From assembly GCF_017875325.1 (NCBI RefSeq), contig NZ_JAGGMN010000001.1:1942140-2006139 (forward strand): DNA of 64,000 bases. Reading direction: 5' to 3'. Position numbers and translations under genes: made by a program. The notes under the pieces were generated by a model that saw only the letters and a program-made list of their open reading frames with translations, was not told where the DNA came from and ran no database searches. Of this stretch, positions 1 to 64,000 are shown piece after piece. The first letter of the stretch is position 1. Every line of letters begins with the position of its first letter. This DNA is from Methanofollis sp. W23. GTDB lineage: Archaea; Halobacteriota; Methanomicrobia; Methanomicrobiales; Methanofollaceae.

Positions 1-1613
1 AGAAGATGAGCGGTGCGTTTGAAAAACTGCAGATCAACGTCCCGGGCCTGCTCTTCATCGACACTCCCGGCCACCACGCCTTCACCACCCTCCGCGCCCG
101 CGGCGGCGCCCTCGCCGACATGGCCATCCTCGTCGTCGACATCAACGAAGGCTTCCAGCCGCAGACCATCGAGGCCCTTGAGATCCTCAGGGCCTGCCGC
201 ACCCCCTTTGTCGTGGCCGCCACCAAGATCGACCGGATCCACGGGTGGCGGGTGAACACCAACGCACCCTTCAGGAAGACCTTCGAGGCCCAGGGCGACC
301 GCGTCAAGATGGACCTGGAAAACAAGACCTACGAGTTGATCGGCACCCTCTCTGAGAAAGGCTTCAACTGCGAACGCTTCGACCGGGTCTCAGACTTTGC
401 CAGGAACATCGCGATCGTCCCCCTCTCAGGGGTCACCGGAGAGGGGGTGCCCGACCTCCTCATGATGCTCATCGGACTTGCCCAGCGCTACCTCACCGAG
501 GCGCTCGAGGTCGAGGTCGACGGCCCAGGGGCAGGGACCGTCCTTGAGGTAAAGGAGGAGCGCGGCCTTGGGATGACCCTTGACGTCATCCTCTATGACG
601 GCACCCTTGCGGTCGGTGACGAGATCGCGGTCGCCTCCTCTGACGGCGTGATCAACACCAAGGTCCGCTCCCTCCTCAAGCCCAGGCCCATGTCCGAGAT
701 CCTGGTCGAGGAGAAGTTCGAACGGGTCAAGTCGGTCACCGCCGCCGCGGGGATCAAGGTCGCCGCCCCCAGACTCGACACCGTCATCTCAGGTTCCCCG
801 ATACGGGCCATCCCCAGCGCCGACGAGATCGACGAGGTCAACGAAGAGGTCCGCCGCGAGGTCGAGGAGATCCATGTCACCCTCTCAGACGAAGGGATCT
901 TTATCAAGGCCGACACCATCGGCGCACTTGAAGCCCTGGCCAAAGAACTCGAAGGGCACGGGATCCAGATCATGAAGGCCGAGGTCGGCCCGGTCAACAG
1001 GCACGACCTTATCGAGGTCGAGACGATCAAGGACCCCTTGAACGCCGTGCTCCTTGCCTTCAACACCCCCATCCTCCCAGACGCCCTCGACATCCTCAAA
1101 CAACCGACCTGCAAGGTCTCGATCTTCCCAGGCGACGTCATCTACCAGCTCATCGACGACTACACCGAATGGGCCGAGGAACAGAAACGCAAGATCGAAG
1201 CGGCACGCTTTGAGCGGATCATCCTGCCGGCAAAGATTCGGATCCTGGAAGGCTGCATCTTCAGGCAGAGCAACCCCGCGGTGGTCGGGGTCAGGGTGCT
1301 CGGCGGAAAACTGCGGAGCGGCGTGCGGTTGATGCGCAAGGACACCAAAGGGATCGGAACCGTCAAGACCATCCAGGTCGAGCAGGAAAATGTCCCGGTG
1401 GCAGACGAGGGGGCCGAGGTCGCGGTCGCGATCGAAGGCGCCACTGTCGGGCGGCAGATCAACGAAAACGACGAGTTGTATGTCTATATCCCGGAAAATC
1501 ACGTAAAAGTACTTGAAACAGAGATGCTCTCCAACCTGAACCCAGGGACACGCGAGGTGCTCGAGGAGTATACCACGATCCGGAGGAAGGACAACCCCTT
1601 CTGGGGGAAGTAG
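1..1613 (+). CDS. infB: Translation initiation factor aIF5B (IF2-like GTPase), 5' truncated
   Basis: The reading frame is open from the window edge, so the gene starts upstream. About 536 residues are visible; the P-loop (G1) and switch I are missing. Seen: the G3 motif DTPGHHAF near visible residue 20, the G4 motif ATKID about 50 residues later, then the beta-barrel domain II, domain III and the C-terminal domain IV of the IF2/eIF5B family. The protein is a ribosome-dependent GTPase that promotes subunit joining and initiator tRNA placement. The S6e gene follows after 72 bp, a common archaeal arrangement. The identification is secure; only the start is unknown. Confidence 0.96.
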   Translation, partial: KMSGAFEKLQINVPGLLFIDTPGHHAFTTLRARGGALADMAILVVDINEGFQPQTIEALEILRACRTPFVVAATKIDRIHGWRVNTNAPFRKTFEAQGDRVKMDLENKTYELIGTLSEKGFNCERFDRVSDFARNIAIVPLSGVTGEGVPDLLMMLIGLAQRYLTEALEVEVDGPGAGTVLEVKEERGLGMTLDVILYDGTLAVGDEIAVASSDGVINTKVRSLLKPRPMSEILVEEKFERVKSVTAAAGIKVAAPRLDTVISGSPIRAIPSADEIDEVNEEVRREVEEIHVTLSDEGIFIKADTIGALEALAKELEGHGIQIMKAEVGPVNRHDLIEVETIKDPLNAVLLAFNTPILPDALDILKQPTCKVSIFPGDVIYQLIDDYTEWAEEQKRKIEAARFERIILPAKIRILEGCIFRQSNPAVVGVRVLGGKLRSGVRLMRKDTKGIGTVKTIQVEQENVPVADEGAEVAVAIEGATVGRQINENDELYVYIPENHVKVLETEMLSNLNPGTREVLEEYTTIRRKDNPFWGK

Positions 1614-1634
1614 TATTTAATAATGGTATCATCC

Positions 1635-1685
1635 AATTTTATAGACACGTTCTGATAGTATCAGGATGAGAAGGAGTCAGAGATA
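1635..1685 (+). promoter_or_regulatory. Promoter and ribosome binding site of rps6e
   Basis: An AT-rich stretch with ATTTTATAG (about 1636-1644) can serve as a TATA box, and AAGGAG lies about 9 bases before the S6e ATG. The gene may also be reached by read-through from infB. Confidence 0.45.
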
Positions 1686-2093
1686 ATGGTCGATTTCAAG
1701 GTTGTCGTTTCAGACAAAAAGGCGGGCCGCGCCTACAATATTGAGGCCAGCGGGGCTGCTGCCTCCGGGTTTGTCGGGAAGAAGATCGGCGACGAGGTGG
1801 ACGGCGCACCTCTCGGGCTTGCAGGCTACACCCTCCAGATCTCAGGCGGCTCTGACAAGACCGGGATCGCCGCCAGAAAAGACCTGCCAGGCGTTGGCCG
1901 CAGGCGGATCCTCCTCTCGGAGGGCTTCGGGTTCCATCCTGAACTCGACGGCGAGCGGCGCAGGAAGACGATCCGGGGCAGCGAGATCACCCAGGACTTC
2001 GTCCAGATCAACACGATCGTCATGGCATATGGCGCCCAGACGCTCGAGGAGATCTTCGGGAAGCCTGAGGAAGAAGCAGCCGCAGAAGAGTAA
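1686..2093 (+). CDS. rps6e: 30S ribosomal protein S6e
   Basis: The 135-residue protein matches archaeal S6e along its length, with the start MVDFKVVVSDKKAGRAYNIE and the conserved core around KDLPGVGRRRILLSEGFGF, then an acidic tail. It is a component of the small ribosomal subunit. The ATG at 1686 follows a purine-rich AAGGAG. The eukaryotic phosphorylated C-terminal extension is absent, as is normal in archaea. A T-rich stretch just after the stop may end transcription. Confidence 0.95.
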   Translation: MVDFKVVVSDKKAGRAYNIEASGAAASGFVGKKIGDEVDGAPLGLAGYTLQISGGSDKTGIAARKDLPGVGRRRILLSEGFGFHPELDGERRRKTIRGSEITQDFVQINTIVMAYGAQTLEEIFGKPEEEAAAEE

Positions 2094-2747
2094 AAATACT
2101 TTTATTTTGGGTTGAAAGGGGCGGCGCGGGACGGGTGCACTCCTGAGGGGGCAGGAGTACGCCTCTTTTGTACGGCGCAAAGCCCCCCCTTCTGAACACA
2201 GGAACACAAGAGGCGACCGGAGGGTAGGTCCCCAAGGATCTCTCCAGAGTGTGCTCCTGAAGCGATTTTCAGGACTCGAACAAAACGCTTCCTTCCAGAA
2301 ATTCTGAATCATGTCCTCCATCGTCCATCAGGATACTCTCGTGCGGCGAGCACCTGCCTCCAGGGTCATCCCAACACTCTCCCGCCCCCCCCTCCCAGAC
2401 GAGCGCAATTGATGTGATGGAGATATCCTCCCCTTTTCGTTGTGCACCCGTGCATTCGTGCCTTCCCACACCACTGCGCCGGGGGGCGAGTGCCGCCCGC
2501 ACCCCCGGGATGGCGATGGGGGCGGGAAGGCAGAACGATGGTCGTGAAGACGGGATGCGATCCCCTACCAATCTTCATCGGCGGGGGGTCAGGGGGGCGG
2601 CCAGCCCCCCGGTGGAGGGAAGGATTCTGAATTTCAGGAAGGAAAGACTCCGGTTCAAGGCGATGGTCGGGCTTCAGGAGTTGTGGGATATGCCCTCCAC
2701 CAAAAAAAGTGCAGAGAAAAAAGTGTGACCATCAATCTCTCAGGAGG
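2094..2747. repeat. Intergenic region with a family-2 repeat copy (2364-2692)
   Basis: No credible gene is seen. From about 2364 to 2692 lies a copy of a dispersed ~310-330 bp element. It begins GGTCATCCCAACACTCTCCC and ends AGTTGTGGGATATG, so its ends are imperfect inverted repeats. Related full copies lie at 8706-9014 and 26309-26614. Inside are GC-rich hairpins such as the one near 2585-2620 (GGGGGG paired with CCCCCC). 2094-2363 holds a T-rich stretch after S6e and no recognisable feature. Confidence 0.65.
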
Positions 2748-3212
2748 TCATCTTCCTCCCACCACGCTCTCCCTGATCTCGGGCAGGAGGTCATGCCACT
2801 CCACCCCGTACCGGCGGGCGAGCAGGACGGCGGCGGCACCGGCCCTGAGCGTGCCGCCGAACTCCTCGTCGATCACCTGGTTCATCTCTGCCGCCACCTC
2901 ATTGGGTTCGAGACCCTGCACCCCGGCGATCCGCTCGATGAGGTCGTGACAGGGATCCGGAGCATCCAGTACTTCGGGACCGGGTTTGAACCCCAGCGGG
3001 ATCGTCACCGCCGAGACCTCGAAGAGGGGGGAGACGACTCCTTCCTCCACCTTCACCAGGGCCTTTGTCTCGGCAAGGTGCAGGACGGCATTGGCCTGGT
3101 CGACATTCATCCATTTCCGATCAAGGGCAAGGAAAAATACAAACTGGTTCTGTTCCATCTCCGCCCTGTGCATCTGCTTGAATGGGGCCGCCACTGTGAT
3201 CTCAAGCGTCAT
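2748..3212 (-). CDS. DUF2240 family protein
   Basis: The 154-residue protein resembles the archaeal DUF2240 family in length and in its start MTLEITVAAPFKQ. It is soluble, with a charged N-terminal half and a C-terminal helical part ending ESVVGGR. No catalytic motif is visible and its role is unknown. It is downstream of an uncharacterised gene with a 4-bp ATGA overlap, so the two are probably co-transcribed and translationally coupled. Family assignment is from memory of the N-terminal pattern. Confidence 0.65.
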   Translation of the reverse strand: MTLEITVAAPFKQMHRAEMEQNQFVFFLALDRKWMNVDQANAVLHLAETKALVKVEEGVVSPLFEVSAVTIPLGFKPGPEVLDAPDPCHDLIERIAGVQGLEPNEVAAEMNQVIDEEFGGTLRAGAAAVLLARRYGVEWHDLLPEIRESVVGGR

Positions 3213-3634
3213 TCACAGGTACCCCTGAGGAGATCGCGTACGTCAAGGGCATCAAGCGACCCGGCCGTCCCTTCTTTAACGACAAAGACCTCTGACTGCG
3301 GGCCGCGGTCGACGACCCTGAGCAGAAAGACATTTTCAGAGACCGGCACTCGCCCTTCTGGACGGAGAAGAGTCTCGTGGACCGAGAACCTGAAGTCCGC
3401 CGACTCGGTCACCATGTCCTCGATCCCGGAGAGGAGATCGACCGGGAGAAAGTGGGTGTGGTCGTCGGCGATCTCAAGGATGATATGATGTTTGAAGAGG
3501 TTCCCGTCCTCCCGCCGGTTGGTATGAGTGCGGTGAAGGGCGGCAATGGCCCTGATCGCCTGCGGGAATGGGACCATAAGCGAAAAATTCAGGTCAAAAC
3601 GGGTAGGGAAGCGGTAGTACACTCTGCGCATCAT
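3209..3634 (-). CDS. Conserved hypothetical protein coupled to the DUF2240 gene
   Basis: About 141 residues, starting MMRRVYYRFPTRFDL. I do not recognise the family. It has no membrane segment or signal peptide and few cysteines; the composition is that of a small soluble alpha/beta protein. A longer open frame reaches 3715, but its extra residues are low-quality sequence. The double ATG at 3634/3631 is preferred; no clear ribosome binding site is seen, so a leaderless transcript is possible. The stop overlaps the start of the DUF2240 gene. Confidence 0.55.
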   Translation of the reverse strand: MMRRVYYRFPTRFDLNFSLMVPFPQAIRAIAALHRTHTNRREDGNLFKHHIILEIADDHTHFLPVDLLSGIEDMVTESADFRFSVHETLLRPEGRVPVSENVFLLRVVDRGPQSEVFVVKEGTAGSLDALDVRDLLRGTCE

Positions 3635-3786
3635 AGACGTATGTGCACGGGGATCTGATAACTTCTGCTGATCGTCCCGGGCGCGAAGGAGGGCGGGATG
3701 AGGTTTTCTGTGCAATGGTCCGACACCTCTATGGGGGAGGGGAGAGAGGGGAGCACACCGCCAGGGTGCGGAGGAGACGATGAAAG

Positions 3787-4125
3787 ATGAAGAAATGGCA
3801 GGCCGTCTTCCACCTGACCGAGGCAGGGAAGGGCGAGCGGACCGTACAGAACGTGACGCACCTCATAGAAGAGTGGGGGGACGAGGTCGCCGTCGAGGTT
3901 GTGGCAAATGGCGACGGGATTAAGTCCCTGCTCATGACCGGGCCGTACGGCGATCAGGTCCGTGACCTTGCCGGTGCAGGGGTGCGTTTTGCGGTCTGTG
4001 CCAGGAGCGCACGGGCCCTGGGGTTCACGCGGGAGGACTTCCCGCGGGTCGTGGCCTTCGTGCCTTCTGGCGTCGGCGAGATCGTGCGGAGAGAGGCAGA
4101 GGGATACGCGTACATCAGGCCGTGA
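3787..4125 (+). CDS. DsrE/DsrF-like family protein (COG1416 type)
   Basis: The 112-residue protein has the small alpha/beta layout of the DsrE/YchN family: VFHLTEAGKGERTVQNVTHL followed by EVAVEVVANGDGIKSLL and an internal cysteine in RFAVCARSARALG. Relatives take part in sulfur relay or are uncharacterised. There is one cysteine (about residue 71), the position used for persulfide in some relatives. It stands alone, between repeats and the DUF2240 pair. A specific sulfur function is not shown by context. Confidence 0.75.
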   Translation: MKKWQAVFHLTEAGKGERTVQNVTHLIEEWGDEVAVEVVANGDGIKSLLMTGPYGDQVRDLAGAGVRFAVCARSARALGFTREDFPRVVAFVPSGVGEIVRREAEGYAYIRP

Positions 4126-4735
4126 ACGAGCGACTTCAAAGAACGCAAAGACTCTCACCAGTCTGTGGTGCGGGCATGACCTGGCCGCCTTCCCTCTCAT
4201 AGGCACGCGGGGGAGACCCCGGCGTATCGTGTTGACAGGGGGGTCCGGGGGGCGGCACGCCCCCTGCTGATGAAGATAGGTGGAGGACTGGGTCCGGTCT
4301 TCACGATCATCGCTCTGCCTCTCCGCCCCATTCGCCATCCTGGAGGTCCGGGGGGCACTCGCCCCCGGCATGGCGTTACAGGAAGGCACATCGATCAGAA
4401 GGCCACCTCCACCCGCAGGACTGTCCCCGCCGTCTCGCGCCATGGGAGGTCCCACGATGAAGATGAAGACGCGAGGGAACAAAGACCTCACCGAACTTCT
4501 GTATTAAAATTGAATGATCCAACAACAGAAACTATTCATCTCGTATCTGTGAGGCGCGATCTCGCCTCATGCCAAACTCCACAAAGCCGCGAAATGAATC
4601 TCCCGGACTCACAGGTGCCAGGAGCACACCAGGAAGACAGGAAGAACAGATCTCTCCCCCCCGTTCGGTCCTGCGTGATGGAACTCAGAGGGAGAAATCC
4701 CTGTGATACATTCCAGGAACGCAGGAAAAAAAGAG
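4126..4735. repeat. Intergenic region with degenerate dispersed repeats
   Basis: 4196-4440 contains GC-rich palindromic sequence shared with the family-2 repeats elsewhere, in inverted orientation. Examples are the GGGGGGTCCGGGGGGCGG block near 4240 and the block near 4345-4375. 4440-4735 has no recognisable gene or repeat. No supported coding sequence lies here. Confidence 0.5.
4726..4732 (-). terminator. T-run terminator of rps8e
   Basis: On the minus strand seven T residues follow the S8e stop codon (4738-4736) by three bases, typical of archaeal intrinsic termination. Confidence 0.5.
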
Positions 4736-5113
4736 TTACTCGATCAGCACGGCGTTGACCACGCCGTCCTGACCAGGGCGACTCCGGACACGGGCCCGCC
4801 CTATTTCAGTTTTGATGATCGCACCCTTGGTGAGGAGGTTCCGGCGGACGTAGTTGATATCTGCCGGATTCTCTTCCACGTCCTGGATAGCGACCTTCTT
4901 TGTTTCACCAGACGCAGGATTTGAGACGGACGCAAAGTCGACACGGAGTGCCCGGACCTTTGTCTCGCCACCGCGAACCCTGACGCTGCGGTTTCTCTTC
5001 TCCCCGATGTGGGTCTCGGCCGGAGCCCGGCCGCGCTGATAACGCCGTTTCCCGACTGCCGGGTGGTTCCTCCCACCGGTGAGGCGCCGGACGGATCTAC
5101 CTTGCCACTGTAT
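4736..5113 (-). CDS. rps8e: 30S ribosomal protein S8e with apparent ATA start codon
   Basis: Reading the minus strand from 5113 gives a 125-residue frame beginning (ATA)-QWQGRSVRRLTGGRNHPA and ending VRSRPGQDGVVNAVLIE, the archaeal S8e fold from end to end with no internal stop. An in-frame TGA lies 12 bases before the ATA, and the codons between (GGT GAT AGT) offer no ATG, GTG or TTG. Known archaeal S8e proteins begin M-x-W-Q-G, so ATA sits exactly where the start belongs. A GAGGTGAT ribosome binding site lies 3 bases before it. A TATA-like AATATATATA is near 5164-5173. Either the gene uses AUA initiation or one base is wrong. Confidence 0.88.
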   Translation of the reverse strand: MQWQGRSVRRLTGGRNHPAVGKRRYQRGRAPAETHIGEKRNRSVRVRGGETKVRALRVDFASVSNPASGETKKVAIQDVEENPADINYVRRNLLTKGAIIKTEIGRARVRSRPGQDGVVNAVLIE

Positions 5114-5197
5114 ACTATCACCTCAGATTATCTTCTGTGAGACCAGAATCCCATAGAGAGTGCTATATATATTCAGGCTCTCTGTATTTATTTCTGA

Positions 5198-5845
5198 TCA
5201 ATCCAGAATGGCATCAAGGAGGGCTTCCATCCCTTCGCCAGTCTTCATGTTTGTCCGGAAGATCTGCATCTCAGGGTTGTACCGGCGGATGTCGGCCTCC
5301 ATCCGGTCCATGTCGCACCCGACCAGGGGGGCGAGGTCGACCTTGTTGATCACCGCAATCGAACAACACCTGAACATCATCGGGTGCTTGTTCACGACGT
5401 CGTCGCCCTCGGTGCAGGAGACGACCACGATCCGCTTCTCGGCACCAAGAGCAAAGTCGGTGGGACAGACCATGTTGCCCACGTTCTCGATGAAGAGGAT
5501 GTCGACCTTGTCAAGATCGAGGTGTTCGAGGGCATGTTCCACGAGATGGGCGTCCAGATGGCACTCGGTGCCGGTGTTGGCATTGACGGCCGGGATGCCG
5601 AGGGACACGACCCGTTTGAAGTCGTCGTCGCCATAGACGTCGCCGGCGACTGCGCCGGCATTCAAGCCCCGCGCGTTCAGGAGAGGGGCAAGACGTTCGA
5701 TGAGCGAGGTCTTGCCCGACCCGATCGCACCAAGGAGGTCAAAACCCCTGACCCCATGGTCCTTGAGGTGGGCGGCATTCGCCGCGGCGAGACGGTCGTT
5801 CGCCGCATACACATCCTTCTCGATCTGGACATCAATGTGGTGCAT
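5198..5845 (-). CDS. hypB: Hydrogenase nickel incorporation GTPase HypB
   Basis: The 215-residue SIMIBI GTPase delivers nickel to [NiFe]-hydrogenases, with HypA. Seen: Walker A GAIGSGKT (residues 39-46), NTGTECHLDAHLVEHA with the conserved metal-site Cys/His, ENVGNMVCPTDF, and the NKVD base-specificity motif. A long N-terminal poly-histidine stretch is absent; only MHH remains. The start ATG at 5845 is probably leaderless: the TATA element is centred 27.5 bp away and is shared with the divergent SRP19 gene. HypA is not in the window. The gene fits a hydrogenotrophic methanogen. Confidence 0.96.
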   Translation of the reverse strand: MHHIDVQIEKDVYAANDRLAAANAAHLKDHGVRGFDLLGAIGSGKTSLIERLAPLLNARGLNAGAVAGDVYGDDDFKRVVSLGIPAVNANTGTECHLDAHLVEHALEHLDLDKVDILFIENVGNMVCPTDFALGAEKRIVVVSCTEGDDVVNKHPMMFRCCSIAVINKVDLAPLVGCDMDRMEADIRRYNPEMQIFRTNMKTGEGMEALLDAILD

Positions 5846-5868
5846 ACATTGAGTATAGAACGTGAGTC

Positions 5869-5876
5869 CTATATAG
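5869..5876. promoter_or_regulatory. Palindromic TATA box shared by hypB and srp19
   Basis: CTATATAG is its own reverse complement. Its centre (5872.5) is 27.5 bp from the A of the hypB ATG (5845) and 27.5 bp from the A of the SRP19 ATG (5900). That is the distance expected for leaderless archaeal transcripts on both sides. Confidence 0.6.
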
Positions 5877-5899
5877 ATTCACTATCTACCTAAACAGTC

Positions 5900-6178
5900 A
5901 TGGAACATGTCTGCGTCCTCTATCCATGCTATTTTCATGCCGGTCTGAGGCGGGCCCAAGGGAGGCGTGTCCCGCTGGACCTTGCGGTCAGCGACCCAAG
6001 CCTTGCCGACCTCAAGACCGCCCTCAAGAAGTGCGGGTGTTCTTCCTTCAAGACCGAGGAGAAGCATCACCCGGCCTACTGGCACAGGCGCGAGGGCCGG
6101 GTCGTCGTCGAGTATGAAGGCCCCAAGCGCGAACTGGTCAGGAAGGTGGCGCGGGCCCTTGAGGTGAAGAAAAAATGA
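5900..6178 (+). CDS. srp19: Signal recognition particle 19 kDa protein
   Basis: The 92-residue protein matches archaeal SRP19: an N-terminal YPCYFHAGLRRAQGRRVPLD region, then SDPSLADLKTALKKCGC, and a basic C-terminus ending ARALEVKKK. It binds SRP RNA and helps SRP54 join the particle that targets proteins to the membrane. It is probably leaderless. Its last codons overlap the start of the PHP-domain gene by four bases (ATGA). Confidence 0.95.
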   Translation: MEHVCVLYPCYFHAGLRRAQGRRVPLDLAVSDPSLADLKTALKKCGCSSFKTEEKHHPAYWHRREGRVVVEYEGPKRELVRKVARALEVKKK

Positions 6179-6831
6179 GCGGGCTGTACGACCTGCACAC
6201 CCACACCACGCTCAGCGACGGGGACCTCCTCCCGATCGAACTGGTACGGCGGCTCTCGGTCCTCGGCTACGAGGTCGTCGGGATCGCCGACCATGTCGAC
6301 TGCTCAAATATTCGATCGGTCGTCGAGACGACGGCCTGTCTCAGGGAGAGCGCCGCGCGCTATGGGGTCAGGCTCCTCTGCGGGGTGGAGATCACCCATG
6401 TCCCGCCCGAGGAGATCGCCGGCCTTGCCGCCCGTGCGAAAGACGAGGGCGCGGACCTGGTGGTGGTCCATGGCGAGACGACGGTCGAACCGGTGGCACC
6501 GGGGACCGATCATGCGGCCTGCGCCTGTCCTGAGGTCGATGTCCTCGGCCACCCCGGGTTTATCACGCCCGAAGATGCACACCTTGCCGCAGAGAACAGA
6601 GTCGCTCTGGAGATCACGGCGCGGGCCGGGCATAACCGGACAAATGGGTATGTGGCGATGGTCGCGAGGGAGGCGGGGTGCATGATGGTCGTGGACTCTG
6701 ATGCCCATGCGCCCTCGGACTTGATGACTGCAGAGGAGAGAATGGCTGTTGCTCGCGGTGCGGGGCTTACAGAGGAGGAGTGCCGGAGATCAGCATCTAT
6801 AAATATTGTTTCGGATTTACTCGGAATTTAA
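6175..6831 (+). CDS. PHP-domain phosphoesterase (histidinol-phosphatase-like)
   Basis: A 218-residue single PHP domain. Metal-binding motifs are visible in order: DLHTHTTLSDG (residues 6-16), ADHVD, VVHGE, LGHPG and the C-terminal DSDAHAP. These build the trinuclear metal site of PHP phosphoesterases. The substrate is unknown; annotation as histidinol phosphatase rests only on family resemblance, and no his genes are nearby. It overlaps srp19 by four bases, so the two are coupled. Confidence 0.87.
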   Translation: MSGLYDLHTHTTLSDGDLLPIELVRRLSVLGYEVVGIADHVDCSNIRSVVETTACLRESAARYGVRLLCGVEITHVPPEEIAGLAARAKDEGADLVVVHGETTVEPVAPGTDHAACACPEVDVLGHPGFITPEDAHLAAENRVALEITARAGHNRTNGYVAMVAREAGCMMVVDSDAHAPSDLMTAEERMAVARGAGLTEEECRRSASINIVSDLLGI

Positions 6832-6849
6832 TCACTATTTATACTTTTT

Positions 6850-6885
6850 CGAAACGTTTAAATACTGACGAAACCCATTTATATA
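6850..6885 (+). promoter_or_regulatory. Tandem BRE/TATA elements upstream of gar1-tfb
   Basis: CGAAAC occurs twice (6850-6855 and 6869-6874). Each copy is followed closely by an AT box: TTTAAATA at 6857-6864 and TTTATATA at 6878-6885. This looks like two BRE-TATA promoters about 20 bp apart. The downstream one predicts a start near 6908 and a ~20-nt leader carrying GAGGT. Confidence 0.5.
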
Positions 6886-6926
6886 CATCACTCCATATCA
6901 AGCGGAGTTTTGCCGAGGTTACTCTA

Positions 6927-7181
6927 TTGAAACTTCTGGGCACCACAGTTAAGATTTGCGGTTCTCGTCTTCTGATCATCAGATGCGACGCCGCCAGGCT
7001 CCCCCGCCTCCATGGCGACGTATTCAATAGGCGCCTCAGACCGATCGGGAGAGTTGTGGATATATTCGGCAACGTCTCCTCGCCTTATGCGGCGGTCTTC
7101 TGCCGGGGAGGCCATACTCCACGCACAGGCGAGAAACTCTATACAAAAGGTGATGGGAAATGGCAGAAATCGAGAAACTAA
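6927..7181 (+). CDS. gar1: H/ACA RNP protein Gar1-like
   Basis: About 84 residues. The core [18 protein letters not shown]...[18 protein letters not shown] matches the Gar1 beta-barrel that docks on the Cbf5 pseudouridine synthase in H/ACA guide RNPs. The frame is open back to 6780, but TTG at 6927 is the best start: GAGGT precedes it by 7 bases, and residues upstream of it do not resemble Gar1. The gene overlaps the TFB start by 22 bp. A gar1-tfb pair is a recurrent euryarchaeal arrangement. Confidence 0.83.
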
Positions 7182-8170
7182 AGATGCTTCAGAGCGAGCG
7201 TGAGGCCCTCAAGAAGAGGGTGCGCACGCCGGTCAGGGAAAAACAGGTCAAACGTGAGGCAACAAGCGAGACGGTCTGCCCGGAGTGCGGCAGCCGTCAG
7301 CTCGTCCACGACTATGAAAGGGCCGAACTGGTCTGCAAGAACTGCGGTCTGGTCCTCGACGAAGAGTTCATCGACCGCGGGCCAGAGTGGCGGGCCTTCG
7401 ACCACGATCAGCGGGTGAAGCGGTCGCGTGTCGGCGCACCGATGACCTTCACGATCCACGACAAGGGTCTCTCGACGATGATCGACTGGAGGAACCGCGA
7501 CTCGTACGGTCGTGCGATCTCCTCGAAGAACCGGGCGCAGTTGTACCGTCTGCGCAAATGGCAGCGGCGGATCCGGGTCTCGAACGCCACCGAGCGGAAC
7601 CTCGCCTTCGCACTCTCCGAACTGGACCGGATGGCCTCGGCCCTTGGTCTGCCACGGAACGTGCGCGAGACGGCGGCGGTCATCTACCGTGATGCGGTGG
7701 ACAAGAACCTCATCAGGGGCAGGTCGATTGAAGGCGTGGCGGCGGCTGCACTCTATGCGGCGTGCCGGCAGTGCTCGGTCCCGAGGACGCTCGACGAGAT
7801 CGCCGAGGTCTCCAGGGTCTCGAGGAAGGAGATCGGACGGACGTACCGGTTCATCTCCCGCGAACTGGGGCTCAAGCTCCTGCCGACCTCGCCGATCGAC
7901 TATGTGCCGCGGTTCTGCTCTGGTCTCAACCTGAAGGGCGAGGTACAGAGCCGTGCAGTCGAGATCCTCAGGCAGGCCGGCGAGCGCGAACTCACGAGCG
8001 GCCGTGGGCCGACCGGGGTCGCGGCAGCGGCGATCTACATCTCGTCCATCCTCTCAGGGGAGCGGCGGACCCAGCGCGAGGTCGCCGAGGTGGCGGGCGT
8101 CACCGAGGTGACGATCCGGAACCGGTACAAGGAACTGGCAGAGAAACTGGATATCGAGATCATTCTCTGA
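7160..8170 (+). CDS. tfb: Transcription initiation factor IIB (TFB)
   Basis: The 336-residue factor bridges TBP-DNA and RNA polymerase. Seen: a zinc ribbon with Cys40, Cys43, Cys59 and Cys62; the B-reader/linker region around [14 protein letters not shown]; and two cyclin-like repeats (about 140-235 and 240-330), the second ending in the BRE-recognising helix [20 protein letters not shown] at 7160 follows AGGTGAT by 5 bases. The gene shares 22 bp with gar1 and is followed by an eight-T terminator. Confidence 0.97.
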
Positions 8171-8172
8171 TC

Positions 8173-8180
8173 TTTTTTTT
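8173..8180 (+). terminator. T-run terminator after tfb
   Basis: Eight consecutive T residues start three bases after the tfb stop codon. Confidence 0.5.
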
Positions 8181-8322
8181 CTCACCTGGCGTTTGCGCGC
8201 CCTCCTGCTCGATGACTCATCTCCCACAGGGAGGGGCGCCGGCGACGAGAGATTCATCAGGAACAGATATAAAGGAACAGGGGCAACAGTACCTGGCAGG
8301 ATCAGGCACTGATCCCGTGCAC

Positions 8323-8394
8323 GGGCTCGTAGATCAGGGGAAGATCGCGTCGTTCGCAACGACGAGGCCGCGGGTTCAAATCCCGCCGGGTCCA
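8323..8394 (+). tRNA. tRNA-Ala (anticodon CGC)
   Basis: The 72-nt sequence folds as a full cloverleaf: acceptor stem GGGCTCG/CGGGTCC; an anticodon stem CGTCG/CGACG enclosing TTCGCAA (anticodon CGC at 8355-8357); and a T-arm GCGGG-TTCAAAT-CCCGC. G3 pairs with U70, the classic alanine identity element. The discriminator base is A at 8394. CCA is not encoded and no intron is seen. A TATA-like GATATAAAG lies at 8266-8274. Confidence 0.95.
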
Positions 8395-9369
8395 TTCCTT
8401 TTGAAGATTTTTCTGGAGAAGAGCGTGAGCGCTCTGTCAAACCGAATTTTTCGTGTCAGGGAATTGAAGACGGCAGGAGAGGCACCCCTCCACCCGGAAT
8501 AAATGAGGGATTCTACAAAACCTCACGTGTTTCGATTCCGCTTTCCCGGACCTATCACAATCCGGGGATCCCGGGAGCGGCGACCGGAGGAGAGTTGAGA
8601 ATATTTGGCTGTGTAAAAATCTCTATATGGCTATCTCTGGCGGGGGGCTTAGCCGCCCCCGTCGAGAGACCATAGGAAGGCGGATGACACATATTCTCTC
8701 CATGAGGTCATCCAAAACTCTCCTGCCCTCATCCTCACCGGTGAAGAGCGATGGATGACAATGAAGAGGTCCCCTGCGTTTTCATCGCGCACCCATGCAT
8801 TCGTCGCCTTCCCCCTCGCCCCCGCCGGGGATGGCGATGGGGACGGGAAGGCGGGGTAAAGATCATGAAGACAGGACGCACCCCTCCGCCACTCTTCATC
8901 GACAGGGGGTACGGGAGGCGGCACGCCCCTCCATGGAGGAGAGCGTGTAGAATTTCTGGATGGAAGCACTTCAGTTCAAGACGATGGTCGGGCCTCAGGG
9001 AGTTCTGGGATATGCTCTTTTCAAGACTGGAGACTTCAGTGGAAGCCTCATTCAATTCGTCGCCCCCACGATCCTCTCCATGGAGGACCTGGAGGTGCAA
9101 CCCCCGGGTGCAAGATAGGAGTGAAAGTTCGACGATCGAGAGCGGGCTATCACCCTGAGGAAATTTTCTCCTCCACATCGTAAGAGATAATCTCCAGGTC
9201 CTCCCCTGGCCCTGAGAGGGGAGTGGAAGAAGGTTCTTGAGCAGGGTCTCATTCAAGAACATGCTGCCACCCTGCCCCCAGCTTCGTCGTGGGGGGTCTG
9301 GCGGGGTGGGGTCTCCCCCGGCCAGAGAGAGCCATACAGAGATTCTACAAAGCCCAAAAAAGAAGAGCT
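8395..9369. repeat. Intergenic region with family-2 repeat (8706-9014) and MITE ends
   Basis: No supported gene. A full family-2 element runs from GGTCATCC at 8706 to GGGATATG ending at 9014. TTCTACAAAACC near 8512 and TTCTACAAAGCC near 9344 match one end of the family-1 MITE, but the partner ends are not clear. The remainder is GC-rich palindromic sequence. Confidence 0.55.
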
Positions 9370-12300
9370 TCACCTCCTCCTTCCAGAGAGGAGGAGGAGG
9401 GCAAGCCCGGCCGCAAGGCAGGGGATCACGAATCCGATCGGGGTCGCCTGCGGGGTGGCGGCCGCACCAGGGGACGCGGCCCTGTCAGGGCCTGCCTCTC
9501 CAACCGCCCCAGACGGAGCAGGAGACCCCTCTCCCTGCGGCGCCTCTGCCACGGCGATCGCAAAGTACGAGAATCCAGGGGTCTTTGCCGTGTAATAGGC
9601 ATTCGAGTTCTCTTGCTTCGCACACGTCGTCTTCAGGGAGTCCCAGGCACCGTCATGATACCTGAGGAGGACGACCTCCCCGGTGCCGACGCCCTGCGCC
9701 TCGATCCAGGCGAGCGGCACGGCAAAAGAGATCGTGGCGCCCGCGACCTCGTCGTCGGTGATCTGGGAGAGCGTGATCTCGTCATACTCGTAGACCGCGG
9801 CTCCAGGCGGGGCGATGTCCGCGGGCAGGTCGGTCTTCTTGGCCGCTACCCTGACCCCGCCAAGGTCGCCGGCCGCGGTCAGGCCGACCGCAGAGACTGC
9901 GGTCCCGCCCTTCACCTCGTACGAGGCCTCGTTGAGGGGTTCGGTCTGGCCCATGGGGCGATAGGGCTGAGGGGACGGGGCGGCGCTATGGCCGCCGCCA
10001 CCACCACCGCCCCCGCCGCCGCCTCCACCCGAGGGGGATGCAGGTTTCGGGGTGGGCGCAGGGGTCGGGGTCGGCGTGGGCGGGACGACCTCCACCAGGT
10101 AGTGGTCGGCCGACTCGGTCAGGGGGGAAGTGTCGTTGAGGCCCCCGATCAGGTACGGGGTCTCCCCGATCCCGTCGCCGTCGGTGTCGGTGCCGGCATA
10201 GTCGCCCCAGGAGTTGCCGAGGAAATGAGTGTACGAGGTGCCGTTATAGCGGTACAGGACCGGCGCCGTGGAGTTGAGGGCGACCTCCCCCTGGAGGGCG
10301 AGGTGGCCGGCGGTGTTGTTTGCAAAGGTGTTGTGCCAGAGGACGGTGTCGCCCTGACTCGCCGCCGCAAGGGACGCCCCCACATGGTTGTCGGTGATGA
10401 CCGACCCGGTGAGCGTGACGCCGGTCGAGTTGAAGACTGCAAGCCCGACATAATTGCCCGAGAGGGTGAGGTCCTCGGCGGTGATGTTCTGGCACCCCGC
10501 AAGGAAGACCATGCCGGCATCTGTGGGCACCACCTCGTCATGCCGTCCGGCCCAGACATAGACCGGTCTGCCGTCGACGGTGTTGGTCTCGTCGATCATG
10601 ACCGAACCCTCATGGCCGGCGGCCGGGGCGAACCTGAGGTTCCACTGGTTTTCGGCCATCGTGTTCCCGGAGAGCGTGCCGCCCTTCACCGCGCTGAGGT
10701 TCAGGCCGGCACCGGCATTCCCGAGCGCCGTGCACCCGGTCAGGGTATACTCTTCCAGGGAGGTGACCGCGATCCCGTCGCCGCTGCACCCGGTGACATT
10801 CACGCCCGCGAGCACGGCATGCTCGCCGGTGACCAGGGCGCCGTCGGCACCATGGACAAGGGTGAGGTCCCTGACCGTGACATTGGTGCCGGTCAGGGTG
10901 AGCACGTCCCCGCCCTCGCCGACAATGACGGTCCCGCCGCTCCCGACAAGGGTGAGCGGACGGTCGATGACGATGTTCTCATGATAAGTCCCATTTCTGA
11001 CAAGGACCACCCCGCCGGGATCGGCGGCGTCGACTGCCTCCTGAATGGTGGCGTAGTCGTCGGGGACGCTGACGGGATCGCGCGTGAAGCCCTTGATACA
11101 GAGGTTGGTGTCAGAGAAGATCGTGGTCAGGTCGGTCCAGTCTTCCCCGTCGGTGCTCACAAGACTCTCGCCAGGGTGGGCGGCGGCGCCACTCGAATAC
11201 CCTGCAATCGGCCTCTCGGCGATGAGGGGGTAAGGGTCGGTCTGGGCGCTGACCCTGAGCGTCACCGAGAAGGTCTGACCTGGAGCGAGGGGGACCGGGG
11301 CGCCGAGGGGGATGGTGTGATAGCCCGGAAGCGCCATCGTCCCGACCGCGGCATCGACCTCTCTGGTGGCGTCACCGTCGTGGAGGGAGACGGTGACCTC
11401 GTACGCGGTGCCGGGCTCGCGGGTGTAGACGCCCACCGCCTCCAGGGATTCATAGCGTTCGGCGGTGAAGACATTCCTGCCGTACATCGTCGTCGAGGTG
11501 CCGGTGCCGATGCTGGTGGTCCATCCCAGGGAATCATACTGGTAGAGGTGGTCATAGGTGCCGACGGGTTCGCCGGTGAAGAGCACGGCCGCGGTCGCAC
11601 GGCCTGTACCGATATATGTGTTCTCAGGATGCTGGAAGCGCCCGATACTCCGGTCATAGTAGGAGAGGTAGAGGTAGCCGTCGTCCCCTGTCGAGGTGCC
11701 CCAGGAGTTTTTCACGATGAAGGCGCCGTCGCCCGGCGGGGTCTCGACGAAGTTTGCCGCCGGGTAGGCGTCGTCCCATCCGACCAGGAGGACGCCATGG
11801 CCGCCGTCGAGTTTGGCGGTGCTGTTCTCGGGCAGGTAGTAGGTGGTGGCGTTCGGGCTGAAGCAGGTGTAGTTTACCAGGAATCCGGCATAGAGTCCAC
11901 CCTCGTCTTTGATCGTCGTCTTGATCAGGTCGTTGTCGAGGGGACCGTCCCGCGGCGGGAGGAAGGTGACGTTCTGCACCTGCATCGCCGACGCAAGGCC
12001 AGTGGGAGAGTCTGGAGAGGGGTTCGGGAGGAGGTAGGGGTCGTCGGACTCGTTCACCGGCCCCGACCATCTCGCAAGGTAGGCGGTCGCCATGAAGGCG
12101 TTGCCGCCGTCACAGGGGCCGCCATCAAACCCGTGGGTGTTCTTCAGGTTGTTCTCTGAGAAGTCCCATTCGCCAAGGCCGTCGGTGAGGAGCGCCGACT
12201 CCAGGGAACCAAGCGAGCCGAAGGCCCAGCAGGCCCCGCACTTGCCCTGGTCTTTCACCGGGGTGAGGCGTCCCTCGTCGGCGAGGTTGAAATACGACTC

Positions 12301-12594
12301 GGCCGGGGGGTCGGCGGGCAGGGCGGCGGCGCCCTCGGACCAGACCGGGGTACCGGGCGCGGGGACCAACGTATTCAGGGAGATGGGATAGGTGTTCTCT
12401 GGCGTTTCAGGGGCGGCCGCAGCCGCAAAAAGTTCCGGCACCTCAACAGGTGCCGTCTCCTGCTCATCCATATACCTGACAAAATCCGGGTTCAATGGTG
12501 CGACCTCAATATCAAGGGCCGCTGTCCCCTGCATGCCGCCAAGGGCGAGGCAGAGGGAGAGGAGGAGTATGATCGGCAGGTGCTGGTTGGTCAT
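9370..12594 (-). CDS. Secreted papain-family (C1) peptidase with beta-helix and membrane anchor
   Basis: About 1074 residues. Domains in order: signal peptide (1-26); C1A peptidase with Cys122 in DQGKCGACWAF, His in DGGHGVLLVGW and Asn in VKNSWG; a lectin-like domain; a NosD-type right-handed beta-helix beginning VPDDYATIQEAVDAA; a 13-glycine linker; a PGF-pre-PGF domain (VYEYDEITL...VLLRYHDGAWDSL); and a C-terminal hydrophobic segment GFVIPCLAAGLALLLL followed by GRRR. It is probably a cell-surface protease anchored at its C-terminus. ATG at 12594 follows GGAGATGA; the longer open frame to 13074 is not protein-like. A paralogue lies at 13674-17213. Confidence 0.88.
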   Translation of the reverse strand: MTNQHLPIILLLSLCLALGGMQGTAALDIEVAPLNPDFVRYMDEQETAPVEVPELFAAAAAPETPENTYPISLNTLVPAPGTPVWSEGAAALPADPPAESYFNLADEGRLTPVKDQGKCGACWAFGSLGSLESALLTDGLGEWDFSENNLKNTHGFDGGPCDGGNAFMATAYLARWSGPVNESDDPYLLPNPSPDSPTGLASAMQVQNVTFLPPRDGPLDNDLIKTTIKDEGGLYAGFLVNYTCFSPNATTYYLPENSTAKLDGGHGVLLVGWDDAYPAANFVETPPGDGAFIVKNSWGTSTGDDGYLYLSYYDRSIGRFQHPENTYIGTGRATAAVLFTGEPVGTYDHLYQYDSLGWTTSIGTGTSTTMYGRNVFTAERYESLEAVGVYTREPGTAYEVTVSLHDGDATREVDAAVGTMALPGYHTIPLGAPVPLAPGQTFSVTLRVSAQTDPYPLIAERPIAGYSSGAAAHPGESLVSTDGEDWTDLTTIFSDTNLCIKGFTRDPVSVPDDYATIQEAVDAADPGGVVLVRNGTYHENIVIDRPLTLVGSGGTVIVGEGGDVLTLTGTNVTVRDLTLVHGADGALVTGEHAVLAGVNVTGCSGDGIAVTSLEEYTLTGCTALGNAGAGLNLSAVKGGTLSGNTMAENQWNLRFAPAAGHEGSVMIDETNTVDGRPVYVWAGRHDEVVPTDAGMVFLAGCQNITAEDLTLSGNYVGLAVFNSTGVTLTGSVITDNHVGASLAAASQGDTVLWHNTFANNTAGHLALQGEVALNSTAPVLYRYNGTSYTHFLGNSWGDYAGTDTDGDGIGETPYLIGGLNDTSPLTESADHYLVEVVPPTPTPTPAPTPKPASPSGGGGGGGGGGGGGHSAAPSPQPYRPMGQTEPLNEASYEVKGGTAVSAVGLTAAGDLGGVRVAAKKTDLPADIAPPGAAVYEYDEITLSQITDDEVAGATISFAVPLAWIEAQGVGTGEVVLLRYHDGAWDSLKTTCAKQENSNAYYTAKTPGFSYFAIAVAEAPQGEGSPAPSGAVGEAGPDRAASPGAAATPQATPIGFVIPCLAAGLALLLLSGRRR

Positions 12595-12633
12595 GGTGCT
12601 CATCTCCGGCACATTCATAAAAAGGAAAAAATA

Positions 12634-12651
12634 GGGTAAAAAATCGTCCGA
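12634..12651 (-). promoter_or_regulatory. Upstream motif shared by the two peptidase genes
   Basis: On the minus strand TCGGACGATTTTTTACC lies about 50 bp before the ATG. The paralogue has a near-identical CCGGACGGTTTTTACC at 17249-17263. It could be a retained leader from the duplication or a common regulatory site. An AT-rich promoter region lies just upstream of it. Confidence 0.4.
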
Positions 12652-13091
12652 GATTGGCGAAAAATAATATTTCCACAATAAAGGCGCACAATTGACAGTA
12701 TAAAAAAACAGTAACTTCCATATAGTACATTCCCAGAATACACCGACATTCAACCCCGCCCCGCACCAAGCCCAGACAGGAGACGAAACAGGGCCGCTGG
12801 CGGAACCACGGAGAGGGGGCATGACACCGTTCGTTTCTGCCCATTTACTCTGCCTGGAAAAAATAGCGCCCCGAACGCACCCATGGAAAAAAGAGATCAG
12901 ACCTGGCGCGCCGTCTCGCTTCAGTGCGTGGAGGATAGAGAAAGTTCCTTCTCTCAAGATCTCTTCTGCCCGATCAAATCCGCCGCCCCTGACCGCATGA
13001 AGATAACGGCCCTGGAGAATCCCCCACACGAGTGAGGGGGGAGGGATAGGGGAAGGCGAGAGAATCACGCTCACACTAAGAATTAGTGAAG

Positions 13092-13105
13092 GTTTCTACA
13101 AAGCC
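13092..13105 (+). repeat. Terminal fragment of a family-1 MITE
   Basis: GTTTCTACAAAGCC is the right terminus of the family-1 element. Upstream sequence from about 13060 is a diverged match to the element interior. It abuts the GAATTTTC target duplication of the next element. Confidence 0.5.
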
Positions 13106-13113
13106 GAATTTTC

Positions 13114-13667
13114 GGCTCTGTAGAATTTTTCATGAGGCGAGCACCCGCCTCACGCATACGTGATGAAAATATCATCTCAGAACTGGATCGATTCTTGACC
13201 CTCATCCGTGCGTTCGAGGAGCGAATCGAAGTCGAGCATCATGCCACCCCCTGGCTATCTTCGTCCCCGGGGGGTCCGGGGGTGCAACCCCCCAGCGCGA
13301 GATGGCAGGGGAATCTCGTCGATGGGGGCGGCCGACCCATCAGAAGAATTTTCTATCCTCTGCGTATTGGCTTCAACGTGATATGGCGAGTTCAAATTCT
13401 CATACAAACCTTAAGAGAGGATCGTCAGGATCATTTTCATGGTAAACCCTTTTGATAGTTCTCTCTGGCGGGGGGACTTGGCCGCCCCCCGAACCCCCCG
13501 CCACACGATAGGTCGAGGACGGCAACATTCCCCTTATGGTCATCTATTCTGCCTTCCCAACCTTATCGTGGTCCCGGGGGTCCGGGGGCAGCGCCCCCGG
13601 CCAAAGAGGCGGGAAGGCGGGTGACACACGTCTCACCCACACAAGAGGCGAGGGGTTCTACAGAGCC
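13114..13667 (+). mobile_element. MITE-like element, 554 bp, with 8-bp target duplication
   Basis: Left end GGCTCTGTAGAA and right end TTCTACAGAGCC are perfect inverted repeats. Direct repeats GAATTTTC flank it at 13106-13113 and 13668-13675. No transposase is encoded. The left part (to about 13440) is homologous to 39626-39945. The right part is the reverse complement of the element at 63195-63428. The right target duplication overlaps the stop codon of the neighbouring peptidase gene. Confidence 0.8.
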
Positions 13668-13673
13668 GAATTT

Positions 13674-16600
13674 TCACCTCTTCCTTATGAGGAGGGCGGC
13701 AAGAGCGGCCGCAAGGCAGGGGATGAAGCCTGCGACCGGGGTCGCCTGCGACGGGATAGGGACCGCAGGGGTTGGGGTCGCACCTGCGGCCGCAGGGCCC
13801 GGCACATCCTCGGCCACGGCGATCGCAAAGTACGAGAACCCCGGGGTCTCCGCCGCATAGTAGGCGGTCCTGTTCTCTTCCTTCACGCACGTCGTCTTCA
13901 GGGGCGTCCAGGTGTCGTCATGATACCTGAAGAGGACGATGTCGTCGGTTCGGGCGCCCTGTGCCTCGATCCACTCGAGGGGCACGGCGAAGTTGAGGTC
14001 GGCAACGCGAAGGGCGGGACCGGCGGCATCAGAGAGGGTGACCTCGTCGTACTCGTAGACCGCGGTCGCGGGCGGGACGACCCCCGCAGGCAGGGCCGTC
14101 TCCTCGACGGTCACCCTGACCCCGGCGAGGGCGGCATCCTGGGCGGTCAGGTCGACCTCGAAGATCGCGGCCTGGCCTTCTGTCCTGTACGAGGCCTCAT
14201 GGAGCGGGGCGGGGGACGGCGAGGAGGAGGAGACATAGTGGACCCTGTGATGAGGGGGGGCAGGCCGCGGCTTCGGCGTCGGGGTCGGGGTGGGCGGGAC
14301 AAACCCTACCTGGTAGTGGTCGGCCGACTCGATCAAAGGAGAGGTGTCGTTGAGCCCCCCGATGGAATACGCGGTCTCGCCGATCCCGTCGCCGTCGGTA
14401 TCGGTGCCGGCATAGTCGTCCCAGAAGTTGCCGAGGACGTGCGTGTAATAGGCCCCGTCATAGCGGTACGAGACCGGGACCGTGGAGTTGAGGGCGACCT
14501 CACCCTGGAGGGAGAGGTGGCCGGCGGTGTTGTTCGCAAAGGTGTTGTGCCAGAGGACGGTGTCGCCCTGACTCGCCGCCGCAACGAACGCCCCCACCTG
14601 GTTGTCGGCGATGACCGACCCGGTGACGGTCGTCGCCGTGCAGTTGAGAGAGGAGAGTCCAGAGTAGTCGTTGCCCACGAAGGCGGAGGCATTGACCGAG
14701 AGGCCGTCAGACCCCATGCAGTACGCCCCTGCATAGTTCCTGGTGGCCGTGACATTCTCGACGCTGACGTCGGTCGAGTTGAAGACGACGAGTCCGACAT
14801 AGTTGCCTGCAAGGGTGAGGTCTTCTGCGGTGATGTGCTGGCACCTGATCAGGTACGCCATGCCGGCGTCGGCGGGCACGGCCGCGTCATGCCGGTTACT
14901 CCAGACATAGACCGGTTTGCCGTCGACGGTGTTGGTCTCGTCCACCGCGACCGTCTCCTCATACCCTGGCACAGGGACGAAGCAGAGGTTCCACCGGTTT
15001 TCTGCCATCGTGTTCCCGGAGACCTCACCATATCTCACCATATAGAGGTCCAGGCCGGTCCCCCCGTTTCCGGTGGCGGTGCAGTTCTGCACCATCATAG
15101 CGTCGACTGAGTCGAGAGCGATCCCGTCCCGGCCATTTTCGGTGGCATTGACGCCAGAGCACAGGACCCTGGTGGACCCTGAGACTGCGATCCCGTCGTC
15201 GCCGTTTGCCAGGAGGTCGGAGTGGAAGATGCCGGTCCAGTCGGTTTCATTGACCACGATACCAGACTGTCCTGAGTCGCGGACCTGGGCCCTGAGGATA
15301 GAGGTCCGCACCGCCCCTTCGAGGGCGATCCCGTCGCCGCTGCACCCGGCGACGTTCAGGTCCATGAGCGTGGTGTTCTCGCCGGTGACCTGGACCCCGT
15401 CGCCGCCGTTGGTGAGCGATATCCCCCAGACCGTGATGTTGTCCGCGGCGAGGGTGAGCGCGGTCATGCCGCCCCCGTCGATGACGGCGTCAGGGGTGCC
15501 GGCAAGGGTGAGGGAGTGGTCGACCACGACGTTCTCAAGGTAGGTGCCGTCTTCGATGAGGACCATCTGCCCTGGCAGGGCGGCGTCGACTGCCTCCTGG
15601 ATGGTGGCGTAGTCGTCGGGGACGCGGAGGGGATCGCGCGTGATGCCCTTGATGCAGAGGTTGGTGTCAGAGATGAAATCGGTCAGGTCGGCCCATTCCA
15701 CTCCGTCAAGGCTCACAAAACTCTCGCCCGGGTGGGCGGTGGCGTTGCTGGAGTAGCCCTCGACCGACTTCTCGACGACGAGAGGGTGAGTGTCGGTCGG
15801 GGCGGTGACCCTGAGCGTCACCGAGAACTCCTGGCCGGGAACGAGGGGCACCGGCGTCTCGAAGGGGAGGGTGTGGTAACCAGGGAGCGCCATCGTCCCG
15901 TTCACGGTGTAGCCCAGGAGCGACATGCTCCCCTGCATGAGGTGGACGTTGACCTCGTACTCCGTGCCTGGTTCGCGGGTGTAGAAACTCACCGCATGCA
16001 GGTCCTCGTAGCGTTCGGCGGTGAAGACGTTCCTGCCATATATCGTGGTCGAGGTGCCGGTGCCGATGCTGTCGGTCCAGCCAAGGGGGTCGTGCTGGTA
16101 GAGGTGGTCGTAGGTGCCGACGGGATCGCCGGTGAAGAGCACGGTCGCTTCGTCGTCGCCGATATACGCGGTCGTCTGGTCATAGAAGCGCCCGATACTC
16201 CGGTCATAGTATGAGAGGTAGAGGTAGCCGTCGTCCCCTATCGAGGTGCCCCAGGAATTTTTGGCGATGAAGGCGCCGTCGCCAGGCGGGGCCTCGACGA
16301 AGTTTGCCGACGGGTAGGCGTCGTCCCACCCGACCAGGAGGACGCCATGGCCGCCGTCGAGTTTTACCGTGCTGTTCTCAGGGAGATAGTAGGTGGTGGC
16401 GTTCGGGCCGAAGCAGGTGTAGTTCACCAGGAACCCGGCATAGAGTCCGCCGTCATTTTTGATCGTCGTCTTGATCAGGTCGTTGTCAAGGGGGCCGGCA
16501 CGCGGCGGGAGGAAGGTGACGTTCTGCACCTGCATCACCGGTGAAAGTCCTGTAGGCGAGTCGGAAGAGGGGACCGGGAGGAGGTAGGGGTCGTCGGACT

Positions 16601-17213
16601 CGTTCACCGGCCCAGACCATCTGGCAAGGTAGGCGGTCGCCATGAAGGCGTTGCCGCCGTCGCAGGGGCCCCAGTCGAAGCCGTGGGTGTTTTTCAGGTT
16701 GTTCTCAGAGAGGTTCCATTCGCCAAGGCCGTCGGTGAGGAGCGCCGACTCAAGCGAGCCAAGGGAGGCGAAGGTCCAGCAGGCCCCGCACTTGCCCTGG
16801 TCTTTCACCGGGGTGAGGCGTCCCTCGTCGGCGAGGTTGAAATACGACTCGGCCGGGGGGTCGGCGGTGAGGGCGGCGGCGTCCTCGGACCAGACGAGGG
16901 TGGCGGGCGAGGGGAGGAGGCCGGTGCAGGGGCGGAGGGTCTCGTTCTCAGGGACAACTGCACTGAGGAGCATCTCGCCGTTCGTCATATCTCGCGCTTC
17001 CTGGTACTGGAGGAAGGCGGGGTTGAGGGGTGCGGCCTCCAAGCCAGGGACCGCACCGGGGGTCATGGTGGGGTCGGGACCGTGGGAGGAGAGTGTTCCA
17101 TCTGAAGAGAGGACGAAGCCCGGGTCCAGGGAGGCTGCGGCGCCCGGGATGGCAAGGAGGGCAAGTGCCACCCAGACGAGCAGGATAGGAATCGGTCGTT
17201 GCGGGAGGGTCAT
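13674..17213 (-). CDS. Secreted papain-family (C1) peptidase with beta-helix, paralogue 2
   Basis: About 1179 residues with the same architecture as the gene at 9370-12594: signal peptide (about 1-27), C1A peptidase with Cys145 in DQGKCGACWTF, His in DGGHGVLLVGW and Asn in AKNSWG, lectin-like domain, longer NosD-type beta-helix, proline-rich linker, PGF-pre-PGF domain and C-terminal hydrophobic anchor GFIPCLAAALAALLI with RKR. Long stretches of the peptidase domain are nearly identical between the two, pointing to recent duplication or gene conversion. This copy has additional beta-helix coils and no poly-glycine run. ATG at 17213 is in the same GAGATGAGxxCC-ATG context as in its paralogue. 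Confidence 0.88.
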   Translation of the reverse strand: MTLPQRPIPILLVWVALALLAIPGAAASLDPGFVLSSDGTLSSHGPDPTMTPGAVPGLEAAPLNPAFLQYQEARDMTNGEMLLSAVVPENETLRPCTGLLPSPATLVWSEDAAALTADPPAESYFNLADEGRLTPVKDQGKCGACWTFASLGSLESALLTDGLGEWNLSENNLKNTHGFDWGPCDGGNAFMATAYLARWSGPVNESDDPYLLPVPSSDSPTGLSPVMQVQNVTFLPPRAGPLDNDLIKTTIKNDGGLYAGFLVNYTCFGPNATTYYLPENSTVKLDGGHGVLLVGWDDAYPSANFVEAPPGDGAFIAKNSWGTSIGDDGYLYLSYYDRSIGRFYDQTTAYIGDDEATVLFTGDPVGTYDHLYQHDPLGWTDSIGTGTSTTIYGRNVFTAERYEDLHAVSFYTREPGTEYEVNVHLMQGSMSLLGYTVNGTMALPGYHTLPFETPVPLVPGQEFSVTLRVTAPTDTHPLVVEKSVEGYSSNATAHPGESFVSLDGVEWADLTDFISDTNLCIKGITRDPLRVPDDYATIQEAVDAALPGQMVLIEDGTYLENVVVDHSLTLAGTPDAVIDGGGMTALTLAADNITVWGISLTNGGDGVQVTGENTTLMDLNVAGCSGDGIALEGAVRTSILRAQVRDSGQSGIVVNETDWTGIFHSDLLANGDDGIAVSGSTRVLCSGVNATENGRDGIALDSVDAMMVQNCTATGNGGTGLDLYMVRYGEVSGNTMAENRWNLCFVPVPGYEETVAVDETNTVDGKPVYVWSNRHDAAVPADAGMAYLIRCQHITAEDLTLAGNYVGLVVFNSTDVSVENVTATRNYAGAYCMGSDGLSVNASAFVGNDYSGLSSLNCTATTVTGSVIADNQVGAFVAAASQGDTVLWHNTFANNTAGHLSLQGEVALNSTVPVSYRYDGAYYTHVLGNFWDDYAGTDTDGDGIGETAYSIGGLNDTSPLIESADHYQVGFVPPTPTPTPKPRPAPPHHRVHYVSSSSPSPAPLHEASYRTEGQAAIFEVDLTAQDAALAGVRVTVEETALPAGVVPPATAVYEYDEVTLSDAAGPALRVADLNFAVPLEWIEAQGARTDDIVLFRYHDDTWTPLKTTCVKEENRTAYYAAETPGFSYFAIAVAEDVPGPAAAGATPTPAVPIPSQATPVAGFIPCLAAALAALLIRKR

Positions 17214-17581
17214 GGATCTCATCTCGTGTACAAAAAAGCACAAACCAGGTAAAAACCGTCCGGTTTAGAGAATACATAAAATATATGGGATATATCCATG
17301 ATAGAGAGCCATCACAAAAACGGAAACCCCCATATATTAGGATCCAAAAATACCCTCGCCCGCCAGGTTTCCCGCCGCCCCCCTCGGGCTTCACCCCGCC
17401 GGGAACTCTGTCCCCACCAGGAAATAGACTCATTGTCGCCGTAGAATCGAATGGCAGCATACCCGATGCCAGACTATCCCCGGTCCCCCGGAGAGGAGAC
17501 TCCAGCAGGGGCGCCGCCCGGCACCCCCTCCCGGGCCAGAGATCTCATAAGGAAATACTGCCAGACTGATAGCGATCTCAG
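17214..17581. other. Divergent promoter region between peptidase 2 and the AIM24 gene
   Basis: 17249-17263 holds the motif shared with peptidase 1. The AT-rich block 17268-17340 (ATACATAAAATATATGG and CATATATTAGG) can supply TATA elements on both strands. No coding sequence or dispersed repeat is apparent. Confidence 0.4.
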
Positions 17582-18268
17582 ATGAAGTATGACATACTCG
17601 GAGACAACCTCCAGATGGTGAAGGTGACCCTGGCCGCAGGCGAAGAGATCAATGCCGAGGCCGGCGCCATGGTGAACATGAGCGGGAACATGCAGATGGA
17701 GACCCACATGAAAGGCGGGCTCCTCGGCGGACTCAAGCGTGTCCTCTCCAGTGAGACCCTCTTTCTCACCGAGTTCACCCCCCAGGGAGGCGAAGGGTTC
17801 GTCTCCTTTGCCGGGAACGTGCCTGGCCGGATCTTCCCGGTGGACGTGAACGACAAGGAGTTCATCGCCCAGAAAGATTCCTATCTCTGCTCTGAGACCG
17901 GGGTGAACCTCGACATCGCCCTCACCAAAAAGATCAGGTCAGGGTTCTTCGGCGGCGAGGGCTTCATCCTCCAGCACTTCTCAGGCGACGGCAGGGTCTT
18001 CCTCCACTGCTGCGGGGACATCATCAAGATAGACCTTGCCCCTGGCGAGACGATCAGGGCCGAGACCGGGCTGGTGGTCGGGTTCGACTCGACGGTCGAC
18101 TACTCGATCGAACGTGCCGGCGGGGTCAAGACCATGCTCTTCGGCGGCGAAGGCCTTTTCCTCACCACGCTCACCGGGCCTGGGACGGTCGTGCTCCAGT
18201 CGATGGACATCGCCAAACTTGCCGGGTCGCTCATCCCCTATCTCCCTGTCCAGACCTCTGGGAACTAA
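17582..18268 (+). CDS. AIM24 / TIGR00266 family protein
   Basis: The 228-residue protein matches the AIM24 family in its pseudo-repeated beta-rich layout: VTLAAGEEINAEAGAMVNMS at the start, GGEGFVSFAGNVPGRIFPVD in the middle and GGEGLFLTTLTGPGTVVLQS near the end. It has no signal peptide or membrane segment. The family occurs in bacteria, archaea and mitochondria; its biochemical role in archaea is unknown. It is a single-gene unit with a T-run at 18274-18280. Confidence 0.88.
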   Translation: MKYDILGDNLQMVKVTLAAGEEINAEAGAMVNMSGNMQMETHMKGGLLGGLKRVLSSETLFLTEFTPQGGEGFVSFAGNVPGRIFPVDVNDKEFIAQKDSYLCSETGVNLDIALTKKIRSGFFGGEGFILQHFSGDGRVFLHCCGDIIKIDLAPGETIRAETGLVVGFDSTVDYSIERAGGVKTMLFGGEGLFLTTLTGPGTVVLQSMDIAKLAGSLIPYLPVQTSGN

Positions 18269-18273
18269 ATCTC

Positions 18274-18280
18274 TTTTTTT
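18274..18280 (+). terminator. T-run terminator of the AIM24 gene
   Basis: Seven T residues six bases after the stop codon. Confidence 0.5.
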
Positions 18281-18803
18281 GGTGTGGGAACGTGGCTCTC
18301 GGAAATCTTCTAACTTTTCGATTGCTCGGAGATCAGTTCTGTAAAATCTGGTATGAACCCCCGGCTCACGCATACGGGATGAAAATGTCTTGTCACGTGG
18401 TCTCTCTTTTTCAAGACTGAAGAGCAGCAGGTGAGGACCGTGTTCACTCGCCGCCCCCGCCTCTCTTCGTCGTGGGGGGTTCCGGGGGGTGCACCCCCCG
18501 GCGCGAGACTGCGGTGAAGACTCTACGATCTGGGGCGGCACACCCGATCATCACGCCTTCCCACACCTTCACGCCAGGAGCGCTGCCCCCGGGTCGAAGA
18601 GAGAGTTTAGAATTTCAGGAAGAAAGCACTTCAGTTCGAGGAGATCTTCAACCCTGGAGAACTTTGGGATATGTTCATCCTGAAAAGAAGAGTGCCACAC
18701 CTGAATATACCCTAACGCGGAGGGGGAGCGTTGACGAGCATAAGAATAGACATTTTTTCCGCGTCAAAAAAAACGCGGAAGATATGAACGGCCAGGTGGC
18801 CCT
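18281..18803. repeat. Intergenic region with mixed dispersed-repeat fragments
   Basis: 18327-18560 resembles the left half of the 13114 MITE and the repeat at 39626 (GGCTCACGCATACGGGATGA, then a GC-rich palindrome near 18470-18510). 18596-18675 matches the 3' end of family-2 repeats, ending TTTGGGATATG. No gene is supported. Confidence 0.55.
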
Positions 18804-19004
18804 TCACGACTCCTGATCGGCCCCCCACCCCATCCGGTCCAGGAGAGTGGTAAGGAGGAGGTCGACGGCCATGATCACGCCCGCCGTCACGGCGAAGATG
18901 ACGACCGGGTCGGGCCAGACCGACCCGGCATACCGGCCGGCAAGAAGTCCGGTCATTGCGGCGATGAAGAGGACCACGATACTCTGGTAGTGCGAACGAT
19001 CCAT
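18804..19004 (-). CDS. Small membrane protein, unknown function
   Basis: 66 residues with two likely membrane helices: SIVVLFIAAMTGLLAG (about 8-23) and VVIFAVTAGVIMAVDLLLTT (about 34-53), joined by a short loop. It lies between repeats and the 3' end of the giant surface-protein gene. I do not recognise a family. The hydrophobicity pattern and codon use look genuine, but small size limits certainty. Confidence 0.5.
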   Translation of the reverse strand: MDRSHYQSIVVLFIAAMTGLLAGRYAGSVWPDPVVIFAVTAGVIMAVDLLLTTLLDRMGWGADQES

Positions 19005-19043
19005 TCAGAAAAGATGTGGGGGAGAGGAGGAAATATCTTCCTC

Positions 19044-22000
19044 TCACTTGCGTCGGGCTGCGACAGCAACGCCCGCAGCGGCGAAGGCCGCACACCACCA
19101 GGGCAGGGGGGTCTGTGTCGGGGTGGTGGGCGTCGGGGGAGCGGGCGTGACCGGGGGCGTGGTCACGGGTTCGGCCGGGGTCAGGGTCGGGGCGGGGGTC
19201 GAGGATTCATCGACCCCGATCGCGAAGAGCGAGAACCCCGAACTCTCGGCAACGAAGGAGTAGCGGTGGTCGTTCTCGCCAACCATGCGGGTCGGGAGGG
19301 CGTGCCATGCATCGTCGTGGTAGCGGTACAGCACCACGCTCTCGGGCCCGGCGCCCTGTGCTTCGAGCCACGCCTTCGTGACCGTGAAGTCGAGGTCGGC
19401 GCCGGCAAGGGCATCGTCGGTGGTGTGGTAGAGCGTCACTTCGTCGTATTCGTAGACCGACTCGGCCGGGGCCTCGATGCGGTTCGGCTTCGCGGTCGGT
19501 TCGATGGTGACCAGGAGGTCGGAGACCGCCTCTGAGGTCGTCACTTCCACCTCGCGGATGGCAGAATCGCGGACCTCGAAGGAGGCGTGCCCGCCGGCGG
19601 GGAGATGGCTGACTGTGCCGGCCGACGCAGGCGAGCGACCGCCGCTGGACGGGGGCGCCGTGAGGGTGACCGTCCTGCTGGTGGTGCTCGTCTCATAGGC
19701 GTTCTCGGCGGTCAGGGTGACATTGTAGGTCCCGAACTTTTCATAGGTGTGGACAGGGTGCTCTTCGGTCGAGGTGGCGCCGTCACCGAACGCCCAGTGC
19801 CAGGCGGTCACGTGCCCGCTCGAAGTGTCGGTGAAGGCGACCGTCCTGAGGTCGCCGCCGACGCCGTTTTTGCTCTTGAAATCCGCAACCGGCGGCGAGA
19901 ACACCGTCACCGTCGACGTCGTCGTGTCAAAGCCGTAGACATTGCTCGCGTTCAGTTCAACCGTGTAGGTGCCGGGCGTGACGTACTCGTGCGAGGGATT
20001 CTGTGCAGTCGAGACGTTGCCGTCACCGAAGTTCCATGCCCACGAGGTCACGTCACCGGTCGAGGCATCGGTGAACGCCACCGTCAGCGGGGCATTGCCC
20101 TCGGCCGCACTCTGCGTGAAGTTCGCCTTCGGCGCCGGGAGGATCGTCACCGTCGACGTCGTCGTCTCGAACCCGTAGGCATTGCTCGCGTTCAACTCGA
20201 TGGTGTAGGTGCCGGGCGTGACGTACTCGTGCGAGGGGTTCTCTTCAGTCGAGACACTCCCGTCGCCGAAGTTCCATGCCCATGCAGACACGTCACCGGT
20301 CGAGGCGTCGGTGAACGCCACGTTCAGCGGGGCATTGCCTTCGGCCGTGCTCTGCGTGAAGTCTGCAGACGGCGAGGTGAGCACTGTCACCGTCGAGGTC
20401 GTCGTCTCGAACCCGTAGGCGTTGCTCGCGTTCAGTTCAACCGTGTAGGTGCCGGGCGTGACATACTCGTGCGAGGGATTCTCTTCAGTCGAGACACCGC
20501 CGTCGCCGAAGTCCCATGCCCATGCAGACACGTCACCGGTCGAGGCGTCGGTGAAGGTAACGGTCAGCGGGGCGTTCCCTTCTTCAGCACTCTGCGTGAA
20601 GTTTGCCTCTGGGGCGGCGTGCACCACAACCTCCTGTGTTGTGATATCGAACCCGTAGACATTGCTCGCGTTCAACTCAACCGTGTAAGTGCCGGACGTC
20701 TCGAAGGTGTGAGCGGCAGCCGACCCGGTCATCACCATCTCCCCGGTATCGTCGCCGAAGTCGACGAGACGCCGGGTAATATCGCCGGTCGAAGTATCGG
20801 TGAGGAGCACACTCAGCGGAGTATTGCCCTCTGAGACGTTCAGGTCGAAACCTGCCGCCGGCGGGGTAAGCACCGTCACCGTCGAAGTCATCGTCTCGAA
20901 CCCGTAGACATTGCTCGCGTTCAGTTCAACCGTGTAGGTGCCGGGCGTCACGTACTCGTGCGAGGGATTCTCTTCAGTCGAGACACCGCCGTCGCCGAAG
21001 TCCCACTGCCACGAGGTCACGTCACCGGTCGAGGCATCGGTGAACGCCACCGTCAGCGGGGCATTGCCCTCGGCCGCACTCTGCGTGAAGTTCGCCTTCG
21101 GCGCCGGGAGGATCGTCACCGTCGACGTCGTCGTCTCGAACCCGTAGGCATTGCTCGCGTTCAGTTCAACCGTGTAGGTGCCGGGCGTGACATACTCGTG
21201 CGAGGGGTTCTGTGCGGTCGAGACACTCCCGTCGCCGAAGTTCCATGCCCATGCAGACACGTCACCGGTCGAGGCGTCGGTGAACGCCACGTTCAGCGGG
21301 GCATTGCCTTCGGCCGTGCTCTGCGTGAAGTCTGCAGACGGCGGGGTGAGCACTGTCACCGTCGAGGTCGTCGTCTCGAACCCGTAGGCGTTGCTCGCGT
21401 TCAGTTCAACCGTGTAGGTGCCGGGCGTGACATACTCGTGCGAGGGATTCTCTTCAGTCGAGACGTTGCCGTCGCCGAAGTCCCATGCCCATGCAGACAC
21501 GTCACCGGTCGAGGCGTCGGTGAACGCAACCGTCAGCGGGGCATTGCCCTCGGCCGCACTCTGCGTGAAGTTTGCCTTCGGCGCCGGGAGCACCACGATC
21601 TCCAGCGTCGCCTCGTCGAAGGCGTAGGGGTTGCTGGCGTTGAGGGTGACCGTGTAGGTGCCGGGGTGCTCGAAGGTGTGCGAGAGCGCCGCATCAGCGG
21701 AGGTCGTGCCGTCGTCGGCGAACGTCCAGAGACGCTCGAAGACGCACCCGGTCGAGTCGTCGGTGAACGCCACCGTCAGCGGGGCGTTGCCCTCGATGAG
21801 GTCGGCGGAGATGACGGCCGCCGGCAGGTCGAGGGCGGTGACTGTCTTCGTTGTCGTGTCGCTCCCGAACTCGTTCGTGACCGTCAGGCTCACCTGGTGG
21901 GTGCCGTTGGTCGTGAAGGTGTGGGCGGGGGCGGCCTGGTCGGAGGTGGCGTCCCCGAAGTCCCAGGAATAGGTGCGGGGGTTGACCCCCGAAGAGGCGT

Positions 22001-25000
22001 CGGCGAACTGCACCTCGAGCGGGGTGCTGCCGCCGGTCGGTGCGACGGTGAAGTTCGCGGTCGGGAAGCAGGTGTGGAGCGGGAGATGATCGATGCATCC
22101 CGCCCCGAGGTCGTAACTCTCGTCGCAGATCCCGTCGCCGTCGAGGTCGAGGTGGGTCTCCGAGAACCCGGTGCCCTCGGGGGTCAGCCAGAGGTTGCCG
22201 CCGAGGTACGGACCGCCGCGGATATTTTCACCGGCGGTCTGTGTGGTGTTCCAGCGGATATTGGAGAGGTCGGCGCCGGAATCGATTATGACGTTCATCG
22301 TGTTGTTGAAGCGGTTGTTTGCGATGAGAGAGCCTGTTGTGGTACTCTCGACATACAGTCCGGTACCAGTTCCGGTGATGGTGCTGTTGGCGAGCGTGAT
22401 AGTATCGACAGAGGAGAGGCGGACCCCATAGCCCCCGCCCCTCACCGTGACATTCTCGACGATGAGAGAGTCCGTATCCGCCAGGAAGACTCCCTCGTTT
22501 ATGGCTCCAACGATGGTGTTGTCCCTCAGGACGGTGGTCTGGCCGGTGCAATCCATGACCTCGATACCACTGGGGGTGTTGGAGAGGGTGTTGGCGACGA
22601 TCACAGAGCCCTGGCACCCGCTCAGGAGTCTAATGCCTGCAAAATCACTGTCCTGGACGGTGTTCCCGGAGATGATGCAGTCGGGGCAATCCGCGAGTGT
22701 GATCCCGATAGATCCGCTCCCGCTCAACTGGTTGTCCAGGATCCGGCACTGGCCTGACCCGGAGAGGTCGATGCCAATGTATGTAATAGTGTCATCCAGT
22801 GTGCACCCCTCCACGGTGCAGTTCGGCGCCGATTCGATATAGATCCCGTATGTGCCGCCGGAGACCGTGCACCCCCGCACCACGGCGTCGATGACCCAAC
22901 TGGCATCGATGGCCCTGGAACCCGCAGCCCCGTTCACGGCGAGGCCCTCGATTGTTGCACCATCGGCGATGATCGTGATCCCGCCGTTCACCGTCGCGCC
23001 CGCCTCGCCCTTGAGGGTGAGGCGTTTGTTCACCGTCACAGTCTCGTCATAGGTGCCGGCCGGGACGAGGACGACGTCGCCCTCCGAGGCGGCGTTCACC
23101 GCACCCTGGATGGAGAAGGGGGCGACGTCGAGCGTGCGGGTCGTGGTGTTTGTCCCGAACTTGTTCTCCACCGTCAGGGTCGCCTGGTGGGTGCCCGCGG
23201 TCGCGTAGGTGCGGGTGACGTTCCGGGTGGTCACGGTCTCCCCGTCGAAGGTCCATGTCCATGAGGTGGGGTCGCCCACCGAGGTGTCGTTGAAGGAGAC
23301 CGGCACGCCGACCATCGCACTCGACGGCGTGACGCTGAAGTTTGCCGACGGCCCGCCGTTCTGGAGCGGGAGATAGTCGGTGCCGACGATGGTACCCTCT
23401 TTATTCGTGATCGCATACTCCTCGTCGCAGATCCCGTCGAGGTCGAGGTCGGCATGGGTCTCTGAGAACCCGGTACCCCCGGGGGTCAGCCAGAGGTTGC
23501 CGCCGAGGTACGGACCGCCGCGGATGTTTGTGCCCTCGGTCTTCGTCGTGTTCCAGCGGACATTGGAGAGGTCGACGCCGGAATCGATCCTGACGTTATT
23601 TGTGTTGTTGAAGCGGTTGTTTGCGATGAGCGCCTGATCCAGGCAGGAACCATATCCAAACTTCAGTCCGAAGCTAGCCCCGGCGATGGTGCTGTTGGTG
23701 AGCGTGAGGTCGCTTTTTCCTCCAAGGGAGACGCCCCAGCCATTTGATTTTGCGTGCACCGTGAGATTCTCGATGACGACGGAACCGGGATCAGACAAGT
23801 CGATCCCGTTTGTATCGAGGGCGGTGTTGTCCCGCAGGGTGTTTGACGCTCCCGTGCAAAACCGAACACGGAAACCGTAATTCCCGCCTGAGCAGGTGTT
23901 GGCAACGATCTCGTTTCCTGAACCGCAGCTGGAGAGGGCAATGTCACTCCCACCACAATCCTCAACGCGATTGCCCGAGACCAGACAGCACGAACACCCA
24001 GAACCAACCTCGATCCCGTTGTATCCGCCGGTCACGGTGGTGTCCCTGACCGTGCACCTGCTGACCCCGGAGAGGGTGATGGTCGATTCGCCCGCGACCC
24101 CGTTCACGGTGAGGTGCTCGACGGTCGCACCGTCGGCACCGGTGGTGACCTCGATCCGGCCGTTGAGGACCGCACCCTCGCTCCCCCACAGGGTGATGTT
24201 TCTGTCCACCGTCACAGTCTCATCATAGGTGCCGGACGGGACGAGGACGACGTCGCCCTCCGAGGCGGCGTCCACCGCACCCTGGATGGTGTAGGGGGCG
24301 ACGTCGAACGTGCGGCTCGTGGTGTTCGTGCCGAACTCGTTTTTGACCGTCAGGGTCGCCTGGTAGGTGCCCGCCATATCATAGGTGCGGGTGACGTTCC
24401 GGGGGGTCTCTGTCTCCCCGTCGAAGGTCCATGTCCACGAGGTGGGGTCGCCCACCGAGGTGTCGTTGAAGGCGATCGGCACGCCGGTCATCGCGCTCGA
24501 CGGCGTGACGCTGAAGTTTGCCGACGGACCGCCGTTCTGGAGCGGGAGATAGTCGATGCACCCGTTCCCGAGGTCGGAGGCATCGTCGCAGATCCCGTCG
24601 AGGTCGAGGTCGGCGTGGGTCTGGGAGAACCCGGTACCCCCGGGAGTCAGCCAGAGGTTGCCGCCGAGGTACGGACCGCCGCCTATATTTTCACCGGCAG
24701 TCTGTGTGGTGTTCCAGCGGGTGCCGGTCGTGACGTAACCATCCCGAATACAGACGTTCTGGGTGTTGTTGAAGAGGTTGTTGGCGATGAGGGAGTTCGT
24801 CGCGTAAGAGCCGTAGGAAACAAACAGTCCATAACTGGTGAGTCCGGTGAAGGTGCTGTTGGTGAGCGTGATATCCTCGACATCGGTGAGGAAAATACCG
24901 TTCTTCCCGTCCCTCGCCGTCACATTCTCGACGATGACAGAGTCCACCTCATCCAGACTGACCGCGACTTTGTGGTCTCCAAGGACGGTGTTGTCTCTCA

Positions 25001-25760
25001 GGACCGTGGTCGTGCCGGTGCACTTAATGACATAGAGACCACCGTCATTCCCTGAACAGATATTTGACTCAATCACAGCGCCCTGGCACCCACTCTGAAT
25101 CTGAATCCCTCTATCTTCGCAGCCCTGGACGGTGTTCCCGGAGATAAGACAGTCTGGGGAACCGACAGGGAGAAAGATGCCAAACCCACTATATCCACCC
25201 CCACATCTGCTCACCTGGTTGTCCAGGACCCGGGACTGACCTGAGGATTCTAGATGGATGCCGTTATTTTTTACATCACTCACCGTGCACCCTTCCACCG
25301 TGCAGTTCGTCGCAGATTGGATATAGATCCCATAAATTCCGCTGGAGACCGTGCACCCCCGCACCACGGCGTCGGCGGCCCCATCAATCTCGATGGCCAC
25401 GGAATCCGCATCCTGATTCACGATGAAGTTCTCGACCGTTGCACCAGCGGCAGTGATCTCGATCCCGCCGTTGACGATCGCATCCGCCTCACCCCTGAGG
25501 GTGAGGCGTTTGTCCACCGTCACGTCCTCGACATAGGTGCCGGCAGTGACGGTGATGATGTCGCCGTCTGTCACCGAAGTGTTCGAGAGCGCCGTGCCGA
25601 TGGTGGCAAAGTCGCAACCATCGCCCCCGACCGTCCACTCCGCCGCCGCCGCAGGCGGGGAGGCGAGGGCGAGGGCGAGCAGGACGATGCCGACGCAGAT
25701 GAGAAACGTGTGTCCGGTTATTCGGTCTTTGAATCGGTTGAAAATAATTGGATCATTCGT
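19044..25760 (-). CDS. Giant surface protein with beta-helices, twelve PKD domains and C-terminal anchor; apparent ACG start
   Basis: About 2238 residues. Order: signal peptide (basic NRFKDR, then TFLICVGIVLLALALA); beta-helix 1; PKD 1; beta-helix 2; PKD 2; beta-helix 3; ten consecutive PKD domains (WDFGDG/WNFGDG motifs); a PGF-pre-PGF domain (VYEYDEVTL...VVLYRYHDDAWHAL); a Thr/Pro linker; and the terminal WWCAAFAAAGVAVAARRK. It is an extracellular adhesin or surface-layer-associated protein. The first normal in-frame start is GTG at 25574, which would delete the signal peptide. The frame stays open to an ACG at 25760, seven bases after GGAGGT, and no ATG/GTG/TTG lies in frame between. An AT-rich promoter is at about 25795-25870. 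Confidence 0.83.
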   Translation of the reverse strand, partial: TNDPIIFNRFKDRITGHTFLICVGIVLLALALASPPAAAAEWTVGGDGCDFATIGTALSNTSVTDGDIITVTAGTYVEDVTVDKRLTLRGEADAIVNGGIEITAAGATVENFIVNQDADSVAIEIDGAADAVVRGCTVSSGIYGIYIQSATNCTVEGCTVSDVKNNGIHLESSGQSRVLDNQVSRCGGGYSGFGIFLPVGSPDCLISGNTVQGCEDRGIQIQSGCQGAVIESNICSGNDGGLYVIKCTGTTTVLRDNTVLGDHKVAVSLDEVDSVIVENVTARDGKNGIFLTDVEDITLTNSTFTGLTSYGLFVSYGSYATNSLIANNLFNNTQNVCIRDGYVTTGTRWNTTQTAGENIGGGPYLGGNLWLTPGGTGFSQTHADLDLDGICDDASDLGNGCIDYLPLQNGGPSANFSVTPSSAMTGVPIAFNDTSVGDPTSWTWTFDGETETPRNVTRTYDMAGTYQATLTVKNEFGTNTTSRTFDVAPYTIQGAVDAASEGDVVLVPSGTYDETVTVDRNITLWGSEGAVLNGRIEVTTGADGATVEHLTVNGVAGESTITLSGVSRCTVRDTTVTGGYNGIEVGSGCSCCLVSGNRVEDCGGSDIALSSCGSGNEIVANTCSGGNYGFRVRFCTGASNTLRDNTALDTNGIDLSDPGSVVIENLTVHAKSNGWGVSLGGKSDLTLTNSTIAGASFGLKFGYGSCLDQALIANNRFNNTNNVRIDSGVDLSNVRWNTTKTEGTNIRGGPYLGGNLWLTPGGTGFSETHADLDLDGICDEEYAITNKEGTIVGTDYLPLQNGGPSANFSVTPSSAMVGVPVSFNDTSVGDPTSWTWTFDGETVTTRNVTRTYATAGTHQATLTVENKFGTNTTTRTLDVAPFSIQGAVNAASEGDVVLVPAGTYDETVTVNKRLTLKGEAGATVNGGITIIADGATIEGLAVNGAAGSRAIDASWVIDAVVRGCTVSGGTYGIYIESAPNCTVEGCTLDDTITYIGIDLSGSGQCRILDNQLSGSGSIGITLADCPDCIISGNTVQDSDFAGIRLLSGCQGSVIVANTLSNTPSGIEVMDCTGQTTVLRDNTIVGAINEGVFLADTDSLIVENVTVRGGGYGVRLSSVDTITLANSTITGTGTGLYVESTTTGSLIANNRFNNTMNVIIDSGADLSNIRWNTTQTAGENIRGGPYLGGNLWLTPEGTGFSETHLDLDGDGICDESYDLGAGCIDHLPLHTCFPTANFTVAPTGGSTPLEVQFADASSGVNPRTYSWDFGDATSDQAAPAHTFTTNGTHQVSLTVTNEFGSDTTTKTVTALDLPAAVISADLIEGNAPLTVAFTDDSTGCVFERLWTFADDGTTSADAALSHTFEHPGTYTVTLNASNPYAFDEATLEIVVLPAPKANFTQSAAEGNAPLTVAFTDASTGDVSAWAWDFGDGNVSTEENPSHEYVTPGTYTVELNASNAYGFETTTSTVTVLTPPSADFTQSTAEGNAPLNVAFTDASTGDVSAWAWNFGDGSVSTAQNPSHEYVTPGTYTVELNASNAYGFETTTSTVTILPAPKANFTQSAAEGNAPLTVAFTDASTGDVTSWQWDFGDGGVSTEENPSHEYVTPGTYTVELNASNVYGFETMTSTVTVLTPPAAGFDLNVSEGNTPLSVLLTDTSTGDITRRLVDFGDDTGEMVMTGSAAAHTFETSGTYTVELNASNVYGFDITTQEVVVHAAPEANFTQSAEEGNAPLTVTFTDASTGDVSAWAWDFGDGGVSTEENPSHEYVTPGTYTVELNASNAYGFETTTSTVTVLTSPSADFTQSTAEGNAPLNVAFTDASTGDVSAWAWNFGDGSVSTEENPSHEYVTPGTYTIELNASNAYGFETTTSTVTILPAPKANFTQSAAEGNAPLTVAFTDASTGDVTSWAWNFGDGNVSTAQNPSHEYVTPGTYTVELNASNVYGFDTTTSTVTVFSPPVADFKSKNGVGGDLRTVAFTDTSSGHVTAWHWAFGDGATSTEEHPVHTYEKFGTYNVTLTAENAYETSTTSRTVTLTAPPSSGGRSPASAGTVSHLPAGGHASFEVRDSAIREVEVTTSEAVSDLLVTIEPTAKPNRIEAPAESVYEYDEVTLYHTTDDALAGADLDFTVTKAWLEAQGAGPESVVLYRYHDDAWHALPTRMVGENDHRYSFVAESSGFSLFAIGVDESSTPAPTLTPAEPVTTPPVTPAPPTPTTPTQTPLPWWCAAFAAAGVAVAARRK
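19960..21640 (-). repeat. 240-bp tandem repeats encoding PKD domains
   Basis: The block beginning GTGCCGGGCGT (plus-strand reading) recurs at 19969, 20209, 20449, 20938, 21178 and 21418. The spacing is exactly 240 bp except for one divergent pair of units spanning 489 bp. Units 20209-20448 and 21178-21417 are almost identical, which indicates duplication of a multi-unit block. Confidence 0.85.
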
Positions 25761-26843
25761 GATGACTACCTCCTGGAAACAGGAAAAATGACTGATGCAA
25801 AAAATATAATCGCCAATCCATATATCCTATTTTCGATCGATACCGCCTACAATAATAAGACAAAATATAGTTTAAATTTCTCTCAAAAGAAAAATTCTGA
25901 GAATACGCCCCAATGGAGCCTAGATACAATATATCGATCTGAAACGGGCATATAGAAGAACTGATCATTACCAGTCCATTTTTTTGAAGAGCATATCCCG
26001 AAATCCCTGTGGCCTGACCATCGTCCTGAACTGAAGGTTTTCCTTCCGGAGTGCGACGCCCGCTCCTCCAGCGGGGGGGGCGTGCCGCTCCCCGGACCCC
26101 CCTCGACGAGGAGAGAGGTGGGGCGGGGCGGCAATGGGGCGGTGGCCCCTGCGGCGTCCTGCTCTGAAGGGGGAGCACGGGTCCACATCCCCTGAAGACT
26201 CATGATCATGTTCAATCGCGTATGCGTGACCGGGGGTTCATGCCTGGTTCTACAAAGCCGTGATCTGCGTATCGGTCAGGGAGGCGTCAGGTGGATTCAA
26301 ATCAGTGAGGTCATCCCGACACTCTCCGGACCTCCTCCACCCTGAAGAGAGCAGCAGAGATGCCGAGGAGATCTTCCCCTCTTCATTGCGGATCCATGCA
26401 GTCATGCCTTCCCACATCACCGCACCGGGGGCGAGTGCCGCCCGGCCCACCGGGATGGTGATTGGGGCGGGAAGGCAGAGAACAATCCTTCGCCACTCTT
26501 CATCGGCGGGGGGTCGGGGGGGAACCCCCCCCGGTGGAGGAGAGAGCGTAGAATTTCTGGAAGGATGCACTTCAGTTCGAGGAGATGGTCACCCCAAGAG
26601 AGTTCTGGAATATTCTCAGTATGAAAACCCGGAGTGACGACCTTCAGGACCGGTCTCATCCTGCATCCTCCCTGCACCCCTCCTACAAGAGGACTGGTCC
26701 CGGAGATGAACAGGGGATGACGCAATCGTCATCCCTGGGATTATGCGCGAGAACGAGTTCGAGAGATGTGCCTTCCAGGCCCCATTATAACCCCTGAGTC
26801 CTGGGCGAGGAGGGCACACCTGCATCAAGAAAAGACCCTGGCC
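25761..26843. repeat. Intergenic region: surface-protein promoter, inverted and direct family-2 repeats
   Basis: 25795-25960 is AT-rich promoter DNA. 25986-26110 resembles the family-2 repeat in inverted orientation (GCATATCCCGAAATCCCTG at its edge). CGCGTATGCGTGACCGGGGG and GGTTCTACAAAGCC near 26216-26265 match family-1 ends. 26309-26614 is a full family-2 copy. 26615-26843 contains no recognised feature. Confidence 0.55.
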
Positions 26844-27701
26844 TCACTCCCACCGGTGCATATACCCTTCCGCCGGGAGGGGCGCCCCGTCGGCCCACAC
26901 CCCGTGCGCCTCGACGACCCGCCCGACCGCCGTCGCCTCCACCCCGGCCACCGGGAACTTTTCAGGCGGGATGGTGAAGAGGAGTTCGAAGTCGCCCCCG
27001 CCCGAGAGGGCGAACGTCCGGGCTTCGGCCTCAGGCACCCCCGCGGGGAGGGGGAGACGGGCCGTCTCCACCGCAAACCCGCACTCGTTCACGCCGAGCA
27101 TGTCGTGAAGCGACATCGCAAGCCCGTCTGAGATGTCCATCATCGCCGTCGCCCCCGCCGCATTGAGGGCAAGGCCCTCTGCCACCCGCGGCTGCGGGGC
27201 GATGAGGCGCTCCCAGTAGTCATCGTAACCCGAGAGCGCCGCCTGCGCCCCGCCCAGGTAGCCGGTGACGCAGACGAGGTCGTCGACGTGTGCACCTTGC
27301 CGCCGCACCACCTGCTCAGCCGCACCGAGGCCGGTGGAGACAAGGGTCAGTTCAGTATGGGCGTCGGTGTCCCCGCCGACAAGGTCGGCGCCGTAGGTGC
27401 GGCAGCAGCGTGCCGCCCCCTCCGTGATCCCGGCGAGGCGTTCGGGGCGGTCGAGTCCGGAGGCGAGGAGGAGGGCGAGCGGCCGCGCCCCCATCCCCGC
27501 GATATCGGAGATGGTCACCGCCGCCGCCATCCACCCGATCTCCTCGTCGGTCATCCCGACCGGGAAGTCAGTCGTCTCATGGAGCATGTCGGTCGAGAGG
27601 AGGAGAAGTTCGCCGCCGTGCGGGAGCACCGCACAGTCGTCTGCCGTCGCCCCGCTGGGGAGGACCGCCGAGATGGTCCTGATCAGCCCCCGCTCATCCA
27701 C
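26844..27701 (-). CDS. thiL: Thiamine-monophosphate kinase
   Basis: The 285-residue ATP-dependent kinase converts thiamine phosphate to thiamine diphosphate. PurM-fold signatures are visible: ADDCAVL near the N-terminus, STDMLHETTDFP, the AAAVTISDIAGMGARPL helix, GGDTDAHTELTLVSTGLG, MDISDGLA and SGGGDFELLFT. The start is GTG at 27701, seven bases after GGAGGTG. It overlaps the end of the DUF460 gene by 8 bp, making it the third gene of a rio2-DUF460-thiL unit. Confidence 0.95.
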   Translation of the reverse strand: MDERGLIRTISAVLPSGATADDCAVLPHGGELLLLSTDMLHETTDFPVGMTDEEIGWMAAAVTISDIAGMGARPLALLLASGLDRPERLAGITEGAARCCRTYGADLVGGDTDAHTELTLVSTGLGAAEQVVRRQGAHVDDLVCVTGYLGGAQAALSGYDDYWERLIAPQPRVAEGLALNAAGATAMMDISDGLAMSLHDMLGVNECGFAVETARLPLPAGVPEAEARTFALSGGGDFELLFTIPPEKFPVAGVEATAVGRVVEAHGVWADGAPLPAEGYMHRWE

Positions 27702-29664
27702 GCCGCCGCACCTCCTTCTCGCGCTCGGTCTGATACTCCTTGAAGACCTGGTTGAGCATCGACGCCTTCTTCTCCCGCTCGTGCGCCTCGACCCGTCCGG
27801 CCCAGGCCTCCAGGGCCGCGGCCAGACGCTCCTCCTCGACCGTCCCGATCCGGCCCATCAGCCTCAGCCCCACCGTGCCGCCCGGGACCAGCGGAAGCCT
27901 CGCGGCCAGCGCCTCGGCGACCAGGTGGGGGTCCTGCCCGTCAAGAGAGTCGCCCGGCACCGCCACCGCCCGCACATGCATGGCGGCCAGGTCCTTCACC
28001 ACGCTCCGGCCCCACCCGTCGGTCGTCCGCACCGCCACCACGTCCTCCTTCCCGACCCCGAGATCGGCCTCCAGCCCCCGCAGGGCGTCGTGGGTGAGCG
28101 AGTCGAGCGCCTTCACCGCCGCCTGCCCCTCGCCGACCTGGAGCTCCTCGACCCGGCGCATCCGCTCGATCCGTTTTTTCAAACTTTTGTTCCTCTTCTC
28201 TTCCTTTCGGAGTCGCTTTTTGAGCGCCGCGATCTGGGCGTCCCTCTTCGCGACCTCGGCATCACGCTGGAACGCCTTCGAACGCCCAGAACGCTCGCGC
28301 CTGATCTGGCGCTTCAGGCGTGTGATCTCGGCGTCCTTCTCCTCGATCCCCTCTTCGAGCTCCTGCACGAACGCACGCAACCGCTTTGCCGTCCGATCCA
28401 GGTGAGCGATCCGCTCGTCGCGCTCGTCCCGCCCGGCCGGTTCCTCAGGCGGTGGGACCACCTTTTTCTCAGGCCGCACCGGCCGCTGCCGCCCGGAAAG
28501 GTCGGTGAGCACCGCCTCGATCGAGCGCCCCCGCAGCACCCCGGCCCGCACCTCGTCCAGGTCATAGCCCGGCGGCACCCGCCTGGCGATATTCAGGAAC
28601 TTGTTCTTGTACGAACGGTAGGCGTCCAGGGCCGCAGAGAGAGCGTCGCGCTCGTGCGGGTTTGCGTACCCCGTCCCGGCCGTCAGGTCGAGCTTCATCT
28701 CCACCGACCGGTCCTGCGGCGGGACGTACGCCACCGCATTAAAGGCCCGCCGCACCTTCTCGACAGTGTCAGGCATCGGCGAGACGTCTGAGGCGATGAT
28801 CAGGGGCTTTCCGACCGAGGTGATATGCTCGATCATCTCGGCCGGCCCCATCTGCCTGGACGAGAAGATCTCCACCACCTCGCCCTCCAGGCTCACCGCC
28901 CCGATCCCGGTCGTCGTCCCTGGATCGATCCCCACGATGAGATAGCGCGGCCGGCGCGAGAGGGGTTCGTACCGGATCCGGTCCAGACGCCGCCCCTGCA
29001 CCCGCACCTGGACGTCGGCGCCCGCGTAGGTCCGCACCGGGATCTCGTCCCGCGGCGCATAGACCAGGAACTGCACCCGCGAGAACCCGCCATAGGCGAG
29101 CCGCTCGCTCTTCTCGTACCGCAACCCCGCGGCCACAAGATGCCCCTCCACCTCGCGGGCCCGTTCACGCACCGCCCCGTGCACCTTGCGCACGTAGCGG
29201 TTCTGGCTCCACCCTCCCTTGCCTGGCGAACGGTGACGGGAGACCGTGACCTCGGTCGTCTTCTCGAAGGCGACCACCACCGCCCCGCCGCCCAGGTACG
29301 CGATCCTCGCCGCCGCCCCGGCCTCGGCAAAGGGGTCGGTCTTCTCGACCAGGATATTGTAGCGCCCTGCCACCTTCTGGAGCGTCTCTTTGCGCTCGCC
29401 GCCGGTCACCTGCACCAGCGCCGTCTTCGTCGGCAGGGTCTGCATGAAGCCGACCAGGGCATGCTGGTCCACCGCGAGTTCCTGGACCGAATCGGTGGCC
29501 AGGAGATCAGGCTCGTCGCGGGCGATCAGCCTGGAGAGACGGAAGGCGTTCACCTGCGCGGTGGCGACCACCTCGCCGTCCTCCAGGACGACCAGGGCAT
29601 AGACCGGCCGTTCGGTCCTGGACCGGACCGAACCCCTGATGATGTCGACCCCGAAGACCTTCAC
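27694..29664 (-). CDS. DUF460 protein (RNase H-like fold with coiled coil)
   Basis: About 656 residues. The N-terminal part begins VKVFGVDIIRGSVRS; a second RNase H/RuvC-like core carries GIDPGTTTGIGAVSLEG. A long charged coiled coil follows (roughly residues 410-520, rich in Lys/Arg/Glu), then a C-terminal globular domain. The family is archaeal and uncharacterised; the acidic Asp in GIDPG suggests a nuclease- or resolvase-like core. GTG at 29664 is chosen because it overlaps the RIO2 stop (GTGA) and starts at the conserved motif; upstream residues are not protein-like. Confidence 0.85.
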   Translation of the reverse strand: MKVFGVDIIRGSVRSRTERPVYALVVLEDGEVVATAQVNAFRLSRLIARDEPDLLATDSVQELAVDQHALVGFMQTLPTKTALVQVTGGERKETLQKVAGRYNILVEKTDPFAEAGAAARIAYLGGGAVVVAFEKTTEVTVSRHRSPGKGGWSQNRYVRKVHGAVRERAREVEGHLVAAGLRYEKSERLAYGGFSRVQFLVYAPRDEIPVRTYAGADVQVRVQGRRLDRIRYEPLSRRPRYLIVGIDPGTTTGIGAVSLEGEVVEIFSSRQMGPAEMIEHITSVGKPLIIASDVSPMPDTVEKVRRAFNAVAYVPPQDRSVEMKLDLTAGTGYANPHERDALSAALDAYRSYKNKFLNIARRVPPGYDLDEVRAGVLRGRSIEAVLTDLSGRQRPVRPEKKVVPPPEEPAGRDERDERIAHLDRTAKRLRAFVQELEEGIEEKDAEITRLKRQIRRERSGRSKAFQRDAEVAKRDAQIAALKKRLRKEEKRNKSLKKRIERMRRVEELQVGEGQAAVKALDSLTHDALRGLEADLGVGKEDVVAVRTTDGWGRSVVKDLAAMHVRAVAVPGDSLDGQDPHLVAEALAARLPLVPGGTVGLRLMGRIGTVEEERLAAALEAWAGRVEAHEREKKASMLNQVFKEYQTEREKEVRRRG

Positions 29665-30518
29665 CCGACCACCACTCCCACCGCCTCCTCGGTGGGATAG
29701 TCTATCCTGTACTTTTTCTTGAAATACTTGAGCACATTCTCGATGTCGCGGCGGAGGATCGCCCCGGCATTCGGGTGGGCGGTCTCGATCCACTGCGGCC
29801 AGTCGATGAGCCAGACCTTCTCGCCGTCATGCATGATATTGTATTCAGAGAGATCGGCATGGATGACGCCCTTCGCATAGGCGGTCCTGACATTTTCCAG
29901 GACCTCGTCGAGGACCGCCCGCGGGTCTTCCAGGATGCAGCGGTTCAGGTTCACCCCCTGCACCTCTGACATCACCACCACATGGCGGGACCGGTCGACC
30001 GGCACCGGGACCGAGACCTCGGGTGAGAGAAGCGTGAGGGCCTCGAACTCCCGCTCGGCCGACCTGGCCGAGGCAAAGATCCAGGGACAGTGGCCGCCTT
30101 CAGGCATGTACCCCCGCTCTTTGCGCGCCGTCTGGAAAGAGCGCTGCCCGATATGATGGAACTTCAGGACAACCGGCCCGAGGCCGAGGGCCCCATAGAC
30201 CTCTGACTCCTTCCCGACCCCGATGAGGGGGCCGAGGGCCGAGACCGACCCTTTCTTGATGAGCGTCTGGAGGGCGATGGTGTCGTAGCCGCCAAAGATC
30301 AGGGCATAACCCGGGTACGGGACGGCGTCGTACCTCACCAGGTTCCACTCGATGAGGCGCCCGAGGCGGTACGTCAGTTCTGACTCAGAGAGTCTGGTCG
30401 CCCCCTTCAGGATGTCGAAGGGCACCCAGGCGTACCGCTGCATCAGGCGCTCGATGGCATACAGGACATTAAGGTCGTATTTGTGCAGAGCCTTCATCTG
30501 CTCGGGAGAAACTGGCAT
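29661..30518 (-). CDS. rio2: RIO2-type serine protein kinase
   Basis: 285 residues. An N-terminal winged helix (about 1-90, LSESELTYRLGRLIEWNLV) is followed by the RIO kinase fold: ATP-binding loop GVGKESEVYGAL, catalytic loop GVIHADLSEYNIMH and metal-binding LIDWPQW. Eukaryotic and archaeal RIO2 act as ATPase/kinases in maturation of the small ribosomal subunit. The gene is first in a coupled minus-strand operon with the DUF460 protein and thiL, and diverges from the tRNA thiolase gene. Confidence 0.95.
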   Translation of the reverse strand: MPVSPEQMKALHKYDLNVLYAIERLMQRYAWVPFDILKGATRLSESELTYRLGRLIEWNLVRYDAVPYPGYALIFGGYDTIALQTLIKKGSVSALGPLIGVGKESEVYGALGLGPVVLKFHHIGQRSFQTARKERGYMPEGGHCPWIFASARSAEREFEALTLLSPEVSVPVPVDRSRHVVVMSEVQGVNLNRCILEDPRAVLDEVLENVRTAYAKGVIHADLSEYNIMHDGEKVWLIDWPQWIETAHPNAGAILRRDIENVLKYFKKKYRIDYPTEEAVGVVVG

Positions 30519-30571
30519 GCGTACTACAGATTATATCAGGGCTGGTGATAAAGTTTGATCAGGTCAGGGCA

Positions 30572-31465
30572 ATGCAGTGTGCAAAGTGCAGGAAGGACGC
30601 AGTGATCTGGCAGCGCTACTCAGGGCTCCACCTCTGCAGGGACCACTTCATCGCCGATCTGGAGAAGAAGGCGAAGCGTGAGATCAGAACCCATCGCTGG
30701 GTCGAGTCAGGCGACACCATCGCGATCGCCCTCTCAGGCGGAAAAGACTCCGGCGCTCTCCTCCACTTCCTTGCCAGGACCTTTGGCGAACGCCGGGACG
30801 TCGACCTCCTCGCCCTCACCGTGGACGAGGGGATCGCCGGCTACCGCGATCCCGGGGTGGCCCGCGAGATCGCCGAGCGCCACGACATCCCCTGGCACTG
30901 CGTCTCCTTTGCCGAGATGCTCGGGACCACCACCGACCAGATCGTAACTCAGAAGGGAGACACCCGCTCATGCACCTACTGCGGGGTGCTCCGCCGCCAC
31001 TGCCTCAACGCCGCCGCCCGCGACCTCGGGGCGACGAAACTTGCCGTCGGGATGAACCTCGACGACGAGGCCCAGTCGGTGCTGATGAATGTCCTGAGAG
31101 GGGATGCCACACGACTCCTCAGCAGACAGAGCCCGATGGCCGGGGTCGTCCCGAGGATCAAGCCCTTCGCCATGGTGCCCGAGCGCGAGGTCGCCCTCTA
31201 CGCCTACCTCACCCTGGCACACTTCGAGGAAGGGGCATGCCCGTATTCCTCCACCGCCCTCAGGGGGGACGTCAGGACGCTTCTCAACGACTATGCCCTC
31301 CGCCACCCGGCCGCGAAGTTCGCCCTCAAGAACCTGGGCGAAGAACTTTCAGGGGTCTGCGGCACGACCGGGGAGCGCTTAAAGGTCTGCGAGGTCTGCG
31401 GCGAACCCTATGCAGGGGAGCACTGCCGCTCCTGCGAGGTGCTCAGGGAGGCGCGGGGAGAATAG
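30572..31465 (+). CDS. tRNA 2-thiolation protein, TIGR00269/NcsA (TtuA-like)
   Basis: About 297 residues. N-terminal zinc finger CAKCRKD...LHLCRDHF, PP-loop ALSGGKDSGALL, catalytic-region cysteines in SCTYCGVLRRHC, and a C-terminal zinc ribbon CEVCGEPYAGEHCRSC. This is the TtuA/Ncs6 group, which thiolates uridine in tRNA, often with a [4Fe-4S] cluster held by the middle cysteines. ATG at 30572 follows AGGTCAGGGC; an upstream in-frame GTG at 30545 is less likely. A TATA-like ATTATATC lies near 30531. Confidence 0.9.
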   Translation: MQCAKCRKDAVIWQRYSGLHLCRDHFIADLEKKAKREIRTHRWVESGDTIAIALSGGKDSGALLHFLARTFGERRDVDLLALTVDEGIAGYRDPGVAREIAERHDIPWHCVSFAEMLGTTTDQIVTQKGDTRSCTYCGVLRRHCLNAAARDLGATKLAVGMNLDDEAQSVLMNVLRGDATRLLSRQSPMAGVVPRIKPFAMVPEREVALYAYLTLAHFEEGACPYSSTALRGDVRTLLNDYALRHPAAKFALKNLGEELSGVCGTTGERLKVCEVCGEPYAGEHCRSCEVLREARGE

Positions 31466-31573
31466 GTGCTGCCTGGGGGCACGCCGCCCCCGGTCACTCC
31501 GGAAGGAGTATCAATATCTTCACCCCCATACCCTCGCTCAGAAAATCTCAGACTATGTGCAGGTTGGATATCA

Positions 31574-32320
31574 ATGATCGAAAAGATAGGATGTGTCATG
31601 GAATCGGTGGACCAGATGGTCAGGCATGCAGTCTGGAACGCAGGCGCGGACGGGATCGTCGTCGGGATCAGCGGCGGGATCGACTCCGCGGTGGCCGCAG
31701 GATTTGCGGCAAGGGCCGTCGGGCCTGAACGGGTGCTCGGGATCGCCCTGCCCGGTGCAGTCACCGACCCCGCCGACCTCGAAGACGCCGGGGCCGTCTG
31801 CCGCCACCTCGGGATCGAACTGCGGACGATGTCCATCGACCCGGTGATCGAGGCCTACCGCCACTATCCCGGCCTCACCGAGAGCAAATACGTCCTCGGC
31901 AACCTCATGGCCAGGACGCGGATGACCCTCCTCTACGCCGTCGCCAACCAGGAGAACCGCCTGGTCTGCGGGACCTCCAACAGGACCGAGTACCTCCTCG
32001 GCTACTCGACCAAACACGGCGACGCCGCCGCCGACATCCAGCCCATCCTCCACCTCTACAAGACCGAGGTCTTCGAGGTGGCACGAGAGATGGGGCTCCC
32101 TGAACGGGTCGTCGAGAAACCGCCGTCCGCTGGGCTCTGGGCCGGGCAGACCGACGAAAAAGACCTGGGCGCGACCTACGCCGAGATCGACGCGGCGCTC
32201 AGGACACTTGCAGCGAAGGACTGGGAGGCGGAGACCGAGGTCGAAGCCCTGGTCCTCACACGGGTGAGGGCTTCGGCGCATAAGCGGGTCGCCCCGCCGA
32301 ATCTGTTAAGCACCCGCTGA
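31574..32320 (+). CDS. nadE: NAD+ synthetase
   Basis: About 248 residues, the length of ammonia-dependent NadE. Seen: PP-loop GISGGIDSAVA, GTSNRTEYLLGYSTKHGDAAAD for substrate binding, and KPPSAGLWAGQTDEKDLG. It makes NAD from deamido-NAD, ATP and ammonia; no glutaminase domain is attached. ATG at 31574 is preferred over the open frame from 31466, whose first residues are proline-rich and unlike the family. The 3' end overlaps the convergent PGI gene by 65 bp. Confidence 0.94.
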   Translation: MIEKIGCVMESVDQMVRHAVWNAGADGIVVGISGGIDSAVAAGFAARAVGPERVLGIALPGAVTDPADLEDAGAVCRHLGIELRTMSIDPVIEAYRHYPGLTESKYVLGNLMARTRMTLLYAVANQENRLVCGTSNRTEYLLGYSTKHGDAAADIQPILHLYKTEVFEVAREMGLPERVVEKPPSAGLWAGQTDEKDLGATYAEIDAALRTLAAKDWEAETEVEALVLTRVRASAHKRVAPPNLLSTR

Positions 32321-33014
32321 AACCCTCAGCATATTTTTCCGGTTTATTGAGATAGTCCAGGCACTTTTCTTTCCCGACAAGGGAGTAGAGAGACCGCACC
32401 CGGTCGGTGCAGAAGGCCGGCACCGCCGCCGGCACCATCCTGCGGACCGGCGCCGGGTCGGCATAGGTCGGGTTCGGGACCAGGCTACCGTCGGCGAGTT
32501 CATAGTACGCCGCACCGTGCCGCCCGATATACTGGGCATAGTCGCTGGAAAACGCCGTCGAGACGATGTTGGCAAGCACCAGATTCTCGTCGCCGGGGTT
32601 GATGGTGACATGCCCGTAGCCTGGCGGGATCACCACCACGTCGCCGGCCGAACCGTCGACCAGGACGACATCATCGGCCGCCCAGGTCTGGAGGAGGAAG
32701 TGCGCCTCGCCGGCGACGACCTCGTAGACCTCAGGAAACCGCACCCCCACCCGGTTCACCGGGTGAAAGTGCCCCTTCGTCTTGACCAATTCCTGTCCCA
32801 CCGTGCCTGGCGGGATGACCGTGGCGTCGTACCTGAGAGCATGAACTTCGAGCCACTGCCGGTCTGCATCAGTCTTCGCAAGATCGCGATACATAAAATA
32901 GAGAGGACGGCCCGGGTCACTGGCCGCGCCCTCGGGTTCGGCCAGCACCTCCGCCATATCGGCGAGGGTCCTGATATGCGGTGCCGGCAACGGTCCGTCC
33001 CAGGGAAACATCAC
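32256..33014 (-). CDS. Glucose-6-phosphate isomerase, archaeal cupin type
   Basis: The 252-residue protein interconverts glucose 6-phosphate and fructose 6-phosphate with a cupin fold unrelated to bacterial PGI. The metal-binding signature is visible: TKGHFHPVNRVGVRFPEVYE gives the His-x-His and Glu ligands, and GYGHVTINPGDE gives the third His. The C-terminus (about 20 residues after KPEKYAEGF) lies opposite the end of nadE. The ATG overlaps the stop of the upstream S-layer-like gene by four bases. Confidence 0.93.
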   Translation of the reverse strand: MMFPWDGPLPAPHIRTLADMAEVLAEPEGAASDPGRPLYFMYRDLAKTDADRQWLEVHALRYDATVIPPGTVGQELVKTKGHFHPVNRVGVRFPEVYEVVAGEAHFLLQTWAADDVVLVDGSAGDVVVIPPGYGHVTINPGDENLVLANIVSTAFSSDYAQYIGRHGAAYYELADGSLVPNPTYADPAPVRRMVPAAVPAFCTDRVRSLYSLVGKEKCLDYLNKPEKYAEGFSGCLTDSAGRPAYAPKPSPV

Positions 33015-34309
33015 TTCGACTTGCGCGCTCTGACTATATAATACCCGGCACCGATCAGGACCGCAATCCCGGCCGCGATGACGATCGGATTGGACAGGAC
33101 CGCACCCATCCCCTCGGCCTTCGCCACACCGACGGTCAGTTTCATGGTGTCGGAGATCTGGCTGTTGTCCAGGGCGTCACGGTACCTGACCTCTGAGTCG
33201 AGGCCATAGTTCTTCAGCGTCGCTTCCTTGTCGATGGTCACCTTGTAATGGGCGACTGCGCTCTCGCCAGGGGCAAGGTCGCCAAGGAAGGCGGTGTCGT
33301 CATTGGAGGTGAACGGGTCGACGGCACTGATCCTGGCCTGGGCATTGTAGGCCGTCGCCAACCCGGTGTTCTTGTAGGTCACGTCGATCGTCGCCTTCTG
33401 GCCAGGGTGGACCGTGGACGTCGTCGAGACGATGGCAAAGTCGATCTTGCCGCCGACAGGGACACCGACGACCTCAGTGTCGGAGGTGGCCTTCTCGCCA
33501 TTGGCCTTCTCGTACTCCACGACCACGTTCAGCGGGTAGGTCTGGGGTTCGGCGTCCTTGGAGGTCGAGACCTTGAAGAGACAGGTCGTCACGTCGCCAG
33601 GGTTGAACTCCCCGATATACACGCTCCCGTCGGTCGGGACCAGCGGGCCGTTGGCGTCGGGCACCAGTTTGGCGACGGCGTTCGTCGCATGCTCATCACC
33701 GGTGTTTTCCAGGACCAGGGTGAGGTAGCCTTCGGTCCCGACATTGAGGTGCTCGGTCTCCACCCCATTCACCTGGAGGTTGACATCTGAGGTCACCGTG
33801 ACCGGCAGGGAGATCTTCTCGGTCTTGTCCCGGTAACTGGTCATCAGGATACCAACACCGTTCTTCACGTCTTCCTGGTCATTGGTGAAGACATACTGGT
33901 AGGTGAGTTCCAGCGGGAGGTCGTAGGTTCCGGCCTTCGCATTTTTGTCAAACTTCACGACAAAGGTGACCGGTTTGCTCATCCCGCCCGGGATGTCGCC
34001 GACCATCTGGGGGTCTGACTTGATCTCGATGGGAGCGTCGCCGGCCTCAAGCCCGATCTTCACCTGTTTGGCCAGGTTCGGGGGGTCCTGGGAGGCAATC
34101 TTGTTGGGGTTGACCTCCATGATGGGGTTGGTGCCGCTGTTGGAGACGATGACGGTGACTGGAGTCTCAACGCCAGGAGAGAACTCGTTTGTCCCTGAAA
34201 TCGCCGCAGACATCTCTGGCTTGCCGTAGAGATACTGGACGCCCGCAAGGGCGGGAACGACAAGCGCCGCCATGAGGAGACTCAGGAGGATGCACTTTCT
34301 GATATCCAT
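33011..34309 (-). CDS. COG1361-type S-layer/CARDB-like surface protein
   Basis: 432 residues. Signal peptide MDIRKCILLSLLMAALVVPALAG; three or four Ig-like/CARDB segments (VSNSGTNPIMEV, VLENTGDEHATNAVAKL, VTYKNTGLATAYNAQARI); and a C-terminal membrane helix PIVIAAGIAVLIGAGYYIV with RARKSK. Probably an exported, membrane-anchored protein; relatives sometimes accompany transporters. Ribosome binding site AAGGTGA lies four bases before the ATG. The promoter (ATTTATATC) and a perfect inverted repeat shared with the divergent regulator lie directly upstream. Confidence 0.86.
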   Translation of the reverse strand: MDIRKCILLSLLMAALVVPALAGVQYLYGKPEMSAAISGTNEFSPGVETPVTVIVSNSGTNPIMEVNPNKIASQDPPNLAKQVKIGLEAGDAPIEIKSDPQMVGDIPGGMSKPVTFVVKFDKNAKAGTYDLPLELTYQYVFTNDQEDVKNGVGILMTSYRDKTEKISLPVTVTSDVNLQVNGVETEHLNVGTEGYLTLVLENTGDEHATNAVAKLVPDANGPLVPTDGSVYIGEFNPGDVTTCLFKVSTSKDAEPQTYPLNVVVEYEKANGEKATSDTEVVGVPVGGKIDFAIVSTTSTVHPGQKATIDVTYKNTGLATAYNAQARISAVDPFTSNDDTAFLGDLAPGESAVAHYKVTIDKEATLKNYGLDSEVRYRDALDNSQISDTMKLTVGVAKAEGMGAVLSNPIVIAAGIAVLIGAGYYIVRARKSK

Positions 34310-34320
34310 ATGTTCACCTT

Positions 34321-34340
34321 GTTGTTATTGTTGTAACAAC
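34321..34340. promoter_or_regulatory. Perfect inverted repeat, likely regulator operator
   Basis: GTTGTTA (34321-34327), six-base spacer, TAACAAC (34334-34340). It sits about 25 bp downstream of the TATA-like ATTTATATC of the surface-protein gene, so it covers that start site, and beside the TATA-like ATTTATC of the TrmB gene. It is a natural operator for the adjacent regulator. Confidence 0.6.
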
Positions 34341-34374
34341 ATTTATCCGCAGGCTGATATAAATACATATTGTC

Positions 34375-35181
34375 ATGTCACCACCGCCACAGACGCCCCA
34401 GGGGATCACGACCGCCCTCAAGACCCTGGGGTTGACCAAGTACGAGGCGCTCGTCTACGTAGCTCTCCTCAAGGTCACCAGTGCCACCGCGACCGAGATC
34501 CACGAGATCTCGGGGGTGCCGCGCGCATCGGTCTACCCGGTCCTCGACCGCCTCCTCCAGAAGAACCTGGTCACCGTATCCCATACCACACCCAAGCGCT
34601 TCAATGCCATCCCGCCAGAAGAGGCGATCAACAGTCTCCTGCGCGAGATCGAGGAGAAAGGGGCGTACGCCAAGGTGGTGCTCGGCGAGATCTACGCGGA
34701 GCGCTCGAGCATCGAAGGGGGCGACCAGGAACTGATCTGGAATATCCTGGGCGAGGCCAATATCAAGAACAGGATGCGCGACCTCATCGCCCGGGCCGAG
34801 AAGCAGGTCGAAGTCATCGGGAGCTGGAGCCTCCTCGAAGACCTCCAGGACGCCTTTGCCTCGGCGGCAAAGAAAGGGGTGAAGGTCGAGGTGATCGCCT
34901 CGGCATGGGAGGCCGAGGTCCCCCCTGAGATGACGGTCATCGTCTCGGTCCCTCCGGTCTGGCACGAGAGAAAACGCGGGAGCGAGATGGCGGGCGTGCT
35001 CTTTGTAGACGAAGAAAAAGTGATGGTAGCGATGGGCGGAGAGGACGAGGTCCCGACCGCCCTGTACTCCGAGTCAGAGGGGTTCGCACACTTTTTTGCG
35101 CGATATGCCGAACTGACCAGGAATTATCTTGCCGGGAAAGGGGTGAAGCAGAAAAATCCTGGCCCGCACCTCTCGGGATGA
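34375..35181 (+). CDS. TrmB-family transcriptional regulator
   Basis: 268 residues. An N-terminal winged helix (about 12-75: LGLTKYEALVYVALL, then SGVPRASVYPVLDRLLQKNLV) is followed by a helical linker and a C-terminal sensor region of the TrmB kind, with a phospholipase D-like core (ARAEKQVEVIGSWSLLEDL). TrmB proteins bind sugars or other small ligands and repress or activate transporter and metabolic genes. The effector here is unknown. It diverges from the S-layer-like gene with cupin PGI downstream, which hints at control of that pair. Confidence 0.88.
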   Translation: MSPPPQTPQGITTALKTLGLTKYEALVYVALLKVTSATATEIHEISGVPRASVYPVLDRLLQKNLVTVSHTTPKRFNAIPPEEAINSLLREIEEKGAYAKVVLGEIYAERSSIEGGDQELIWNILGEANIKNRMRDLIARAEKQVEVIGSWSLLEDLQDAFASAAKKGVKVEVIASAWEAEVPPEMTVIVSVPPVWHERKRGSEMAGVLFVDEEKVMVAMGGEDEVPTALYSESEGFAHFFARYAELTRNYLAGKGVKQKNPGPHLSG

Positions 35182-35768
35182 CATGGTGCGACCAGACCTG
35201 TGCCTGGAGATTCGCAGGGGCGACAGAGGACGGCACCCCTCTCCGACCCGCCGGCCGGCACGGGCGGGGAGACCGGGCAGGTGTACACAGGATGCCCGGC
35301 CTCCCGCGGACGTCTGTTCTGACGTCTATGGCCAATTATATTTCTCCGGATATATGTGGCTTATGAGATCTCATATCTCTCCTCCCGAGAGCGTAAAAGC
35401 ATTAAAGAACCCCTCTTGAAGGGGATCGCCGCGAAGAGGGGAGATACACATACCCAGGAATTGGGGAGGGCATCTACAGAACCCAGACCTGTAGAATTCG
35501 GCACGAACCCTCTGGCTCACGCATATGGGACGAACATTTCTCAGGGCGTGATCCCTCTTTTTTTAGGAGAGGAGAATCAGAGAGGTCCGGTTCAATTCGC
35601 CGCCTCGCCCCCTCCACAGGGGTCAGGGGGCAAAAGCCCACGGCGAGAGCATGGGCGACGGGCGGCGAGAAAAACCCATGAAGAAGAGGGGCGAGGTGCG
35701 CTTGCGTTACAGAAGAGGGCTTCATCGATCAAGGACCGGCGCCACGCCCGACCCCTCCCGAACATCCC
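35182..35768. repeat. Intergenic region with family-1 related repeat
   Basis: From about 35494 (CTGTAGAATTCGG, then GGCTCACGCATATGGGACGA) to about 35660 the sequence resembles the repeat at 39626-39945 and the left half of the 13114 element. 35182-35480 shows no gene or repeat. Confidence 0.45.
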
Positions 35769-36515
35769 TCAGAGCCGGCTGAAGGGTTCGAGGTCGCCGA
35801 TCTCGATAAGCCCACGCAGCGAGTTGATCTCGACATGGTAGCCCGCCTCTTTGATCGCGGCCATCACATTGGTCCCGCCGAGGATCGTGATCCCGAAGTA
35901 CTGCGGTGAACACCCGAACCCGAGGACCGGGGCATTGGGGGCACCGACCTCGAGCACCCCGCCGATCCGGCTGCGTTCCAGATCTTCGAGGATCCCGGCC
36001 ACCGTCGGTTCGGCCTCCATATGGCACTCCCTGAGGTTGGCAAGGACGCTCCCCCGGCCTTCCTGGATCACGCCCCAGACGTCGGTGATCTCCTGGGAAA
36101 CCAGGACCTGGAGGGGGTCGATGGTCGTGGCGTCGTAGAGGAGCATATCGGTAAACCGCCTGGGCACCCCCTCCTCGACCTCGACCACCCCGCCGCCGAC
36201 CGGGTGGAGCGGGACGCCCTGCCTGATCATCACGCCGTCAAAGGTGATCGAGCAGACGGTGCAGATCCCGACCATCCCCTCCGGGACGACGGCCGCAGTG
36301 TTCCCTTCGCCCGCGGGCAGGATGCGGGCCAGGTCGCTGGGTGCCAGACCGGCCCTGGCGGCCCGTTTCATGATCGCAAGGACAGGTTCGAGGTCGTCCT
36401 CACTGACCAGGGAGAGGTTGTAGATGACAAGCCCTTCGTCCTCGGCGGGGTCGAAGGTCACCCGCATCGCCTCTTCTTCGATAAGGTGGTGGATGAATTT
36501 GAGCGGAGTATTCAC
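35769..36515 (-). CDS. Solo DUF128 (NrpR regulatory-domain) protein
   Basis: About 248 residues making a single NrpR/DUF128 domain: VIYNLSLVSEDDLEPVL, the GMVGICTVCSITFDGVMIRQG segment, HPVGGGVVEVEEG and GCSPQYFGITILGGTN. NrpR is the 2-oxoglutarate-sensing repressor of nitrogen genes in methanogens and normally carries a winged helix plus one or two such domains. No DNA-binding domain is visible here, so this may be a partner or free-standing sensor. GTG at 36515 is a guess; ATG at MRVTFDPAEDEG is an alternative. Confidence 0.8.
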   Translation of the reverse strand: MNTPLKFIHHLIEEEAMRVTFDPAEDEGLVIYNLSLVSEDDLEPVLAIMKRAARAGLAPSDLARILPAGEGNTAAVVPEGMVGICTVCSITFDGVMIRQGVPLHPVGGGVVEVEEGVPRRFTDMLLYDATTIDPLQVLVSQEITDVWGVIQEGRGSVLANLRECHMEAEPTVAGILEDLERSRIGGVLEVGAPNAPVLGFGCSPQYFGITILGGTNVMAAIKEAGYHVEINSLRGLIEIGDLEPFSRL

Positions 36516-37232
36516 ACCATGATCTCGGTGAGGGGAATACAAAAAAGATTGGTTCCTCTGCAGGTCTCCTGAGCCAGGGAGTCTCCTTTGAGATCCGCCC
36601 CTCCATTCCTGAGCAGATGATGCTGATGAGCCCTCGCCTTCTCGCACGACCGCCCAGGGGGAGACCCCACTGGCCCCCCACGATGAGGAGAGGCGAGGAA
36701 AGCGACGGAAAAAGGCTCACACCAATCCTCCCATCCTAATATTGGAGATTAAGCGACGAGAAATTTTCATCCCGCATGTGAGGCGACATATCACATCATG
36801 CCTGATTTTACAGAGCCTTTATCTCAACAGATGAGATGCACCTGTCAAGTGTCCCCTGGGCGAGAGGGGGATCTTCTGCGAAGGTACTCTGATGTCTTCT
36901 TGAGTCGTGCGGTCCCCCACCAATCGTTAAGGTCTTCCCAGAACTCTCCCGCCCTTCTCCTCACCGATGAGAGTGACGGATGAGAATGATGAGATCCCTG
37001 CATTTTCATCGCGCCCCCATGCATTCGTCACCTTCCCCCAGGACCACGATTGCACCGGGAAGGCGGAGAAAAAAACCATGAAGGCGGGACACAGTCCCTC
37101 GCCACTCTTCATCAGCGGGGGGTCCGGGGGGCGGCACGCCTGGACCAGAATCTCCCGACACCATCGTTCCTCCAGGCCCACAGGCGAGACCGATGGAAAA
37201 CTTGTTCTATAGACAGTGTCACATTAGAACAG
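36516..37232. repeat. Intergenic region with family-1 end and partial family-2 repeat
   Basis: GATTTTACAGAGCC near 36811-36824 matches the family-1 terminus. 36931-37170 aligns with family-2 (GGTCTTCCCAGAACTCTCCC at its start, then the GCATTTTCATCGCG block) but lacks the usual 3' end. 37203-37210 (TTGTTCTATAG) is a plausible TATA box for the next gene. No coding sequence is supported. Confidence 0.5.
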
Positions 37233-38156
37233 ATGCAAGGCGATCTTCGGGAGAAGACCCGGGAAATTGTAACAATAATCCTGCAGACTGCAGGATACGA
37301 GGTCGAAGAGGCCGATGAACACTTCGACCTCTCGGCGATAGGCGATGATGACAGTTACGTGGTCCTGATCTCGGACGACCCCCAGGAGATCAAGACATTC
37401 TGCCACCTGACCTTCAGGCTCAAGGCCGGGGGGCAGACCGAGATCTGCAGGAAGGTCCTGGTCTCCTTCTCCAGCAGGGCCGCAGGCGACTGCACCTGCT
37501 GGGGCGAGGCGGAGATCGCCAGGTACGCCGGCGAGGTCGCCCTGGCCCGGATCTTTGGGAGAAGACTGGTCCTGGATGAACGCGGGCCGGCGACCAGGCA
37601 GGAGGGGCAGGCACGGAGCGCCATCCGCCACCTCCCGGTCAAGGTCAGCGACCGTGACGCGGCGATCCTCTCGGGCACGACACGCGGGAAGACCAGGTGC
37701 CGGTTTGTCCCGTACTGGTGCTGCCACTGCACAAGCACAGGGTCTCAATCGGTGATGAACAAGGTGGTCTCTTTTGAGAGAGAGCAGCACCAGGGGGTCA
37801 ACGCGATCAACGGGACCAGGATGGAGATGCACCTCACCGACGCGGTGGACACGACGATGCCTGACGACTGCGAGGTGCTCACCGCAAAGATCCCCCGGGA
37901 AGAGGTCGAGGAGACCGTGGTCGCCGACATGATCAAGGACCTCACGCAGCGGGTCAGGTTCAAAAAAGAGGAGGGTGACGCCGTCTTCTACCAGGAAGAG
38001 ACGCTCAAACCGAAGAGAGAGAACATCACCGCCGAGGTGGCCCTGGTCTATGTCCCGATCTGGCAGGTCGAGGCGAGAGACCGGGTCGTCGAGGTGAACG
38101 CCTTCACCGGCGAGGTGATGGGCATGCCCTCAGACGAGGGCGTGGAGATCTTCTAA
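37233..38156 (+). CDS. Conserved hypothetical protein with cysteine cluster
   Basis: About 307 residues, family not recognised. The N-terminal part (LQTAGYEVEEADEHFDLSAI, then SYVVLISDD) resembles an alpha/beta restriction-nuclease-like fold, but no clear PD-ExK set is visible. The middle has a cysteine/histidine cluster RCRFVPYWCCHCTSTG that could bind metal. The C-terminal half ends with the beta-rich segment VYVPIWQVEARDRVVEVNAF. ATG at 37233 sits 25 bp from a TATA-like sequence, consistent with a leaderless transcript. Only four bases separate it from the oxidoreductase gene, so they form an operon. Confidence 0.65.
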   Translation: MQGDLREKTREIVTIILQTAGYEVEEADEHFDLSAIGDDDSYVVLISDDPQEIKTFCHLTFRLKAGGQTEICRKVLVSFSSRAAGDCTCWGEAEIARYAGEVALARIFGRRLVLDERGPATRQEGQARSAIRHLPVKVSDRDAAILSGTTRGKTRCRFVPYWCCHCTSTGSQSVMNKVVSFEREQHQGVNAINGTRMEMHLTDAVDTTMPDDCEVLTAKIPREEVEETVVADMIKDLTQRVRFKKEEGDAVFYQEETLKPKRENITAEVALVYVPIWQVEARDRVVEVNAFTGEVMGMPSDEGVEIF

Positions 38157-38160
38157 GGCC

Positions 38161-39528
38161 ATGATCGTCGTCATCGGAGGGGGTCCGGCCGGGCGGTTTG
38201 CGGCCGCCAGGCTTGCTCAGGCCGGGCGCGAGGTGGTGCTGGTCGAGCGGGAGGCCATCGGCGGGCAGTGCCTCAACTCGGGGTGCATGCAGGTCTGCGC
38301 CCTCAACGATGCCGCACGGACGATGGAGCGGGCCGGGGAGTTTGCAGCGGCCGGGGTGCTCGACGGCGTCCCGCACCTGGCGTTTCCCGCGCTCCTCCGC
38401 GAGATGGGAGCGGTCCAGAGGACGATCAGGGGAGTTCTGGACAGGGAGACGCGGGCCGCAGGGGTCGAGGTCAGGTATGGGGCGACCGCCAGGGTCGAGG
38501 GGCGAAAGGTCTTCATCGACGATGAGGAGGTCGAGACCGAGGCGGTCGTCATTGCGACCGGGTCGAGACCGGCGGTCCCCCCGCTCCCTGGCACCGACCT
38601 CTCCGGGGTCTACACCGCACGCACGCTCCGCACGATGCCGGGCCTTCCCGCACACCTGGTCATCGCCGGCGGCGGGGTCTCGGCGGTGGAGTTCGCCTAT
38701 ATCTTCAGCAGGCTCGGGAGCCAGGTCACGCTCCTCGCACGCCGGAACCTTCTCGGCGGCCTCGACCCAGGACTGCGGCGCCTGGCCCGCAAGGAACTTG
38801 CCGGGGTCGAGGTGCGCGAGCACGCCCCGCTCACCAGGATTGTCGGCACCACCCGGGTGGAAGGGGCGCGGTACGGCGGCGAGGCATCAGGGGAGTGCGA
38901 CGCCGACGCCGTCCTCCTGGCCGTCGGGCTCGTACCCCAGACCTCGATGGTCACCGGGGTGGAGAAGGGGCCGCACGGGGAGATCATCGTCGACGACCAG
39001 ATGCAGACCTCGGTCCCTGGGGTCTATGCCGCGGGCGACGCCGCCGGCCCGCCGTACCTCACCCCGCTCGCCCGTCTCCAGGGGGTGGTCGCGGCAGAGA
39101 ACATCCTCGGCCACGAGATGAAGTACGCCCCCCGTGCCGTGCCGCAGGCCATCGCCCTTGCAAACGACCTTGCGTTCTGCGTCGAGGACGGCGACGACGA
39201 CGAGATCGCCCTCTCTCTCCCGGCCCCGGCAGGCCCGGGTTCCTTCTGGTCGGTCCCGAAGGGCGACACCGGCATGGGCAAGATCCTCGTCGACCCGGAG
39301 ACCGGGGTGCTCCGCGGGGTCTGGGCGGCCTCGCCCGGCGCCGGGATCACCGCCACCTATCTTGCAGAGGCGATGAGGCGGAAGATGACAGTCTTCGACC
39401 TCGAAGACCTCATCGAGGTCCACCCCCTTGCCGACGGCGTCCACGGGCTCTTCGCCCAGGCGGCGAGGCTGATCAGGGAGCGGGAAGCGGACAATAAGCC
39501 CCCTGAATCCGGCCCTGGCACGCGATAA
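38161..39528 (+). CDS. FAD/NAD(P)-dependent disulfide oxidoreductase (class I)
   Basis: 455 residues. FAD-binding GGGPAG (6-11), redox-active pair Cys37 and Cys42 in GGQCLNSGC, second dinucleotide motif IAGGGVSAVEFAYIFSRLGS, and GVYAAGDAAG before the interface domain. This is the dihydrolipoamide dehydrogenase/mercuric reductase fold. The usual C-terminal HPTxxE catalytic motif reads HPLADG, so the acid partner seems absent and the protein is probably not a standard lipoamide dehydrogenase. No lipoyl-dependent genes are nearby. It is cotranscribed with the preceding hypothetical. Confidence 0.88.
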   Translation: MIVVIGGGPAGRFAAARLAQAGREVVLVEREAIGGQCLNSGCMQVCALNDAARTMERAGEFAAAGVLDGVPHLAFPALLREMGAVQRTIRGVLDRETRAAGVEVRYGATARVEGRKVFIDDEEVETEAVVIATGSRPAVPPLPGTDLSGVYTARTLRTMPGLPAHLVIAGGGVSAVEFAYIFSRLGSQVTLLARRNLLGGLDPGLRRLARKELAGVEVREHAPLTRIVGTTRVEGARYGGEASGECDADAVLLAVGLVPQTSMVTGVEKGPHGEIIVDDQMQTSVPGVYAAGDAAGPPYLTPLARLQGVVAAENILGHEMKYAPRAVPQAIALANDLAFCVEDGDDDEIALSLPAPAGPGSFWSVPKGDTGMGKILVDPETGVLRGVWAASPGAGITATYLAEAMRRKMTVFDLEDLIEVHPLADGVHGLFAQAARLIREREADNKPPESGPGTR

Positions 39529-39564
39529 CCGTCCTGGACCCTGTCATGGAGGTACTCTTCACTC

Positions 39565-39571
39565 TTTTTTT
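39565..39571 (+). terminator. T-run terminator after the oxidoreductase gene
   Basis: Seven T residues about 37 bases after the stop codon. Confidence 0.4.
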
Positions 39572-39625
39572 GCTCTGGAGGCCGTCCCAAAACTACTCTG
39601 GCCCAGAAAGCAAGAAGGAACTATG

Positions 39626-39945
39626 GGGTTTGTAGAATTGGGCATGAACCTCTGGCTCACGCATATGGGATGAAAAATTTCGTCGCTTGATTGCTCTATT
39701 TCAAGAGAGGAGAATCGATGGGGATCGTGTTCTGTGGCCGCCCCTCGGCTATCTTCGTCGTGGGGGGCCCGGGGGTGCACCCCCCCGGCGCGAGACGGCA
39801 GGAAAATCTCGACAATTGGGGGCGGCCGATCCATCAGAGGAATATTTTATTCTCTGCGTATTAGCTTCAACGGGATATGACGAGTGCAAACTCTCATGCA
39901 CACCAAAAGAGAGGATCGTCAGGATCATTTTCATGATTAACCCTC
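39626..39945 (+). repeat. Family-1 related repeat, ~320 bp
   Basis: It begins GGTTTGTAGAATTGGGCATG and continues through GGCTCACGCATATGGGATGA, a GC-rich palindrome near 39760-39790, and ATTCTCTGCGTATTAGCTTC to GGATCATTTTCATG. The stretch 39738-39940 is closely similar to 13236-13445. No target duplication could be assigned. Confidence 0.65.
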
Positions 39946-40740
39946 CCTCATTCTTGGGGTGAGCGCAACTCACCTCCCTTCCCTCATCTGCTCGCCGGGG
40001 GCGAGTGCCGCCCGCACCCCGGGGATGAAGATAGGACCGGGAAGGCACAATCAATCGTCATGAAGAGCGTAATGCCGTTCGCCACCCATCTTCGTGCAGG
40101 AAGGGGGGGGCCAGACCTCGCAGAGATGGCCATCCTGAGGGCTTCTCCAGAGCCCTTTTTTTCAGCGCTGGAGAATCTTGCACAGACCTGGTCCTTCATC
40201 TCGCTCCATGACAGGCGAGGTTGAACACCCCCTCTTCACCGCTCCCGCCTCCCTTCGTCATGGAGGGTTCCTGGGAGCGGCACCCTGTCAAAGAGCACCA
40301 TCATCGTAGAGGGACCACGGCAGGATATGCCCATTTCAGCCTCCTTTTCGGGGATATCCAGGCCAATCCGGGCATATTCTGAAGAGATTTTACGAAACTT
40401 GCAGAACAAGATATTTTCACGAAATTCTCAGCAGATCATGCCCCTCATCCTGGCCCCTGATGACCTGTATGAGTGGCAATAATATCATTCCTCCTGTACC
40501 CGAATATCGGGGCAATATGGCACCTTTAAATCCCATGGATTGTGCTCAGATTTGCAGGGACACAGGGGAGAGGATCAATCTATTTTTCCATCAAATCTCC
40601 CCCATCGGACGACCTAATCTACCCCATAATTAGCGAATAAGTCACACATATACGGTTTCAAATTGGCTCTAACAGGATTTAGACGGTTTTTAAGAGCGAA
40701 ATCTCTCAATCACAGCATAGCACAAGAAGAAACCATTCTG
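39946..40740. other. Non-coding region, mostly unique sequence
   Basis: 39946-40060 carries a partial GC-rich repeat. 40060-40400 is unique and GC-mixed. 40400-40730 is clearly AT-richer than its surroundings, with no supported open reading frame, tRNA or CRISPR-type repeat. A short hairpin ACCCGAATATCGGGG lies near 40498-40512. It may hold a small RNA or the remnant of a lost gene. Confidence 0.35.
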
Positions 40741-40869
40741 TTGCCACCTCCCCGTCCCAATCTTCATCCCAGGGGCCCGGGGGTCGCGCCCCCGGCGTGA
40801 TTGTGCGGGAAGGCGATTGAGTCACCCTTGCACCGAGAAGAAGTGAGGGGTTCTACAAAGTTACAAAGC
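40741..40869 (-). repeat. Partial family-1 MITE
   Basis: Inverted relative to the element at 63195: the GC-rich palindrome near 40770-40800, GGCGATTGAGTCACCCTTGC and the terminus GAGGGGTTCTACAAAG. The other terminus is missing. Confidence 0.6.
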
Positions 40870-40878
40870 CAAAAATTT

Positions 40879-41001
40879 GGTTCTGTAGAAATCCTCTTGA
40901 TGATTCTCTTCGACGGGGGGCTGGCCGCCCCCAGCGAGAAGATGGGGGGAAGGCAGTTGAATCATAGTCGAACCAAAATAACTGAGGGTTTCTACAAAGC
41001 C
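40879..41001 (+). mobile_element. Internally deleted MITE, 123 bp, with 8-bp target duplication
   Basis: Left end GGTTCTGTAGAAATCCTC and right end GAGGGTTTCTACAAAGCC are imperfect inverted repeats. Perfect AAAAATTT direct repeats flank it at 40871-40878 and 41002-41009. It shares termini and the GGGGGGCTGGCCGCCCCC hairpin with the longer copies but lacks about half of the interior. Confidence 0.8.
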
Positions 41002-41352
41002 AAAAATTTAGACAAATGGAGTGAGATCGCTCAAAAGATACTGGACCAGGACCGATCGTGAGAAGTAGAATCCATCGCCTTCATCTGCGGGGAACGCAAC
41101 TCTGGGGTGGCGACGCACCGCTCCCGCTCATTTCTCTCTATTCTTCCTGATCGCTCCGCTCCCCGGCCCGGTGCTGTTGTCCCTCACCTCAAGGAGTGCG
41201 GCGATCACCTCCATCGAGTGCCCATCGGCCCGGCGATGAAATCTCGGCGCCCTGAGGCTGAGCCCGTCGATCCTGCGCCTCTGCATTGGCCCCCCCGTAT
41301 ACGTCTGGTAGAGGAGGATCAGGGTCTCTCTATATATGGATTGCGTCTTCGT

Positions 41353-42561
41353 TCATTCATAACGGAGCGCCTCGATCGGGTCGAGGCGCGAGGCCTTCCA
41401 GGCCGGATATACCCCCGAGAGAAGGGCGGTCCCGAGGCCAAACCCCATCCCAAGGAGGACCGACCCGATCCCCTCAGGACCGAGCCCGGTCGGCGCCGTC
41501 CCATACCCCGCGAAGATCGTCTCCGCGACCGAGGCGGTGACGGCCATGCCGGTGAGAGTCGAGACCGCCCCGCCGACCAGGCTCCCGGCAACACCCAGGA
41601 CGAGCGCCTCGTACAGGAACATGCGCATCACCTCGGCGCGCCGCGCCCCGATGGAGCGCATCACCCCGATCTCATGGAAGCGTTCGGTGACCGAGATGAT
41701 CATCACGTTGAGGATCGAGACCCCCGAAACGAGGAGGGCGACCCCGCCGATCCCGAGGAGAAAGATCGAGATGGCGTCATAGGTCTGGTAGAAGAGTTCG
41801 AGTACCTCCCGCGAGTCCTGGACGTCGACCACCTCCTTTCTCCGGTTGAACTGATCGGTGATGGCCTCTTTCACCGCCGGGATATCGCCAAGGTCGGTGA
41901 CCTTCACCACCACCCGGTCGTACGCCGGTTCTGGGTGGCGCTCGGTGTACCACCCCTGGGTGACGACGACGGCGTAGTCGGGGTTGATGTCGATGGCCAT
42001 GCCCCGCTCCTCCAGCACCCCCGCGACCCTGACGTCCTCGCCGCCGAGCGTGATCCGCCCGCCTGCCCGCACCTCTGCCTCCTCTGCCAGGAGCGATCCG
42101 ACGAGGACACTTTTCCCCGAGGGAGGCGGGAGGGCGCCGTCCTCGACCGTGAGGAGGACCGGGATGTCGTCGTGGTGGAGGACGATCACCGGGACATACC
42201 CTTTTTTCCGCCCCCTCTCCAGGAGTTCGGCGGTCTGGAATAGAGGCACCGCCTGGTACGGCCCGGCGGCCCGCTCGATCCTGTCCAGGTCACGTTCGGT
42301 GAGCCCGCCGGCCAGGGCCGAGCGCGGGTCGAAGGGGTCGCCGCTCGCCGCCGCAAGGTGGGGAGTGACGACCACCGTGTCTGAGACGTCGGCGACGAGG
42401 CCTGAGAAGAGGACGATGAGGTTGTTGCCCAGGATCCCGAGGGTGGCGATGGCCGCCACCCCGATGACGATCCCGAGGGCCGCCAGGCCTGAGCGGACCC
42501 AGTGGCGTCTGAGGTTCCTGACCGCAAAGGTGAGAAAAATCCCGGCAAAGATCCCGGCCAT
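41353..42561 (-). CDS. ABC transporter permease, FtsX/MacB type (copy 1)
   Basis: About 402 residues. N-terminal membrane helix after VRNLRRHWVRSGLAALGIVIG, a large extracytoplasmic MacB_PCD-like domain, then three C-terminal helices in the FtsX domain (SGVSILNVMIISVTERFHEIGVMRSIGARRAEV) and the terminal PAWKASRLDPIEALRYE. ATG at 42561 follows AGGGTGA. It is the last gene of a four-gene operon. Such permeases form mechanotransmission exporters for lipoproteins, peptides or macrolides rather than importers; the substrate is unknown. Confidence 0.9.
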   Translation of the reverse strand: MAGIFAGIFLTFAVRNLRRHWVRSGLAALGIVIGVAAIATLGILGNNLIVLFSGLVADVSDTVVVTPHLAAASGDPFDPRSALAGGLTERDLDRIERAAGPYQAVPLFQTAELLERGRKKGYVPVIVLHHDDIPVLLTVEDGALPPPSGKSVLVGSLLAEEAEVRAGGRITLGGEDVRVAGVLEERGMAIDINPDYAVVVTQGWYTERHPEPAYDRVVVKVTDLGDIPAVKEAITDQFNRRKEVVDVQDSREVLELFYQTYDAISIFLLGIGGVALLVSGVSILNVMIISVTERFHEIGVMRSIGARRAEVMRMFLYEALVLGVAGSLVGGAVSTLTGMAVTASVAETIFAGYGTAPTGLGPEGIGSVLLGMGFGLGTALLSGVYPAWKASRLDPIEALRYE

Positions 42562-42566
42562 GCCCT

Positions 42567-43766
42567 TCACCCTTGCAACGCCTCGATCGGCGTCATCTGT
42601 GCGGCCTGCCATGCCGGATACACCCCGGCGGCGACGCTGGTCACCACCCCGAAGAGCATCGCCCCCAGGATGTAGGCAAGCGAGAGGGGATCGAAGACTG
42701 TCGCCCCCTCGGCAAAGGTCGTGCCGGCGGTGAAGACTTCGATGGCGGCGAGGCTGATCACATAGCCGCCGACAAAACTGAGGGCGCCGCCGACCAGGCT
42801 CCCGACCAGGCCGAGGACAAGCGCCTCGTACAGGAACATGCGCATCACCTCGCCCCGCAGGGCACCGATGGACCGCATCACCCCGATCTCGTGCCTTCGT
42901 TCGGTGACCGAGATGATCATGACGTTGAGGATGCTCACCGCCGCGATGACCAGGGAGACCGCCCCGATCCCGAGGAGGAACCGCCCCATCGCGTCATAGA
43001 TCTCGTTCACCTGGTCGAGGCTCTCGCGCGAGTCGGTGACGTCCACGGTCTCGTCCCGCCGGTTCATGAGGGTCTCCACCGCGGCCTTCACCCCCTCCAT
43101 CTCGTCAGGGTCGGCGACGGTGATCACCACATAGTCGTAGCCTTCCTTCTGGGGAAACTGCTCCCTGAACCGGTCGCGCTCGATGACGACCGCGTAGTCC
43201 GGGTTGATGTCGAAGGCGAACCCGCGCTCCTCCAGCACCCCTGCGACCCGCATCTCCTCGTCGCCCAGGGCGATCCGGCTGCCGGCCCTGATCCCGTACT
43301 CCTCTGCCAGGACCGACCCCACCAGGGCGGCCGGCGAACCCGGTCTGAGATGGGTGCCCTCTGAGAGGTCAAGGAGGTCGGGGATGTCCTTGGTCACAAG
43401 CCCGATCACCTGGGCATACCCGCCCTCATTGCCGACGCGAAGATCGGCGGCCTCCTCGACGACCGCGACCACCGGGTTCCCCCCGGCCGCCCGCTCGATC
43501 CGGTCGACGTCGGTCTCCGAGATGGTGGCGGCCACCATGGTCCTGGGGTCGCCGACAATCCCCTCGCCGCCGAGGGCGGTGTGCGGGGTGATCACCACGG
43601 TGTCGCCGACGTCGGCGATGAGCCCGGCGGCCAGGAGGTTGATGGAGTTGCCCATCACTCCAAGGGAGGCGATGGCAAAGACCCCGATGACGATCCCGAG
43701 AGTGGCGAGAAACGACCTGACCGTGTGGCGCCTGAGGTTCCTGGTGGCGAAGGAGAAGAAGATCAT
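42567..43766 (-). CDS. ABC transporter permease, FtsX/MacB type (copy 2)
   Basis: 399 residues with the same architecture: [20 protein letters not shown], a helix with GIVIGVFAIASLGVMG, a periplasmic-type domain containing GVLEERGFAFDINPDYAVVI, then the FtsX core AVSILNVMIISVTERRHEIGVMRSIGAL and PAWQAAQMTPIEALQG. It is clearly paralogous to the flanking permeases. It begins within the stop of the ATPase gene (ATGA overlap at 43763-43766), so translation is coupled. Confidence 0.92.
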   Translation of the reverse strand: MIFFSFATRNLRRHTVRSFLATLGIVIGVFAIASLGVMGNSINLLAAGLIADVGDTVVITPHTALGGEGIVGDPRTMVAATISETDVDRIERAAGGNPVVAVVEEAADLRVGNEGGYAQVIGLVTKDIPDLLDLSEGTHLRPGSPAALVGSVLAEEYGIRAGSRIALGDEEMRVAGVLEERGFAFDINPDYAVVIERDRFREQFPQKEGYDYVVITVADPDEMEGVKAAVETLMNRRDETVDVTDSRESLDQVNEIYDAMGRFLLGIGAVSLVIAAVSILNVMIISVTERRHEIGVMRSIGALRGEVMRMFLYEALVLGLVGSLVGGALSFVGGYVISLAAIEVFTAGTTFAEGATVFDPLSLAYILGAMLFGVVTSVAAGVYPAWQAAQMTPIEALQG

Positions 43767-44446
43767 GCGATCCTGCCGTCGACGAGATGGACCCGCCGGT
43801 GTGCGTAGGCGGCGATGTTCGTGTCATGGGTGACCATGATGATCGTCTTGCCCCGCCGGTTCATCTGGGTGAGGAGGTCCATGATCCCCTCGCCGGTGTG
43901 AGTGTCCAGGTTGCCGGTCGGTTCGTCGGCCAGGAGGATCTCGGGCTCGTTGATGAGGGCCCGCGCGATGGCCACCCGCTGCTGCTGCCCGCCCGAGAGT
44001 TCGGCAGGGCGGTGGGTGTGGAGTTCGGGCTCCAGGCCGACAGCGTCGAGGAGTTCGAGACACGCCTCGTCGCACCCGCTCCGCCGTTCCTTGAGGACGC
44101 GGGGGAACTCGACGTTCTCGATGATGTCGAGGAGGGGGATGAGGTTGAACTGCTGGAAGATGAACCCGATGTGGTCGCGGCGCAGGCGGGTGAGGTCGTC
44201 GTCTGAGAGGGTGCCGATGTCCTCTCCCTTGATGAAGAGGGTGCCCGAACTCGGGGTGTCCAGGCACCCGATGAGGTTGAGGAGGGTGGACTTGCCAGAG
44301 CCCGAGGGGCCCATCACCGCGACGAAGTCGCCGGCCCTGATCTCGAGGTCGACGTGGTCGAGGGCGACGACGTCCCCTGCCGGGAGGGGGTAGACCTTGC
44401 TGACGTCCACAAATTTGATGATCGTTTCAGGCTCATGCTCATTCAT
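43763..44446 (-). CDS. ABC transporter ATP-binding protein (LolD/MacB type)
   Basis: 227 residues. Walker [11 protein letters not shown]-loop FQQFNLIP, signature LSGGQQQR, Walker [13 protein letters not shown] and the H-loop VTHD. The PTGNLD variant is typical of the LolD/MacB/FtsE exporter group. ATG at 44446 ([20 protein letters not shown]) is chosen; the longer open frame to 44713 runs through the 3' end of permease 3. It is the only ATPase in the operon for three permeases. Confidence 0.94.
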
Positions 44447-45623
44447 GGCGCAACGCCTCGATGGGGCTGAGGTGCGAGGCCTTCCATGCGGGGTAGGCCC
44501 CTGAGAGCAGACTGGTGGCGATGCCGAAGGCCGCCCCGTACGGGATGGCGATGAGACTGCTGGGTTCGAAGAGGTATTTGGTCTCTTCGAGCATGACGGC
44601 GAGGGCGAGGTAGCCGCCGAAGAGGCTGAGGACCGCACCGATGGCGCTCCCCACAAGCCCGAGGAGGAGGGACTCGTACAGGAAAATCCTGAGCACCTCC
44701 CCCTGCCTCGCACCGATGGACCTGATCACCCCGATCTCGCGGGTCCGTTCGGTCACCGACATCATCATCACATTGAAGATGGAGACCCCCGCGACGATAA
44801 GTGATATCCCTCCGATCGCGGTGGTGAAGGTCGAGATCCGGTTGAAGGTGTCGAGGAGGGTCTCGAGGATCGCTCTGGTGTCGAGGACGTCCACCTCGTC
44901 CTCGCGCCGGTTGAGCTGGTCGTCGATGGACGCTTTGACGCTGTCGATCTCTTCGAGGTCAGGGACTTTCACGATGACGAGGTCCCACTCATCGGCATCG
45001 TAGAACTCCTGGTAAAAATCGTCTGAGACGATGACCGCACGGTCGGGGTTGATGTCGAACCCGACGCCCCGTTCTTCGAGGATGCCGGTGACCCTGAGTT
45101 TCTCTTCGTCGTCGCCGATCCGGATCCTGCTTCCAGGGATGAGGTCGTAGTCCTCGGCGAGGACGGCGCCGACCATCGCCCCCCGCTCGCCCCGCAGGGC
45201 GGTGCCGTCGGCCACTTCAAGGAGGTCGGGGAGGTCGGTGGGGCTGATCCCGTAGACCGCCGCCGCGGTCGTCTCCCCGCCGATGACGACCCGGTCGCTC
45301 CCGCTCATGATCGGGATGACCAGGTTGGACCCGGCGGCACGCCTGATCTCGTTCACCTGCCGGTCGGTGACCCCGCGGCCGCTCACGGCGATCGGCGGGC
45401 CGTCTCCCTCCTCACCCCCGCCGGTGTGGGCGGTGATAACGATGGTGTCGCCGACGTCGGTGAGGGACTCTGAGATCGAGAGGACCAGGCTGTTTCCAAG
45501 GATGCCCATCGAGGCGATCGCCGCCACCCCAATGACCACTCCGGTCACGGCAAGGAAGGAGCGGAGCCAGTGGAGCCTGATGTTGCGCCTGGCAAACTGG
45601 AAAAAGATCATCCCCCTGTCCAT
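44439..45623 (-). CDS. ABC transporter permease, FtsX/MacB type (copy 3, first in operon)
   Basis: About 394 residues. The start region MIFFQFARRNIRLHWLRSFL is homologous to copy 2. The extracytoplasmic domain contains GILEERGVGFDINPDRAVIV, followed by the FtsX core AGVSIFNVMMMSVTERTREI and [20 protein letters not shown] at 45623 is taken because AGGAA precedes it by about 6 bases; ATG at 45611 matches the start of copy 2 and is an alternative. It overlaps the ATPase gene by 8 bp. The tandem hairpin array lies upstream. Confidence 0.9.
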   Translation of the reverse strand: MDRGMIFFQFARRNIRLHWLRSFLAVTGVVIGVAAIASMGILGNSLVLSISESLTDVGDTIVITAHTGGGEEGDGPPIAVSGRGVTDRQVNEIRRAAGSNLVIPIMSGSDRVVIGGETTAAAVYGISPTDLPDLLEVADGTALRGERGAMVGAVLAEDYDLIPGSRIRIGDDEEKLRVTGILEERGVGFDINPDRAVIVSDDFYQEFYDADEWDLVIVKVPDLEEIDSVKASIDDQLNRREDEVDVLDTRAILETLLDTFNRISTFTTAIGGISLIVAGVSIFNVMMMSVTERTREIGVIRSIGARQGEVLRIFLYESLLLGLVGSAIGAVLSLFGGYLALAVMLEETKYLFEPSSLIAIPYGAAFGIATSLLSGAYPAWKASHLSPIEALRHE

Positions 45624-45790
45624 CGCTATTCCTGCCTGGGGGGCGCGGCAATAAACGTGCCGGTGAGGGGTATGAGGGGCATGCTCATCATCTCCAGGGG
45701 GTCTCCAGGGGGCACGCTCGAAGAAATTCGTCTTCCCGAGTTCGTCGACGCCCATATCCCCCTGAACCCAGAGAGGACAATCAGGAGGGG
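45624..45790. other. 5' region of the ABC exporter operon
   Basis: GC-rich sequence between the first permease gene and the hairpin array. No strong TATA box is seen on the minus strand, so the operon promoter may be weak or lie within or beyond the array. Confidence 0.3.
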
Positions 45791-45867
45791 ACCGCTGAAC
45801 GAGGGATCAGGCGAGTGAGGTGCACCATCGTGTTGGAGGGTGCCGTCCACTCCAATCGCCATGAGAA

Positions 45868-45898
45868 GGGGACCAGGGGCCGAAGGCTCCTGGTCCCC
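45868..45898 (+). ncRNA. Hairpin of array unit 1 (putative structured RNA)
   Basis: 14-bp stem, GAA loop. The left arm GGGGACCAGGGGCC pairs with GGCTCCTGGTCCCC; one pair is G-U. Whether it is transcribed is not known. Confidence 0.4.
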
Positions 45899-46066
45899 AC
45901 CGATCGTGAGAGAGGAGAAGAGAACTGAAGGGGATCATTCACCGGGGGACTCCGCCCCCGGACCCCCGGCGGAGGACGATTGGTGGAGGATCGCTGAACG
46001 AAGGGTCAGGCGAGTGAGGTGCACCGTCGTGTTGGAGGGTGCCGTCCACCCCAATCGCCATGAGAA

Positions 46067-46097
46067 GGGGACCAGGGGCCGAAGGATTCTGGTCCCC
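46067..46097 (+). ncRNA. Hairpin of array unit 2 (putative structured RNA)
   Basis: Same left arm; right arm GGATTCTGGTCCCC gives two G-U pairs and one mismatch. Confidence 0.4.
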
Positions 46098-46263
46098 CTC
46101 GATCGTGAGGGGAGAAGAGAACTGAAGGGGGTAACTCGCCGGGGGACTCCGCCCCCGGACCCCCGGCGGAGGACGATTGGTGGAGGATCGCTGAACGAGG
46201 GATCAGATGAAGAGATTGCATCGTCGTGTTGGAGGGTGCCGTCCACTCCAATCGCCATGAGAA

Positions 46264-46294
46264 GGGGACCAGGGGCCGAAGGCTCCTGGTCCCC
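46264..46294 (+). ncRNA. Hairpin of array unit 3 (putative structured RNA)
   Basis: Identical in both arms to unit 1, with a GAA loop and one G-U pair. Confidence 0.4.
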
Positions 46295-46485
46295 CTCGAT
46301 CGTGAGAGGAGAAGAGAACTGAAGGGGATCAAATTCTGGTACATCTCTCGCCCACCGGGGACTCCGCCCTCGGACCCCCGGCGGAGGACGATTGGTGGAG
46401 GATCGCTGGAAGGGTGGATCAGGCGAATGAGGAGGTTGCACCGTCGTGTTGGAGGGTGCCGTCCACCGCCAAATCGCCATGAGAA

Positions 46486-46516
46486 GGGGACCAGGGGCCG
46501 AAGGCTTCTGGTCCCC
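46486..46516 (+). ncRNA. Hairpin of array unit 4 (putative structured RNA)
   Basis: Right arm GGCTTCTGGTCCCC; all 14 pairs form, two as G-U. Confidence 0.4.
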
Positions 46517-46698
46517 CATTACGGAGAGAGACTAAGATAATCACTCAAGAATCCACTCAACGACCCCTTGGCGCTTCCACTCGCTCAAAAGAGAGACGAC
46601 ACTCAAAACCCCGGACCGCCCTCCAACGATCCCCAGGGCACGACAGAGAAGAGAGAACAAAAAATCAACGAGAAAAGACGTGAAGAGGGAGAAGCCCC

Positions 46699-47916
46699 TC
46701 AGCCAAAGATCTCCCGCGACCGCTCCAGTGCAGCGACCGCCGGGAGCTTCTTGCCGGTCAGGAACTCGATACACGCGCCCCCACCAGTGGATATATGGGT
46801 GAAGGCTGCCTCAAGCCCCATCTGCTCGACGACCGCCGCGGTATGACCCCCGCCGATCACCGAGAAGGGCACCGTCGACGAAGCCCGCAAGATCTCGAAC
46901 GTCCCAAGCGAGAAGGCCTGGTCCTCAAAGACCCCCGCGGGGCCGTTGACCACGACCGTTCCCGACGACGAGATCTCCTCGTTCACCGCCTTCAGGGCGT
47001 CGGCACCGATATCCATCACCGGCGCCTCATCCGGGATCGACCCGACGGCGTACTCGACCCGCTCGCCGTCCTCGCGGACCGCGACCTGGTCAGGGAAAAG
47101 GACCCGGTCGCCGAACCGGTCGAGAAGGGCCTTTGCCTTTGCGACCTCGCCCGTATACTTCAACTGAGCGATCAGATCGGCCGAAGGTGTCCCGATATCG
47201 TAGCCTGCCGCCGTGAGGAAGACATTGGCTACGACACCAATGACGATCACCTGGTCGGCGACCCCGTTCTCCAGGACATTCGCCGCCACCGCAATCGAGT
47301 CGTCCACCTTCGTCCCGCCCAGGACAAATGTCACCGGCCGCGGCGCCCCTGTAAAGACCCGCGAGAGATTGCTCACCTCGCGCTCCATCAGGAGCCCGCC
47401 CGCCGAGCGCATCAGCATGGGCAACCCGACCACCGTCGGCTGTGAACGATGGGCCGTCCCGAAGGCGTCATTGACGAAGATATCCCCCATCGCCGCAAGA
47501 CGACGAGCGATATGCGTCCCCTTCGCCGCCTCCGGCGAAAGCGTCAGGTTTTCCTCCGCGTTGAACCTGACATTCTCAAGCATCAGGACCTCGCCCGTCC
47601 GCAGGGACGTCACCGCCTCCCGCGCCGTCCGGCCGAAGATATCATCGACATACCGCACCGGCCGACCCAGGAGATGGGCGAGCTTCTCGGCATGCCCCTC
47701 CAGGGTGGAGAAGTCCTTCTTGCCCGGCCGACTCTGGTGCGTCAGGACGACGACCCGGCTCTCTTCGAGTGCCTTGATCGTCGAAAGATGCTCCCGGAAC
47801 CGCTTGTCATCCAGGATCTGGTTTGAAGTCGGGTCAATAGGGGAGTTGAGGTCCAGACGGAGCAGGACTGTCTTCCCCTCAGGCGCAAGGTCGCGGATCG
47901 TCCCAATCGACGACAT
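46699..47916 (-). CDS. pgk: Phosphoglycerate kinase
   Basis: The 405-residue enzyme interconverts 1,3-bisphosphoglycerate plus ADP and 3-phosphoglycerate plus ATP; in a methanogen it mainly works in gluconeogenesis. Seen: VLLRLDLNSPID, the LTHQSRPG substrate loop, MLENVRFNAEE, FVNDAFGTAHRSQPT, FVLGGTKVDDS, NGPAGVFE and the hinge/nucleotide motif GGGHTAAVVE. It starts 14 bp after the stop of ATP synthase subunit D on the same strand, so it probably shares that operon. Confidence 0.96.
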   Translation of the reverse strand: MSSIGTIRDLAPEGKTVLLRLDLNSPIDPTSNQILDDKRFREHLSTIKALEESRVVVLTHQSRPGKKDFSTLEGHAEKLAHLLGRPVRYVDDIFGRTAREAVTSLRTGEVLMLENVRFNAEENLTLSPEAAKGTHIARRLAAMGDIFVNDAFGTAHRSQPTVVGLPMLMRSAGGLLMEREVSNLSRVFTGAPRPVTFVLGGTKVDDSIAVAANVLENGVADQVIVIGVVANVFLTAAGYDIGTPSADLIAQLKYTGEVAKAKALLDRFGDRVLFPDQVAVREDGERVEYAVGSIPDEAPVMDIGADALKAVNEEISSSGTVVVNGPAGVFEDQAFSLGTFEILRASSTVPFSVIGGGHTAAVVEQMGLEAAFTHISTGGGACIEFLTGKKLPAVAALERSREIFG

Positions 47917-47930
47917 AACTCCTCTTCAGT

Positions 47931-48608
47931 TTACGCAGCAGCCGCAGCTGCGGCCTCGGCTTCAGCCTCTTCTTCAGCCTTCACCAACGCCTTTGCCTTG
48001 ATCCTCTTGAGACGGAAGAGTTCTTCACGCTCCATCTCATCCAGCCGCATCTTGATGAACGACGCGGCCTCCTTCAGCTCAGGGATCACCTTGAATTCAA
48101 GGGCATTCACACGCCGCTTGGTGTGGTCGATCTCGTCCAGCAGGCGCTTCATCGTCGTCTCGATCTCGGCACTCTCGATGATCGCCTCGACAAGGTCCTC
48201 GTAGGCCTCGGCCGTCTCATCGATGACCGACTGGCTCCCGAGCACCCCGTATCCGCGATCAAGCAGGTTCTTCCTGACCTTCGCCGCCTCGATCTGAGGG
48301 ACGACAACGCCCATGATGTTCTTGGACTTCAGGGTGATCTCGGGGTTCTCCTTGACAGAGAAAGCCGCAGCCTTTACCCCGATCGTCCCTTCGACCGTAT
48401 TTGCAAGGGCGATCATCTCCTGGGCGCGCTGGTACTTGCGCAGCATCTCGCCCCGGGTGTCCTTCGCCTCTTTCAGCACCTTGAAGAACTCAAGGATCAG
48501 CCCGTCGCGCTTCATCTTGAGGATGTTGTAGCCGCGCTCGGAGAGCTTGATCTTGCGTTTGATGTCGATCAGCTCTGACCTCGTCGGCTTGACATCTCTA
48601 AGCGCCAT
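47931..48608 (-). CDS. atpD: A-type ATP synthase subunit D
   Basis: The 225-residue central stalk subunit is mostly alpha-helical coiled coil: KPTRSELIDIKRKIKLSERG at the N-terminus and DEIDHTKRRVNALEFKVIPE near residue 165. It forms the rotor shaft that couples the catalytic head to the membrane ring. The C-terminus carries an alanine/glutamate-rich tail (AEAEAAAAAAA) longer than usual. It lies 5 bp after atpB. Confidence 0.96.
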   Translation of the reverse strand: MALRDVKPTRSELIDIKRKIKLSERGYNILKMKRDGLILEFFKVLKEAKDTRGEMLRKYQRAQEMIALANTVEGTIGVKAAAFSVKENPEITLKSKNIMGVVVPQIEAAKVRKNLLDRGYGVLGSQSVIDETAEAYEDLVEAIIESAEIETTMKRLLDEIDHTKRRVNALEFKVIPELKEAASFIKMRLDEMEREELFRLKRIKAKALVKAEEEAEAEAAAAAAA

Positions 48609-48613
48609 CGGAC

Positions 48614-50005
48614 TTACACCTCAGCCTTTGCACCCTTCCGGTAAAGCGGGTGGTACTTCTTGATCAGGTCGCGGTCGAGCCTGACAAGCTGTTCGACCGG
48701 CAGCGTGGCCAGAAGTTCCCAACCCACGTCAAGGGTCCTCTCGATCGAACGGTCCTCGTCGATCCCCTGGCGGACAAATTTGTCCTCAAAGAGGTCGGCG
48801 AACTCCAGGAACCCACGGTCACGCTCGGAAAGGGCGTCCTTCCCGACGATGGCCACCAGGCCGCGGAGATCCTTGCCTTCCGCATACCCGGCGTACAACT
48901 GGTCGGAGACCTTCTTGTGGTCGTCCCTGGTGTGCCCCTCGCCGATACCCAGGTTCATCAACCTGGACAGCGACGGCAGGACATTGATCGGCGGGTAAAT
49001 ACCCTTCCGGTGAAGTTCACGGGAGACCACGATCTGACCCTCGGTGATGTAGCCGGTCAGGTCGGCGATCGGGTGGGTGATATCGTCGCCAGGCATGGTC
49101 AGGATCGGGATCTGGGTGACCGAGCCCTTCTTGCCCTTGACAATACCCGCCCGCTCGTACAGGCAGGCCAGGTCGGTGTACATGTACCCCGGATACCCAC
49201 GCCTGCCAGGCACCTCTTCACGAGCCGCACCGATCTGACGGAGCGCCTCACAGTAGTTGGTCATATCAGTGAGAATGACCAGCACGTGGTAGCCCAGTTC
49301 ATAGCCGAGGTACTCGGCCGTCGTCAGGGCAAGACGCGGGGTGATGATCCGCTCGACCGCCGGGTCGTCGGCAAGGTTCAGGAAGACGACCGCCCTCTCC
49401 AGCGCACCGGTGCGCTCGAAGTCGGCCATGAAGTAGTTGGCTTCTTCCTTCGTGATACCCATCGCCGCAAAGACCACCGCAAACTCCTCAGTGGAGCCCG
49501 GCACCTTTGCCTGACGAGCGATCTGGAGGGCGATATCGTTGTGCGGCAGACCTGCACCCGAGAAGATCGGGAGCTTCTGACCACGGACCAGGGTGTTGGT
49601 CCCGTCGATGGTCGAGATACCGGTCTGGATGAAATCGGCCGGGGACGCACGGGCGTACGGGTTGATCGCCGCGCCCTGAATGTCCAGCCTCTTCTCAGGC
49701 ACGATCTCGGGGCCGCCGTCGATCGGCTTCCCGCCGCCAGAGAGGATACGACCAAGCATGTCCTTGGAGACCGGCATCTTGATCGTCTCGCCAAGGAACC
49801 TGACCCCGGCGTCGCGACCGATACCCGCAGTGGTCTCGAAACACTGGACGACCACGAGGTCGTCGGAGGTGTCGAGCACCTGACCGCGCTTGATACTGCC
49901 ATCCGCAAGGACGATGTTCACGAGCTCGTTGTAGCCGACCGGCTCGGTCTTCTCGACAAAGACGAGCGGACCGGCGATCTGCTTGACTGTCTTATACTCT
50001 TTCAT
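48614..50005 (-). CDS. atpB: A-type ATP synthase subunit B
   Basis: The 463-residue non-catalytic hexamer subunit. The family hallmark is a degenerate P-loop region ([19 protein letters not shown]) instead of Walker A, together with [20 protein letters not shown] and [20 protein letters not shown]. It alternates with subunit A in the head. The ATG overlaps the stop of atpA by 4 bp. Confidence 0.97.
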
Positions 50006-51774
50006 GCCATCCCCGCCTTCAGTCCGGCAAATTCATCCTTCATCGCCTTCAAGATCCGCTCAAGTTCAGGCTTGTAGTCCTTGGTGAACTTGATCTGCGG
50101 CAGGTCGTTCTTGGCCTTGACCGCCAGGATCTGGGCCGGCATCACGCCTGCCGCATGGGCCGCGGACGAGAGGTCGGCGAAGGTGTGGATCGCCCTGAGG
50201 ATATCGAGCTGCTTCTCGAGCGAACAGTAGGTGTCCACATCGTCGAAAGCGTTCTGCTGCAGGAAGATCTCACGGAGCATCCTGGCAACCTCGATGGTGA
50301 TCTGCTCCTCTTCTGGGAGGGCGTCGGACCCGACGAGCTGCACGATCTCCTGGAGCTCGGATTCCTTCTGGAGCACCCCCATAGACCAGTTCCGCAGCTG
50401 GTTCCACTCAGGCGAGATGTTCTTGTCGTACCACTCGTTGAGGGTATCAAGATACAGGGAATACGAGTTGAGCCAGTTGATGGCCGGGAAGTGCCGGCGC
50501 TGCGAGAGCTTGGCGTCCAGTGCCCAGAAGACCTTGACGATACGCAGGGTGTTCTGGGTGACCGGCTCGGAGAAGTCACCGCCAGGCGGCGAAACCGCAC
50601 CGATAACCGAGACCGACCCTTCAAGGTCGTTGAGGGTCATCACACGACCCGCACGCTCGTAGAACTCAGAGAGACGGGCGGCCAGGTATGCCGGATACCC
50701 CTCTTCACCAGGCATCTCTTCGAGACGGGAGGAGATCTCACGCATGGCCTCTGCCCACCGTGAGGTGGAGTCGGCCATCAGGGAGACATCGTAGCCCTGG
50801 TCACGGAAATACTCGGCGATGGTGATACCGGTGTACACAGACGCCTCACGGGCGGCCACCGGCATGTTCGAGGTGTTCGCGATGAGGATGGTCCGCTCCA
50901 TCAGCGGCCTGCCCGACTTCGGGTCGTCGAGTGCCGGGAACTCGGTCAGTACCTCGGTCATCTCGTTGCCGCGCTCACCGCAGCCGATATAGACCACGAT
51001 CTGAGCGTCAGACCACTTCGCAAGCTGCTGCTGAGTGACCGTCTTGCCTGAGCCAAACGGCCCAGGAATGGCAGCGGTACCGCCCTTGGCGATCGGGAAG
51101 AGCCCGTCGAGAATCCTCTGCCCGGTAACGAGCGGGATATCCGGGTTCATCTTCTCGGCCACCGGCCGCGGCACACGGACCGGCCACTTCTGCATCATCT
51201 GGATCTCGGTCCCGTCCTCGAGGACACAGACCGTCTCCTCGACGGTGAACGAGCCGCCCTTGATCTCCTTGACCACGCCGCCCTTCTGGTTGGGCGGGAC
51301 CATGATCTTGTGGAGGATCGACTCGGTCTCCTGGACCGTCCCGATGACCGTGCCAGGGGCGACATGGTCGCCGGCCTTCACGACCGGGACAAACTCCCAC
51401 TTTGCCGTGAGGTCGAGCCCTGGTGCGGTCACACCACGCTCGATGAAACTTCCCATCTTCTCCATGAGCACCTCGAGCGGTCTCTGAATACCGTCGTAGA
51501 TGCTCTTCAGCAGACCCGGGCCAAGTTCGACCGCGAGCGGCATGCCGGTGTTTACCACCGGTTCGCCGGGCCGAATGCCGTCGGTGGCCTCGTAGACCTG
51601 GATGATGATGTTCTCACCCGAGATCTTGATGACCTCGCCCATCAGTTCCTCGTGGCCGACCTTGACCACGTCGTACATATGGGCATTGAAGCCGACGGCC
51701 GTGACGACCGGGCCTGCAATCCTCTTCAGCACTCCTGTCGAAGTGCCTGTGTTCGATTCAGTTTTTACTTCCAC
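50002..51774 (-). CDS. atpA: A-type ATP synthase catalytic subunit A
   Basis: 590 residues, a full-length catalytic subunit. Walker [13 protein letters not shown], the catalytic region [50 protein letters not shown], and the ~90-residue non-homologous region characteristic of A/V-type A subunits near residues 120-200. It synthesises ATP from ADP and phosphate using the ion gradient. It overlaps atpF by 10 bp and atpB by 4 bp. Confidence 0.98.
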
Positions 51775-52073
51775 AGATCAACACCGACCGATCTCTTTAT
51801 TCTCTCCCGCATGGAGAGCCCTCCCTCTTCCTCTTCGCCGATCGCGATCACCGTCGGCTTCACGGACTCCTCGAGTTGGGCCCGCATCCGCAGGGGGAGC
51901 CTGTTCATATCGCTGCTGTCCAGCACCAGGATGCCGATTGATTCATCCTCGATCACGTGCTGGACGGTGGTCTTCAGGGCCTCGTCGTCCTCGGCGACAA
52001 GGGTCTTCTGAATGCCTGCAAGACGGAACCCGATGACAAACTCGCTGTTTCCAACGACTGCAATCTCAACCAT
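51765..52073 (-). CDS. atpF: A-type ATP synthase subunit F
   Basis: 102-residue central-stalk subunit with a Rossmann-like fold: [19 protein letters not shown] at the N-terminus and a variable C-terminal helix. It sits against subunit D in the rotor. It starts directly after atpC and overlaps atpA by 10 bp. Confidence 0.94.
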
Positions 52074-53132
52074 CTACATCACCAGGTATCCTTCAATGCG
52101 TTCATTCGCCAGACCGTATTCCTTCCCCCGGGCGATAGCGCGGAGGTTTGCCACCTCGTAGCGCTTCATCTCGAGGTAGGCGAGGATGGGCAGGACCGAG
52201 AAGGGATACCGCTTGGAGAGCCGTTCCATCTGCTTGAGCCGGTACGTCGTCAGCAGCACTTCGACCTCGTGGACAGGGCGCTGCTGGCGCAGTTCGTCAA
52301 AGACTGCGGCCAGTTCTGGATCCCTGGTCTTCTTCTTCGCGGCCTCGATCAACTCGTCAAGGTTCTCGATCGTACTCATCCTGACCAGTTCGTCGACCGT
52401 AAAGGCCTTCCCGCCTGGTATGAGCAGCGCTTTGATCTCTTCACCACTGGCGTGCTGACCGCGGAAACGGAAGAGGTTCATGATGTTCCTGGTGTCGATC
52501 TCAGTCTGGATATAGCCCAGGAACTCATAGCCCCCTGCAACCCCGCCCTTGGCGTCGGAGACCATCTGCATATACAGGTTCTTGTAGAGTTCGTTCTCAA
52601 GTGTGGCAAATGAACCGGTCTCCAGGGCCTCATGAAGCCCTGCGGAGAGAAGAGGGCCAAGACGTCGGCCTTTCACCGCTTCAACAATCCGATCAGGAGA
52701 GTCCTCGGCAAGCAACCGGTCGAGCGCGTTCTTGTCGAGTTCGCCGGCCGGGACCAGGACTTCCTTGATCTTGCCAGGTTTGACTCCCTGCATCTTGCCG
52801 CGCAGGATGGTCAGGACGTTCTGGATATCCCAGTGCCGCAGATAACTCTGCACGAACCTCATGACCCCGGAAGGGGTGATCTTCAGGACGTCCTGATACT
52901 CCTTCGCAAGGTTCCATGAGAGACCCACCTCGATGAGGTTGATACCGGAAAAAGACGAGGCCAGCTCGTCGATCTCGCGTTTGTATTCGGTCTCTCCGAT
53001 AAAGCGAGTGATCTCGGGCAGGCTCATGTTGAGCATCCGCAGGTACTCCTCCCGCGGGATCAACTTTGCTTTGCGCACACGCATGCGCGTGGAGACGTAA
53101 ATGTATGGAGCCGGGCCCCCTACGTCAACCAT
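52074..53132 (-). CDS. atpC: A-type ATP synthase subunit C
   Basis: 352 residues, the V-type d/A-type C socket protein linking the central stalk to the c-ring. Conserved stretches include YIYVSTRMRVRKAKLIPREE, FIGETEYKREI and GYIQTEIDTRNIMNLFRFRG. It is helical throughout and lacks membrane segments, as expected. Confidence 0.95.
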   Translation of the reverse strand: MVDVGGPAPYIYVSTRMRVRKAKLIPREEYLRMLNMSLPEITRFIGETEYKREIDELASSFSGINLIEVGLSWNLAKEYQDVLKITPSGVMRFVQSYLRHWDIQNVLTILRGKMQGVKPGKIKEVLVPAGELDKNALDRLLAEDSPDRIVEAVKGRRLGPLLSAGLHEALETGSFATLENELYKNLYMQMVSDAKGGVAGGYEFLGYIQTEIDTRNIMNLFRFRGQHASGEEIKALLIPGGKAFTVDELVRMSTIENLDELIEAAKKKTRDPELAAVFDELRQQRPVHEVEVLLTTYRLKQMERLSKRYPFSVLPILAYLEMKRYEVANLRAIARGKEYGLANERIEGYLVM

Positions 53133-53144
53133 GCCGAGACCTCC

Positions 53145-53723
53145 TCAGGGGAACAGGATATCAGACGCATCCTTCAGCTCTGACTCCCATACCGTCTCCA
53201 GGAATGTACGGTAACTGTAGTCGACCTTCATCCTGCCGTCAGCACTCTCAACCACGATCCCGCCTTCGATCTCGACGGGGTCCCCGACCGAGAACCCGGA
53301 GAAGTCCGCGTTCTCGGCAAGGATTTCTTTCAGTATGGAGACATCACGGGCGTTGCAGTAGACCGTACCGCCCCCAACATCGGCAGCCGCCTGGGGGAGG
53401 AGGTTACGGAGAGCCTGCGCGTGAAAATCGGCAGGAAGGTCGCCGATCTTGGCAAGGGTGGATGCATGGACACGCGCCAGCGTGTCCTTCTCCGCATTGA
53501 GAGTCTCGCGCTTGACGGCGAGGTTGGCAGCCGAGACTTCCTGGTTGATGATGCGGGTCACTTCCCGCTGGACGTCTTCGTCGGCTGTTCCCTTGATCGC
53601 CGCCGCTTTCTCCTGCGCCTCTTCGAGGATGCTCTTGACCTCGGCCTCAGTCTGAGCCCGGATCTCGGCGACCTCTTTCCGCCCTTTTTCCTTGATATCT
53701 CCAACGACAGCTTCCAATCCCAT
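53145..53723 (-). CDS. atpE: A-type ATP synthase subunit E
   Basis: The 192-residue peripheral-stalk subunit has a long charged N-terminal helix (EVAEIRAQTEAEVKSILEEA) that pairs with subunit H in a coiled coil, and a C-terminal globular domain (VEIEGGIVVESADGRMKVDY) that holds the catalytic head. Confidence 0.95.
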   Translation of the reverse strand: MGLEAVVGDIKEKGRKEVAEIRAQTEAEVKSILEEAQEKAAAIKGTADEDVQREVTRIINQEVSAANLAVKRETLNAEKDTLARVHASTLAKIGDLPADFHAQALRNLLPQAAADVGGGTVYCNARDVSILKEILAENADFSGFSVGDPVEIEGGIVVESADGRMKVDYSYRTFLETVWESELKDASDILFP

Positions 53724-53748
53724 CGTTCACTCCGTGTCTACTTCGTAT

Positions 53749-53997
53749 TTAGAAGAGCAGCAGCAGAGCAACAACAAGACCGAAGATGACGACTGTCTCT
53801 GGAATAACGGTGAAGAGCAGTGCAAGACCGAACATGTCCTTGTTCTCGGCGGTCGCCCCGACGGCGGCGGCACCGATACCAAGTTCACCAAGACCGGTAC
53901 CGACACCGGCCAGACCGACGGCGAGACCTGCGCCGACTGCCTTCAATCCCATCTGCGATGCTTCAATCATTTCAAGAGTCATAACTGGATCTGCCAT
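53749..53997 (-). CDS. atpK: A-type ATP synthase subunit K (c-ring proteolipid)
   Basis: 82 residues, two membrane helices and a short polar loop ([10 protein letters not shown]). The ion-binding glutamate is in [11 protein letters not shown] of helix 2. Helix 1 is glycine-rich ([17 protein letters not shown]) and shows no glutamine at the position used by well-known sodium-binding rings, so ion specificity cannot be read safely. It is the single-hairpin form, not a duplicated one. Confidence 0.95.
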
Positions 53998-54002
53998 AGT
54001 TC

Positions 54003-55979
54003 TTATTCCTCCGTAAATTTCCTTCTCATGCCAAAGGGCACGTACTTCTTCCCTCCACCATTGTAGAACTTGGTGAAGAACTCAACATAATGCAACCTGA
54101 TCGAGTTCAGGCCGCCGCCCAGAAGACCAAGTGCGGTATTGAGCACGTGGCCGAGGAGCAGGACGACAAGACCAATCAGGACGATGACGACACCCACGAT
54201 AGTGAGTGACTCGAGCTGTGGGCCGATGATCAGGTCGAGGGCGATGTAGTTGGTGACCATCGCAATCGCGACCGAGGAGAGACCGACCGCAACAAGACGA
54301 GTGTACGACAGGACATGACTGACGATCGTCGGAACCTCCATCAGTTCAAGCGGAGATTCCTGACCGATCAGGACGATGCCGAGCAGGACCAGAACGGCAC
54401 CAAAGATGCCTGCCGTGTTCAGGCCCATCGCCACTGGCGCAAAACCGGTGAGGTCCAGCATCAGCGGGATAGGGAATAGAGACCAGACTGCAATGATGAT
54501 GCCCCACATCGTAAAGAGCCAGCCAAACTGTTCAAGAACTTCTTTGGTGGCCTTGGGGCTCTGGTGCATGGCATGTCTGATGTTCCACACATGGAGCAGA
54601 CGCCCCAGCGTGATGTGCAGGATACCAATCCAGACCGAGATGATCAGCAGTTCCGCAACCATCGGGTGATGGACGGTGTTCGCGCCGATGTTCAGGTGCC
54701 TGGAGAAGATAATCGCCTGCCAGGGTAGCGAAAATCCGAAACATTCGCTGAAGAGGACACCGAAGATACAACTCATGATCGAGGAGTTCCTCAGGGTGTC
54801 CAGGAGCTGTGTGCCCGCTTCTCCTTTGAAGTACCTCCGGAGTCCGAAGGACAGCGCAAGGAGCACGAGACCGTACCCGATATCGCCCAGGATCAGACCG
54901 AAGAAAATCGGGAAGACGATCGAGACGAGCAGTGTCGGGTCGAACTCGTCGTAGCGCGGACGAGCGTAGACATCAATTAAGAGTTCGGTCGGGTGCGAGA
55001 AACGGGGGTTGTTGTATTCAACCGGGACGTCTTTTGCGTCGTCCCCGACTTCGAGCTCGGTGACATAGACTTTCCCCGCGGTCACGTGGGTGAGGGACGC
55101 GATGATCCCCTCGACCTTCTCGGACGGGACCCAGCCTTCTGCCACAAAAGCGTCGTCTGTTGTTGCAAACCGCAGCGGGGCTTCCGCCTGCTCCACGACG
55201 GCCGTGAAGTATTCGTCGTATGCAACGAGGACTTCGCCATATTCATTCTTCTTTTCCTCAAGAGTCCTCTCGATCTTCTCAATCTGCTCGTTGAGCTGAG
55301 AGATCTTCCCCTTGGCGTCATAAATAAGGTCTTTTACGGGACCTGAGCCATCAGGGATGGGGACCGACTGGAAGTGTGCTTCGAGCAGGGCGCGGTCAGC
55401 GGCCTCTGCCTCTGATGCAGGGACAAAAACGACAATGAAGTTCTGTACACCTTTGCCGCCGGGTACAAAGTGTTTCTCGTGGGGGACCGGGATCTCAACG
55501 TCGGATTCGACGTAGCCTGCAAAAACGGTGACGTTCTCGTAGCCGTGATACAGGTCCATGTCGAGGGGAACAGGCGCAAAAGGTTCGAGGGCGGTGACCC
55601 GCGCCTCAAGCGTTTTTACCTGTGCCTCGACTTTCGACCGCTGTGCAGTGAGATCCTCGGCGTCCTCCACGAGGGCGGCAAGGGTCCGGTCGACGCCGGC
55701 CTTCAGTTCGGTCGATGCCTGTGTCTTGGTGGCATCAACAGAATCTGGAGAAATTCCAAAGGTGTTCTCGAGCGACCTGATCTTGATCAGTTCGGAGGAG
55801 GCGTCGCTTGCTTGGTCAAGCGGCATCCCGATCTTGAACCCTTCGTAGGCCTCGTCTTCCTTCTCGACAAAATCTTCGATGTGAAAAGCATGCTGATGAT
55901 ACAACTCACGGACGATCGTATCCATCTGGTCCTTGGACCCTGCGATCAGGATACGGCTCATCCGCTTAGGCTGAAACAT
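54003..55979 (-). CDS. atpI: A-type ATP synthase subunit I (a-subunit)
   Basis: About 658 residues. The N-terminal cytoplasmic half is a helical stator with globular domains. The C-terminal half has about eight membrane helices from [20 protein letters not shown] onward. The essential arginine is in [18 protein letters not shown] at 55979 follows AAGGAG and overlaps the end of atpH by 14 bp; the open frame extends a little further upstream, but those residues overlap atpH in another frame. Confidence 0.95.
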
Positions 55980-56295
55980 GCAGCTGCTCCTTAAAACGCG
56001 AGACGAGATACTCGACTGCCTTGTCGACATTGGCAAGGCTGTTCGCTTTGATCTTTTCCGCCTGCTGTTCGCCGTCCTTCAGGATCTCGGCACGTTTTTT
56101 CGTGGCGGCGGTCTTGGCGTCGGCGAGTCTCGTCTTTTTGTAGGCCTCTGCATCGGCGGTGGCTTTCTCGATGATACGTTCTGCCTCCGCTCTGGCATCC
56201 GCAACTTTCTGCTTGTTCTCAGCATGTGCGGTGCTGACCATAGACTTATACTCTTCTTCTGCCTGCTTGATGCTCTTTAAAACCTCACTCTTCAT
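55966..56295 (-). CDS. atpH: A-type ATP synthase subunit H
   Basis: 109 residues, an almost continuous charged alpha helix (KQAEEEYKSMVSTAHAENKQ, then EAERIIEKATADAEAYKKTR) that forms the peripheral stalk with subunit E. First gene of the operon. Ribosome binding site GGAGGG lies 5 bases before ATG. Confidence 0.93.
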   Translation of the reverse strand: MKSEVLKSIKQAEEEYKSMVSTAHAENKQKVADARAEAERIIEKATADAEAYKKTRLADAKTAATKKRAEILKDGEQQAEKIKANSLANVDKAVEYLVSRFKEQLHVSA

Positions 56296-56314
56296 CCAAC
56301 CCTCCTCTCACGGC

Positions 56315-56347
56315 CTACACATATTTGATGAAAATTACCTTTATATT
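56315..56347 (-). promoter_or_regulatory. Promoter of the ATP synthase operon
   Basis: AAATATAAA (about 56339-56347 on the minus strand) is a good TATA box, predicting a start near 56315 and a ~20-nt leader with GGAGGG before atpH. Confidence 0.5.
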
Positions 56348-56352
56348 TGTTG

Positions 56353-56829
56353 TTATTCTTCGACCAGGGCACGATCAACACATATATACCCGATCGTGCA
56401 CGCAGGAGGAAGAGCATCAAGCGTGACACTACCGCCGTTGCCTCGCAGGGTGAGACCAGCGAGTTCGGGCGAGCCGCAGAGGAGGTGCTGATCAGGGTGG
56501 GTACCGCGCAGAATTTCGCAGGAGATCGTGATCTCGGGAGCGGCCGAGACGACCATCGGCACCCGACGGGATCCGGGGTGGCCGTGGGGCAGGGCGACGA
56601 CCGGGAAGTGGTGGTCGCGGACTAAGAGGAGGATCATGGCGGCGGCACGGAGAGCGCCGCCTTCAGGGGCCGAGACGCAGACGAGGTCGCCGGGGTGAAG
56701 GCCTTCACAGTACTCGTCCTCGGTGGTCTCGATGCAGAGCGCAAACCGTTCGTGCACGCTCCCGACAAGGAGAAATGAGGTGGGCCCCTGGACGAGGAGG
56801 AGGTCGTCGGTGTCCAGGGGGCAGATCAT
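56353..56829 (-). CDS. Conserved hypothetical protein next to a zinc-ribbon protein
   Basis: About 158 residues starting MICPLDTDDLLLVQGPTSFL. I do not recognise the family. It looks like a soluble beta-rich protein with dispersed cysteines (ERFALCIETTEDEYCEGLHPGD, SCEILRG, HLLCGSPE). It has no membrane segment. Its ATG overlaps the stop of the zinc-ribbon gene by four bases, and its 3' end is just upstream of the ATP synthase promoter. Confidence 0.65.
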   Translation of the reverse strand: MICPLDTDDLLLVQGPTSFLLVGSVHERFALCIETTEDEYCEGLHPGDLVCVSAPEGGALRAAAMILLLVRDHHFPVVALPHGHPGSRRVPMVVSAAPEITISCEILRGTHPDQHLLCGSPELAGLTLRGNGGSVTLDALPPACTIGYICVDRALVEE

Positions 56830-56978
56830 GCCTCTTCGACGTCTTCTGACTGGCAGGAGGGGCAGACCGGGTGTTTTCCTACGGCTTTGAAGCGTTCGCC
56901 GCATTCTTTGCACCGGTAGGACCGGCCCTTTACCCGCTCTTCGATCTCGATGTCAGTGCCGCCGCCAATAGAACACAT
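56826..56978 (-). CDS. Small zinc-ribbon protein
   Basis: 50 residues, MCSIGGGTDIEIEERVKGRS, then YRCKECGERFKAVGKHPVCPSCQSEDVEEA. Two CxxC knuckles (CKEC and CPSC) form a rubredoxin-like zinc ribbon, so it may bind nucleic acid or protein. ATG at 56978 lies 25 bp from the TATA-like CTTATATCC near 57003, consistent with a leaderless transcript; ATG at 56990 is possible. It is coupled with the downstream hypothetical gene. Confidence 0.75.
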   Translation of the reverse strand: MCSIGGGTDIEIEERVKGRSYRCKECGERFKAVGKHPVCPSCQSEDVEEA

Positions 56979-58023
56979 ATTCGAGATCATAGAGGATGCT
57001 GGATATAAGGGTTGTGGGGGGAGTGCACAGGTACAAAGATGCAGGCCTCCTCGCCAGGAGAGAGCCCCCGATCTCCTGACGAATGTACACAATCTGTGCA
57101 CGAAAAAAAGTATTTCAGCCCTGTAGAAACCCCCACCTATTCTCGGTGCACGCGCGATTCAACCGCCTCCCCCCCCATCTTTTCGCCGGGGAAGAGTGCC
57201 GCCCGCACCCCCGGAAGGAAGAGAGGGCTGGGAAGGCATATTCGAAATCCTTGAAGAGAGATTGTCGTCCACGACCTATCGCGGCGCAGGGGGTTTGGGG
57301 GGCGGCACGGATCCACACACCCCGAAGACCCACGATTTTTTTCATCACGTATGCGTGAGCCTCGGGTTCATGCATGATTCTACAGAGCCGATATATCAAA
57401 GGTTTTCTGTCACAGGGAATCTTTGATCGCCTGTATGTTCAGGCCTGCAGCCACTGGACCGGCGCGGAATGGCAGCCCTGGGGACCTGGGGAGGGGTGTG
57501 CTCTTTGATCGAGTAAATGCCGTCCCCCACTCATCTTCATGATGAAGGATCCAGGGGCCAAAGGTACCTGAAGCACGTCGTCAAGGGATCAGGGAAGAAT
57601 GCAGAGCAGATATCAAGGAAATATAATGCACACGCTTCACCGGGGATTCGCATCCCTGAACACCGAATGCCCAAGGCTTTCTCGATTCTCTTCAAAACGC
57701 GCTCATGTTCGTTTCCTCATGACGCGATAGACCGGAGATCTCCGACCGGTGGCGAGGTAAATGCATGTCGTCCCCTGTCACTCCTCATGATGAAGGGCAA
57801 AGGGTGACAGCATGCAACAGAGACCCTCACTGGATCCACCCTCATGCCACCCCCTGTCCATCGCCATCTTCGGGGATCTGGGGGCGAGTCCACTGGTGAA
57901 CAGGATGCAATCCTGCTCTTTTCGGAGCGTGAGTCATTATGATGAAGGGTCCGGAGGTTCCTCGGTCCCTGTCGCAAGGCCATCCCAGAAGAAAGAGAGA
58001 CACAGCGGGTCATGGAGGGATAC
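56979..58023. repeat. Intergenic region with family-1 related repeat (57118-57387)
   Basis: 57118-57387 runs from AGCCCTGTAGAAACCCCCAC to GATTCTACAGAGCC and carries interior blocks of family 1 (GACCTATCGCGGCGCAGGGG; CACGTATGCGTGAGCCTCGG). Flanking 8-mers match only 5 of 8. Near 57548-57570 CCAGGGGCCAAAGGTACCTG resembles the core of the tandem-array hairpin in degenerate form. Elsewhere nothing is recognised. Confidence 0.45.
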
Positions 58024-59964
58024 TCAGACGACGAACGCAAAGGTCACCAGCGCCACGGCAAGCATCACCGTCGCGTGTTTCACCCCGGCCTTCACCGAGC
58101 CCTCGCCCATCTTGCCGGCGACAAGACCGGAGAAGAAGGCCTGGACGAGAGAGAGATGGAAGAGCAGGCGGTCGAAGGTGGGGACGACCGAAGACGCACC
58201 CCTGCCAGGGAGGAAGGAGGTTCCCGCCCCGGTAGAGGGGACCGAGATCTCCCCAAGGACCGGGAGGAACCGCGTCGAGATGACGACGACGACGAAGAGG
58301 AAGACCACGTAGGCGAGATAGATGACGATGATGTACAGGGCCATCCCGGCCTTCCGCTCCCCGGCGAGGACATGGGACATCCTGGCGTCTTTTGCGGCGA
58401 TGGAGAGCACCTCAGAGATCTCGCCGCTCATCCGGCAGGCGGCGGCGATGAGGCTGACCGAACGGGAGACCGCCGGGGTCCGCACCCGGCGCTCGAACCT
58501 GACCAGGGCGTCCTCGACATTCGCCCCCCAGGTGAGGTCGCGGCTGACCCGCCTGATCTCGTAGGAGAGGAGCCCGAGGTTGGTCCTGACCATGATCTCG
58601 ATCGCCTGGGCGATGGTGAGGCCCACCTGGTTGATCCCGGCCATCCTGGCAAGAAAGTCAGGGACCGCGGCCTCGATCCCCCGCACCCGCCGCGCCCAGG
58701 CTTCATAGCAGAGGGCGTACGGGACGAGGAGGAGGAGGGCGGCGAGCGCAAGGTGGTCGTCGACAAGGGTGACCGCCGTCCCTGAGGGGAGACGGGGCGG
58801 GAGGGTGAAGAGTATGGCACAGAGGTAGACGGCCGCCGCCGGCACGGTGATCAGGAAGGTGAGGCGAGGTTCGAGGACGAAGGACCTGAGCGGATTTCTG
58901 AGAAAGATCTTCAGACGGCGGTACCGCTCGTACCTGGCCAGCTGCGCAAACCCTGTCTCCTCGTCGGAGTTGGGCTTCGCGGTTCGTACGTCCTTGAAGG
59001 TGTCGAGGATCTTCACCGCGGTATAGCGTTCTGGTGCCTCCTCCTTCACCGAGACCAGGTCGAGGAAGAGAAGAATGATCACCGAACCCAGCGGGACGAG
59101 GAGATAGGTGAGGACCGAGAGTTGGGTGACGGCTGCACCCCCGATCAGCCCGGTCACCACCATCACGATGACCAGGAAGAGCGGGCCTGCGACAAAGACG
59201 GTGACATATGCCTCGCCGATGAGCTCAAGGCTCGAAAGAAATTTTTTCTGTTCAAAACCTGCTTCCTCCTGGTAGATCTTCACCCGGCCGGAGAGATAGG
59301 CCGAGAGGTTCCCGCCGCTCTCGATCACCGAGATGAAGTCGTCAAGAAACTCGCGGAGTTTCTCAGACGGAGTGGTGAGGCTGAGGCCCTGGAGGGCGGT
59401 GACGACGTCGGCTCCGAAATAGTCGGCGTCCCTCACCACCTGCCTGAACTCCAGGGCGCTCTCGCCATAGACTCCGGCATTTGCCGAGATCGACCTGAAG
59501 ATCTCCATCAGCTCGGCCCCGCCCCGGCGCATTGCATAGAGATAGGAGACGGCATTGTGGAGGGAGAGGTCGATCTTTGCCGCCCTGTTCTTCATCTCGA
59601 TCCGGGGGTACCTGAGGAGAAGGGTGTACGAAGCATAGCCTGCGGCCAGGCCGAGAAGAAGAGAGAGGAGAGGGCGGAGGAGGAGGGTGAACGCCCCGAA
59701 CTCGGGGAGAGGGAGAGGGAGAGAGAGGGCGTCGCCGGTGGACGGGGGGAGGGCGACGAGCCCTGCCGCCAGGTAGGCGACGAGCGCCGCGAAGAGACCG
59801 GAAAAGATCGCGACCCCCAGGGCCCGCCCGACGTAGCGCTCGACGGTCATCCCGAGCCTGGCCGAGACAAGGGCCCGCCCGAGGTCCCCGTACTTCACCT
59901 CGTCGCGGCTGATCAGGCGGCGAACACATGCCCGATACTGCGTGGTCGCCCCCTGGCTCTTCAT
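58024..59964 (-). CDS. Type IV pilus/archaellum platform protein (T2SSF, FlaJ/TadC-like)
   Basis: 646 residues with two T2SSF domains (about 130-290 and 450-600) and roughly eight or nine membrane helices, including the pair near residues 45-70 and 95-115 and the C-terminal helix GVKHATVMLAVALVTFAFVV. The family forms the membrane platform on which the assembly ATPase turns. ATGA overlap with the ATPase gene upstream. No pilin or prepilin peptidase is in the window, so the appendage (adhesive pilus or archaellum-like) is not known. Confidence 0.9.
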   Translation of the reverse strand: MKSQGATTQYRACVRRLISRDEVKYGDLGRALVSARLGMTVERYVGRALGVAIFSGLFAALVAYLAAGLVALPPSTGDALSLPLPLPEFGAFTLLLRPLLSLLLGLAAGYASYTLLLRYPRIEMKNRAAKIDLSLHNAVSYLYAMRRGGAELMEIFRSISANAGVYGESALEFRQVVRDADYFGADVVTALQGLSLTTPSEKLREFLDDFISVIESGGNLSAYLSGRVKIYQEEAGFEQKKFLSSLELIGEAYVTVFVAGPLFLVIVMVVTGLIGGAAVTQLSVLTYLLVPLGSVIILLFLDLVSVKEEAPERYTAVKILDTFKDVRTAKPNSDEETGFAQLARYERYRRLKIFLRNPLRSFVLEPRLTFLITVPAAAVYLCAILFTLPPRLPSGTAVTLVDDHLALAALLLLVPYALCYEAWARRVRGIEAAVPDFLARMAGINQVGLTIAQAIEIMVRTNLGLLSYEIRRVSRDLTWGANVEDALVRFERRVRTPAVSRSVSLIAAACRMSGEISEVLSIAAKDARMSHVLAGERKAGMALYIIVIYLAYVVFLFVVVVISTRFLPVLGEISVPSTGAGTSFLPGRGASSVVPTFDRLLFHLSLVQAFFSGLVAGKMGEGSVKAGVKHATVMLAVALVTFAFVV

Positions 59965-61544
59965 CTGAGCAGCCCCGAGAGGTTCCCGGCCTCAAGGTTC
60001 TCGAGCACCCCCTCGCGGCAGGTCGCAAAGGCGTCAAAGACCTGCGAGACCGCCCCGGAGTCGGTGATCCCCGCGGCCTCCATCGCCTCGAGCACCCTGA
60101 CACGCACCCTGACCTCCTCGTCAAGGTGGTCGCGGGTCCAACCGCGGCTCTCCCTGATCCTGGCATAGACCAGCGACCGCCCGGTATAGTGCATCTGGTC
60201 GCGGACAGGATCGTACTCGAAGACCGTGTTCACCTGGAGGTTGCCGGTGCCAGGGTCGACCGCGGCGATCTCCACGATCTCCTGGCAGCGCCGCACCCGC
60301 TCGGTCCCCTGATGGATGAGTGCCTGGAGACTCGCGATGTCGAGGGCCTGGATGGTGCTTCTCGGGACCGAGAGGGGGGCGTTCTCAAGCCGGTGGATGG
60401 CGGCGTCGATCGAGCCCGCATGGAGCGTCGAGAAGGTGGTGTGCCCGGTGTTCATCGCCTGGAAGAGGGTCTGGGCCTCCCGGCCCCGCACCTCGCCGAC
60501 CAGGAGATATTCGGGGCGCTGACGCATCGCCGCTTTCAGGAGGTCGAACATCGAGATCGCCTCTCCTCCGTCGCCTGAGAGTGTGTCCCTGGTCACCGAG
60601 GCCACCCAGTTCTCGTGATGGAGGGTGATCTCTCTTGTGTCCTCGATGGAGACGACTTTGGCACGCGGCGGGATGAAATGGGAGACGGCGTTGAGGGAGG
60701 AGGTCTTGCCTGACGCCGTCCCCCCGATGAAGAGGAGGCTCTTGTTGTGCTCGATCGCCAGCCAGAAATAGGCGAGTTCTTCGGCCGAAAAGGTGCCGAG
60801 CCTGAGGAGTTCGACTGGCGTGAAGGGTGCGGGCCTGAACTTCCGGATCGTAAACGAGGTGCCTCGTGTCGAGACGTCGCGCCCGAAGGTGAGCTGCAGC
60901 CTGGAGCCGTCAGGGAGAGTGGCGTCCACCACCGGCGAACCGATCGAGACGTGTTTGCCGGAACGCTGGGCGAGCGCAATGGCAAGAGAGTCGAGTTCAT
61001 GTTCTGAAAAGAGAAGGTTGGTCCTGATGTTCCGATACCGGCGGTGATAGAGGAAGAGGGGCACCCCGGTGCCGTCACAGGAGATGTCCTCGATCTCTTC
61101 GTCTTTCATCAGCCCGTCGATCCTGGACCAGCCAAGGAAGGTGCGCATGAGATAGTACTCGATCCGCCGCCGGGCATCAAGGCCAGGGTCAAGCCCGTAC
61201 TCCTGCAGGAGGGCGTCGGCCCTGGTCATCAGGACCTGCCGGCGGTCTCCTCCGAGATCGTCGTCAGAGAGGACCAGGACGTCGCGCAGGTCTTCGTGGA
61301 GGCGTTCGAGGAGTTCGTGTTCAAGGGGGGTGAGGGGGGGTTCGAGGAGATGGTATTCTGGCTGCCCGGTGTGGGTGTCCCTGAGGATGCAGACGAGTGC
61401 CCGTCCTGCTTCCACCCAGTAGCGGTCGATGAGTTCGTAGCCGTCAGGCACGAGGTCGGCGACCAGGGGAGGCTCGGTCTCGGGGTCGTATTTGGCAGGG
61501 ACAGGGGGCGTATCTGGCCGCCGCCCTATGAAGGGGAGATGCAT
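59961..61544 (-). CDS. Type II/IV secretion system ATPase (FlaI/PilB/VirB11 family)
   Basis: 527 residues. An N-terminal regulatory domain is followed by the secretion ATPase core: TIRKFRPAPFTPVELL, Walker A GGTASGKTSS, the Asp box and SIEDTREI, Walker B-like YLLVGEVRGREAQTLFQAMN, and the HTTFSTLHAGS histidine box. It powers assembly of type IV pilus-like filaments as a hexamer at the membrane. ATG at 61544 has a weak ribosome binding site; TATA-like GATAAATACAGATAAATACC lies at 61578-61597. It is the first gene of a two-gene operon. Confidence 0.92.
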   Translation of the reverse strand: MHLPFIGRRPDTPPVPAKYDPETEPPLVADLVPDGYELIDRYWVEAGRALVCILRDTHTGQPEYHLLEPPLTPLEHELLERLHEDLRDVLVLSDDDLGGDRRQVLMTRADALLQEYGLDPGLDARRRIEYYLMRTFLGWSRIDGLMKDEEIEDISCDGTGVPLFLYHRRYRNIRTNLLFSEHELDSLAIALAQRSGKHVSIGSPVVDATLPDGSRLQLTFGRDVSTRGTSFTIRKFRPAPFTPVELLRLGTFSAEELAYFWLAIEHNKSLLFIGGTASGKTSSLNAVSHFIPPRAKVVSIEDTREITLHHENWVASVTRDTLSGDGGEAISMFDLLKAAMRQRPEYLLVGEVRGREAQTLFQAMNTGHTTFSTLHAGSIDAAIHRLENAPLSVPRSTIQALDIASLQALIHQGTERVRRCQEIVEIAAVDPGTGNLQVNTVFEYDPVRDQMHYTGRSLVYARIRESRGWTRDHLDEEVRVRVRVLEAMEAAGITDSGAVSQVFDAFATCREGVLENLEAGNLSGLLR

Positions 61545-61656
61545 GGTGAGGTTCCTGTCTGGAGGATTGATCAGATCAGGTATTTATCTGTATTTATCCA
61601 GTCCACACGATCTGCTAAGGATTTATATCCCCCCCACCATAATATGTTGAGAACTG

Positions 61657-62490
61657 ATGTGGAGACGAACAGACCTCAAGATCCCCACCGGCATCCCCTC
61701 CCTCGACCCGGTGCTGGAAGGCGGGGTTCCGTCTGGTTCGATGGTCCTTCTTCTTGGCGATATCGGATCAGGGATGGCCGATTTTCTCAGGACATCTGCA
61801 ATTTCTCTTGCAAAAGAGAAGACAGACCACAGGGACGGGGATGAAACAGGGTTCACCGGCGAGGTGGTGTACATCACGGTCACCAGAGTCAAGGACGATA
61901 TCCTTGGAGAGGTGGCCCTCTCGGTGAGCCCTGAGGTCTATCCCATCATCGAGGAGGGGGTGCGGTTCGAAGACCTCTCTGAGATCTATTTCGACTCCAG
62001 CATCGTCCCGATCGAGTGGTATTCGGACGACGCCGACCTCCTGGCCAGGATGCACCAGCGCTCCCGGCGCGACGATATCCTCCCCAGTCTTGCGGCCCTC
62101 CTCTCCGAGACCGCACCACAGAGCGTGATCATCGTCGACTCCCTCACCGAACTGGCCACCATGGCCGACACCCCGGACCACTGGCGGGCGTTCACCGGGT
62201 TCCTCCACGGGCTCCAGCGGGTCGCAAAGCGGTGGGGTTCGGTCATCTACCTGCCCCTGGCGCATGGCGTGCTCGCAAGGCCGCACGAACTCGAGGTGAT
62301 GGACTCGGCAGACGCTGTCATCCTCTTCCAGTGGGAGGAGTTGCAGGGGATGCGGAGGCAGAGGACCATGTATGTCCAGAAGTTCAGGGGCGTGATGCCG
62401 CACCTGGAGGAGCGCGACCTGGTCAAGTTTGCCGTGCGGATCACCCCTGGAAACGGGTTCGAGGTCTCCAATATCAGGGTGGTCGTATGA
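61657..62490 (+). CDS. KaiC/RecA-like protein with degenerate Walker A
   Basis: 277 residues of the KaiC-type RecA fold: KIPTGIPSLDPVLEGGVPSG, the nucleotide loop LLLGDIGSGMADF and Walker B QSVIIVDSLTEL. The loop has Met40-Ala41 where Lys-Thr/Ser belong, so ATP hydrolysis is doubtful and a structural or sensing role is likely. It overlaps the intact KaiC-like gene downstream by 4 bp and diverges from the pilus ATPase operon. A TATA-like GGATTTATATCC lies about 30 bp before the ATG. Confidence 0.82.
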   Translation: MWRRTDLKIPTGIPSLDPVLEGGVPSGSMVLLLGDIGSGMADFLRTSAISLAKEKTDHRDGDETGFTGEVVYITVTRVKDDILGEVALSVSPEVYPIIEEGVRFEDLSEIYFDSSIVPIEWYSDDADLLARMHQRSRRDDILPSLAALLSETAPQSVIIVDSLTELATMADTPDHWRAFTGFLHGLQRVAKRWGSVIYLPLAHGVLARPHELEVMDSADAVILFQWEELQGMRRQRTMYVQKFRGVMPHLEERDLVKFAVRITPGNGFEVSNIRVVV

Positions 62491-63191
62491 ACGGAGGGCC
62501 CCCGCGGGTGCGGTTCGGGATCGGCGGGCTTGACCGGATGCTCTGCGGCGGCCTGCTCAAAAAAAGTATCTGCACGATCATCGGCACCTACGGTACCGGA
62601 AAAACGACATTTTCCCTCTATTTTACCCATGAAGGTCTGAAAAACGGCGAGAAGGTCATCTTCATCTCCCTGGACGAGCGCGAGGAGATGCTCTACCAGG
62701 ACATGGCGCAGAAAGGCTGGGATGTCGAGACGGTCAGGAACACCTCGCTCTTTGTGATCAAACTCGACCCCACCGATTTCACGCTCTCGATCAACCATCT
62801 CAAGAACGAACTCCCGCAGTTGATCCAGAAGGTCGGTGCCAGCAGGGTGGTCATCGATCCCATCTCCCTTTTCGAGGGGCTTTTTTCCGACGAAGCGGCA
62901 CGGAGAAAGGAACTCTTCAGGTTCATCGAGATCATGCGGGACGAGGAGTGCACCCTCATCCTCACTTCAGAGACAAAAGAGAACAGTTCTTACGCAAGCA
63001 AATACGCCCTTGTCGAGTACATGGCCGACACCGTCATCCTCCTCAGATATGTCAGGCCCACCAAACTTGCCGAGGTCCACCCGGCCGTCGAGGTTGCAAA
63101 GATGCGGGGATCTGATCATTCCAGGGGCATCAAGCCGTACGAACTCCTCAAAGACCAGGTACAGGTCTACTTTGAGGCAAATGTCTTCTGA
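62487..63191 (+). CDS. KaiC-like ATPase, FlaH-sized
   Basis: 234 residues. RFGIGGLDRMLCGGL, intact Walker A GTYGTGKT (33-40), FISLDEREEM, Walker B RVVIDPISLF and TSETKENSSYA. Length and single RecA domain resemble FlaH, the KaiC-like partner of FlaI/FlaJ in archaella; the neighbouring secretion ATPase and platform protein make a similar partnership possible here. It is coupled to the degenerate KaiC gene by an ATGA overlap. Its stop codon lies inside the 8-bp target duplication of the following mobile element. Confidence 0.85.
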   Translation: MNGGPPRVRFGIGGLDRMLCGGLLKKSICTIIGTYGTGKTTFSLYFTHEGLKNGEKVIFISLDEREEMLYQDMAQKGWDVETVRNTSLFVIKLDPTDFTLSINHLKNELPQLIQKVGASRVVIDPISLFEGLFSDEAARRKELFRFIEIMRDEECTLILTSETKENSSYASKYALVEYMADTVILLRYVRPTKLAEVHPAVEVAKMRGSDHSRGIKPYELLKDQVQVYFEANVF

Positions 63192-63194
63192 AAG

Positions 63195-63428
63195 GGCTTT
63201 GTAGAAACCCTCACTTCCTCTCGGTGCAAGGGTGACTCAATCGCCTTCCCACACAATCACGCCGGGGGCGCGGCTCCCCCGGACCCCCAGGATCACGATG
63301 GATCCGGGAAGGCACACACAATGACCATGAAGAGGGGATTGCCGTCCACGACCTATCGTGTGGCGGGGGGTTCGGGGGGCGGCCAGCCCCCCGGCGAAGA
63401 GAACCATCAAGAGGGTTTCTACAGAGCC
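63195..63428 (+). mobile_element. MITE-like element, 234 bp, with 8-bp target duplication
   Basis: Termini GGCTTTGTAGAAACCCTC and GAGGGTTTCTACAGAGCC are inverted repeats with one mismatch. TCTGAAAG direct repeats flank it at 63187-63194 and 63429-63436. The interior has two GC-rich hairpins and no coding capacity. It is the clearest full-length copy of family 1. Confidence 0.85.
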
Positions 63429-63474
63429 TCTGAAAGAAATATTCTGTTTTGGGTTCAAACTCTCGGCTTTATAG

Positions 63475-63592
63475 AAATCCTCCAGACGGTCATCTCATGC
63501 GGGGGGCGTGCCACCTCCCCCCGTCCTGGGGTCCGCGAGCATTGAGGAAGGCGGTCGAGTCACGCGTGCACCTCGAAGAGGCGAGGGGTTAC
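63475..63592 (+). repeat. Degenerate family-1 MITE
   Basis: It starts GGCTTTATAGAAATCCTCC, contains a GC-rich hairpin and GGCGGTCGAGTCACGCGTGC, and ends near GCGAGGGGTTACCATG where the right terminus has decayed. No target duplication remains. Confidence 0.6.
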
Positions 63593-64000
63593 CATGAACA
63601 TGATCCTGAAAATCGCCTCTCTGGGTTTCCACAATGGTTTGAATCCACCAAACATCTCCCGAATGATCAGGCCTCTGCCTTCCTGTTCCCATCGCCATCC
63701 AGGGGGTCAGGAGGCTATGGGAAGACATGATGATCCGACGTGCCGCCCAATCGTAGAGTCTTCTTCACCGCCGTCTCGCCCCAGGGGGTGCACCCTTTGG
63801 ACCGCCCAGGATAGAAAAGAGGTGGGGGCGGCGAGTGAACACGATCCTCACCTGCCCTTCAGGCCTGGAGGTCATCCCAAAACTCTCCTGAGTTCCCCCT
63901 CTGCCAGAGATAAAGAAAGATGATGGTGTCAAACTCTCCTCCCTTCATAGCGTGAACCTCCATTCATCGCCTTCTTGTATCTTTTCACCGGGTGTTCTGC
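63593..64000. repeat. Terminal intergenic region with repeat fragments
   Basis: 63755-63850 resembles the reverse complement of 18430-18530. GGTCATCCCAAAACTCTCCTG near 63870 matches the left end of family 2. No gene is supported up to the window edge. Confidence 0.4.

Follow-up and report, generated by a model that had tools for sequence, protein, structure and literature searches.

A compound palindromic repeat of Methanofollis forms a tandem array between pgk and an ABC exporter operon

The intergenic region between pgk and a MacB/FtsX-type ABC exporter operon in Methanofollis sp. W23 contains a tandem array of hairpins. We conclude, with a probability of roughly 0.6, that a compound intergenic repeat, specific to Methanofollis and similar to REP and BIME elements, has been amplified locally to form this array, and that the array does not serve the ABC operon as a leader. 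The region lies within a window of 64,000 nucleotides, the whole stretch of DNA analysed here (contig NZ_JAGGMN010000001.1, positions 1,942,140 to 2,006,139 of the forward strand). Coordinates refer to this window unless the genome is named.

Architecture of the array

The array is found at positions 45789-46517 of the plus strand and comprises 3.6 head-to-tail units of ~197 bp (Tandem Repeats Finder; period 197, 87% matches), with spacings of 199, 197 and 222. It is flanked by pgk (46699-47916) and by the first permease gene of the ABC operon (predicted start codon at 45623), both on the minus strand. A covariance model of the repeat (R1, built from 17 copies) matches at 45749, 45940, 46137 and 46353. 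The compound unit consists of hairpin B, a closed stem of ~90 nt (P1, GGACGATTGG...CCAATCGCC) and hairpin A, which follow each other in this order in units 2-4 and in a single consistent orientation on the plus strand.

Hairpin B of the second unit (45942-45961, CCGGGGG-ACTCCG-CCCCCGG, alignment A1) is positioned 5' of P1 and has an alternative pairing with the next CCCCCGG. Its counterparts are located at 46139-46158 in the third unit and at 46355-46373 in the fourth, where one G-T pair is present and one G is deleted. P1 spans 45975-46059 in unit 2 (R1 match 45940-46062, 120.1 bits), 46172-46256 in unit 3 (46137-46259, 124.2 bits) and 46387-46478 in unit 4 (46353-46481, 89.5 bits). The first unit is truncated (R1 match 45749-45863, 49.0 bits); its start is decayed, hairpin B is missing or decayed, and no clear second hairpin can be recognised. 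The three full units are 88-92% alike and all four units cluster together in the tree of copies, which fits amplification in place or homogenisation.

Every unit carries the 31-nt hairpin A, in agreement with the four-unit tandem array described in an earlier, sequence-only reading of this DNA. In unit 1 (45868-45898), hairpin A has 14 bp, a GAA loop and one G-T pair. Unit 3 (46264-46294) has the same hairpin, unit 4 (46486-46516) has two G-T pairs, and unit 2 (46067-46097) has two G-T pairs and one G-A mismatch. As had been noted, the four copies share the same left arm, GGGGACCAGGGGCC-GAA-GG. It occurs exactly four times in the window (45868, 46067, 46264 and 46486), with 0.11 occurrences expected at up to three mismatches. 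The right arms of units 1-4 read GGCTCC, GGATTC, GGCTCC and GGCTTC, each followed by TGGTCCCC. All four hairpins fold far better than shuffled sequences as plus-strand RNA (z between -3.6 and -5.9).

The same reading had described right arms that change from C to T opposite G while every hairpin stays paired. All four copies share one fixed G-T pair, and units 2 and 4 each show one extra C to T, giving one, two, one and two G-T pairs in units 1-4, but the right arms of units 1 and 3 are identical. Unit 2 additionally carries a C to A change (GGATTC) that breaks a pair and had been overlooked. The C-to-T differences among the four paralogous copies represent one or two events and are no statistical evidence. 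A second hairpin with the same bias, assigned to "unit 3", is probably that of the last unit, which is unit 4 when the truncated first unit is counted; it contains one G-T pair (CCGGGG...CCCTCGG).

Distribution of the repeat in Methanofollis

A DNA search places the repeat at 58 sites in the genome of strain W23, with further clusters at 1.839, 1.861, 1.871, 1.907 and 2.842 Mb. The unit is not a novel RNA of a single locus but a member of a dispersed repeat family. R1, which covers hairpin B and P1, yields matches of 119-129 nt to which hairpin A is additional. It finds 147 matches in this genome, of which ~30 are full-length and mostly clustered, while the remainder are mostly ~100 nt long and weaker. 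Those of the weaker matches that were inspected represent a related family of palindromes, in which GCCTTCCC...GGGAAGGC arms surround hairpin B, and paired inverted hairpins are seen only among these ~100-nt relatives. Further ~100-nt matches in the window are located at 2477-2579 and 39993-40096 on the plus strand and at 13501-13602 and 57786-57898 on the minus strand. The window also contains seven 240-bp tandem repeats with a 480-bp higher order (19902-21594), which look like coding repeats.

R1 has matches in 10 of 11 other Methanofollis genomes, but none in 29 genomes that represent other genera of the order. Among the genomes searched, the repeat is restricted to the genus. All clusters examined lie in gaps between predicted genes, and their neighbours are convergent, divergent or in tandem. 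The cluster that flanks a Yip1-domain gene on either side (genome 1.907-1.909 Mb) has the same place and relative orientation in a second species, G004. A cis-regulatory role for one operon is unlikely in light of this variety of gene contexts and of the Yip1 cluster retained in G004.

The array at a rearranged junction

The number of units at the pgk/ABC locus varies between species. The sister species G001, with a Pgk identity of 98%, has six units beside pgk, and two units and a partial one on a contig that starts with the ABC gene. If these two contigs adjoin, G001 would have at least eight units at this locus. In G004 a single weak unit is found upstream of the ABC gene (L208, 8167-8280), where pgk is not adjacent, and in G005 a remnant of hairpin A is left.

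The ABC operon is convergent with pgk in G002-G006. In strain W23 it is inverted (ABC 41353-45623, pgk 46699-47916), and judged by the contig ends it is apparently inverted in G001 too. The array occupies the new pgk-ABC junction, between the end of the ABC block (45670) and the start of the pgk block (46558). The flanking blocks are rearranged as well, with the order A, C-, D+, B-, E compared to A, B, C, D, E. A clean single inversion by recombination between two inverted units was considered and rejected, as one event would produce a simpler arrangement of blocks.

Conservation of pairing and the plus-strand bias

It had been proposed that the pairing is under selection, with a covariation search as a check. 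In hairpin A, compensatory changes are present. Among 23 distinct copies, compared at the nine outer positions with 2000 shuffles, 169 cells are Watson-Crick paired versus 150 in the shuffles, and 16 two-sided changes are found versus 6.1 expected; 0 of 2000 shuffles reach either value. Position 4 alternates between G-C and C-G, position 5 between A-T, T-A and C-G, and position 6 between C-G and T-A. The pairing of hairpin A is conserved across the family. Template switching perfects quasi-palindromes and could likewise yield such compensatory changes. P1, on the other hand, does not covary: its counts are no higher than in shuffles, and pairing within copies is no better than with 3' arms taken from other copies. 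Shifted pairings in P1, considered as compensatory changes, are ruled out by the same counts, none of which exceeds the shuffles.

The strand preference reported for hairpin A is found mainly elsewhere in the unit, and at the level of the family it is weak to moderate. G-T pairs in hairpin A do not exceed column composition (13 versus 14.9 expected). In P1, parsimony gives 85 G-U versus 43 A-C events (p = 0.0003), or 76:43 once one fixed G-U column is removed (p = 0.003); the underlying alignment had been fitted to the model, with a possible leaning towards G-U. At unpaired sites the tendency is reversed (C>T 118, G>A 151). A strand-symmetric search for stems finds 38 G-U against 8 A-C, with 16 loci against 2, and for 48 of 76 copies the plus strand has the lower fold z-score (p = 0.007); copies inside one array are not independent. 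The G-U share in P1 is 83%, a value reached in 0 of 200 shuffles of 3' arms between copies, which already give 70%. In the pgk array itself, columns counted by eye on the alignment split 6:1 (p = 0.06). The excess of G-U over A-C in P1 is modest, and much of it derives from base composition.

These asymmetries bear on the explanation that the units give rise to plus-strand transcripts and are under selection as RNA, forming a multicopy structured RNA family throughout the genus. The P1 bias, the lower plus-strand fold scores, the covariation of hairpin A and the plus-strand loops (GAA, GCAA, GGAA and GGGA) all agree with it. However, P1 lacks covariation and hairpin A lacks a G-T excess. The plus strand has no TATA-like or A+T-rich, promoter-like stretch ahead of the array (39% A+T in 45640-45800), and Rfam recognises only a tRNA in the window at the gathering score, with nothing over threshold in the array. 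In addition, DNA hairpins share the strand preference. The four A hairpins fold with -15.3, -10.1, -15.3 and -12.8 kcal/mol as plus-strand DNA and with -13.5, -8.7, -13.5 and -11.7 kcal/mol as minus-strand DNA, so that the plus strand is the more stable in DNA as well as in RNA folds. Single-stranded DNA predicts the same bias as RNA and could just as well be its cause. We therefore regard an RNA family as unlikely, and give a smaller chance to its specific form, in which the plus strands of Methanofollis arrays would produce multicopy RNAs containing B, P1 and A under RNA-level selection that tolerates G-U.

Relation to known repeats and mobile elements

REP-type repeats occur across bacteria and archaea (PMC12306157). 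The Methanofollis repeat resembles REP, BIME and REPIN elements in being extragenic, palindromic, multicopy, mosaic and sometimes clustered, and shares with archaeal MITEs the character of a short, non-coding, dispersed repeat. It differs from REP elements in several respects: the unit is 125-200 nt long and contains three stem-loops, whereas a REP is a single palindrome of 20-40 nt, often in inverted pairs; the sequence is genus-specific; and the genome of strain W23 contains no RAYT-type Y1 transposase. Given that the repeat is REP/BIME-like, yet both the short unit and the Y1 transposase are missing, we place it among the intergenic palindromic repeats as a novel variant, with a putative function.

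Multicopy intergenic G-quadruplex/hairpin repeats (rPQS) have been described in several Methanomicrobiaceae, including one Methanofollis with a TC(C/A) central loop (Front Microbiol 2021, PMC8044849). As published there, the pattern has four G-runs, an A between runs 3 and 4, and a 3' C3TC3. It has 0 matches in the genome of strain W23 and is therefore rejected as the identity of the array's repeat. As far as the published description goes, both repeats are multicopy and intergenic, occur in any gene orientation, and place a G-run beside a GC hairpin with alternative pairings; hairpin B in reverse (GGGGG-TCC-GGGGG...CCCCC) has a similar layout. However, only hairpin B corresponds, and the main text of that paper describes neither a compound unit of ~200 nt nor P1, hairpin A or arrays in tandem.

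The dispersed, palindromic, oriented, multicopy and genus-specific nature of the repeat also fits a non-autonomous mobile element that would move as single-stranded DNA, either as a REPIN through a RAYT or through an IS200/IS605 transposase, with the asymmetry marking the cut strand. The strand bias of the hairpins, visible in DNA energies too, points the same way. The Y1 transposase (PF01797), however, is absent from the genome of strain W23, with positive controls. Across the genus its distribution does not follow the number of repeats: G005 and G009 have many copies without Y1_Tnp, and G002, G003 and G007 have few copies with it. These observations reject a REP driven by RAYT or IS200, and the cluster that keeps its place between species argues further against mobility. 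We consider a mobile element improbable.

A viral origin was also assessed. The P1 pattern has no match in viral contigs, and two 19-mer matches of hairpin A, one to a tRNA arm and one to an unrelated stretch without the element, were rejected as chance. In the former case (L222, 2280-2298), the 19-nt left half of hairpin A matches the anticodon-to-variable region of an apparent tRNA on a viral contig, which we judge to be coincidental.

Regulatory geometry at pgk and the ABC operon

On the minus strand, a promoter-like TTTATT box is located upstream of the first ABC permease (45650-45655), with ~27 nt to the predicted start codon. The box is part of the ABC block conserved with two other species, which reaches 45670 with 91% identity. 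We infer that TTTATT may be the promoter of a nearly leaderless ABC mRNA. The array begins further upstream than TTTATT, ~165 bp from the predicted start codon. At the other end, a T6 tract 35-40 nt past the pgk stop codon (46659-46664, minus strand) could be an archaeal terminator; it is not seen in the sister species G001 (L051).

With the pgk stop on one side and the promoter-like box of the same strand on the other, the array could act as a minus-strand terminator or insulator that stops pgk read-through into the ABC operon. This is very unlikely. The hairpins are not followed by T tracts, which also rejects hairpin A as an intrinsic terminator, and pgk ends with a T6 tract of its own, ahead of the array. 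In addition, the G004 unit lies upstream of the ABC gene though pgk is not adjacent, and elsewhere the repeat occurs between divergent genes. The attenuating leader of the ABC operon that had been proposed has only adjacency in its favour and is dismissed, since plus-strand RNA cannot be the leader of genes on the minus strand and TTTATT separates the distant array from their start codon.

Discussion

We favour the interpretation of the array as an amplified cluster of REP/BIME-like compound repeats. A single unit, already upstream of the ABC gene, would have given rise to the others on the spot through unequal recombination or slippage during replication. The palindromes would be maintained by binding or extrusion of the DNA hairpin, or by repeated repair through template switching, and the array would not act as a dedicated leader or attenuator of either pgk or the ABC operon. 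Both the function at the DNA level and the mechanism of amplification are presumptive. Several features speak against a REP-like nature: the unit is far longer than a classical REP, a mobilising enzyme was not found, and the strand asymmetry of P1 together with the GAA/GNRA loops on the plus strand hints at a single-strand function, for which a simple double-stranded palindrome has no need.

When wobble pairs show a strand bias in only a few paralogous repeats, they are weak evidence for an RNA. The broader picture is that of a methanogen genus with a large REP-like system that extends beyond the published G-rich motif; its units are compound, and their tandem amplification differs from species to species. 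Should RNA be the source of the remaining strand bias, the arrays would represent a new multicopy archaeal RNA family.
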